Below are positions 1 through 42,634 of a stretch of 42,634 bases of DNA, one piece after another (the first letter of the stretch is position 1; the number at the start of each line of letters is the position of its first letter). Under the pieces are notes generated by a model. The model had not been told where the DNA came from, did no database searches, and saw nothing but the letters and a program-made list of their open reading frames with translations. Source of the DNA: Verrucomicrobiota bacterium (GTDB lineage: Bacteria; Verrucomicrobiota; Kiritimatiellia; Kiritimatiellales; Tichowtungiaceae); assembly GCA_030153935.1 (NCBI GenBank), contig JASKKX010000006.1:1-42634 (forward strand), read 5' to 3'. Both the position numbers and the translations under genes were made by a program.

Positions 1-3000
1 GAACAGCGGCTTGCCAATATTGCCCGCGCTGTGCCGGAACTCTGTGTAATCAACGGCTACGGGCCGACCGAAGCCGCCGTGTACTGCACCTGTTACTGTG
101 TTGGGGGAGTGCCGGCTTCGCGCCGGAACACGCCGATCGGCAAGGCGCTTGACGGAGTGGACATTTATCTGTTTGACGAAGCGATGACGCCGGTTCCCGA
201 TGGAACAGAAGGTGAAATTTACATCGGCGGGGTACAGGTCGCGCGGGGCTATCTCAACCGTCCGCATCAGACGGCGGTGCATTTTCTTGATACGCCGTAC
301 GGGAAACTGTATCGCACCGGAGATCGTGCCGTCCGCCTTCCCGACGGGAATCTGATGTTTGCCGGTCGGGCGGATCAGCAGTTCAAATTCCTCGGCCACC
401 GGATCGAACCGGGCGAAATTGAATCGGCTCTGTGCCGTATCCCCGGACTTCGCGAGTCGGCTGTACTGGTTCGAGAGGATATCCCGGGGAACCGTCGTCT
501 GGTCGCCTACTATACCGTGCAGGAGAGCGAAGCGCCGCCCGCACCGGAAAAAATCCGGTCGCTGCTGGAACGTGAACTGCCGGCGTACATGGTGCCGTCG
601 CTGTTCATCCGCATTCCCCGCATTCCGCTCACTCCGAACGGGAAAACCGATCGCAACGCATTGCCGCCGCCCTCCGCGGCCGATCTCGAACACCTGCGCA
701 CCGCGGAGTTTGTTGCCCCGGCATCTTTTTCAGAAAAAAAAGTCGCGGAGTTTTTCAGCGAAACCCTCCATACTGATCCCATTGGTCTGCATGACCATTT
801 TTTCACACTGGGCGGGCATTCTCTGTTGGCGACCCAGCTGATATCCAGAATCCGGTCCAGTCTTAAAATCGATATTTCCCTGCATGAAATCTATGAAAAT
901 CCGACGGTTGAAAAACTGGCGGGACTGATCGCCGCCCGGCTTCAGTCGAGAAGTTCGGTTTCCGCCGAGATTCCGGTTGTTCCGGGGCGCAGCAGTTATC
1001 CGCTGACTCCGGTCCAGCGGACCATGTGGATGCTCCATCAGTCCGACCGCTCCGGAACGCTGTCCAATATTCCGGAGATTGTTTATCTGAACGGTCCGCT
1101 GAATGTTGAAGCAATGAGCCGTGCCGTGAATGAAGTGGTCCGCCGCCACGATGCATTGCGGATGGTCTACAACATGGAATACGGCGAGCTGGTTCAGCGT
1201 CCTCTCAAAGAGGTGCAGATTCCGATTGAACTGGTTGATCTGAGCGGACTTGAGGCCGGCGAGCGCGACCGGCGGGCGGCCCGGATCCGGCAGGCCAACG
1301 GAGCCCATCGATTCGATCTCTCTCAGGGACCGCTGATTCGGATGGATCTGATTAAACTGGCGCCGGAGCGCTTTCAGCTTTTTTTCAACATTCATCATAT
1401 TTCCGCCGACGGATGGGGAATCAGCCTCTTCAATAGTGAATTCGCCCGGATTTATGAGGCGTATGTCAACGGGCGGCCCTCTCCGCTGCCGCCGGTGCCG
1501 CTGCAGTATTCGGATGTCGCGGTCTGGATGGACGAGCGCCTTAAAAGCGGGTCGCTCGCCCCGCAGCTCGAATACTGGAAAGAAAAACTGGCGGCTCCCC
1601 GGCCCGATCTTTATTTCCCGCCCGATTATAAACGGCCGGAGGTTTCCGCCCATCGCGGGGAACGCCAGGCCTTTATTGTATCGCCCGAACTCACCGCGGA
1701 ACTCACTGCGCTGGGACGTCGGGAAAACGCCTCGCTGTTCATGGTTCTTGTCTCTATCTGGCAGACGCTTCTGCACCGTGCCACCGGTTCGGATGACATC
1801 ATCACCGGGACGGCCATCGCCAACCGCAACCATTCGCAGCTTGAAAATGTCATCGGAACCTTCATCAATGCGGTTGCCCTGCGTAACGATTTTTCAGGAG
1901 TTTCTGTTTTTGCCGATGTGCTTGACCGCGTGCGCCGGACCGCCCTGGAAGCCTATGCCCATCAGGACATTCCTTTTGAAAAAATCATGGGGGCCGTCAG
2001 TGACGGGAGCCGGCATCCCATTTTCCGTAACTCCCTGATCCTGCACAATATGCCGCAGCCGTCCCATCACGCGGCCGATCTCACCCTGAGTGACGATGAA
2101 ATCGGAAACCGTACCTCCAAGATGGATATGCTGCTTTATTTCATCGAGCGCAACGGCCAGCTTGAGGGCCAGCTGGAGTATGATACAGAACTGTTTACCG
2201 GAGCCACCGCCGACCAGACGATCGCGGATTTTATGATGCTGGCGCGGCAGATTGTCAAAGACAGTTACCGTCCGCTCGAGGAGTATCTGCGGGAAGAGGA
2301 TCACGATGCTCCGACCTGTTATGTTATCGGCGAAGGCTCTCTCTGCCTGCACTGCACCGAAGAGCTTCGCCGCCGCGGAATACGCGTTCTCGGGCTGATT
2401 TCCCCGGATGCAGCCAATCGTCGCTGGGCCAAAGAGAAAGGAATTCCATGGCACCATCCTGATGAAGGATTTAAAACCGTCCTCTGCGGTCAGCCGTTCG
2501 ACTTTCTTTTCAGCATCGTAAACAGCCATATCCTTAAACCGGAAATTCTTTCGCTGCCGCGACGTTATGCAATCAACTATCACGATGCCCCGCTGCCGCG
2601 CTACGCCGGAGTCTATTCAACCGCGTGGGCCATTATCAATCGAGAAAAGTATCACGGGATCAGCTGGCATCTCATGATTGAAGAAGTGGACGCCGGTGAT
2701 CTGCTTAAACAACGCATTGTGCCGGTATTGGAAACCGACACTTCGTTTATACTGAATGCCAGATGCTACGATGCCGCGATTGAAGCGCTCCGGGAACTGG
2801 CTCTTGAATTGGTGGAAGGGCGGGAAACTCTCACGGCGCAGGACCTTGCTCAGCGCACGTATTACCCTCTTTATAAGCGGCCCGCGAACGGCGGTCTCAT
2901 CGACTGGAGCCGTCCGGCAGCCGAAATCACTGCCCTGCGTCGAGCTCTCGATTTCGGCAACCAACCCAATGATCTCGGGCTGCCGAAAGTGCTGCTGGGC

Positions 3001-6000
3001 GGTGAACTCTATGTGCTGAAGCCGGACGGCGCGCTGCTCACCATGACCGGCGAGCTGACCGACCTTCAGTTTCCTGCAGTCGGCGAGCCTGCCGACTGGG
3101 TGGTCAATGAACCCGATTTTCCTGCCATTGGAAAAAAAATTGAAGAACTCAACGCAGAAATCGTACGACACGAACGGTTCTGGGTGCGTCGGTTCGAAAA
3201 TTTCCAGGGGCTGGAAATTCCGGCTTACGCCCGGGGTGCTGTCCGGAGTCATTCCTGTTCCGATCTGCCGTTTTTCCTCTGTTTCCTGGCCCGTTTCTGT
3301 TCCCAGGAGCGCTTTGCGGCAGGCCGGAATGTACAAACCGACATGCCCTCGTTTTTCGGCGGCCGGGTGCCGCTTTATGTTGAACTGGATCTGGAGGATT
3401 CGCTCTACGAAAATATTGAGAAGGCCGGGAAAGCCATTGAAGTCTGCCGCCGCCGGAAGACCTATGCGCTCGACCTGTTCCTGCGTTTCCCGGGATTAAG
3501 GCCGCCACCGGACTATCCGGTTGTGCTGGATGAAAATGAAGTATACTGCCCGCCGAAGCTGTGGGAGCATTTCATTGCGTTCCGTCGCGGTGCCGATATC
3601 AGCCGTCCGCTTTTTTCTCAGTCGATATTAACCGACCAGGATCAACGCGCCCTTGAAAAATTTCAGCGGCGTACGCCCGGGTTCAACGACAGTCGCTGCA
3701 TCCATCAGCTTTTTGAAGAACAGGCGGAGAAAACGCCTCAGGCAGTTGCCGTGGAAGAGAGTTCGGGCGAAAAACTGACGTATGCTGAACTCAATGCGCG
3801 CGCCGATGCACTCGCTGCAGAACTGCAAACGCAAGGGGTGGTCGCGGACACCCCGGTAGGCCTGTTCGTCAACCGTTCACTGGAAATGTGCATCGGCATC
3901 CTCGGGATCCTCAAAGCGGGCGGGGCCTACGTTCCGCTCGATCCGGACTATCCGGCTGATCGGCTTGAGTTCATCATGGATGATACGGTCCTGTCGCGGA
4001 TCGTTACGGTTTCTGCATGGCGTACCCGGATTGAATCCGCCGGAAGGAAAGCCGTCTGTGTCGACTTCATCAAAGGAAAGACAAAACCGTCTGTCCGGAG
4101 TGAAAATTCAAGTCTGGCCTATATTTTCTATACGTCGGGGTCCACCGGGCAACCGAAAGGCGTCATGGTGGAGCACCGGAATGTGGTCAATCATTGCCGG
4201 GCTTCAAACCGGATCTACGGAATTGATTCCCAGGATCGCGTACTTCAGTTTTTCTCAATGAACTTCGACGGATCGGTTGAAGAACTGTTTCCCGCCTGGG
4301 CGGCGGGCGGCACCGTGGTTCTTCGCAGTGATGAATTGTCCAGTTCCATCTCCGAATTTGAACGGTTTGTGGAGGATAAAAACATCACTGTGGTCGATCT
4401 GCCGACGGCCTACTGGCACGAATGGGTGCGCAATCTGAGGCGCGTGCCGGAAACTCTGCGGGCCGTCATCATCGGTGGAGAAAAGGTTTCCGCGGAACTG
4501 TGCCGGATCTGGCTGCAGAAAGGCGGCGGATCCGTCCGTCTTTTCAATACTTACGGTCCGACCGAATGTACGGTGGTTGCCACCGTGCATGAGCTGACCG
4601 GTAAGGTGACCGGGGAAGTGCCGATCGGCCTGCCGATTGCCGGTACGGCGCTGGTTGTAACCGACAGCCGGCAGCAGCCGGTTCCTCCGGGAATGACCGG
4701 TGAACTGCTGATCGGCGGAGAAGGCGTTGCCCGCGGATACTTCAATCGACCCGACCTGACCCGTGAAAAATTCATTCCAAACCCATGGGACAAGGGGGTG
4801 CTGTACCGTACCGGTGACCAGGTCTGCCGTCGGCCTGACGGAAGTATCTATTTTATGGGGCGGGTCGATAACCAGGTGAAAATCCGCGGATTCCGCATTG
4901 AACCTGATGAAATCGCCACTGTTCTTGAACGGCATCCGGGAATTTCCCAGGCGGTGGTGATTGCACGCACCGACCAGTCGGAACAGAAAGAGCTGGCCGC
5001 TTATTATATTGCTGAAGCAGGGTTTTCGACAACCGTCAGCGAACTGCGTGACTTTCTTTCCGCCGATTTACCCGAATATATGGTGCCGTCCGCCTTTATG
5101 GAACTGGATGAATTTCCCGTCGCCCCCGGAGGAAAAATCGACCGCAAAGCGCTCCCGTCACCGGTAAAGGCCGCCGTCTCTTCGCGCGATAACTATGTGC
5201 CGCCGGAAACCCCGCAGCAGAAAATTCTGGCTGAAATCTGGTCGGCGGTGCTCGGTATGAATGAGATCGGTATTTACGACAATTTTTTTGATCTCGGGGG
5301 CCATTCCCTGCTGGCGATTCAACTGGTTGAGCGGATTCTTTCTTCCGGGATGTCGCTGACGGTTGCGCAGCTCTTTCAGTATCCAACCATTGCCCAGATG
5401 GCCGAGACCCTTACAACGCGCAGTGATGCGGAATATAAGTCACTCGTTTGTCTCAAGAAGGGTTTGCCGGAGCGTATTCCGCTCTTTCTGCTGCACAGCG
5501 CCCCGGGGGATCTGTTCGGCTATTCCAATCTGGTGCATAACCTGCCTGCGGAGCAACCGGTTTACGGGTTCCAGTCTGTCGGTCTGGTCGACCCGAACAA
5601 GGTGCACTCGACGATCCATGAAATGGCGGAATATTATGTTTCCATTCTGAACGGATTTTATCCGGCGGGTCCGGTGCTGCTCGGCGGCTGGTGCTACGGC
5701 GGTTATGTCGCGATGGAAATGGCCCGGCTGCTGATTGCGCAGGGGCGAGACGTGAAGCTGCTGGCGATGATCGATGCCTGGGCCTATCCGCCTGCTGAGA
5801 GGCGGTTTGCCTTTTATTGGCGGCGGGTCCAACTCTCCCGGATTATCGGATTCAGGCCCTGGCTGAACATTATCGGTCGGCGTATAAAAAAAAGATTTCA
5901 CGACTCAGCCGCCGATGCGGTTAAAATGCTCGACGGGGTGCAGATGACTAACGGGGTGCTGGCCAATCGTGAAGAGGTGTACCGTCGCAACCGTGAGGCA

Positions 6001-6225
6001 GCCCTGAAATATCATCCGCGGTTTTATCCCGGGCGGGTTGCACTGTTCCGGTCCGATGAACTGGCCGATTTTTTTCTGCCCGACATGACCATGGAGTGGG
6101 CGGAGCTGACTCAGGAGCAGGATATTTATCTGGTTCCGGGCGGACACCGCGATATGCTTCGCGAACCGGCCGTGAAGGTGCTCGCCGACCGTCTGAGTCG
6201 CTGCATTAAAAAGGAGTTGTTATGA
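1..6225 (+). CDS. Non-ribosomal peptide synthetase, 3' part (A-T-C-F-halfC-A-T-TE), 5' end outside window
   Basis: Assembles a peptide on carrier domains; the frame is open from base 1, so the start lies upstream. Domain order (nt): C-terminal part of an adenylation domain (YGPTE about 58-72, YRTGD about 310, NGKTDR about 637); carrier protein with GGHS serine at 820-822; condensation domain about 985-2270 with HHISADG at 1393; formyltransferase-like domain about 2315-3030 with N-x-H (N at 2575) and a later Asp matching the catalytic Asn/His/Asp of Met-tRNA formyltransferase; about 200 residues resembling the C-terminal half of a condensation domain (about 3130-3690); full adenylation domain about 3700-5160 (TSGSTGQPKG, YGPTE, YRTGD, GGKIDRKALP); carrier protein with serine at 5305; type I thioesterase about 5470-6220 whose nucleophile is Cys (GWCYG, 5692-5694), with Asp in MIDAWA and His in GGHRD. 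The stop overlaps the next start. The product cannot be named; a final module loading a cationic residue is possible. No MbtH gene is visible. Confidence 0.95.
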   Translation, partial: EQRLANIARAVPELCVINGYGPTEAAVYCTCYCVGGVPASRRNTPIGKALDGVDIYLFDEAMTPVPDGTEGEIYIGGVQVARGYLNRPHQTAVHFLDTPYGKLYRTGDRAVRLPDGNLMFAGRADQQFKFLGHRIEPGEIESALCRIPGLRESAVLVREDIPGNRRLVAYYTVQESEAPPAPEKIRSLLERELPAYMVPSLFIRIPRIPLTPNGKTDRNALPPPSAADLEHLRTAEFVAPASFSEKKVAEFFSETLHTDPIGLHDHFFTLGGHSLLATQLISRIRSSLKIDISLHEIYENPTVEKLAGLIAARLQSRSSVSAEIPVVPGRSSYPLTPVQRTMWMLHQSDRSGTLSNIPEIVYLNGPLNVEAMSRAVNEVVRRHDALRMVYNMEYGELVQRPLKEVQIPIELVDLSGLEAGERDRRAARIRQANGAHRFDLSQGPLIRMDLIKLAPERFQLFFNIHHISADGWGISLFNSEFARIYEAYVNGRPSPLPPVPLQYSDVAVWMDERLKSGSLAPQLEYWKEKLAAPRPDLYFPPDYKRPEVSAHRGERQAFIVSPELTAELTALGRRENASLFMVLVSIWQTLLHRATGSDDIITGTAIANRNHSQLENVIGTFINAVALRNDFSGVSVFADVLDRVRRTALEAYAHQDIPFEKIMGAVSDGSRHPIFRNSLILHNMPQPSHHAADLTLSDDEIGNRTSKMDMLLYFIERNGQLEGQLEYDTELFTGATADQTIADFMMLARQIVKDSYRPLEEYLREEDHDAPTCYVIGEGSLCLHCTEELRRRGIRVLGLISPDAANRRWAKEKGIPWHHPDEGFKTVLCGQPFDFLFSIVNSHILKPEILSLPRRYAINYHDAPLPRYAGVYSTAWAIINREKYHGISWHLMIEEVDAGDLLKQRIVPVLETDTSFILNARCYDAAIEALRELALELVEGRETLTAQDLAQRTYYPLYKRPANGGLIDWSRPAAEITALRRALDFGNQPNDLGLPKVLLGGELYVLKPDGALLTMTGELTDLQFPAVGEPADWVVNEPDFPAIGKKIEELNAEIVRHERFWVRRFENFQGLEIPAYARGAVRSHSCSDLPFFLCFLARFCSQERFAAGRNVQTDMPSFFGGRVPLYVELDLEDSLYENIEKAGKAIEVCRRRKTYALDLFLRFPGLRPPPDYPVVLDENEVYCPPKLWEHFIAFRRGADISRPLFSQSILTDQDQRALEKFQRRTPGFNDSRCIHQLFEEQAEKTPQAVAVEESSGEKLTYAELNARADALAAELQTQGVVADTPVGLFVNRSLEMCIGILGILKAGGAYVPLDPDYPADRLEFIMDDTVLSRIVTVSAWRTRIESAGRKAVCVDFIKGKTKPSVRSENSSLAYIFYTSGSTGQPKGVMVEHRNVVNHCRASNRIYGIDSQDRVLQFFSMNFDGSVEELFPAWAAGGTVVLRSDELSSSISEFERFVEDKNITVVDLPTAYWHEWVRNLRRVPETLRAVIIGGEKVSAELCRIWLQKGGGSVRLFNTYGPTECTVVATVHELTGKVTGEVPIGLPIAGTALVVTDSRQQPVPPGMTGELLIGGEGVARGYFNRPDLTREKFIPNPWDKGVLYRTGDQVCRRPDGSIYFMGRVDNQVKIRGFRIEPDEIATVLERHPGISQAVVIARTDQSEQKELAAYYIAEAGFSTTVSELRDFLSADLPEYMVPSAFMELDEFPVAPGGKIDRKALPSPVKAAVSSRDNYVPPETPQQKILAEIWSAVLGMNEIGIYDNFFDLGGHSLLAIQLVERILSSGMSLTVAQLFQYPTIAQMAETLTTRSDAEYKSLVCLKKGLPERIPLFLLHSAPGDLFGYSNLVHNLPAEQPVYGFQSVGLVDPNKVHSTIHEMAEYYVSILNGFYPAGPVLLGGWCYGGYVAMEMARLLIAQGRDVKLLAMIDAWAYPPAERRFAFYWRRVQLSRIIGFRPWLNIIGRRIKKRFHDSAADAVKMLDGVQMTNGVLANREEVYRRNREAALKYHPRFYPGRVALFRSDELADFFLPDMTMEWAELTQEQDIYLVPGGHRDMLREPAVKVLADRLSRCIKKELL
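3119..3133. repeat. TTCC-N5-TTGGAA palindromic motif inside NRPS
   Basis: TTCCTGCCATTGGAA reads through the NRPS coding sequence downstream of the formyltransferase domain. It matches the strict 15-bp pattern found at several other places in the window. A near-match with CTGGAA instead of TTGGAA lies at 3202-3216. This copy may be coincidental. Confidence 0.35.
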
Positions 6226-7331
6226 TCGTTTTCCCATGGTTGGAAAGAAGAGTTCCGGAGTTTGGAAAGAATCGATTCCGGCTTTTCGGTTATTGGAAGT
6301 TTCTGTTCATTCTGTTTCCGGTTATTGGAACGGCATTCTGTGCCCGGGCCATCGAGATCCGCTCACGTGACCCCTATTACAGTGCGGTGGTGATTGATGC
6401 GGATTCCGGCGCGATTCTGAAAGAAGATCATGCCGCGGCACAGGCCTATCCAGCCAGTATGGTTAAGATGATGAATCTTTTTATTGTTCTCGATGATGTC
6501 CGCGCCGGAAAACTTCACCTGGATCAACCGGTTAAGATTTCGCATGAGGTGGCGCAGATCGGCGGTCGTCAGGTCTGGCTGAAAGAAGGGGAGGTGTTCC
6601 CGCTTGAGGAACTGATTTACGCGATGATGATTCACTCGGCCAATGACGCCGCGACCGCGCTGGCGATTTGCGCCTCGGGATCCAAAGAGGCCCATGCCGC
6701 CCGCATGACGGCCAAGGCGCAGGAACTGGGACTGCACAATACGGTTTTTCACAATGTTCACGGCCTGCCGCCTGCCCCCGGACAGGAGGCTGATGTTTCC
6801 TCGGCGCTGGATATGGCGCGACTCGCCAAAGCTCTGCTGGAGCAGCATCCCGAAACCCTGAGGTATTCATCCATTGTCTCCCGCGATTTCCGCAAAGAAA
6901 ATCCGGTGAAGATGATCAATTCCAACAAACTTCTCGGGCACGTAAAGGGGTGCGACGGGCTGAAAACCGGCTATTTTTATGCGGGCGGTTTTTCGATTAC
7001 AGCGACGGCCAGACGCGACGGGCGGCGGGTGATCGCTGTGATTATGGGGTGTAAAGATCCCAACGTGCGTAACGCTGAAGCGTCCGAATGGATCGAAACC
7101 GGTTTCACAAAACTTTCGTCTCAAGAAATACCGGAACCGGATCTGGCGATGGGATCTGAATCGGAGAGCTCTTCTATATCCTCAGAAAAAGAGATTTCTC
7201 CGCTGCTGCCGGAAGCTCCGCCGACAGAGAGCGGCAAACGGGAGTGGCTGATGCCGGTACTGATTGGGCTCCCGATTATTATTGCTGTACTGATCGCTCT
7301 GATGATTCTGTCGCGAAAGCCGCGCGGATAG
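6222..7331 (+). CDS. D-alanyl-D-alanine carboxypeptidase, PBP5/DacA family, membrane-anchored
   Basis: Serine DD-peptidase that trims the terminal D-Ala of peptidoglycan stem peptides outside the cytoplasmic membrane. The 369-residue protein has all three penicillin-binding motifs: S79-M-V-K82, S139-A-N141 and K248-T-G250. A hydrophobic segment at residues 22-42 ending in a plausible AFCARA cleavage site looks like a signal peptide. A second hydrophobic helix at about 344-363, followed by basic residues, should anchor the C-terminus; classical DacA uses an amphipathic helix there. The ATG overlaps the NRPS stop as ATGA, with AAGGAG at 6211-6216, so translation is probably coupled to the NRPS. 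That pairing suggests a role linked to the peptide product, such as self-protection or maturation, but housekeeping peptidoglycan trimming is equally possible. The first 110 nt carry several TTCC-N5-TTGGAA palindromes. Confidence 0.9.
   Translation: MIVFPWLERRVPEFGKNRFRLFGYWKFLFILFPVIGTAFCARAIEIRSRDPYYSAVVIDADSGAILKEDHAAAQAYPASMVKMMNLFIVLDDVRAGKLHLDQPVKISHEVAQIGGRQVWLKEGEVFPLEELIYAMMIHSANDAATALAICASGSKEAHAARMTAKAQELGLHNTVFHNVHGLPPAPGQEADVSSALDMARLAKALLEQHPETLRYSSIVSRDFRKENPVKMINSNKLLGHVKGCDGLKTGYFYAGGFSITATARRDGRRVIAVIMGCKDPNVRNAEASEWIETGFTKLSSQEIPEPDLAMGSESESSSISSEKEISPLLPEAPPTESGKREWLMPVLIGLPIIIAVLIALMILSRKPRG
6231..6330. repeat. Cluster of four TTCC-N5-TTGGAA motifs at the NRPS/dacA junction
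   Basis: Strict 15-bp copies lie at 6231-6245, 6253-6267 and 6316-6330, with a one-mismatch copy at 6284-6298. The last three start 31 and 32 bp apart, close to three helical turns. They sit in the first codons of dacA, so they are also translated (signal-peptide region). A regulatory role is inferred from clustering and phasing only. Confidence 0.6.
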
Positions 7332-7340
7332 CTGATAAAT

Positions 7341-7371
7341 GAAAAAGCTCACCCTTAAGGTGAGCTTTTTC
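7341..7371. terminator. Bidirectional intrinsic terminator between dacA and tkt
   Basis: Perfect 13-bp stem (7341-7353 with 7359-7371) and 5-nt loop. The outer part of the stem is A-run/T-run, so it can terminate both convergent transcription units. It lies 9 bp after the dacA stop and 16 bp before the transketolase stop. Confidence 0.9.
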
Positions 7372-7387
7372 ATGATCGGCAGTTTTG

Positions 7388-9370
7388 CTAAGCCAACATT
7401 TCCCGGGCGGTTTTGCAGGTATTTTCCACTGTGATACCGAATTTCTCGGCAAGCAGTCCACCCGGAGCGGAAGCCCCGAAATGATTGATTCCGATTATGC
7501 GGCCCTCAGTGCCGACATATTTTTCCCACCCCTGTGTGACGCCGGCTTCCACGGAGAGGCGGCAGGTGCATTCGGCGGGCAGAACGGACGCTTTATAGGA
7601 TTCGTCCTGGGCTTCGAACAGCTCCCAGCTCGGGAAACTGACCACACGAACAGCCCGGCCTTCTTCCGCCAGTTTTTTGCCTGCATCGATGGCAACCCAG
7701 ACTTCAGATCCGCTGGCCATTATAATAATATCCGGGACGTCTCCGCTTTCCCAAATAGTGTAAGCACCTTTTTTGAGGTTGCAGGCGGACGGCAGAACAT
7801 TGCGATCGAAGATCGGCAGGTTCTGACGGGACAGCAGGATAGCGGTCGGGCCGCTTTTGTTTTCGAGCGCCGTGATCCATGCGCTTTTTGTTTCAGTGGC
7901 GTCGGACGGACGGATAACAGTCAGGTTGGGAATGAGCCTTAGGCTCATCAGGGTTTCAATCGGCTGATGAGTGGGGCCGTCTTCCCCGACATAAAAGCTG
8001 TCGTGGGTATAAACGTAGATCACCGGCTGGTTCATCAGCGCGGCAAGTCGCATCGCCGGACGCACGAAATCGGCAAAGACGAGGAATGTGGCTCCGAAAA
8101 TGCGGAACCCGCCATGGAGCTGGACGCCATTCATGATGGCGCCCATGCCCAGTTCGCGTACACCGAAGTGAAAGTTACGGCCTTTGAACGATCTTTTACC
8201 GATATCGCCGAGATCCTTGAGATAGGTGTTGTTGCTCGGTGCCAGATCGGCTGAGCCGCCGACGAGATACGGAACCGCTTTGGCGAGATCCTGAAGAACC
8301 TTACCGGATGCGGAGCGCGTGGCAATCGATCCGCCCGCTTCGAAATCCGATATTTTCTTTTCAAGCTTTGCCGGGAGGTCTCCGATCAGGCAGGCGTTCC
8401 ATTCTTTGGCTTTTCTCGGTTTTGCCGTTTCGAAATCCGCAAAGAGAGCGTTCCATTGGGCTTCGGCCTGAGCCCCCTTTGCGGCGACTTCCGCGAACGC
8501 GGTGCGCACCTCTTCGGGAACAAAGAATTTTTCAGGAGAAATCCCAAGTGCCTTTTTGGTCAACGTGACTTCCTCTTCACCGAGCGGTGCGCCGTGGCAG
8601 ACATGGGATCCCGCCTTATTCGGAGAACCGAACCCGATCGTCGTGCGGCAGATAATTACAGAGGGCTTGCGGCTCTGTGCCTTGGCTGCCTGAGTGGCGG
8701 CGATGATTTCGTCATGGTTGTGTCCATCAATCTGCTGGACATGCCAGCCGTAGGCCTGCATCCGTTTTTTGACGTCATCGGTGTAGGTGCAGTGGGTGTC
8801 GCCTTCGATGCTGATAAAATTTTCATCGTAAAAAACGATCAGTTTTCCGAGCCCGTGGTTGCCGGCCAGAGAAAAGACTTCATGCGAAACTCCTTCCATG
8901 AACTCACCTTCGCTGGCAATGACATACGTATGATGGTCGACCAGCTTATGGTCTCGGGTATTAAAACGCTTGGCCAGCATCTGTTCTGCAAGTGCCATTC
9001 CGACCGCGTTTCCGCAACCCTGGCCGAGCGGGCCGGTGGTGGTTTCAACCCCGGCTGTGTGTTTATATTCCGGATGGCCGGGGGTTTTACTGCCCCACTG
9101 GCGGAAATTCTTGAGTTCGTCAATCGGCAGATCGTAACCGGCAAGATGGAGCAGGCTGTAAATCAGCATCGAACCGTGACCGGCCGAGAGAATGAACCGG
9201 TCGCGGTCAGCCCAGTCCGGATTCTGCGGGTTGTATTTGAGAAACTGTGTCCAGAGAACGGCAGCGACATCAGCCATCCCCATCGGCAGACCGGGATGAC
9301 CTGAGTTGGCGGCTTGAACTCCGTCCATCGCAAGTCCGCGGATCGTATTGGCAACCAGTTTGAGATCCAT
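7388..9370 (-). CDS. tkt: Transketolase
   Basis: Thiamine-diphosphate enzyme that moves two-carbon units between sugar phosphates in the pentose phosphate pathway, cytoplasmic. The 660-residue length is normal. The N-terminal part has the substrate/TPP signature NSGHPGLPMGMAD (about 22-34) and GPLGQG (113-118); the pyrimidine domain has a conserved TKSAWI/transketolase core and the HDSFYVGEDGPTHQP motif. The TPP/metal motif, usually GDG-x-x-MEG, reads SEGEFMEG here (residues 153-160), with Asn184 at the motif end, so Glu replaces the usual Asp metal ligand. AAAGGAG precedes the ATG by about 7 nt. It is a single-gene unit, ending at a shared terminator. Confidence 0.95.
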   Translation of the reverse strand: MDLKLVANTIRGLAMDGVQAANSGHPGLPMGMADVAAVLWTQFLKYNPQNPDWADRDRFILSAGHGSMLIYSLLHLAGYDLPIDELKNFRQWGSKTPGHPEYKHTAGVETTTGPLGQGCGNAVGMALAEQMLAKRFNTRDHKLVDHHTYVIASEGEFMEGVSHEVFSLAGNHGLGKLIVFYDENFISIEGDTHCTYTDDVKKRMQAYGWHVQQIDGHNHDEIIAATQAAKAQSRKPSVIICRTTIGFGSPNKAGSHVCHGAPLGEEEVTLTKKALGISPEKFFVPEEVRTAFAEVAAKGAQAEAQWNALFADFETAKPRKAKEWNACLIGDLPAKLEKKISDFEAGGSIATRSASGKVLQDLAKAVPYLVGGSADLAPSNNTYLKDLGDIGKRSFKGRNFHFGVRELGMGAIMNGVQLHGGFRIFGATFLVFADFVRPAMRLAALMNQPVIYVYTHDSFYVGEDGPTHQPIETLMSLRLIPNLTVIRPSDATETKSAWITALENKSGPTAILLSRQNLPIFDRNVLPSACNLKKGAYTIWESGDVPDIIIMASGSEVWVAIDAGKKLAEEGRAVRVVSFPSWELFEAQDESYKASVLPAECTCRLSVEAGVTQGWEKYVGTEGRIIGINHFGASAPGGLLAEKFGITVENTCKTAREMLA

Positions 9371-9526
9371 ATTTATGCTCCTTTATTAGTCGTTAAATTG
9401 AGTACTGATCAGCTAAAATCACTATTAACTTAGCGGAAACAGGATTGAATGACTAACAGGAAAATTTAGAAAAAAAACGAAAGGAAATAGAAAATCCGGT
9501 GATCCGACCGTATTTTCTTTAAAAAA

Positions 9527-10372
9527 ATGATTGATTTACATTCTCATTCACTGTTTTCCGACGGCTCAAATACTCCTGAGGAGCTGCTGGCTCTGGCGGA
9601 GCAGGGGGGGGTGACCGCGCTCGCCCTGACGGATCACGATACGACGGATGGGTTAGAGCGTTTTACGGCAGCCGGACAGAGCAGTTCCGTCCGGACCGTC
9701 CCGGGAATTGAACTGAGTGCGGAGTTTGGTGAAATCACGTTGCATATCCTGGGTTATCTTTTTGACCCGGCTGCTGCGGAACTGCAGACCGCGCTTCAAT
9801 GGGTACGCCAGGGCCGTGAAGAGCGGAATTTTCAAATATTGGAAAAATTAAATCGCCAGGGCTACAGCCTCACGTACGAAGAGGTTCGTGAACAGTCCGG
9901 CGATGATTTAATCGGCCGTCCGCATTTTGCCGCTGCACTGATTAAAAAAGGACACTTTAAACAGAAAGATAAAGTTTTCCAGCAACTGCTCGGGAAAGGG
10001 AAAGCCGCCTATGTCGACCGCCGCCGGCTGGAACCCGAAGCATGTGTTGAGTTGATTCATAAAGCAGGCGGCGTCGCTGTGATTGCCCATCCCGGGCAGA
10101 TGAAAGTCACTTCAAGCCGTCTGCGCCGTCTGGTAAAACGGCTGAAAGAACACGGACTCGGCGGACTCGAAGTATGGCACCCGACACATAAGCCGTACCA
10201 GTCCCTCTCTTTTCTGCGTATCTGCGAGGATTTTGCTCTCGCGGCCACCGGCGGCAGTGATTTTCACGGTGCGCTCACGCCCGATCTTTCCCTCGGCCGC
10301 GGCTTCGGCGATCTTTGCGTTCCGGACACGGTTCTGGACGAACTTCTCGTTCGATGCAGCCGTTCTGTTTAG
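9527..10372 (+). CDS. PHP-domain metal-dependent phosphoesterase (TrpH/YciV/RNase AM type)
   Basis: Family members hydrolyse 3',5'-nucleoside bisphosphates or the 5' ends of short RNAs using a trinuclear metal site. The 281-residue protein shows the full set of PHP motifs: DLHSHSLFSDG at the N-terminus, LTDHDT about residue 38, GIELSAE about 61, GRPHFAAAL about 127, VIAHPG about 187 and GGSDFHG near 246. The start is set by the motif at residue 3; no convincing Shine-Dalgarno precedes it (the upstream stretch is A-rich). It is divergent from transketolase across a 156-bp AT-rich spacer that should hold both promoters, though no clear hexamers were found. The exact substrate cannot be read from sequence. 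Confidence 0.88.
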   Translation: MIDLHSHSLFSDGSNTPEELLALAEQGGVTALALTDHDTTDGLERFTAAGQSSSVRTVPGIELSAEFGEITLHILGYLFDPAAAELQTALQWVRQGREERNFQILEKLNRQGYSLTYEEVREQSGDDLIGRPHFAAALIKKGHFKQKDKVFQQLLGKGKAAYVDRRRLEPEACVELIHKAGGVAVIAHPGQMKVTSSRLRRLVKRLKEHGLGGLEVWHPTHKPYQSLSFLRICEDFALAATGGSDFHGALTPDLSLGRGFGDLCVPDTVLDELLVRCSRSV

Positions 10373-10731
10373 AGCCTGTCCCAAAAAGGCGGTTTTTTTC
10401 CGGCGGGTCGTGATATCGACCGCAACGTTCCCTTCAACGATGAAGAACTCGGGTGGGGGGCGGACCGTCTTCACTTTGCGTCCGGTCATCATTGCACACC
10501 GGTTTGAGGCCCTTGAACAGGCTTTGCGTTTTTTCCGGTTAAAGAATCGTCTCTCAGATCGGTCGGATCAGATAATGGCGTTTGCCTGAAGACAGGGTTT
10601 TACCGGATCGACTATATTAATTGAATGCATCTGTTTAATTTTCAGCGTCTTGGGGTAATTCTGTACTTAAACAGTTTAACCGGACGCTGTGATCCTGATT
10701 GTGAAAAATTCCAACGAAATGCATTTCTCTT
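10373..10731. other. 359-bp non-coding stretch between convergent PHP and pfkA units
   Basis: No credible gene, tRNA or strong terminator was found. A minus-strand reading frame runs from here into the PHP gene but shows no family features and overlaps a real gene, so it is treated as a shadow. The right half is AT-rich. Confidence 0.5.
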
Positions 10732-10860
10732 TTAATCTGCCGATTTGATTTTTTTTGGTTTGCAGAGAAGATTCTTTTTTTTGCTCACGGCAGCGCATTT
10801 TTTACATTTAAACCGTCCGGGCTTTTCTTTGTGCTCAGATTTTCCTTTTAGGCAGCTCAT
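10732..10860 (-). CDS. Small Lys/Cys-rich protein, probable zinc-binding, 42 aa
   Basis: A short reading frame directly downstream of pfkA on the same strand: its ATG is 20 nt after the pfkA stop, with GGGAGG about 7 nt upstream. The product begins MSCLKGKSEHK and contains FKCKKCAAVSKKKNLLC, i.e. a CxxC pair followed by a third Cys, plus a Cys at position 3. About one third of residues are Lys. This looks like a half zinc-ribbon or knuckle that could bind nucleic acid, but no function is known to me. Good ribosome site, operon position and Cys spacing argue that it is real. It probably shares the pfkA transcript. Confidence 0.75.
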   Translation of the reverse strand: MSCLKGKSEHKEKPGRFKCKKCAAVSKKKNLLCKPKKIKSAD

Positions 10861-10880
10861 GGCGGATCCTCCCAATCTGT

Positions 10881-11993
10881 TCAGTTTCCCATACAGGTGT
10901 CAACCAGCCGGGCGGTTTCAATCCAGGGGTGATTATCAGGTACGATGCGGGTAATGCCCGCAACTTTCTGCAGCGGAACGGAGACACATTGCTGCCCGCG
11001 TACAGCGACCATGACGTTGTAGACTCCTTCCGCAAGAAGCTGCCCGGCTTTGGTTCCCAGCCGCGTGCAGAGCAATCGATCATTCGGCGACGGTACGCCG
11101 CCGCGCTGGACGTGACCCAGGGAAGTGACTCGCGCATCGATGCCGGACAACTGCTGGATTTCACGGGCAAGCCGGCTGGCTTTGGGTTCCCGAATCAGTA
11201 CAACGCCGTCTTTTTCCTTATGAATGGGGTGAGGTGTTTTTTTCTTTTTTTTGTCGCCGTTTAAAGCGGCTTCTTCTTTTGACAAAGCACCTTCTGCGAC
11301 GGCAATGATCGAAAACCGTTTATTATGGTGACGGCGCGTCACGATGTGTTCTACAACCTGTTCCAGGTCGTAAGGGATTTCCGGAATGAGGATGACGTCC
11401 GCGCCGCCGGCAATGCCGGCGCCGAGCGTCAGCCATCCGGCCTGATGCCCCATGATTTCGCAGATAATCACCCGATGATGGCTGGTGGCCGTCGTGTGCA
11501 GGCGGTCGATCGCTTCTGTGGCGATCAGCATGGCGGAGTCGAAGCCGAAGGTGATATCGGTTTGGGCCACATCATTATCAATGGTTTTCGGCAGCGTCAG
11601 GACATTGATTCCGCCTTTTTCATGCAGCCGCAGAGCGTTTTTCTGCGTGCCGTTTCCGCCGAGACAGACCAAGCAGTCGATCTGCATTTTTTTGAGATTG
11701 GCGACAGCGACATCTGTCATATCCATGATTTTGCCGCCCATGTTCATTTTGTGCGGTTTGTCTCGACTGGATCCGAGAAAGGTTCCGCCGCGCGTCAGAA
11801 TTCCGCTGACAGCGGCGTCCTCCAGCGGGATGGTCCGGTTTTCAACCAGACCGCGAAAACCGTCCTGAATACCGATAACTGTTGTGCCGTTATACAGGGC
11901 GGCTTTGGCGACTCCGCGAATGGCGGCATTAAGTCCCGGACAGTCTCCGCCGGAAGTCAGGATGCCGATACGTCGGGTATGATTAGCTGCCAT
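10881..11993 (-). CDS. pfkA: 6-phosphofructokinase
   Basis: Phosphorylates fructose 6-phosphate in glycolysis. The 370-residue protein starts at the ATG at 11991-11993, with AAGGAA about 8 nt upstream; a TTG two codons earlier is a weaker choice. Visible motifs: GILTSGGDCPGLNAAIRG (nucleotide-binding N-terminus), GGTFLGSSR, GGNGT (112-116), LPKTIDND (134-141) with the catalytic Asp, and EIMGHQAGW. In E. coli numbering, Gly at 104 suggests ATP rather than pyrophosphate use, while Lys at 124 is typical of the PPi/actinobacterial-type branch. Asn replaces the acidic residue that binds magnesium at 103. Phosphoryl donor is therefore ATP by preference, not certain. Followed by a 42-residue protein gene in the same unit. 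Confidence 0.93.
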   Translation of the reverse strand: MAANHTRRIGILTSGGDCPGLNAAIRGVAKAALYNGTTVIGIQDGFRGLVENRTIPLEDAAVSGILTRGGTFLGSSRDKPHKMNMGGKIMDMTDVAVANLKKMQIDCLVCLGGNGTQKNALRLHEKGGINVLTLPKTIDNDVAQTDITFGFDSAMLIATEAIDRLHTTATSHHRVIICEIMGHQAGWLTLGAGIAGGADVILIPEIPYDLEQVVEHIVTRRHHNKRFSIIAVAEGALSKEEAALNGDKKKKKTPHPIHKEKDGVVLIREPKASRLAREIQQLSGIDARVTSLGHVQRGGVPSPNDRLLCTRLGTKAGQLLAEGVYNVMVAVRGQQCVSVPLQKVAGITRIVPDNHPWIETARLVDTCMGN

Positions 11994-12062
11994 GGTCAAT
12001 TCCTTCTCTCTGTCTCAGGATATGTCTGATCAACGGGCGTGACAATATAAAAGAAGCAAAGC

Positions 12063-14186
12063 TCATTTTTTATCTGCCGGGCGATGGGGACGCAAGGTGG
12101 TGCGGGTTAGCCGTGCCGCATTACGGACCGCTTCACAGGCCTGTTCATAGAAGAACTGCTGGCTGTTTATTTTTTTCTTCTTCCGACCGGGAAGTGCTGC
12201 GGTACGGACGTAGGTTCCATCGGAGAGGAGTGTCCAGCTTTTAACCGTATCGTCGCAGTGGGTTTTGATGATTTGAATCAGTCGCTGACGGCTTGGAGGG
12301 TCTTCAATCGGAATCATCAGTTCGACCCGCCGGTCGAGATTACGCGGCATCCAGTCGGCGCTGGATATGAAAACTTTTTCTTCGCCGTTTCGATAGAAGT
12401 AGAAAATGCGGGCATGTTCGAGATAACGGCCGACGATGCTGATGACGGTAATATTTTTGCTCAGATCCGGTATGCCGGGCTGCAGGCAGCAGATGCCACG
12501 CACGTTGAGTTTGATGCGCACACCGGCCTGCGAGGCTTCGTAGAGCTTTTCGATGAGGATTTCATCAACCAAGGAGTTCATTTTAAGCAGAATCTGTGCT
12601 TTTTGTCCCTGCCGGCTGCGCTCGATTTCCCCGTCGATCAGTTCGATCAGCCGGTTGCGAATCGACAGCGGTGCCATGCAGATTTTACGCAGACCGGAGG
12701 GCTGAGAATAGCCGCAGACTGCGTTGAAGAAGGCAGAGGCATCCGATCCGAGGGCATCGTCGCAGGTCATGAAACTGATATCGCTGTAGAGTTTGGCGGT
12801 GGAATCGTTGTAGTTGCCGGTTCCGTAATGGACGTAGCGCACAATACCCTGCAGTTCGCGCCGAACGATCAGGCAGACTTTGGCGTGTGTTTTGAGCCCC
12901 TGTACTCCGTAGACAACCTGCACTCCGGCTTGTTCCAGACGTTGCGCCCAGTTGATGTTGCGTTCTTCGTCGAAGCGGGCCTTGAGCTCGACGAGCGCGG
13001 TGACCGACTTGCCTGTTTCAGCGGCATCTGCCAGCGCTGCGATGATCGGGCTTGCGCTGCTGGTGCGGTAGAGAACCTGTTTAATAGCCAATACAGAAGG
13101 GTCGCGCGCCGCTTCTTCAATCAGCCGGACAACCGGGTCGAAGCTTTCATACGGGTGGTAAAGCAGGATGTCGGCAGCGGCAATCTGCTCAACCATCGGC
13201 TGATGCCGGTCAATTTGCGGTGAAGGCTGCGGATACCAGTCCTCCGACTTGAGTTCACTGAATCCTTCAATCTGGGCGAGGGGCATGAAATCTTTCAGAT
13301 TCAGCGGCCCATTGATTCGGAAAACGTCGGATGGCGGGGTGTCCAGAAGAGACCCAAGGAAATTCTGCATGGAACGGGACGCGGAGGCCTCGATTTCGAG
13401 ACGAACGCAGTTGCTCCACCGACGCTCTTCAAGAATGGACGCCATACCGGAAAGCAAATCAGAGGCTTCATCCTCCCGTACCTCGATATCTGCATTGCGG
13501 GTCACGCGGAAGAGGGCGCATTCCAGCGCGGTAAGACCGCTGAACCAGCGTCCGATATGTTTTTTGATTACATCTTCGATCAGGATAAATACATGACTGT
13601 TTTCCGCGGGAAGGGAGATGAACCGTTCGAGCGGTTTTCCCAGAGACAGGACTGCGTAACGGTCCTCTGTTTCACCGGACTCGGGAGGAAAGCGGACAAG
13701 CAGGTAAAGTGTGAGATTCTGCAGGGCGGGCGTCGGCAGTTTTTCCTGCAGAGCAACCGGTGTAATTACAGGATAAATTTCGTCGCTGAACAGCCGCATA
13801 AGATACTGTTCCTGCTCGCCGTTGAGTTCCTCCGGCTTGATACGCACGATGCCCCCGGCAGCCAGTGCCGGTTCCAGGCTGTTTGTATAGCAGTCGTACT
13901 GCTCATCGATCATTTGACGGGTTCGTTTCTGGATGGCCTCCAGCTGCATTCGAGGAGTAAGCCCGGACGCATCAGCTTTGCGTTTTCCTGCTTTACGGAC
14001 CAACTGCAACCCCCCGACGCGCACCATAAAAAATTCATCCAGATTCGAGGCTGTGATCGACAGAAATTTCAGCCTCTCCAGCAGAGGATTCCGCGGATCT
14101 TTAGCTTCTTCCAGTACCCGTTGGTTGAAATCAATCCAGCTGAGTTCGCGATTAAAAAACTTTTTTGGTTTACTCGACATCATCAT
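12063..14186 (-). CDS. ppk: Polyphosphate kinase 1
   Basis: Reversibly polymerises the gamma-phosphate of ATP into inorganic polyphosphate. The 707-residue length and domain order match Ppk1: N-terminal FFNRELSWIDFN and SNLDEFFMVRVGG, the head domain, and two phospholipase-D-like catalytic halves. The phospho-accepting His lies in KTHAKVCLI and the second catalytic His in YLEHARIF. The gene begins with three consecutive ATG codons one base after the ppx stop and has no strong ribosome site, so it is probably translated by coupling to ppx. The C-terminal 35 residues are rich in Lys, Arg and aromatic residues. Making and breaking polyphosphate are thus encoded in one operon. Confidence 0.96.
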   Translation of the reverse strand: MMMSSKPKKFFNRELSWIDFNQRVLEEAKDPRNPLLERLKFLSITASNLDEFFMVRVGGLQLVRKAGKRKADASGLTPRMQLEAIQKRTRQMIDEQYDCYTNSLEPALAAGGIVRIKPEELNGEQEQYLMRLFSDEIYPVITPVALQEKLPTPALQNLTLYLLVRFPPESGETEDRYAVLSLGKPLERFISLPAENSHVFILIEDVIKKHIGRWFSGLTALECALFRVTRNADIEVREDEASDLLSGMASILEERRWSNCVRLEIEASASRSMQNFLGSLLDTPPSDVFRINGPLNLKDFMPLAQIEGFSELKSEDWYPQPSPQIDRHQPMVEQIAAADILLYHPYESFDPVVRLIEEAARDPSVLAIKQVLYRTSSASPIIAALADAAETGKSVTALVELKARFDEERNINWAQRLEQAGVQVVYGVQGLKTHAKVCLIVRRELQGIVRYVHYGTGNYNDSTAKLYSDISFMTCDDALGSDASAFFNAVCGYSQPSGLRKICMAPLSIRNRLIELIDGEIERSRQGQKAQILLKMNSLVDEILIEKLYEASQAGVRIKLNVRGICCLQPGIPDLSKNITVISIVGRYLEHARIFYFYRNGEEKVFISSADWMPRNLDRRVELMIPIEDPPSRQRLIQIIKTHCDDTVKSWTLLSDGTYVRTAALPGRKKKKINSQQFFYEQACEAVRNAARLTRTTLRPHRPADKK

Positions 14187-14187
14187 G

Positions 14188-15789
14188 TTATTTTCGTCTG
14201 GGACTTCGTTTCACAAGGAGCGCACGTTTTCCGTAGACCTGTTCAAAAAGATCGGATTTTTCACTGACGGCAATTTCTTCCACGGCGCAGTCACGCAGGT
14301 TGGAAACGCCGATCTGCAGGCGATCCGGAAACAGTAAAAACTGCGGATTGCGGATTCGCTGCACGTGCCCCCGATCCAGCCCATCCGCCACTCGAAGGAT
14401 CGCCGCGAGTTTGCTGACACGCAGGCGATTGACGCGCGTCAGGCGGGTATAATCAGTATGTGTTGAGCGAGGCAGTGCGCTGCGATGGTAGCGAACAGTC
14501 AATGCGGTGATCGTCCGATCCTGCTGACTCAGCCCGAAAATATCGCTGTTTTCAATTAGGTAGCGGCTGTGTTTGTGATGACTGCGGTTGCTGATGAAGG
14601 TTCCGATATCATGCAGCAGTGCGGCAACCGTCAGAATGGTCTCGTAACGCGGCAGCATTTTGTGTTCGTCCTGCATTACCCGGAAAATATCGCGGGCACG
14701 GGCGGCCACGTTTTCAGCATGGTCCTGATCGAACTGGTACCGCCGTCCGATTTCAACGGCAGAATGAATGATCTGCTGAGTGAACCGTTCGTCCCAGGCG
14801 CCTCCGGCGGCCATTTCCTGCAGCAGCCCGTCGCGCATGGAGGATGCTCCGATATAGACGGTTTTGCAATTCAGCATCTGCGGGATACTTTGCATAACCA
14901 GCAGCGCGGGACCCAGCGATTCCGCCGCTGCAAACGGCAGATGATATTCTTTCACCAGCTCCTCAACCGGCATCTCCAGACTCTGATCGGTGAAGCGCGC
15001 CAGTGTTGAGACCCGCAGGGACACAGACGGACGGGAATTCCATCCCGGTTTAATCTGATCCGCAGCCAGACGGGCATCTCCACCGAGAATCAGAATTTTC
15101 ATCTCTTTTTCATTCGCAAAGGGTTCGATAATCGGGCGGATTCCGGTGCGGATTTCACCCTCAATCAGATCGCGGAAACGAGCCGTCGGCAGGTACACGT
15201 CTTCCAGCATTTCACGCGTTCTGAAGGAGCCGAAGCGGTAGGTGTGGGCAAACAGGACGGTTCCGTCGCGCAGTCCCAGTGCAGTGGTATTGCCTCCGCC
15301 CACTTCTACGGCCAGCAGATTTCCTTTGCAGAGCGATGGATCCATTTGCAGAAGCGGCAGGATACTGAAATAGGTCAGACGATTGATTTCCGCCGTATCG
15401 ATGACCTCGACATTGATGCCGCTGGCCATGAAAATCCGATCGAGCAATACATCGCTGTTGGCGGCTTCGGCCACGGCGCTGGTTGCGACGGCGCGGACAC
15501 AGGCCGGGTCGGTTATCTGATATTGACGCAGCATCTCGCTGAAATCGCGGCAGACCCGCACACAGGCTTCAATTGTTTCTGAGCTGATCTTTCCTGAACT
15601 GAATGTATCACGGCCCAGATTCACGCTTTGTTCCAGAAACTCCAGTGTACGGGCCGGATTGCCGGAATCGATTTCGGCAATCATCATTCGGGCGGCTGTG
15701 GCTCCGATGTCAATGACAGCCCGAATGGCCGGTGGAGTGCTCTTTTTCTGATGTGTTTTTGTTTCGGGTTTCATACAACAACCTAACAT
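14188..15789 (-). CDS. ppx: Exopolyphosphatase / guanosine pentaphosphatase, Ppx/GppA family with HD domain
   Basis: Releases phosphate from polyphosphate chains or pppGpp. At 533 residues it has the sugar-kinase/Hsp70-like two-lobed core (AVIDIGATAARMMIAEI near residue 24, VATSAVAEAANS, VEVGGGNTTAL) and a C-terminal HD module (AALLHDIG, then HHKHSRYLI), as in long Ppx/GppA proteins. The phosphate loop reads EVGGGNTT instead of the common DIGGGSTE, so its catalytic Glu position should be checked. Two starts are possible: the first ATG at 15789 or Met6 at 15774; neither has a clear ribosome site. The ppk gene follows after one base. Confidence 0.92.
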   Translation of the reverse strand: MLGCCMKPETKTHQKKSTPPAIRAVIDIGATAARMMIAEIDSGNPARTLEFLEQSVNLGRDTFSSGKISSETIEACVRVCRDFSEMLRQYQITDPACVRAVATSAVAEAANSDVLLDRIFMASGINVEVIDTAEINRLTYFSILPLLQMDPSLCKGNLLAVEVGGGNTTALGLRDGTVLFAHTYRFGSFRTREMLEDVYLPTARFRDLIEGEIRTGIRPIIEPFANEKEMKILILGGDARLAADQIKPGWNSRPSVSLRVSTLARFTDQSLEMPVEELVKEYHLPFAAAESLGPALLVMQSIPQMLNCKTVYIGASSMRDGLLQEMAAGGAWDERFTQQIIHSAVEIGRRYQFDQDHAENVAARARDIFRVMQDEHKMLPRYETILTVAALLHDIGTFISNRSHHKHSRYLIENSDIFGLSQQDRTITALTVRYHRSALPRSTHTDYTRLTRVNRLRVSKLAAILRVADGLDRGHVQRIRNPQFLLFPDRLQIGVSNLRDCAVEEIAVSEKSDLFEQVYGKRALLVKRSPRRK

Positions 15790-15951
15790 ATCGCACAGAC
15801 AGATATCCGGTTAGCAACTTTATATTAGATGTATGTTAGCATTCAGTTTTGTTTGCCAAAGAAAACTTATTGATTTTCCCACCGGAAAAGGCGGGATCCT
15901 GCAACTTGACCGTGAGAATGAGCAAAGACTTCCGCCGATCGATTTTTAAAT

Positions 15952-16587
15952 TCAATGAGGATGACTTTTATTTCCGGTGAAGAAGAGCGGGAAGGCGATA
16001 TCGCTGAAGCAGCAGGGAACCCAGACGGCAATGAAGAGAAAGAGAATCAGGAAAATGCCCTGAACGAGGCTGAAACCGCCGTCGTGGGAGCGCAGGACGT
16101 GAAAGAGCGAGGCCATGGTGCTGAGCAGCACATGCCCGGCATGCGGAAAATAGGTTTTGCTGGAAAAAAAAGCCGCGCCGATGCCGAGCAGTGCCGCCAG
16201 ATTGATGATGGCCGGCATTTCAGTGATGCCCAAATGAACCTGCACGTGTTCCATGCCGAGAATCAGTTCCGCCCAGTACGGCACAATACAGTCGCTGACG
16301 GTGGCGATGCCGATGGACCCGAAATAGCCGACGAGCACCACGCCCAGCAGGCCGGACACGGAATGCTTTTCTTTGGAGCGGTAGTTGCGATACATCGCGG
16401 CGGTTACCATCGCGCTGAGCACGACGTGCAGTGGATGGGAAAATTCAAACAGGTTTTCCGCCCGCTCGGTGGACAGCACATCTGGAAACCAGTGGCGGAC
16501 TGCCATCATGATCACAACACTGGCCGCCGCGCCCAGCAGGGTGAACGGTCCGTGATGGCGGAGTTCTCTGAGCAGTTCAGATCTCAT
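15952..16587 (-). CDS. Six-helix membrane protein of unknown function
   Basis: 211 residues with about six hydrophobic segments (about 15-35, 50-68, 78-100, 124-140, 147-163, 172-205). Conserved-looking polar residues sit in the membrane parts: several His (SHPLHVV, MEHVQVH, HAGHVL, LFHVL), plus Asp and Cys, hinting at metal or cofactor handling, but no family was recognised. The start overlaps the oxidoreductase stop as ATGA, so it is translationally coupled and is the last gene of the operon led by the E1-KAS III fusion. That context suggests a role with the pathway product, for example in the membrane, but this is inference only. Confidence 0.8.
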   Translation of the reverse strand: MRSELLRELRHHGPFTLLGAAASVVIMMAVRHWFPDVLSTERAENLFEFSHPLHVVLSAMVTAAMYRNYRSKEKHSVSGLLGVVLVGYFGSIGIATVSDCIVPYWAELILGMEHVQVHLGITEMPAIINLAALLGIGAAFFSSKTYFPHAGHVLLSTMASLFHVLRSHDGGFSLVQGIFLILFLFIAVWVPCCFSDIAFPLFFTGNKSHPH

Positions 16588-17618
16588 TGCCGCACCGGCA
16601 CCGTTCCTCCGGTCTGCATGCTTCGAAAAACCGCTTCCGTGAATTCCATGTATTTTACTCCGTCCTCAAAAGAGGTCCGGGTAACCGCCGCGGTGCCACG
16701 AATGGCGGCAATAAATTCCTCTTCCACGTGCCAGCCGCCTTCTTCTTCCGGCGGAATTTCAACCGGAGAAAAGCCGGTGGAACTGCGGCTGTATATGCTG
16801 AGGGCTTCTCCGCGGATCCTCAGCGTTGCTTCACTTCCGTACAGCAGGGCCTCATTCCGGGCGCAGCCCCCGGTGACGGAAGACATCAGCAGTATGGCCT
16901 GCGCGCCGCAGTTCATGTCCGCAATAACGCTCAGGTGATCGGGAATCCGAACCTTTTTCTGAGTGCCTGTTTCGGGGTCAAGCCGGTGCGTGACGGCGAC
17001 TTTTCCTTTTGCAATAACTTCCGAGGCTTCCCCCACCCAGCGCATCAGGGCCTCATACCATATTCCCAGCAGAAGAACATTCATTCCGCTGCGATCGGCA
17101 TCCTGCCGCCAACTGAGTGGGGCATCCCGGTCCAGAAAGGTGCCGGGTGAGGAGAACAGCTCAATGGCCAGCAGGTCGCCTAAACGACCTTCCTTCAATA
17201 GACGGATGACCGTTTGGTCCACTTTGAGAGTGATGGGTGACGGGACAATTTGTGCAACCTGTTCCGGATGCTGTTCGGCCGCAGCCAGCATGCGGCGTGC
17301 TTCGTCGGCATTCATGGCCATGCGGGCTTCGCACAGGACGTGCTTCCCGGCCTCCAGTGCGGCCAGGGTGACCGGGCAGTGCATGCAGGGCCAGGTTCCG
17401 ATGACTATGGCGTCCGTATCCGGCGCGGCCACAAGTTCCTCCCAGGAATCATACACGGTCCCGATTGAAAACGTTTCGGCGACACGCTCCGCGGAACTCC
17501 GGCTGCGGTTGGCGACACTGACGATTTCAACGCCATCGATTCGTTGCAGTCCGGGAATATGCATCTTGCGAGTATTGGCGCCGGCGCCGACAATTCCAAT
17601 GCGGACAGGTTGTTTCAT
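16584..17618 (-). CDS. Gfo/Idh/MocA family oxidoreductase
   Basis: NAD(P)-dependent dehydrogenase family acting on sugars, cyclitols and similar alcohols. The 344-residue protein has an N-terminal Rossmann nucleotide motif (GIVGAGANTRKMH, residues 8-20), the IGTWPCMHCPVTLAALEAGK region, and a C-terminal alpha/beta substrate domain. The usual EKP catalytic motif after GKHVL reads CEAR here, so the conserved Lys is missing; the catalytic mode or even activity is uncertain. GGAGGG precedes the ATG by about 5 nt. It begins 12 nt after the fusion gene and overlaps the downstream membrane gene, so all three form one operon. Substrate unknown. Confidence 0.88.
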   Translation of the reverse strand: MKQPVRIGIVGAGANTRKMHIPGLQRIDGVEIVSVANRSRSSAERVAETFSIGTVYDSWEELVAAPDTDAIVIGTWPCMHCPVTLAALEAGKHVLCEARMAMNADEARRMLAAAEQHPEQVAQIVPSPITLKVDQTVIRLLKEGRLGDLLAIELFSSPGTFLDRDAPLSWRQDADRSGMNVLLLGIWYEALMRWVGEASEVIAKGKVAVTHRLDPETGTQKKVRIPDHLSVIADMNCGAQAILLMSSVTGGCARNEALLYGSEATLRIRGEALSIYSRSSTGFSPVEIPPEEEGGWHVEEEFIAAIRGTAAVTRTSFEDGVKYMEFTEAVFRSMQTGGTVPVRQ

Positions 17619-17630
17619 AAGGCCCTCCGG

Positions 17631-20600
17631 TTATTGTTTTTCGATGACAGCCGCGCCGAAGGTGAAACCACCGCCGAACGCGGTGAGGCCGACTAATGCA
17701 TCTTTATCCATTAGCGGCATCAGTTCCGCCAGTGCAAACGGAATCGTGTTTGATGATGTATTGGCGTATTTGCGGATATGGTTGAACATTTTTTCCGGCG
17801 GGCAGTGAATCGATTTCCGGATGGCTTCGATGATTCGTTCGTTGGCCTGATGAGGCACAATTTTATCGAGCTGTTCTATGGATATCCCGCGGGTTTCACA
17901 GGCTTCGGCAAGCATATCGATCATTTTGCGTACGGCCAGTTTGAATACGGTGAGACCTTCCATTTCGATTTTTTCCGTTCCGCCCATAGTGGGGACATAG
18001 AGCACTTTTTTGTCTACGCCGGTGGCGGAGAGAACGGGCCGATTGATGAGTGCGTTAACCCTGCCGCCGCGCGACTCGCAGGAAAGCAGTGATGCGGTTG
18101 CGGCATCACCGAAGAGAACACTGGTTTTCGGGTCGTTGAGATTGATCATCGGAGAAAGAGTTTCGGCCGTGATGACAACCACCTTTTTCGACGGGTCGTC
18201 GCGCAGGATATCCACAGCATTCTGCAGCGCGTACATGTAGCCGGAGCAGGCGGCATTGACGTCGTGGGCCTGCATCAGGATTCCGCCCTTGGCCGGGCTG
18301 AGTTCTTTGAGGACGCAGCAGGCGAGGGACGGGGTCATTTCCAGCGGTGTGCCGGTGGAACAGATCAATGCATCAATGTCGGAAATAAGAAGTTTTTCTT
18401 TTTCGAGCAGATCACGGGTGGCCTTGACAGCAAGGGTGAGCACGGTTTCGCCTTCACCGATCCAGTAACGGGTTTCAATGCCGGTACGTCTGCGGATGGC
18501 TTCAGAATCCCATTCATCGCCCGGCTTGACCAGTTCGTCGTTGGTTATTCTGCGCGATCCAAGCACCGTGCTGATCGAGGAGAGCAGCACCGGTTTCTTT
18601 TCCGCGGAAACGGCGTTCCTGTTTACCGGAGCGGCAGTAACCCGTCTTTCGAGAATCGGGGTGCCGGGATTTTCTTTCGTAACCGGTTTTTTTATCAGAT
18701 CGGTTTCTTCGGTGGCGATTCGTACCAGCGGCGTACCGACATCGACCGAGTCGCCTTCGGTCAGAAAGAGTTCTTCAATGATTCCGCTGACCGGTGTGGA
18801 GATTTCCATCGTTGCTTTGTCGGCTTCAACGGAAGCCAGCAATTCGCCCGCCTGGACAGGCTGCCCGGTTTTGACGTGCAGTTCAACCACGGTTACCGTT
18901 TTGTCGGACGGGCTGGAACCGATGGCGTTGACGGTGACAAACCCTTCCGCTTCTTCGACCGGTTTCTGCCAGGTCAGCGAATAGTTAAGCAGTTCTGCCG
19001 CTTTTTCAAGGATCGTGCGAAAAGAGGGCAGCACCTGAATCTGTGTTTCAAAGAGGTAAGGAACATAGGTATCGTATCGTGTGACGCGTGCCATTTTTAC
19101 AGGAGCCTCTGCCTTTTCTGCGACTGTTGCAAGGATTTCGCCGCCGAGCCCGCAGGTATGGTTGTCTTCATGAACGACCAGCAGTTTTCCGGTTTTTTCA
19201 GCGGATGCGAGGACGGTGTCCTGGTCCCATGGTGAAAGCGAACGCAGATCGATCACTTCCACGGATGAACCCGCTTCTTGAAGTGCATCCGCGGTCTTTT
19301 CGCAAAGCGGCAGGGTACTGCCCCAGCTGACAATCGTCAGATCACGGCCTGGTCGGGTGATACGGGCCCTCCCGATCGGGACAAACTGTGTCGCCGCGTC
19401 TGCGGCCGCGGCGAGAGAGCGATCGTTGATCAGATTTTTCGGGAAGAGAAATACCGTCGGGCGACCTGAGTCGAAGGCGGCATTGAGCAGTCCGGCCGCA
19501 TCGGCGGCGGTTGAAGGCATAAAGACATCGAGGCCGGGGATGTGTGCGAAGGTGGCATCGAAAGTCTGAGCGTGGTACGGTCCGAGGCCGGGGCGGTAGG
19601 CGCCGCAGATGGCCATCAGAATAACCGGGCATTCCCACTGTCCGTTGCTGCGCCACCATATGGCACCGAGTTCGGAGGCGATCTGGTTGAAGGCCGGCAG
19701 CATAAAATCCACGAATTGAATGCAGGCGACCGGCTTTTTGCCGGTGAACGATTGTCCGATGGCCGCGCCGACGATGGTGGACTCACTGAGCGGAGAATTG
19801 ATCACCTGCGCGGGAAAATCCGTGCTGAGTCCGCGCGTCAGGCCGAATACATCGCCTTTCGGATCCTCAATATCTTCGCCATAGAGATAAATATCTTTGT
19901 CGCTTTCAAGGCGGGCGCGGAAGACAGCGCGCAACGCTTCGATCATGGTGAGGGCGTCCCCGTCGGCCCGCTGTTCGCTTTCTGCGGCGGTCATCTTTTC
20001 CGGCAGCGGTTTTTTTGCTGAAAACTCAACTCCGGCATTGGGTACTTTGCGCGCGGCGGAGAAGGCTTCGTCGATTTCACGGTTTATCTCGTGTTCGATT
20101 TTTTTGAGCTGTTCTTCCGCAATTCCGGCATCGAGCAGTTTCTTCGCCAGAATTCGAACCGGGTCCGCTTTTTCATTGACTGCGCGGATTTCCTCCGCAG
20201 AACGATAGACGGTTTGGTCATCGGAATTGGTATGGCTGGCCAGCCGTTCGACCTTCATCACCACGATCTGCGGGCCGCGGGTTTCCCGGATATTGGAAAC
20301 GGCTTCGCCGAAAATGCGATGGGTTGCGACAGCGTCAGTGCCGTCAACGCGCAAAATCGGCAGGCCGTAGAATTCGTCGGCATCACCGTCCGGCAACGAA
20401 AAGAAAGTACGGCCTTTAGACAGGGTGGAAAGGGCGTAGCGATTATCCTGGACCACAAAGAGCACCGGGAGTTGTGAGCGGACGGCTTCGGCCACCGCTT
20501 CGAAGAATTCGCCTTCCTGTGTGCCGCCGTCGCCGATGCCGCAGTATACGACCGGCCTGGATGCATCCTGCTTCACCGCCTGGGCAACCCCGACCGCCTG

Positions 20601-20960
20601 GACGGTGCTGGTTCCGACGCCGGTGGGGGCGCTGAGCAGTTTCAATTTGCGATCGCAGGCGAAGCAGGGCATGCGGCGACCGTCGGACGAGGAACCGGTC
20701 TTGCCGAGCAGATCGAGCAGCAGATCTTTCTGGGTAACGCCGCGGGCAAGCATCAGGGCGCGATCACGATAATGGCAGTGAAGCCAGTCGTGTTCGGTTA
20801 AATGCGGCGCAAGAGCCGCTATCGCCTCGTGGCCGGCGGTAGAAACGTAGAAAAAGGCCTCACCTCGCTGGGCGGCATCTGCCTGAACAGCGTCTGCTTT
20901 GCGTGACGAAAGCATGCTGCGGTAAATATTGAGAAAGAGTTTTGTATCAAGTTTCTGCAT
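17631..20960 (-). CDS. Fusion: 2-oxoacid dehydrogenase E1-alpha + E1-beta + lipoyl domain + beta-ketoacyl-ACP synthase III
   Basis: 1109 residues from the ATG at 20960; homology to E1-alpha begins there, and the in-frame extension further upstream has no family features. Domains: E1-alpha about 1-315 (HYRDRA, TPP motif GDG at 143-145 ending at Asn173); E1-beta about 337-657 (YGEDIEDPKGDVFG, GPYHAQTFDATFAH, VHEDNHTCGLGGE); lipoyl domain about 670-750 with EADKATMEI, lipoylated Lys about 715; Ala/Pro/Lys linker; KAS III about 791-1109 with intact triad Cys905 (NAACSGY), His1037 (PHQANER) and Asn1067 (YANTSSNT). E1 decarboxylates branched-chain or related 2-oxoacids and reductively acylates lipoyl; KAS III condenses an acyl primer with malonyl-ACP. 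No E2 acyltransferase domain is present, and no E3 lies in the window. The gene leads a three-gene operon and is divergent from ygiQ. Confidence 0.93.
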   Translation of the reverse strand: MQKLDTKLFLNIYRSMLSSRKADAVQADAAQRGEAFFYVSTAGHEAIAALAPHLTEHDWLHCHYRDRALMLARGVTQKDLLLDLLGKTGSSSDGRRMPCFACDRKLKLLSAPTGVGTSTVQAVGVAQAVKQDASRPVVYCGIGDGGTQEGEFFEAVAEAVRSQLPVLFVVQDNRYALSTLSKGRTFFSLPDGDADEFYGLPILRVDGTDAVATHRIFGEAVSNIRETRGPQIVVMKVERLASHTNSDDQTVYRSAEEIRAVNEKADPVRILAKKLLDAGIAEEQLKKIEHEINREIDEAFSAARKVPNAGVEFSAKKPLPEKMTAAESEQRADGDALTMIEALRAVFRARLESDKDIYLYGEDIEDPKGDVFGLTRGLSTDFPAQVINSPLSESTIVGAAIGQSFTGKKPVACIQFVDFMLPAFNQIASELGAIWWRSNGQWECPVILMAICGAYRPGLGPYHAQTFDATFAHIPGLDVFMPSTAADAAGLLNAAFDSGRPTVFLFPKNLINDRSLAAAADAATQFVPIGRARITRPGRDLTIVSWGSTLPLCEKTADALQEAGSSVEVIDLRSLSPWDQDTVLASAEKTGKLLVVHEDNHTCGLGGEILATVAEKAEAPVKMARVTRYDTYVPYLFETQIQVLPSFRTILEKAAELLNYSLTWQKPVEEAEGFVTVNAIGSSPSDKTVTVVELHVKTGQPVQAGELLASVEADKATMEISTPVSGIIEELFLTEGDSVDVGTPLVRIATEETDLIKKPVTKENPGTPILERRVTAAPVNRNAVSAEKKPVLLSSISTVLGSRRITNDELVKPGDEWDSEAIRRRTGIETRYWIGEGETVLTLAVKATRDLLEKEKLLISDIDALICSTGTPLEMTPSLACCVLKELSPAKGGILMQAHDVNAACSGYMYALQNAVDILRDDPSKKVVVITAETLSPMINLNDPKTSVLFGDAATASLLSCESRGGRVNALINRPVLSATGVDKKVLYVPTMGGTEKIEMEGLTVFKLAVRKMIDMLAEACETRGISIEQLDKIVPHQANERIIEAIRKSIHCPPEKMFNHIRKYANTSSNTIPFALAELMPLMDKDALVGLTAFGGGFTFGAAVIEKQ

Positions 20961-21025
20961 GTGTATCGCTTTTCTTAAAGTGAAAGGACATATTAGGAGG
21001 CCGTTTGGATCAGGTCGAATAAATT

Positions 21026-21071
21026 TTCCAATCAATGGACATTTTGCGACAGTTTTGTCCAGTCCTTGGAA
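21026..21071. repeat. Pair of TTCC-N5-TTGGAA-like palindromes in a divergent promoter region
   Basis: Copies at 21026-21040 (TTCCAATCAATGGAC) and 21057-21071 (GTCCAGTCCTTGGAA), each one base off the pattern, start 31 bp apart. They lie between the divergent fusion gene and ygiQ, just upstream of the ygiQ ribosome site, a sensible place for an operator. Confidence 0.55.
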
Positions 21072-21079
21072 AGGAAAGA

Positions 21080-22807
21080 ATGATGGACAGAAAAAAACAG
21101 TTTTTGCCGATGACGCGTACGGAAATGGATGCATACGGCTGGGATGAACTGGATGTGCTGGTGATTACCGGCGATGCCTACGTCGACCATCCGGCATTCG
21201 GTGCGGCGGTGATCGGCCGTGTGCTGGAGGCTGACAGCTGGCGGGTCGGTATTATCGCCCAGCCGGACTGGACGAATCCCGAATCGCTGACTGCGCTGGG
21301 CCGACCGCGTCTTTTCTGCGGGATTACGGCCGGCAATCTTGATTCGATGCTTTCACATTATACGGCGGCCCGGCGCAAACGCAAAGAGGATGCCTACACC
21401 CCGGGAGGTGTGATTGGAAAGCGTCCCAATATGGCGACCGTAGTCTATACTCAGCTGGTCAAAAAAGTTTTTCCCGGCATTCCCACGGTCCTCGGCGGGC
21501 TGGAAGCCAGTCTGCGACGTATAGCGCATTACGACTACTGGCAGGATAAGCTGCGACCCTCCATTCTGCAGGATTCAAAGGCCGATATTCTGGTCTACGG
21601 CATGGGTGAACGGGCGATCCGTGAGATCGCCCGACGGGTGGCGGCGAATAAAGAGCTTGAAGAAATCCCCGGTACGGCACGGCTGCTTGGCGGGAGGGAA
21701 TCGTCGGAACGTGATTTTTCTAACTGTCTTAAATTGCCGTCACTTGAAGAGTGCCGGGCAGATAAAAAGGCTGTACTGGAGCTGACCCGGCTGACGGAAC
21801 GTGAACAGAATCCGTTCGGCGGTAGGCCGCTGGTGCAGCTGCATGGAGCGCGGGCACTGCTGGTCGAACCGCCGGCGAAACCGCTGACGACGGCAGAGAT
21901 GGACCGCGTCTATGAGCTGCCGTACATGCGTCTGCCGCATCCTGCTTATAAAGAGCCGGTGCCGGCGTTTACGATGATTCAGGCCTCGGTGACTGTGGTG
22001 CGGGGATGCTGCGGCGGCTGCGCGTTTTGCGGGCTGGGGCTGCATCAGGGGCGGTTTCTTTCCAGCCGGTCTGAAAATTCAGTCGTGCGTGAAGTGCAGT
22101 CGCTGACCGAAATGCCCTCCTTTAAGGGGACGATTACCGATCTCGGCGGGCCGACAGCCAATCTGTACGGTTGTACAAACGGGGTTTGCAAGGCGTGTAA
22201 AACCTGCCGCCGCGCCAGTTGTCTGATCCCGGCGGTCTGTCCGAATCTTAAACTGGACGCGGACTCGGCGATTCGGCTGATGAGACGAGTTCGTGAACTC
22301 GAAAAAGTGAAACATGTCTTCATTCAGTCCGGCATCCGGATGGACGTGGCGCTGCGCAATCCGAACTATATTCGTGAACTGGCAAAACACCATGTTTCGG
22401 GCCATCTGAAGGTGGCCCCGGAGCATATGCACCCGAATGTACTCAGAAAAATGCGTAAACCGGGACCGGAAACGTTTTGTGAATTTCAGAAGATATTTGA
22501 AGCTGAAAGCCGTACCGCAGGTAAAAAACAGTATCTGGTGCCGTATTTTATCTCCAACTATCCCGGGTCAACAGAAGCGGAAATGAAGGCGGTCGAACGG
22601 TTTGTGCGCGAAGAGGAGTGGAAGCTGCAGCAGGTACAGGACTTTATTCCGCTGCCGATGACTCCCGCAGCGGCAGTGTATTATACCGGCCTGGATTATG
22701 AGACCGGCGAACCGGTTCCTGTGACCCGCGGGCTGGCTGAACGCCGGACGCAAATGAAACAGCTGCGTCCGCATTCCGCTTTAAAAGGTCGCCGGTCGAA
22801 ACGTTAA
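21080..22807 (+). CDS. YgiQ family radical SAM protein
   Basis: Radical S-adenosylmethionine enzyme of the UPF0313/YgiQ family, whose substrate is unknown. The chosen ATG gives 575 residues and follows a purine-rich GGAAAGGAAAG; the next codon is also ATG. The N-terminal FLPMTRTEMDAYGWDELDVLVITGDAYVDHP is family-typical and begins a few residues after this start, so the longer in-frame extension is not used. The cluster motif CGGCAFCGLGLHQGR near residue 313 supplies CxxxCxxC for a 4Fe-4S cluster. Further Cys (GCTNGVCKACKTC) form a second conserved group downstream, typical of the family. It is divergent from the E1-KAS III operon and 58 bp upstream of ptsP. Confidence 0.93.
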   Translation: MMDRKKQFLPMTRTEMDAYGWDELDVLVITGDAYVDHPAFGAAVIGRVLEADSWRVGIIAQPDWTNPESLTALGRPRLFCGITAGNLDSMLSHYTAARRKRKEDAYTPGGVIGKRPNMATVVYTQLVKKVFPGIPTVLGGLEASLRRIAHYDYWQDKLRPSILQDSKADILVYGMGERAIREIARRVAANKELEEIPGTARLLGGRESSERDFSNCLKLPSLEECRADKKAVLELTRLTEREQNPFGGRPLVQLHGARALLVEPPAKPLTTAEMDRVYELPYMRLPHPAYKEPVPAFTMIQASVTVVRGCCGGCAFCGLGLHQGRFLSSRSENSVVREVQSLTEMPSFKGTITDLGGPTANLYGCTNGVCKACKTCRRASCLIPAVCPNLKLDADSAIRLMRRVRELEKVKHVFIQSGIRMDVALRNPNYIRELAKHHVSGHLKVAPEHMHPNVLRKMRKPGPETFCEFQKIFEAESRTAGKKQYLVPYFISNYPGSTEAEMKAVERFVREEEWKLQQVQDFIPLPMTPAAAVYYTGLDYETGEPVPVTRGLAERRTQMKQLRPHSALKGRRSKR

Positions 22808-22865
22808 CGCTTTTATATTCAGATTAAATAGGATAGAAAAGGATGTTTTTTTTAAAGGATATTTC

Positions 22866-25136
22866 ATGCTGAAAGACAATATCAATATGATCTGCGATAT
22901 CGCAGAGTTGTCATCGCTGTTCGAAAAAAGCAGCAGTCTGGATGATTTTCTGCAGGCGGCGGTGAGCGTGGTGGCGTATCATATGCAGTCTGCGGTCTGT
23001 TCAATTTATATTTATGACGAGAAAACCCGCATGCTGACCTTGCGTGCTACACAGGGATTGAGTCCGGATGCCGTCGGTAAAGTGACGCTTCAACTCGGTC
23101 AGGGATTGTCAGGGCTTGCCCTTAAAGAATTACGGGCGATTCGCGAGGGCCGTGGAGAACTCAGTCCGAAATTTCATCCTGTTGAGGGGATTGACGAAGA
23201 GAAATATCAGGCATTTCTGGCTGTACCCATTCGCCGCGGTCTGACGCGTGTCGGGGTGCTGACCGTACAGGACGGTCAGCCGGATTATTTTGATGAAAAA
23301 GATGAACAGACGCTCAAGGCCATTGCGGCACAGCTTGCCACAGTGATTGAAAATGCCACCCTCCTGCAGGCGCTGCATCGTCGTGAAAACGTGACGGAAG
23401 CCAAAAATACGCCGAAGCTGATCCGGGGACGTCCTGCCAGCGGCGGCATCGGACAGGGGAAGGCGACTTTTATTATTTCAGGACGCGGGGGATCTTTTCA
23501 GCTTCCTGATGGCGTTTCGAAAAACCTGACTTCCGAAGATTTTGAACGTGCTGTGAAGCAGACAGAGCAGCAACTCAAAGATCTGCAGCGCAAAGCGGAT
23601 GAAGAACTCTCCGATGTGGCACAGTTGATTTTCAGTGCACATCTGCTGATTCTGGCGGACGATGAATTCTCCGGTGAAATCCGGCGAAAGATCGGGACCG
23701 GCATTTCGCCGGATGAAGCCGTGGTGGAGCTCGTGAATCATTATATCGCAATTTTTTCGGCGAGTTCCAACCCGCGGCTGCAGGAAAAGGTGCATGACCT
23801 GAAAGACCTCGGCCACCGGTTGCTTGAAAATCTGATCGGCGGAGACCGTGTTCGCGGGGATTACAGCGGGCGAATCATTATTGCCGATACGCTGCTGCCG
23901 TCGGATATTCTAAAACTGGCAACGGAGAAGGCGGAAGGGTTCATCGTGCAGGGCGGGGTGACGTCTCATAATGCAATTATTTGTCGATCCCTCCAGAAGC
24001 CGATGGTCATGATCGACCCGCCGCAGATGGAGCTGTTCAGTGAGTCGTGCGACATACTGATGGATGGGAATCAGGGGCTGATTCATATCCAGCCGTCAAA
24101 TGACATTCTTAAACAGTATGAGGAACACCGCCGCACGCTGAAGGAACTGGAGCGCACTGCGCCCGTCAAAGGGGAGACTTGCACCGCTGACGGGACACAT
24201 ATTCAGATGTTTGCAAATATTAATCTGTTGAGTGACCTGAAGCTGGCTTCCGCCGTCCGCGTTGAAGGTGTAGGTCTCTACCGCAGTGAATTTCCGTTTA
24301 TCATTCGCAATGCGTTTCCTTCCGAAGAGGAGCAGTATCTGGTTTACAGCCGACTTGTCGAGTCGATGCAGGGGCGGGAAGTCACCTTCCGCACACTGGA
24401 TATCGGCGGGGACAAAGTGCTTTCTTACCAGCAGGCCGAGGAGGCCAATCCGTTTTTGGGATTACGGGCCATCCGCTTCTCACTGATGCACAAAGACATT
24501 TTTTCTGAACAGCTGCGCGCTATGCTGCGGGCCGGAGTAGGTGGGAATACACGTATTATGTTCCCGCTGATTGCGTCGTTAGATGATTTTCTGGAAGCGC
24601 GGGAGGTGGCCCTGGAATGCATGCGTCAACTCGATCAGCAGCATGTCCCGTACAATCGAAGCACAAAGATCGGAATTATGGTTGAACTTCCTTCGGCGGT
24701 TACTCTGATTGAAGACCTCGCGCATGAAGTGGACTTTATGTCGATCGGCACCAATGATCTGATTCAGTACATGCTGGCGGTTGACCGGACGAATGACCAG
24801 GTTTCCAAGCTCTATCTTTCGCACCACCCGGCCATTCTGCGTGCGATCGAGCACGTGATTTCCGTAGCGCACAGCCACCACAAGGATGTTTCGATCTGCG
24901 GGGACATTGCCATGGATCCGCGCATGATCCCGTTTCTGCTTGGTGCGGGCATTACCAAGCTGAGTGTTCCTCCGCGCTGTGTCTATGAAATCCAGCAGAC
25001 GATTGCAAAAATCAGTATGGAAAAGGCTGTTTACACGGCTCGTCAAATGCTGGCCTGCAGCCGGATTTCTGAAATCGAAGAAATTATCGGCAGAAACAGC
25101 AGCAGTCAGAGAGATGTCGAAACAGCCGATCTTTAG
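22866..25136 (+). CDS. ptsP: Phosphoenolpyruvate-protein phosphotransferase with GAF domain (enzyme I-Ntr)
   Basis: Takes phosphate from PEP and passes it to an HPr-like protein in the nitrogen-type, regulatory phosphotransferase chain. The 756-residue protein has an N-terminal GAF sensor (about 1-170), a linker, then enzyme I: phosphohistidine domain with GGVTSHNAIICRS, active His368, and the PEP-binding barrel with RTLDIGGDK, NPFLGLRAIR, MVELPSA, SIGTNDLIQY and the catalytic Cys in ICGDIA. AAAGGA lies 7 nt before the ATG. No HPr or EIIA gene is visible in the window, so partners lie elsewhere. Convergent with the ABC operon; an AT-rich 8-bp inverted repeat (25136-25143 with 25160-25167) could end it. 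Confidence 0.94.
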   Translation: MLKDNINMICDIAELSSLFEKSSSLDDFLQAAVSVVAYHMQSAVCSIYIYDEKTRMLTLRATQGLSPDAVGKVTLQLGQGLSGLALKELRAIREGRGELSPKFHPVEGIDEEKYQAFLAVPIRRGLTRVGVLTVQDGQPDYFDEKDEQTLKAIAAQLATVIENATLLQALHRRENVTEAKNTPKLIRGRPASGGIGQGKATFIISGRGGSFQLPDGVSKNLTSEDFERAVKQTEQQLKDLQRKADEELSDVAQLIFSAHLLILADDEFSGEIRRKIGTGISPDEAVVELVNHYIAIFSASSNPRLQEKVHDLKDLGHRLLENLIGGDRVRGDYSGRIIIADTLLPSDILKLATEKAEGFIVQGGVTSHNAIICRSLQKPMVMIDPPQMELFSESCDILMDGNQGLIHIQPSNDILKQYEEHRRTLKELERTAPVKGETCTADGTHIQMFANINLLSDLKLASAVRVEGVGLYRSEFPFIIRNAFPSEEEQYLVYSRLVESMQGREVTFRTLDIGGDKVLSYQQAEEANPFLGLRAIRFSLMHKDIFSEQLRAMLRAGVGGNTRIMFPLIASLDDFLEAREVALECMRQLDQQHVPYNRSTKIGIMVELPSAVTLIEDLAHEVDFMSIGTNDLIQYMLAVDRTNDQVSKLYLSHHPAILRAIEHVISVAHSHHKDVSICGDIAMDPRMIPFLLGAGITKLSVPPRCVYEIQQTIAKISMEKAVYTARQMLACSRISEIEEIIGRNSSSQRDVETADL

Positions 25137-25155
25137 TAAAAAATTATTCCGGATG

Positions 25156-25908
25156 TCACTTTTTTACGGTCTCTGCGCCGACAATCAGTCCGACAATTTC
25201 ATCCGGATCGGTTTCTGAAACCAATCGTTCAGCGACTTTTCGGCCGCGGCGCATGACGATGATCCTGTCGGCAACTTCAAAGATATCATACATCTGATGG
25301 CTGATAATGATAATCCCGATTCCCTGGGATTTCAGGGAGTTAACCAGATTGAGCACTTTTTTCTGTTCAGCAATACCTAAGGCCGCAGTCGGTTCGTCCA
25401 TAATCAGAACTTTGGCATCCCAGTATATGGAACGGGAAATGGCCACGGCCTGTCTTTGACCGCCGGACAGGGTGCGGATGGTGCTTTTCAGAGAGGGGAT
25501 ATGAATATCCAGTTTATCCAGGACATGTTTCGACTCTTCAAGCATATAAGGATGGTCCAGCACATTGAAGAGTCCGAACCGTTTTTTTGTTTTTTCCCTT
25601 CCCAGAAAAATGTTCGAAGACACGTTCAGGTTTTCCGCGAGAGCGAGATCTTGATAAATCGTCTCAATGCCGCTGGCCAAAGCCCCCATAGGGTTTTCGA
25701 ACTTCATGGGGTTCCCTTCGAGGAGAATTGATCCTTCATCGGGCCTGTGGACACCGGAAATCATTTTGATGAGTGTTGATTTCCCCGCGCCATTGTCCCC
25801 CAGTACGGCGACGACTTCTCCGGCGTTAACTCCCATACTCACCTTGTCCACGGCCGTCAGGCCGCCGAACCGTTTTGTTATATCCCGGGTTTCGATGATG
25901 TATCCCAT
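25156..25908 (-). CDS. Sugar-type ABC transporter ATP-binding protein (FrcA-like, single domain)
   Basis: Energises import of a sugar or related solute. The 250-residue protein carries one nucleotide-binding domain: Walker A GDNGAGKST (about 38), Q-loop YQDLALAEN, signature LSGGQRQ, Walker B VLIMDEPTAAL and the switch His in IIISHQ. Ribose-type RbsA/XylG proteins have two such domains; a single one matches the fructose FrcA-like branch, so it should act as a homodimer. AGGAGG lies upstream of the ATG. It is the last gene of the operon, after the binding protein and two permeases. Confidence 0.93.
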   Translation of the reverse strand: MGYIIETRDITKRFGGLTAVDKVSMGVNAGEVVAVLGDNGAGKSTLIKMISGVHRPDEGSILLEGNPMKFENPMGALASGIETIYQDLALAENLNVSSNIFLGREKTKKRFGLFNVLDHPYMLEESKHVLDKLDIHIPSLKSTIRTLSGGQRQAVAISRSIYWDAKVLIMDEPTAALGIAEQKKVLNLVNSLKSQGIGIIIISHQMYDIFEVADRIIVMRRGRKVAERLVSETDPDEIVGLIVGAETVKK

Positions 25909-25918
25909 TCCGATCCTC

Positions 25919-26977
25919 CTACTTCTTAAAATTCGAGAAAAAACATTCGATGAGTACGGTAAAGATGAGAATGACCCCGACCAGAATATACTTGTCGAAA
26001 GTCGGGGTACCCATCATTCGGAGTCCGGTTTCCAGAACCGCGATGACGAAGCAGCCCAGAATGGTCCGCCAAACAGTTCCGGAACCCCCGAACATACTGG
26101 CTCCGCCAATGACCACCGCAGCAATGGCATCCAGAAGAAAACCCGCGCCGGCGTCTGCTTTTCCGGTGATGTATTTCATCACATAAATTATGCCTGCAAG
26201 GGAAGCAAAGAAGGATGAAAGCATGTATACGGCCACAAGGTTTTTTCGGACATTGATCCCGGCGCGTGCTGCTGCATCAATGTTGCCACCGATGGCGTAG
26301 AGATGTTGACCAAAGCGCATCCGTTTGAGAATAAATGCAAATACCGCGATAAAAAGGAAAGCGAACACCACAACGTTCGGAATGATTTCATATACCCGTA
26401 CCCCCCTGGGGACATCGGGACGATGAAAAAAGGACAGCGCCTGTCCGGGGACAATATAAAGAAGATAACCGTTGCCGATACTGCCGGCCAGAATGGGAAG
26501 ATTTTTTGCCGGAATTCCCTGCATCAGCAGCTCTGAAATTCCCTGAGTGATGCCAAGCATTGAAAAGGTTGCTATAAAAGGCGGAATCCGAAGTTTCGCG
26601 ACAAGAACCCCGTTGACAAATCCGGGAATGAGCCCGATGACAAGGGTTATCACGATGCTTATTAAAATACAACCGATTGGCGATATTCCGAGGGATGCGA
26701 AAACAACCATCAGTTTGGAAGAGATAACCGTTGCAAAACCAAGGACATACCCAACGGAAAGATCGATGCCTCCGGTGATAATGACAAAGAGTTCCGCGGA
26801 TGCCAGAAGGAATATTTCCGTGCCGTAGAAAAGAATCATTTGGACTGTATCAAAGCTGAAATACCCGCTGGCACTTATGGAGAAATAAGCGAATTCCAGG
26901 AGAAGAAAAAGAAAAACCCAGCGTTTTCCCATTTCACCTATTAAGTTCTGTTGGCATGTTTTTCCCGTTGTGTTCAT
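25919..26977 (-). CDS. Sugar-type ABC transporter permease (RbsC/FrcC family), second copy
   Basis: Inner-membrane channel subunit, 352 residues with about 9-10 hydrophobic helices. Family motifs include the ITGGIDLSVGYVLG segment and GxNxxAARxAGI (IGGNIDAAARAGINV), the cytoplasmic loop that contacts the ATPase. GGAG precedes the ATG. It is a diverged paralogue of the neighbouring permease, which suggests the transporter uses a heterodimeric channel. It lies 10 nt upstream of the ATPase gene. The transported solute cannot be determined; carbohydrate is most likely. Confidence 0.92.
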   Translation of the reverse strand: MNTTGKTCQQNLIGEMGKRWVFLFLLLEFAYFSISASGYFSFDTVQMILFYGTEIFLLASAELFVIITGGIDLSVGYVLGFATVISSKLMVVFASLGISPIGCILISIVITLVIGLIPGFVNGVLVAKLRIPPFIATFSMLGITQGISELLMQGIPAKNLPILAGSIGNGYLLYIVPGQALSFFHRPDVPRGVRVYEIIPNVVVFAFLFIAVFAFILKRMRFGQHLYAIGGNIDAAARAGINVRKNLVAVYMLSSFFASLAGIIYVMKYITGKADAGAGFLLDAIAAVVIGGASMFGGSGTVWRTILGCFVIAVLETGLRMMGTPTFDKYILVGVILIFTVLIECFFSNFKK

Positions 26978-26991
26978 ATACAGTCTCCGGT

Positions 26992-28077
26992 TCAGAATAA
27001 ATCCGGGAAAAGCTGGTCAATGGTGACTGCCACGATGAGGAGGACACCTACTGCAATGTACCGGACGAACGGTTCGACTCCGGAAATTGCCAGACCGTTT
27101 TTAAGAACTGCGAGCACGAGAACCCCGACGAAGGATCCCAGGATGCGACCTTTGCCGCCGGCCAGACTCGCACCCCCGATGACCACGGCTGCAACCGCGA
27201 ACAATTCATACATCGCGCTGAACGTTGTATAATTACCGATTCCCGTCTGAAAAACGTTATAGACACCGGCAAGTCCGGCCAGAAAAGATGAAAGCATATA
27301 GATCTTTACGAGGTGACGATTGACATCGATACCGGCTCTGATTGCTGCATCCACATTATCACCGATCGCATAGGTGTGCTGGCCGAATCGGTGTCGATGA
27401 AGAATGAACCATAGAATCAGGATAACAACGGTAATAAGAATGAAAGAAAAGGGGATAAGCCGGATGAGTTCCCGTATCTGATTGTCGGCAAGGTATTCCG
27501 GTTTCTGGAAAAACGTTATCGATTTTCCCGGATGAATATAGATGAGATAACCATTGCCGAGTTCCGGCAATGCTGCCGGCAGTCCCGCAATAGGAAAAAA
27601 CCCATGGCAAAGTCGGAGAGTAATCCCGTTGCATATACCCCACATTCCCATAGTGGCAATGAATGGCGGTACTTTGAACCGGGCAACAAGTGTTCCTGAA
27701 ATAAAGCCCGGTATAAGGCTGATAACGAGTCCGGCAAGGCTCCCCAGGATAATAATCCATGGTACAGGAAGTGCTGTTGTGGAAAGTATTACCATGATTC
27801 TTGCCGCCAGGGCTGACGAAAGCCCCATGACAAAGCCAACAGAAAGGTCGATCCCGCCGGTGATAATGACGAAGGTTTCAGCAGCGGCCAGAAGAATGGA
27901 AGTGGAAGAAAGATGAATAATATTCTGGAAATTGGCAATCTCAAAAAAACCGGACCCGGTGAAAGCGAATACAATGACCATAAAAATCAGAAAGAAAAGG
28001 GCCCAGTTTCTGCCTACAGTTCTTCCTATTGTTGTCTGTGTAAAACCTGGTCTGGAAGACAATTCTGACGTCCTCAT
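26992..28077 (-). CDS. Sugar-type ABC transporter permease (RbsC/FrcC family), first copy
   Basis: Inner-membrane permease of 361 residues from the ATG at 28077, chosen because AGAGG precedes it and homology starts nearby; ten further in-frame residues upstream are unlikely to be used. It has the ITGGIDLSVGFVMG signature, about nine to ten hydrophobic helices and the IGDNVDAAIRAGIDV coupling loop. It pairs with the downstream permease, 14 nt away. A 13-bp hairpin separates it from the binding-protein gene, so its expression is probably lower than that of the binding protein. Confidence 0.92.
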   Translation of the reverse strand: MRTSELSSRPGFTQTTIGRTVGRNWALFFLIFMVIVFAFTGSGFFEIANFQNIIHLSSTSILLAAAETFVIITGGIDLSVGFVMGLSSALAARIMVILSTTALPVPWIIILGSLAGLVISLIPGFISGTLVARFKVPPFIATMGMWGICNGITLRLCHGFFPIAGLPAALPELGNGYLIYIHPGKSITFFQKPEYLADNQIRELIRLIPFSFILITVVILILWFILHRHRFGQHTYAIGDNVDAAIRAGIDVNRHLVKIYMLSSFLAGLAGVYNVFQTGIGNYTTFSAMYELFAVAAVVIGGASLAGGKGRILGSFVGVLVLAVLKNGLAISGVEPFVRYIAVGVLLIVAVTIDQLFPDLF

Positions 28078-28106
28078 GATATACCTCTGAATCCGCAACG
28101 AAAACA

Positions 28107-28145
28107 AAGCGGCTTTTCCCGGTCATATCTAAGGAAAAGCCGCTT
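28107..28145 (-). terminator. Intercistronic stem-loop (attenuator / mRNA stabiliser) after the binding-protein gene
   Basis: Perfect 13-bp stem (28107-28119 with 28133-28145) with a 13-nt loop, 18 nt after the binding-protein stop and 30 nt before the permease start. The stem is followed by TGTTTTCG on the minus strand, so partial termination or 3'-end protection is expected, raising binding protein over membrane subunits as in many ABC operons. Confidence 0.8.
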
Positions 28146-28162
28146 CATAACACTATCGATTC

Positions 28163-29161
28163 TTATTTATAGATATACTGCTCCATCGCAGGATCGTTAA
28201 CATTTTCTTTTGTGAAGAATTCGAATCCGGGAATGATCTTTTTCGGAACGTTAACGCTCTTGTCCTTCAGGAACTTCACCGCCCACTCTACGCCTAAGGC
28301 TCCAATTTCTGCGGGTTTCTGAGCTAAGACCAGATCGACCTGTCCTTTCTTCAGAGCCCCGATAAGTTCCTGGGTCGCATCCCAGGAACAGATTTTGATC
28401 GCACCGGTAAGGCCTGCGTTGACAACTGCTTGATAGGAACCCTGGGCGCTGTATACGTTTGTGCCGAATATACCGACAATATCCTTATTCTTCTGCAGGG
28501 CTGCCAGGGTCTGTTCCTGGGCGACCTGCTGTACGTCTTGGCACCATTCAACACCGACCAGTTCCATTTCCGGGAATTCCGCGATCCCCGCCTTGAATCC
28601 CTTTACACGGTCCGCCACTGAGGAGGCATCCGGGTTGGTTGCTTCGCAGAAAACCTTCCCTTTTTCTCCAACCATTGCCGCCAGTTTTTCGGCCATCAGT
28701 TTGCCGCCGAGTTCGTTATCCGATCCGATATAAGTAAGCGGAAAGCTGTAGGTACTCTTTTTTGAATAGTCACCATCGCCGAGGAAGGTATCGACAGTAA
28801 TGATTTCCATCCCTTTGTTATACAATTTCTTAAGCGGCGCGATGAGTGCGTCGTTCGAAGTGGGCGCAATGAGAATGGCATCGAATTTCATTCTCGCCGC
28901 CGTTGCCTCCAGAATCGGAACCTGTGCTTCAGGCCCCCATGACTTCGGATATTCAGCGACGATCACATCGACGCCGAGTTCGGCGGCCTTCGCTCTCACG
29001 CCTTTTTCCATCGTGGTGTAAAACGGATCGGCGACGCCGGGCATAAACAACAGGGTAATTTTTCCATCTGCAGATGCTTTACTCTCCCCGGAAGCAATCG
29101 GCAAGGTGCCGATACCGAGAGTGAACAGGCCCGCCAGTAGAATGACGATAGTTTTTTTCAT
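28163..29161 (-). CDS. Sugar-type ABC transporter periplasmic substrate-binding protein
   Basis: Periplasmic receptor of the importer, 332 residues from the ATG at 29161, with AGAGGAG about 7 nt upstream. A signal peptide is clear: MKKT, then a hydrophobic core ILLAGLFTLGIGTLPIA and an Ala/Ser cleavage region. The rest fits the type-1 periplasmic binding protein fold of the ribose/galactose family (FMPGVADPFYTTMEKGV, FDAILIAPTSNDALIAPL, VADRVKGFKAGI, IFGTNVYSAQG). An in-frame extension to 29254 lies over the promoter and is not used. It is first in the operon, directly behind a strong promoter. Confidence 0.94.
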   Translation of the reverse strand: MKKTIVILLAGLFTLGIGTLPIASGESKASADGKITLLFMPGVADPFYTTMEKGVRAKAAELGVDVIVAEYPKSWGPEAQVPILEATAARMKFDAILIAPTSNDALIAPLKKLYNKGMEIITVDTFLGDGDYSKKSTYSFPLTYIGSDNELGGKLMAEKLAAMVGEKGKVFCEATNPDASSVADRVKGFKAGIAEFPEMELVGVEWCQDVQQVAQEQTLAALQKNKDIVGIFGTNVYSAQGSYQAVVNAGLTGAIKICSWDATQELIGALKKGQVDLVLAQKPAEIGALGVEWAVKFLKDKSVNVPKKIIPGFEFFTKENVNDPAMEQYIYK

Positions 29162-29224
29162 AGTTCCGCTCCTCTTGCTGTATTCGCAGTTGCTGCTTTT
29201 AATATGTATCCCTCTGCCGCGATG

Positions 29225-29254
29225 AGTATAAAAATAATAATCGGGGGAGGTCAA
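29225..29254 (-). promoter_or_regulatory. Sigma-70-type promoter of the ABC importer operon
   Basis: On the minus strand, TTGACC (29249-29254), an 18-bp spacer and TATACT (29225-29230). Transcription would start near 29217, giving a leader of about 55 nt ahead of the binding-protein ATG. Five of six bases match consensus in each box. Confidence 0.8.
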
Positions 29255-29403
29255 TAATCAATAAATTATAAGAATTGACCCATGCCTGTCCGGTTGACTC
29301 ACCGACCTACCCCCCATAGGGGGTGGGGTTGCGGGATTTTTAGGGTGGACCACACTACATATCAAGCGAGTGCGTTAATCGGATCGGCGCAAATTGACCC
29401 GGG

Positions 29404-29476
29404 AAAAGCGGATACATCCTGAATTCTGTGTTGAGTTCCGGTGGTGCTTCCCGGGGGTTCAGAATCCGCTTTTTTC
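29404..29476 (+). terminator. Terminator-like hairpin upstream of htpG, plus strand
   Basis: AAAAGCGGAT (29404-29413) pairs with ATCCGCTTTT (29464-29473); an inner CTGAA/TTCAG helix (29419-29423 with 29458-29462) extends it, and a T-rich tail follows. No plus-strand gene precedes it, so it may end a small RNA or form an htpG leader attenuator. No convincing promoter was identified upstream. Confidence 0.6.
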
Positions 29477-29581
29477 TTAGTCTTCTTTACGCCCCCATTT
29501 TTTGCCTTTTTCCCACCGGGTGTTTTTTCTATTCTACCGGGCTTGTGACTTAAATCGTACTTAATCCGGGAGGTAACTCAA

Positions 29582-31456
29582 ATGGCCGAAAAAACAATGG
29601 AATTTAAAACCGAGCTTTCACAGCTGCTGCACCTGATCACCCACTCGCTTTATTCCCACCGCGAGGTGTTTCTTCGCGAGCTGATCAGCAACGCCTGCGA
29701 TGCGATCGATAAGATCCGTTTTGAGGCACTGACAAAGACAGAGCTGCTCGATGGCGACAGCGACTGGAAAATTTTGATTGATATCGATAAGGAGGCGAAA
29801 ACGCTGACGATCTCCGATAATGGAATTGGAATGGACGAAGAATCGCTGGTTCATAATCTGGGGACTATCGCGCATTCCGGAACCAAGGCTTTTCTGTCCC
29901 GGCTGAAAGATGAAGGCCTGAAAGACAACCCGGAACTGATCGGACAGTTCGGAGTCGGCTTCTATTCCGCGTTTATGGTGGCTGACCGTGTGACGGTGGA
30001 TTCCCGTATGCATGGCGCGTCGGCTGTTCAATGGACATCGGACGGAACCGGATCGTTTACAATTACTGAAGGCCGCCGCGAGTCGCGCGGGACAACCGTA
30101 ACGCTGCATCTCAAAGAGGATGCGTCCGAATATCTCGAAGAATATACAATTCGCTCCATTGTCAAAAAATTCTCCGATTTTGTAGAGCACCCGGTTGTAC
30201 TGCTCACCACCGAAAAGGACGAGGAGAAGGGGACTGAAGAAAAGAAAGAAGAACAGCTCAATACCCGGAAAGCAATCTGGCTGCGTGCCAAGAGTGAGAT
30301 TACCTCAGACGAGTACAACGAATTTTACAAACATATCTCGCACGACTTCAACAATCCGTCCGAAGTGATCCATTATAATGCCGAAGGGGCTATCGAATTC
30401 AAAGCGCTGCTTTTTATTCCGGAAAAGAAGCCGTTCGACATGATAATGAACAATGACCCCAAAGCGCATCTGAATCTTTACGTTCAGCGGGTATTCATCA
30501 GCAATGAATTCGAAAATCTGCTTCCGGCCTATCTGCGCTTTGTCAAAGGCGTCGTGGATGCCGCTGATCTTCCGCTGAACGTTTCGCGCGAAATTCTGCA
30601 GGAGAATCCGCAGCTTGATAAAATCCGCAGAAACCTGGTCTCGCGGATTCTGAAAACCCTCAGTGAGATGAAGACAAAGAATTACGACAAGTATCTGAAG
30701 TTTTATGCCGAATTCGGCCCGATGCTGAAAGAAGGTCTCCAGAGTGATTTCGAAAACAGCGAAAAAATTGCCGACCTGCTTCTTTTTGAAACCACGGCAA
30801 CAAAACCCGGCGAAATGCGATCACTCGCCGATTATGTCGAGAGTATGAAGGACGGGCAGGAGGAGATTATCTATCTCGCGGCGGAACACCGGGGCATCGC
30901 TGAAAACTCACCGTTCCTCGAAGGCTTCAAGGCGGCGGGAAAAGAAGTGCTCTTCATGCTCGATCCGATCGATGAATTCGTGATTCCGCGGATCGGGGAA
31001 TACAAAGGCAAAAAATTCAAGGCGGCCAATAAAGGAGATGTCGGCGACGAAGAAACCCTGAAGGACGAACAGAAAAAGTTTGAAGGGTTTCTGGGATTCA
31101 TTAAAGAAAAACTGAGCGGTGTGAAAGAAGTCCGCCTTTCCACCCGTCTGAAGGAAAGTCCGGCCTGCCTGGTCGGCGATGAATACAGCATGAGTCCGCA
31201 CATTGAGGCGATGATGCGTCGCATGGGTCAGCCGGTTCCGGAGCAGGAACGGGTGCTGGAACTCAATCCGTCGCATCCGGTGGTGGAAGCAGTTCAGTCC
31301 ATGTACGAAGCCGATAAAAACGATCCGAAACTCAGTGAAAGTATTGAGCTGCTGCGCGATCTGGCGCATGTGGCGGAAGGGTCCAAAGTGGAAAACCCCG
31401 CCGCATTTTCCTCCCGTATCGCCGCGCTTATGGCGCGGGATCTCGGCACGAAATAA
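29582..31456 (+). CDS. htpG: Molecular chaperone HtpG (Hsp90)
   Basis: ATP-dependent cytosolic Hsp90 chaperone. The 624-residue length is typical of bacterial HtpG. The N-terminal GHKL ATPase domain shows LISNACDAIDKIR, ISDNGIGMD, GTIAHSGTK and GQFGVGFYSAFMVA; the middle domain includes RVFISNEFENLLP and LNVSREILQ; the C-terminal dimerisation domain ends near ALMARDLG. A short charged linker, rich in Glu/Lys, lies near residues 215-225. GGGAGG precedes the ATG by about 8 nt. It opens a region rich in chaperone genes. A GC-rich 8-bp hairpin at 31479-31505 without a T-run lies just after the stop. Confidence 0.97.
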   Translation: MAEKTMEFKTELSQLLHLITHSLYSHREVFLRELISNACDAIDKIRFEALTKTELLDGDSDWKILIDIDKEAKTLTISDNGIGMDEESLVHNLGTIAHSGTKAFLSRLKDEGLKDNPELIGQFGVGFYSAFMVADRVTVDSRMHGASAVQWTSDGTGSFTITEGRRESRGTTVTLHLKEDASEYLEEYTIRSIVKKFSDFVEHPVVLLTTEKDEEKGTEEKKEEQLNTRKAIWLRAKSEITSDEYNEFYKHISHDFNNPSEVIHYNAEGAIEFKALLFIPEKKPFDMIMNNDPKAHLNLYVQRVFISNEFENLLPAYLRFVKGVVDAADLPLNVSREILQENPQLDKIRRNLVSRILKTLSEMKTKNYDKYLKFYAEFGPMLKEGLQSDFENSEKIADLLLFETTATKPGEMRSLADYVESMKDGQEEIIYLAAEHRGIAENSPFLEGFKAAGKEVLFMLDPIDEFVIPRIGEYKGKKFKAANKGDVGDEETLKDEQKKFEGFLGFIKEKLSGVKEVRLSTRLKESPACLVGDEYSMSPHIEAMMRRMGQPVPEQERVLELNPSHPVVEAVQSMYEADKNDPKLSESIELLRDLAHVAEGSKVENPAAFSSRIAALMARDLGTK

Positions 31457-31478
31457 TTCGGAAAATTTCCAGCCCCGG

Positions 31479-31505
31479 ACCCGGCGCGTTCTGATTTCGC
31501 CGGGT
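31479..31505 (+). terminator. Possible htpG transcript-end hairpin
   Basis: ACCCGGCG (31479-31486) pairs with CGCCGGGT (31498-31505) over an 11-nt loop, 23 nt past the htpG stop. It lacks a T-run, so it may be a stability hairpin or part of a Rho-dependent end. Confidence 0.4.
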
Positions 31506-31594
31506 TACAGGGTTTGTGTGAAGTCCACTGCCGCTACCTCTGCGCTGGATCGTCCACCAGACCGGACTGCTGTCCAGCATCGAGAAAAGACTGC

Positions 31595-31699
31595 GCGGGA
31601 GTAACGCCGGTCCGGAACTACGCGCCGCTGGGACGCAGGAACCGGCTGTTCATCGGCAATAAAGAAGCGGGCTGGCGCGACCAGACACTGATAAGTTGA
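31595..31699 (+). pseudogene. IS66-like transposase C-terminal remnant
   Basis: The plus-strand frame reads PLGRRNRLFIGNKEAGWR near 31625-31680, closely matching the conserved C-terminal block of IS66-family TnpC (pattern A-LGR-N-LFIG-KEAGWR). It stops at once afterwards and has no catalytic DDE upstream, so only a scrap survives. No terminal inverted repeats or companion genes were found. Confidence 0.6.
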
Positions 31700-32174
31700 C
31701 CGCTTCGCGTTCAGCCTATCTTCCCGCGATGCAGGCCATTGGGCTGAGGCGGAGCGCCAACCGCTCCACCTTCCAGCCAATAGAGCCGCCTTTTGGATCG
31801 GATTATGCGCACAGGTGCGCTATATTTTCATGGCAGGCAGCGTTTATCGCCGGGCGATAGGTTCTTTTTCCAAATGAGTTCGGTAGTACTTTTCTACCCC
31901 AGATTGACCAGCCCGTCGTAGAGCGGGGAATGAATGATTCTAAATCCGCTATCCGGCGAATAACTTTTCGCAGAGCGAATTTTGAGCAATCCGGGACAGT
32001 CTGAGTGGAAAGATATCCTCCTCGTTTATGTGCCCGCATACAATCTTATCTGAAACGACCCTCTGCGCTTTCCGTGAGTTCGGTGCTGACCGATGTTCAA
32101 CTTCAATGATTCCGAACCGACGAGCCTTCGCCTCAGAAAATAGTCACCCGACCGGATCAAAAGCAGCATTTCTT

Positions 32175-32765
32175 TTAGAGATCATCTTTAAGTACACCTT
32201 CTTCGACCGCTTTCAGAATAGACTGCTCGGCATACTTCCAGAGAGTTTCCGATCCTTCGGCAATCTTCTTTGTTCGGCCGACTACCTGTTTCTTTGTAAT
32301 CCCATGTTCTTTCCACGATCGTCCGGATGTGTTGAAATTATGGATCAGGGGCATGAGCCGGTCAACCGAGTTGGCAAACTTTGATTCAGGCGTTTCTGCG
32401 GCTTCAAATTCCCGCCAGAGGTTTATTAACCTCTCCGCCTGTTCTTTCGGCAGAATATTAAAAATCCGATCTGCAGCCTGCTTTTCGCGCCGATCTTTAT
32501 CCATGTAACCGGTCTCATCATAACAGTAGGTGTCCCCCGCATCGATTTCAATGATGTCATGAACCAGAAGCATTTCGATGACACGATGTGAATTGACTTC
32601 GGTATTGGAATATTCGGATAGAAGCATGGCCATTAAAGCGATATGCCAGCTGTGTTCCGCTGAGTTTTCTTTCCGGGTCTGAGACAGAAGATAAGACCGC
32701 CTGTATACCTCCTTGAGCTTATCAATTTCTTTAATAAATTCAATCTGCTGATCCAGTCGATTCAT
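32175..32765 (-). CDS. HD-domain phosphohydrolase (YfbR/HDDC2-like)
   Basis: Metal-dependent phosphohydrolase; related proteins (YfbR, HDDC2) remove phosphate from deoxynucleoside 5'-monophosphates. The 196-residue protein has the HD pattern: His in AEHSWHIALMAMLL (about 37-50), the His-Asp pair in LLVHDIIEIDAGD (about 66-78) and a distal Asp in NSVDRLMPL (about 132-140). AAAGG lies upstream of the ATG. It is the same strand as clpB, which ends 220 bp before it, but the gap suggests separate control. Lower local GC than the flanking chaperone genes is noticeable and could mean recent acquisition. Exact substrate unknown. Confidence 0.87.
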   Translation of the reverse strand: MNRLDQQIEFIKEIDKLKEVYRRSYLLSQTRKENSAEHSWHIALMAMLLSEYSNTEVNSHRVIEMLLVHDIIEIDAGDTYCYDETGYMDKDRREKQAADRIFNILPKEQAERLINLWREFEAAETPESKFANSVDRLMPLIHNFNTSGRSWKEHGITKKQVVGRTKKIAEGSETLWKYAEQSILKAVEEGVLKDDL

Positions 32766-32984
32766 CGTTTACGGGCCTTTCGAATGAAATAAAGTGCGAG
32801 CGGGCATGATCCGACAAATAGAATGCGCACGCCTTGAATATCGGTAGGTTCCATTGTCCTTTTCTCATTTGGAGATTATCAGTGAACAAACTGTCATTTT
32901 TCTCAGAATCAAAACCCGCCCTGTTACTGTCAAATGGAAACCGCACTGCCGGTCAAAACGTCCTTTTTCTCAAACAGGGAGGAA

Positions 32985-35609
<2,625 letters not shown>

Positions 35610-35945
35610 TGTTTGAAACTCCTTTCATTAATAATGTATTAACCAAAGCTTCAAGCATAGAGCGTACCAATCGGATTGTTTATTTTATAACTATTTATTT
35701 ATAAGCAAATTATGATTTATGCTGCGGAAAGGTTCGCAAAATATTTGTGCCATTATGTCCCGACTGTGCGATAAAAAAAATTCGAGGAATCTGAAACTCG
35801 GATTTTTCGCGGATTTGGATGAGCTGAGGGTGACAATATGACTCATTTAAGTTGGTCAAAAGCGCGGAATATAACATTTTGTCCCAGAAAATATTTCGCT
35901 GTTCATGTTTTGTAACCATTTTTTTATTAACGTCTTACATTTGTA

Positions 35946-35960
35946 TTCCCCAAGTTGGAA
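35946..35960. repeat. TTCC-N5-TTGGAA motif upstream of hsp20 operon
   Basis: TTCCCCAAGTTGGAA, a strict copy, 95 bp before the first hsp20 start. It overlaps the left half of the sigma-54-like element. Confidence 0.55.
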
Positions 35961-35971
35961 CGATATATGCT
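35956..35971 (+). promoter_or_regulatory. Candidate sigma-54 (-24/-12) promoter for hsp20 operon
   Basis: TGGAACG-N4-ATGCT has GG and GC at the required 12-bp offset and differs from TGGCACG-N4-TTGCW at two positions. It sits about 85 bp before the first ATG. Because it overlaps a motif that recurs elsewhere without a GC box, the match may be fortuitous. Confidence 0.4.
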
Positions 35972-36055
35972 TTCTATGTACAGCGAACAACGCTGAGCGT
36001 GTGAAGAGCCGTTCAGCAGAAGAAGTCAGAACCCGAATAAAAGGAGGAAACAAGT

Positions 36056-36493
36056 ATGACAACATGGCCGATCTATAAACGGACAAGATTGGACCCGCTT
36101 TCAGGTTTCGAAAACCTGCAGCGGGAAATGAACCGTCTCTTTGACGGATATACCGGCAGCAGCGCCGGATTCCCGCTGGTGAACGTCTGGGCCAATGAAA
36201 ATGAAGCCGTGGTGACCGCGGAAATCCCCGGTGTCGATCCTAAAGATATTGAAATCAATGTATTGAAAAACCTGCTGACGATTCAGGGGGAACGCAAAGC
36301 GGATGACCCCGGCGAAGATGCTGTCTGCCACCGGAATGAACGGGTGACCGGCCGGTTTTCACGGACGGTGCGCCTGCCGTTTGGTGTGGAAAACGACAAA
36401 GTGAAAGCGAAATATGAAAAGGGTGTCCTGAAAGTGACGCTGCCGCGCGCCGAAGCCACAAAGCCGAAAAAGGTTCAGATCAGTACAGACTAA
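36056..36493 (+). CDS. Hsp20/alpha-crystallin small heat-shock protein 1
   Basis: ATP-independent holdase that keeps unfolding proteins soluble for ClpB/DnaK. 145 residues: short N-terminal arm with FENLQREMNRLFDGY, alpha-crystallin domain about 40-135 (VVTAEIPGVDPKDIEI, YEKGVLKVTLPR) and a C-terminal VQI anchor of the I/V-x-I/V type. AAGGAGG lies 8 nt before the ATG. First of three tandem hsp20 genes; the next starts 17 nt downstream. Confidence 0.95.
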   Translation: MTTWPIYKRTRLDPLSGFENLQREMNRLFDGYTGSSAGFPLVNVWANENEAVVTAEIPGVDPKDIEINVLKNLLTIQGERKADDPGEDAVCHRNERVTGRFSRTVRLPFGVENDKVKAKYEKGVLKVTLPRAEATKPKKVQISTD

Positions 36494-36510
36494 AGTAAGG
36501 AGGAACAGGT

Positions 36511-36906
36511 ATGAATAAAAATGAAGCTGTAAAACGGAATCCAACTGAAACGGCGGAGCCGGTTGAAAATCGACCGGTGTTCGTGCCGGATACCGATATC
36601 TATGAAAAAGAAAATTCCATTCTGGTCCGCTGTGATATGCCCGGAGTGGACAGCTCCGGAATGGAGATCACGCTGGACGATCATGTGCTGACAATCACCG
36701 GCTCCCAGGGCCGTTATCAGCCGGAAGGTTTTGATCCGGTACTGGAAGAATACGGCACAGGCGTGTATCGCCGGTCGTTTACCATGTCGCGCGAAATTGA
36801 TGAAGCCGGCATTACGGCCCGCATCCGCAACGGAGTGCTGGAGGTGGAACTGCCCAAAGCGGCAGATGCCCGACCGCGCCGGATTGCGGTGGAGGTCGCC
36901 GACTGA
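36511..36906 (+). CDS. Hsp20/alpha-crystallin small heat-shock protein 2
   Basis: 131 residues; the N-terminal arm is shorter and lacks the MNRLF-type helix of its neighbours, so it may form smaller oligomers or mixed ones with them. The alpha-crystallin core is clear (DIYEKENSILVRCDMPGV, IRNGVLEVELPK) and the C-terminus has IAV. TAAGGAGGAAC precedes the ATG. It differs strongly in sequence from copies 1 and 3, indicating old paralogy rather than recent duplication. Confidence 0.93.
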   Translation: MNKNEAVKRNPTETAEPVENRPVFVPDTDIYEKENSILVRCDMPGVDSSGMEITLDDHVLTITGSQGRYQPEGFDPVLEEYGTGVYRRSFTMSREIDEAGITARIRNGVLEVELPKAADARPRRIAVEVAD

Positions 36907-36931
36907 AAAAATATGAAGGAGGTGAGTTCAG

Positions 36932-37447
36932 ATGGTTAAAAACCTGATTCCATGGAGAAAGAAACGGGAGGAACTGAGTGCCGCGCAGCGTGAGAGAGAT
37001 CCGTTTGACCTTTTGCGTCGGCAGATGAACGAACTCTTCGACGGATTCTTTGAAGAGTTCGATAACGTCCCCGGAGTCCGTTCCCCGCTGTTCGGCACCC
37101 GCCGCGGTGAATCGGCAACACCCCGTTTTGAGGTGTCGGAAACCGAAGACGACGTGGTGGTAAAAGCGGAGCTGCCGGGCATGAATGAAAAGGATATCGA
37201 TGTCATCATTGACAACGAACAGCTGACCATCCGGGGCGAGAAAAAAACCGAAAATGAAAAGAAGAAACGGAACTACACGCTGTCAGAATGCTTCTATGGA
37301 CAGTTCAGCCGGTCGATTCCGCTACCGGCGGGCATCGACCGTGAAAAGGCAGAGGCTGAATTTAAACGCGGCGTGCTGACGCTGACTCTGCCGAAAACGG
37401 CGGCCGGGCGGACGAAAGCCCGGCGCATTACAGTTCAGGCCGGCTGA
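36932..37447 (+). CDS. Hsp20/alpha-crystallin small heat-shock protein 3
   Basis: 171 residues, the longest of the trio, with a basic N-terminus, the DLLRRQMNELFDGFFEEF helix, alpha-crystallin core (DDVVVKAELPGMNEKDID, FKRGVLTLTLPK) and a C-terminal ITV anchor. AAGGAGGTGA is a near-perfect ribosome site. A GC-rich inverted repeat (37469-37493) follows the stop and may limit read-through into the J-protein gene. Confidence 0.95.
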   Translation: MVKNLIPWRKKREELSAAQRERDPFDLLRRQMNELFDGFFEEFDNVPGVRSPLFGTRRGESATPRFEVSETEDDVVVKAELPGMNEKDIDVIIDNEQLTIRGEKKTENEKKKRNYTLSECFYGQFSRSIPLPAGIDREKAEAEFKRGVLTLTLPKTAAGRTKARRITVQAG

Positions 37448-37468
37448 TAAACAAACAGATTCCGGGCG

Positions 37469-37493
37469 GGCGGAGCACCGGTTGCACTCCGCC
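37469..37493 (+). terminator. Hairpin between hsp20-3 and the J-protein gene
   Basis: GGCGGAG (37469-37475) pairs with CTCCGCC (37487-37493) over an 11-nt loop. No T-run follows, so it is more likely an RNA-stability or processing element than a full terminator. Confidence 0.4.
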
Positions 37494-37587
37494 GTCGGTC
37501 TGCTGGAGGATCGGCTGATTCTTCCGGCAGTCGGGAAACCCGGTTCTTTTGCTGTTGCCGCCGCTGTAGAAAGGAATGCTGTTCTGT

Positions 37588-38568
37588 ATGGCTGTACAGT
37601 ATAAGGATTATTACAAAATATTGAATGTTTCTCGGAATGCGACGCCGGAGGAGATTCGAAAGGCTTATCGGAAACTGGCGCGCAAATATCATCCCGACGT
37701 CAATCGGGATGAAACGGCGGTTGCACGTTTCAAGGAGATCAGCGAAGCCTACGAAGTACTCAGCGATTCCGAAAAGCGCAGACAGTATGACCGCCTCGGC
37801 ACCGGCTGGAAGGCCGGGCAGGATTTCACTCCGCCGCCCGACTGGAAAAATATGCGCTATGAATTTCATCGCGGTGATGACGGCAACCGGACCCGGCATT
37901 TCAGCTTTGAAGATCTCGGCGGCGGCTTCAGCGACTTTTTCGAAACCTTTTTCGGCGGCACACACCGCTCCGGCACCTACGGAAACTCATCGCAGTCGAT
38001 GGCCATGCGCGGAGCCGACCACGAGGCGGAGATTACCATCTCACTGGAAGAGGCATTCCACGGCGCCCGTAAAACCGTTGCGCTGCAAATGGAATCGCCG
38101 GACCCCGCCGACCCGGCGGCTTCCCGTCCTCGGCAGTATCAGGTGCGCATCCCGCCGGGCACCACCGACGGCACTACGCTGCGTCTCGCCGGTCAGGGAG
38201 GCGAAGGTTATGACGGCGGCAAGTCCGGCGACCTGCTGCTGCAGGTGCGCATTGCACCTCACCCCCGCTTCCGGCTCAACGGCCACGATCTGGAGACGGA
38301 TCTGCCGCTGGCCCCGTGGGAGGCGGTGCTCGGCGCGACGGTGAAACTGCCGGCACTTGACGGGCAGGCCGTCTTCCGCGTGCCTCCCGGCACGCAGAGC
38401 GGACAACGAATCCGTCTTAAAGGGAAAGGCCTGCCGAAACGCAAAGGGCAGGGCCACGGCGACCTCTATGCCGTCGTTCGTATTGCGGTGCCCGATGCCC
38501 CGACACCGAACGAAAAGCGCCTGTTTGAAGAGCTGGCCCGAATCTCAACCTTTAACCCAAGAACCTGA
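37588..38568 (+). CDS. cbpA: DnaJ-class co-chaperone, CbpA-like
   Basis: J-domain protein that stimulates the DnaK ATPase and delivers clients. From the ATG at 37588 it has 326 residues: J domain 1-70 with HPD ([11 protein letters not shown]), a Gly/Phe-rich stretch ([14 protein letters not shown]), and two C-terminal beta domains ([50 protein letters not shown]). It lacks the zinc-finger repeats of DnaJ, matching CbpA. The upstream ATG at 37576 has no room for a ribosome site, so the second start is preferred. The adjacent CbpM-like gene strengthens the call. Confidence 0.93.
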
Positions 38569-38578
38569 CAGGTGACGC

Positions 38579-38899
38579 ATGAACAGCAATTGGGACCAAT
38601 TCATTCGCGAACGACAGCAGTCAGGACGCCGCCGCTTCGGCCGCTATCTGACCAGGCAACAGCTCATCGCCCTTTCGGACATTCCGCCCCGGACCGTGGA
38701 AAAACTGCTCGCTTTCGAGCTGGTGAACCGGACGTGGATTGACGGGCAGCCGATGTTCCGCACCGAGGAGCTCGACCGGATTCGAAGAATTCTTCGTCTT
38801 CACTATGACCTGGGTGTATGCTGGTCGGATGTGGACCTTGTCCTGCAGCTGATCGAACAGATTGATACGCTTCGGGAGCAGTTGCGGCACAACACGTAA
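38579..38899 (+). CDS. CbpM-like chaperone modulator (MerR-type fold)
   Basis: 106 residues. CbpM binds the J domain of CbpA and blocks its action on DnaK. The sequence shows a MerR-like helix-turn-helix start (YLTRQQLIALSDIPPRTVEKLL), FRTEELDRIRRILRLHYDLGV and the C-terminal helix DLVLQLIEQIDTLREQL, matching the family layout. It starts 10 nt after the J-protein gene, with AGGTGA upstream. Position next to cbpA repeats the well-known pair. Confidence 0.85.
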   Translation: MNSNWDQFIRERQQSGRRRFGRYLTRQQLIALSDIPPRTVEKLLAFELVNRTWIDGQPMFRTEELDRIRRILRLHYDLGVCWSDVDLVLQLIEQIDTLREQLRHNT

Positions 38900-38901
38900 T
38901 T

Positions 38902-39126
38902 ATGAAAGAAATCGGAATGGCACTACTGATCGGCGGGGCGGTCGCTGTTTTGGCCGGCCTGCTGCTGATGTTCGGCTCGCGCTTCTCGTGGCCCGGTCAC
39001 CTGCCGGGCGATATTCACCTGAACGGGAAGAACTGGTCTTTTTCGTTTCCGGTGGCGACGTGCATACTGATCAGCATTGTGATAACGGTGCTGTTGAATA
39101 TCATCCTGCACCTGTTCCGTCGATAG
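38902..39126 (+). CDS. DUF2905 family small membrane protein
   Basis: 74 residues with two hydrophobic helices (about 4-25 and 50-70) separated by the family hallmark LPGDIHLNGKNWSFSFP. Function unknown. It starts 2 nt after the cbpM stop with no clear ribosome site, so it is probably read through translational coupling at the end of the chaperone operon. Confidence 0.85.
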   Translation: MKEIGMALLIGGAVAVLAGLLLMFGSRFSWPGHLPGDIHLNGKNWSFSFPVATCILISIVITVLLNIILHLFRR

Positions 39127-39149
39127 GTCATTTTACATAAATCAGCCAT

Positions 39150-39181
39150 AAAAAAACACCGATCCGTCAAGAACCGGTGTT
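39150..39181 (-). terminator. Intrinsic terminator of tRNA-Ser
   Basis: On the minus strand AACACCG (from 39181) pairs with CGGTGTT (ending 39155), followed by a T-run. It lies 9 bp past the tRNA 3' end. Confidence 0.8.
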
Positions 39182-39189
39182 CGAAAAAG

Positions 39190-39282
<93 letters not shown>

Positions 39283-39336
39283 GCAGGAGAGGGTTATGTA
39301 TGATATTCAGCAGTAAAGGGCAAGCGGCAAAAGGTG

Positions 39337-40545
39337 TTATCTTGTTTTTCGCTGTTGTTCCCACCATTCGAGTTCGGTGGTATAACGCCGGGCGGTGCGG
39401 GCTGCAAATTTGAAATAGAGAAAAGCATCGAGAAAACTGCGGTGGCGCAGCATGCGCTGGGCGTTTTTCGGCGTAGTTTTCAGGAAACGCGGCTGTCCGC
39501 TCATAATTTCGGCAATGTGGTGTGTAACGGCTTTGGGAATACAGATGCGGTCAAGCTGACGGATATGCCGGTGGGTGGCTTCCTGCAATGCGTCGGCGTA
39601 TGCCAATCCTTCATGCTCGGCGAGCTGTGAAGCAACCCATTCATGATATTCTCCGAAGATGAGCGCGAAAAGCAGGGAGGAGTCAACCGTTAACCCGGCG
39701 GTTCGCCAGCGGTCGATCTGTTTGAAGCTTTTTTCGAGCCAGTGGCTTTTTCTTTCTCCGTCAGGCGCTTTCAGCCAGGCGCCAAGTTCCGGAAAGAGGT
39801 GTTCGATGACATCCAGTTCGCAGCAGAGCTTGAAGACCTGCACAGCTTTGCCGCAGCTGAAAAGTTTCTGGATTTCCTCATACAATCGCGAAGAGGAGCA
39901 GCCTTCCAGTCGGGCGGCATGGCACCGGATGGCCTCGCGGGCGGAAGATTCAATCTCGAGTCCCAGAGCAGCGGCAAAACGGATGGCTCGCAGGATGCGG
40001 ACGGGATCTTCGGTGAAGCGCTGGTCGGGATTGCCAATGACGCGAAGGATACGGTTATCCAGATCCTGGATGCCGTTGACATAGTCGATGATGGAAAAGT
40101 CAGCGATGTTGTAGAAGAGCGCATTAACCGTAAAGTCGCGACGCAGGGCATCTTCTTCCGGTGTTCCGAACACATTGTCGCGCAGTACGAGTCCGTCTTT
40201 GGCTAGAAATGAATTTTTTTCAGGAATTTCGTCGGCAGCGGGCATGGGCGCACGGAACGTGGAGACTTCAATGATTTCATTATGAAAATAGACGTGAACA
40301 AGCCGGAAACGGCGACCGATGAGCCGACTGTTACGGAATACTTTTTTAACTTCTTCAGGTGTTGCGTTGGTGGCGACATCGAAATCTTTCGGGGCGCGAT
40401 TGAGCAAAAGGTCACGTACACCGCCGCCTGCGAGGAACGCTGTGTACCCGGCGTCTTTCAGGCCGTAGAGAACTTTGAGTGCGGCGGAGCTGATCTGTTT
40501 GCGACTGATGTTGTGGTCGGGTCGGGCTATAATTTTAGGTTCCAT
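39337..40545 (-). CDS. pcnB: Poly(A) polymerase I
   Basis: Adds poly(A) tails to RNA 3' ends, promoting decay. The PcnB-specific head is present: HNISRKQISSAALKVL, then nucleotidyltransferase motif GGGVRDLLL with KDFDVATNATPEEV, and RLIGRRFRLVHV, which separates PcnB from CCA-adding enzymes. RRDFTVNALFYNI and ILRAIRFAAALG follow. The start at 40545 (402 residues) is chosen by similarity; no ribosome site is visible. A longer in-frame extension runs into the neighbouring gene and is rejected. Encoded CCA ends on both tRNAs here are consistent with assigning this protein to poly(A) rather than CCA addition. Confidence 0.92.
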   Translation of the reverse strand: MEPKIIARPDHNISRKQISSAALKVLYGLKDAGYTAFLAGGGVRDLLLNRAPKDFDVATNATPEEVKKVFRNSRLIGRRFRLVHVYFHNEIIEVSTFRAPMPAADEIPEKNSFLAKDGLVLRDNVFGTPEEDALRRDFTVNALFYNIADFSIIDYVNGIQDLDNRILRVIGNPDQRFTEDPVRILRAIRFAAALGLEIESSAREAIRCHAARLEGCSSSRLYEEIQKLFSCGKAVQVFKLCCELDVIEHLFPELGAWLKAPDGERKSHWLEKSFKQIDRWRTAGLTVDSSLLFALIFGEYHEWVASQLAEHEGLAYADALQEATHRHIRQLDRICIPKAVTHHIAEIMSGQPRFLKTTPKNAQRMLRHRSFLDAFLYFKFAARTARRYTTELEWWEQQRKTR

Positions 40546-40639
40546 ACGGATCAAAAATTCTTCAATGTTCTGGAAAATGTAATGGCTGCATCGAGCTGGT
40601 AAAAGATTTTTTTCCAGATCCTGGGAAAAACAGGGCAGG

Positions 40640-41008
40640 TTACCCGACCTGCTCCCTGATCCAGCGGATAATGACATTGACGATGTAACTGATTTCTTTT
40701 TCTGTCAGTTCGATGCCGGTTCGAATGCCGTGAAATTTCTCCAGCTTGGATCGATCACTGGTTCCTGTTGCATGCTGAGCGATGAAAACAGGATGCCCTT
40801 TGAGCGGGGTCTGCCGTCCATCGTTTTTCGGATTGGACGGAGCCAGGCGTTTGCGGACAAAATCTGCAGCATGAAGTCTGAGAATATCCAGACCGCGGGA
40901 GCGTACATATTCCTTTTCAGGGTCGCCCAATTCCAACGGCTCAATCTGCTTTGAACGGGCGAGTTTTGTTTTCAGCGTTTGCCATTGCTTGTCATCTAAA
41001 TTTTGCAC
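40640..41008 (-). CDS. DUF4186 family protein
   Basis: 122 residues from a GTG start with AGGAGG about 11 nt upstream. The C-terminal half contains the family block TPLKGHPVFIAQHATG, then LEKFHGI and the terminal YIVNVIIRWI helix. Function is unknown; some members carry more Cys, which this one lacks. It has its own promoter (41065-41093) and is 94 bp upstream of pcnB, which could be co-transcribed. Confidence 0.85.
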   Translation of the reverse strand: MQNLDDKQWQTLKTKLARSKQIEPLELGDPEKEYVRSRGLDILRLHAADFVRKRLAPSNPKNDGRQTPLKGHPVFIAQHATGTSDRSKLEKFHGIRTGIELTEKEISYIVNVIIRWIREQVG

Positions 41009-41064
41009 GTATCCAACCGCCTCCTTTGTCCGGGCCGATCAAATTCGACTCCAGCACACAGCAA

Positions 41065-41093
41065 AGTATAGATTCCGACTGCAATAATGACAA
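41065..41093 (-). promoter_or_regulatory. Sigma-70-type promoter of the DUF4186 gene
   Basis: Minus strand: TTGTCA (41088-41093), 17-bp spacer, TATACT (41065-41070). Predicted start near 41057 leaves a leader of about 50 nt before the GTG. Confidence 0.8.
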
Positions 41094-41120
41094 GGGATAA
41101 AGAAAAAAGGTTTGAATGCG

Positions 41121-41149
41121 TTGACTTTGTTTCAAGATATTGTTTTATT
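41121..41149 (+). promoter_or_regulatory. Promoter of tRNA-Leu
   Basis: TTGACT (41121-41126), 17-bp spacer, TTTATT (41144-41149), 15 bp before the tRNA 5' end. The -35 box is good, the -10 box matches four of six. Confidence 0.65.
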
Positions 41150-41164
41150 ACGCGTTCCTGTGTC

Positions 41165-41251
41165 GCACCTGTGGTGAAACTGGCAGACACGCAAGATTCA
41201 GGTTCTTGTGCCGGCAACGGCGTGGAGGTTCGAATCCTCTCAGGTGCACCA
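41165..41251 (+). tRNA. tRNA-Leu (anticodon CAG)
   Basis: 87 nt including encoded CCA. Acceptor GCACCTG pairs with CAGGTGC, discriminator A, anticodon CAG (41199-41201) in a CAAGA/TCTTG stem, class II variable arm, T-arm GAGGTTCGAATCCTC. Confidence 0.97.
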
Positions 41252-41272
41252 AACTTACTTTCCGAGGCTTAA

Positions 41273-41545
41273 TCAAAAGCAGCTCTTCAACGAGGAGGGC
41301 AGGGGGTGAAGTTTTTTTCCGCAGAAGACAATCCCACGCAACCGGCAGCTGTTGAAATTCCTGAAGCCGCTGGTTTTCCTCTGGATCATCTCCATCCTGG
41401 TATGGAACACCCCTCGGTGATTCCGTTATTCTTCGTGAACCTCCACATCCGGACGATTTCATCGCACCGGGAGCTGAGCGTTTCCCCCAACGTGCGGAAC
41501 GTTTCGAAGAGGCTTTCCTGCCGCCGGGGGTCGGGTCAATGTCCG
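41273..41545 (-). pseudogene. ISL3-like transposase C-terminal remnant, frameshifted
   Basis: On the minus strand the frame from about 41540 reads DEIVRMWRFTKNNGITEG, then shifts near 41405-41413 and continues in another frame as FHTRMEMIQRK, GFRNFN and CRLRGIVFCG. Together these match the conserved C-terminal block of ISL3-type transposases (ITEG-FH-KM-IQR-GFRNF-YRLRV). The 5' two thirds of the gene and the inverted repeats are absent. The remnant ends 22 bp after tRNA-Leu. Confidence 0.7.
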
Positions 41546-41690
41546 GGTAACCGATCAATCCCGGGTCGGGCTGCATGACGCGTCCCGGCGGTGCCGGGCT
41601 CTGCGTGGAGTCCGTGGGGTGAAACCCCGGCAGCAGGAAGTGGTATAAGAAGAGTTTTCGTCTTTGTGAGTGATCCATGAGCATACCGTC
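41546..41690. other. Remainder of the gap between ISL3 remnant and the palindrome pair
   Basis: No gene, RNA or terminator recognised. A minus-strand frame beginning at an ATG near 41680 has no family features and runs out of frame into the transposase remnant. Confidence 0.4.
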
Positions 41691-41735
41691 TTCCAATCTA
41701 TGGAATGTTGCGCAATTATTTTCCAAAGATTGGAA
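41691..41735. repeat. Pair of TTCC-N5-TTGGAA palindromes next to pyrC 3' end
   Basis: TTCCAATCTATGGAA (41691-41705, strict in the reverse orientation) and TTCCAAAGATTGGAA (41721-41735, strict) start exactly 30 bp apart. The second ends 2 bp from the pyrC stop codon. No intrinsic terminator accompanies them. Confidence 0.65.
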
Positions 41736-41737
41736 CA

Positions 41738-42634
41738 CTAACGATTGAATTCCAGACGCCGACCGCAGGCGGAACCGGTCGCCGCGCCGTTCTGCCAGGC
41801 GATCTGTCCGGAAACGATGGTCGTATCGATGCCGGATCGGAAGGAAATGCCTTCGAACGGCGACCAGCCGCACTTATAGAGAAGATTCTTCTTGGTAACA
41901 GTCTGCGGTCGGTTGAGATCAACCAGCACCAGGTCGGCCCAGTATCCTTCGCGGATGAATCCGCGTTCTTTAATGCTGAAAATACGGGCGGGATTGTGGG
42001 CGGTTTTTTCGGCGACGGTCTCCAGCGAAAGCACGCCGTTGTGAACGTGTTCAAGAACGGCGGGCAGAGCGGACTGGATGAGCGGCATGCCGGAGGGAGC
42101 CGACCAGTAGGTCCCGGATTTTTCTTCCAGCGTGTGCGGGGCGTGATCGGTGCCGATGGTATCGATCCGGTCGGTCAGCAGTCCGCGCAGCAGCGCTTCG
42201 CGGTCGGCAGCGGTTTTGATGGAGGGGTTGCATTTGATGAGCGCGCCTTTGGTTTTGTAGGCGGAACGGTCAAAGTGCAGGTAGTGAATACAGGTTTCGG
42301 CGGTTATTTTTTTGATGCGTTCGTCGCGTTCTTCATAAAGTTCATTTTCCCGCGGGCTGCTGATGTGCACAAAACCTTCATCGAAAAGTTCCAGTTCCCG
42401 CGCGGTGCTCACATGCAGAATATGCAGCCGCGCACCGTATTTACGGGCCAGTTCAACAGCCAGTTGCGAGGAGCGGAAACAGGCTTCTTCGCTGCGGATG
42501 AAAGGATGCGCGGCAAACGGTGTTTTGTCGCCGTAATGCTCGCGGAAAATTCGCTCGTGCTTTTGGATGATCCCGGCGTCTTCGCAGTGCGCGGCGAGGT
42601 TGACGGGGCATTCACGGAAAAGTTCTTCCAGAAT
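41738..42634 (-). CDS. pyrC: Dihydroorotase, 3' part; 5' end outside window
   Basis: Cyclises carbamoyl-aspartate to dihydroorotate in pyrimidine synthesis. 298 residues are visible; the frame stays open to the window edge. Motifs in order: AAHCEDAGII, HPFIRSEEACFRSS, RLHILHVSTAREL, KCNPSIK, DTIGTDHAPHTLEEK (active-site Asp and His) and GYWADLVLVDLN, all typical of the class I amidohydrolase-type dihydroorotases rather than the short E. coli PyrC type. Apparent breaks into two frames come only from internal start choice; the gene is continuous. Confidence 0.93.
   Translation of the reverse strand: MLEELFRECPVNLAAHCEDAGIIQKHERIFREHYGDKTPFAAHPFIRSEEACFRSSQLAVELARKYGARLHILHVSTARELELFDEGFVHISSPRENELYEERDERIKKITAETCIHYLHFDRSAYKTKGALIKCNPSIKTAADREALLRGLLTDRIDTIGTDHAPHTLEEKSGTYWSAPSGMPLIQSALPAVLEHVHNGVLSLETVAEKTAHNPARIFSIKERGFIREGYWADLVLVDLNRPQTVTKKNLLYKCGWSPFEGISFRSGIDTTIVSGQIAWQNGAATGSACGRRLEFNR

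Follow-up and report, generated by a model that had tools for sequence, protein, structure and literature searches.

A single gene in the 42,634-nucleotide stretch of Verrucomicrobiota DNA analysed here (the window) joins E1-alpha and E1-beta of a 2-oxoacid dehydrogenase, a lipoyl domain and a KAS III ketosynthase in one polypeptide. We propose, with a probability of roughly 0.6, that its product primes branched fatty-acid synthesis within one chain, where an isobutyryl starter would travel from E1 via the lipoyl domain to KAS III. The more specific claim of a CoA-independent fatty-acid start, with a lipoyl-bound acyl group from a TPP enzyme being handed to the ketosynthase of the same chain, we rate as slightly better than even. 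Textbook synthesis of branched fatty acids starts from acyl-CoA that a separate dehydrogenase complex supplies, and we know of no characterised system in which a lipoyl domain carries acyl groups to a condensing enzyme. A search of the open-access literature found no earlier description of the fusion.

The fused gene occupies positions 17631–20960 of the minus strand (1109 aa plus stop), all parts in one frame. The longest open frame around it spans 21134–17631 on the same strand (1167 aa). Translation likely starts at the ATG at 20960, because conservation sets in at about residue 60 of the longer frame and because of the gap of ~75 bases to the divergent YgiQ gene; residue numbers below follow the 1109-aa form. 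All Pfam matches lie far over their cut-offs, both in the E1 part (E1_dh, 1.9e-52; Transket_pyr, 3.4e-24; Transketolase_C, 3.6e-31) and in the remainder (Biotin_lipoyl, 7.4e-17; ACP_syn_III, 1.3e-18; ACP_syn_III_C, 5.5e-23). The E1-alpha domain (20034–20924, minus strand, as are all parts that follow) carries the TPP motif GDG and a branched-chain-type SHTNSDD motif, and E1-beta (Transket_pyr plus Transketolase_C; 19041–19955) contains an invariant His463. The lipoyl domain (18717–18938) includes Lys715 (18816–18818; Lys773 of the 1167-aa frame) and is followed by a linker of ~44 residues (18585–18716). The KAS III domain (17640–18584) contains the nucleophile Cys905 (18246–18248), His1037 (17850–17852) and Asn1067 (17760–17762). 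The E2 core 2-oxoacid_dh (PF00198) had no Pfam match in the chain or in the scanned adjacent genes, and E3_binding, the peripheral subunit-binding domain, had none in the window protein or its relatives. The sequence-only reading of this stretch had described the four-part polypeptide, placed the lipoyl lysine at about 715 and the triad at Cys905/His1037/Asn1067, and noted the missing E2 acyltransferase core; all of this is borne out, with the residue positions exact.

The fusion recurs well beyond the window. In a phylum sample of 289 genomes, 26 homologues were full-length and in a single frame; one of these is the window's own protein, to which the remaining 25 show 46–79% identity. A search of the class found it in 59 of 346 genomes: in all 14 of the window's genus, in 26 of 29 from the sister family (the three without it being 72–84% complete) and scattered through other families. 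Four genomes outside the class have it as well. Carriers comprise Tichowtungia-like genomes, Pontiellaceae and other Verrucomicrobiota; in a second collection they were Kiritimatiellales, including Pontiella sulfatireligans F21(T) (L097) and Pontiellaceae isolates. In one genome of the same genus (G081), the fusion lies on a single contig of 3,882,676 bases. An assembly or frameshift artefact is ruled out by these isolates and by 43 distinct intact full-length homologues from independently assembled genomes, which also disposes of the junction misassembly that the sequence-only reading had considered. These 43 proteins form the basis of all conservation counts given here for the fusion. The lipoyl lysine and the Cys-His-Asn triad are invariant (43/43), and the His-x-Asn-x-Asp-Asp motif of E1-alpha and the histidine of E1-beta are kept in all of them; the sequence of the lipoyl–KAS III linker is variable.

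Searches against solved structures ranked branched-chain E1s first for the fused E1, and its nearest relatives in other Verrucomicrobiota are single-chain proteins in which E1-alpha, E1-beta and a lipoyl domain are followed by an E2 core. The E1 tree resolved KAS fusions and E2 fusions as sister clades (support 100 each, joined at SH-aLRT 99), with the pair adjoining the Thermus branched-chain E1 and the other E1s of the window's genome placed elsewhere. Structure ranking, motif and tree placement thus agree with the branched-chain 2-oxoacid link made from the letters alone, and by these measures the fused E1 resembles the branched-chain type. The same chain position is thus held in one lineage by the E2 acyltransferase, which passes the lipoyl-bound acyl group on to CoA, and in its sister by a KAS III ketosynthase. 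The E1 tree does not give the order in which the two arrangements arose. The E2-fused proteins (L031, L032, L124–L131) are themselves of note as all-in-one 2-oxoacid dehydrogenases of ~1030–1090 aa (one frame of 1471 aa) that have no E3-binding domain.

We envisage the following reaction sequence. The E1 half, with TPP, would decarboxylate a branched 2-oxoacid and load the acyl group reductively onto the lipoyl arm; the most likely substrate is 2-oxoisovalerate, which would give isobutyryl-dihydrolipoyl. Swinging on flexible linkers, the arm would pass the isobutyryl group to the KAS III cysteine, and condensation with malonyl-ACP would yield 4-methyl-3-oxopentanoyl-ACP and CO2. Reoxidation of the arm would fall to a dihydrolipoyl dehydrogenase (E3) whose gene lies elsewhere. 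The net reaction would be 2-oxoisovalerate + malonyl-ACP + NAD+ giving a branched 3-oxoacyl-ACP, 2 CO2 and NADH, with no acyl-CoA intermediate. The predicted structure of the fused protein (mean pLDDT 76, pTM 0.60) places the E1-beta region close to solved branched-chain E1 structures and the KAS region close to FabH structures. Low-confidence stretches of the linker (residues 754–764 and 774–787) are probably flexible, judging from the model.

The window's genome encodes the partners for such a cycle. An E3 of 467 aa is found at C48, where it adjoins an E2 gene and is unlinked to the fused gene, as had been supposed from the window sequence; LipA is encoded at C35, and a ketol-acid reductoisomerase, for 2-oxoisovalerate supply, at C87. 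A second, partial LipA-like gene lies at a contig end (C78:5-487; L159). An AceE-type pyruvate dehydrogenase is present at C76 and an additional E1–E2 set at C57. Separately, genes for an E1-beta, a protein resembling D-2-hydroxyacid dehydrogenases and a sugar kinase (L153:65-3720) lie near the gene of a free 82-aa lipoyl protein (L036; C55), a group that looks like another TPP/lipoyl system.

A comparison with standalone FabH (E. coli FabH numbering throughout) bears on the identity of the acyl donor. Every one of the 26 fusion genomes searched also has a standalone FabH scoring at least 425 bits (425–459, versus 250–283 for the fused KAS domains), and we consider the fused KAS a dedicated paralogue for this reason. 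Its being the cell's sole FabH is ruled out by a separate canonical FabH that adjoins fabD in the window's genome. The fused KAS of the window passes the family model NCBIfam PRK09352 (262.6 bits; cut-off 249) and falls below the cut-off of the narrower TIGR00747 fabH (227.7 versus 292.1). The KAS tree groups the fused domains in a single clade (SH-aLRT 99), separate from the resident FabHs. In FabH, the adenine of CoA is stacked between Trp32 and Arg151 (PMC4606726). Both are present in all 26 standalone enzymes and in none of the 43 fusions, so that these residues of the acyl-CoA donor site are missing from the fused KAS III. A mere displacement of Trp32 by an insertion was considered and set aside: phmmer aligned E-A-I to E-W-I without gaps relative to RTG, which makes the loss look real. 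Position 87 is Phe in 26/26 standalone FabHs and Thr in 43/43 fusions. Phe87 is a bulky gate that favours acetyl-CoA, and Thr87 admits larger acyl groups (PMC3734052). All 43 fusions retain Arg249, the ACP-docking residue at the entrance for ACP.

This pattern fits a donor other than CoA, without proving that the donor is the lipoyl arm. Among 12 unfused, divergent KAS III paralogues from fusion genomes, examined as a control, Trp32 is absent in 12 and Arg151 in 10, which weakens the argument from the CoA residues: sequence divergence, or the use of acyl-ACP as donor, can also account for their loss. Unlike the fusions, however, none of the same 12 paralogues has Arg249, and only one has Arg36. 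The fusion might also bring mere proximity, such that the E2 of another complex takes the acyl group off the fused lipoyl domain and places it on CoA, with KAS III then using the acyl-CoA like an ordinary FabH. The genome has three E2 genes and its other E1 and E2 genes could supply acyl-CoA, and Arg36 is kept in 39 of the 43 fusions; we nevertheless regard this as unlikely in view of the uniform absence of Trp32 and Arg151 from the fusions and of the E2-fused sister lineage, from which it seems that KAS III came to occupy the place of E2. The retention of Arg36 and Asn247 weighs neither way, since both residues also contact the pantetheine arm, a group that malonyl-ACP has as well.

The position of KAS III in the fused chain also invites the idea that it replaces E2 as an acyltransferase, moving the acyl group from the lipoyl domain to ACP or to CoA with no condensation step. 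A degree of transacylase activity is known from FabH enzymes, which speaks for it. Acyltransferase-type KAS III enzymes such as CerJ, however, have altered triads, and every fusion keeps the histidine and asparagine by which malonyl-ACP is decarboxylated; we give this version very little credence. Direct transfer from the lipoyl arm to the KAS III cysteine, followed by condensation, remains our preferred reading. A handover of this kind that bypasses CoA was also what the sequence-only reading proposed, and those of its points that sequence can address are supported here.

The surroundings of the gene count against the fatty-acid reading. No conserved operon with fatty-acid genes was found around it among relatives, in which the sole recurring neighbour is a divergent PtsP gene. 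In the window, a Gfo/Idh/MocA oxidoreductase gene (16584–17618) starts 12 bases past the stop of the fused gene and is probably co-transcribed with it; this arrangement is not conserved in relatives. Farther along, a polyphosphate kinase gene (PPK1) adjoins a Ppx/GppA phosphatase gene (12063–15789, minus strand).

The product can also be approached through the membrane lipids of cultured hosts. Even-numbered iso chains derive from an isobutyryl starter and thus from 2-oxoisovalerate, and odd iso and anteiso chains are usual where a broad Bkd complex feeds FabH. The acids above 5% in Pontiella desulfatans and P. sulfatireligans are C18:0, i-C12:0, i-C14:0 and i-C18:0, along with i-C16:0 (PMC7356697); P. 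agarivorans contains C16, C18 and C20 acids and i-C12 to i-C20, all even, and T. aerotolerans C18:0, i-C12:0, i-C18:0 and i-C16:0 (PMC10880615). The major branched acids of cultured relatives are therefore even iso forms only, with no odd iso or anteiso acids among the major ones (PMC7356697, PMC10880615). A dedicated, 2-oxoisovalerate-specific primer would account for this pattern, the link being correlative. Kiritimatiella glycovorans also has i-C14:0, which would count against our preferred reading if that species lacks the fusion.

We infer the substrate from E1 similarity and this phenotype, and the same transfer might instead serve another 2-oxoacid (pyruvate, an aromatic or a longer one) and lead to a specialised lipid or polyketide in place of membrane iso acids. 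Such a role would suit the larger acyl groups that Thr87 can admit (PMC3734052), the lack of fatty-acid genes in the neighbourhood and the presence of a normal FabH that already serves fatty-acid synthesis. We consider it improbable, given that nearly all genomes of two families carry the gene, fermenters with even-iso membranes among them (PMC7356697; PMC10880615), that it lies outside any biosynthetic cluster and that the similarity of its E1 points to branched-chain enzymes.

If the isobutyryl-priming role is true, one chain couples the oxidation of a 2-oxoacid directly to C–C bond formation, and lipoic acid gains a donor role toward a condensing enzyme. It would also explain why cultured Pontiellaceae and Tichowtungia have even-iso membranes, and the gene would offer a one-gene tool for iso fatty acid production in E. 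coli.

Among known systems, the best sequence and fold matches of the fused E1 are the branched-chain E1s of Thermus thermophilus (1UM9), Pseudomonas putida (1QS0) and human (1DTW). The fusion shares with them the E1-alpha and E1-beta folds, the TPP motif and the SHxxxDD and His residues, and differs in having alpha, beta and lipoyl parts as one chain that continues into KAS III. Like the branched-chain 2-oxoacid dehydrogenase complex, it keeps a modifiable lipoyl lysine, which is predicted to be lipoylated; unlike that complex, it has neither an E2 acyltransferase core nor a subunit-binding domain. With KAS III/FabH enzymes (E. coli FabH, Aquifex 2EBD, B. subtilis FabHA 8VD9) it has the fold, the Cys-His-Asn triad and Arg249 in common, but its KAS is joined to E1 and lipoyl domains, has lost Trp32 and Arg151 and has Thr in place of Phe87. 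The Verrucomicrobiota E1-lipoyl-E2 proteins follow the same order up to the lipoyl domain and end in an E2 core with a DHRxxxG-type motif, where the fusion ends in KAS III. The fusion would share its overall chemistry, from a branched 2-oxoacid to a branched 3-oxoacyl-ACP, with the route by which Bacillus, Staphylococcus and Xanthomonas prime branched fatty acids through Bkd and FabH. That route runs over several proteins, its E2 releasing an acyl-CoA that diffuses, whereas the fusion would work within one chain.
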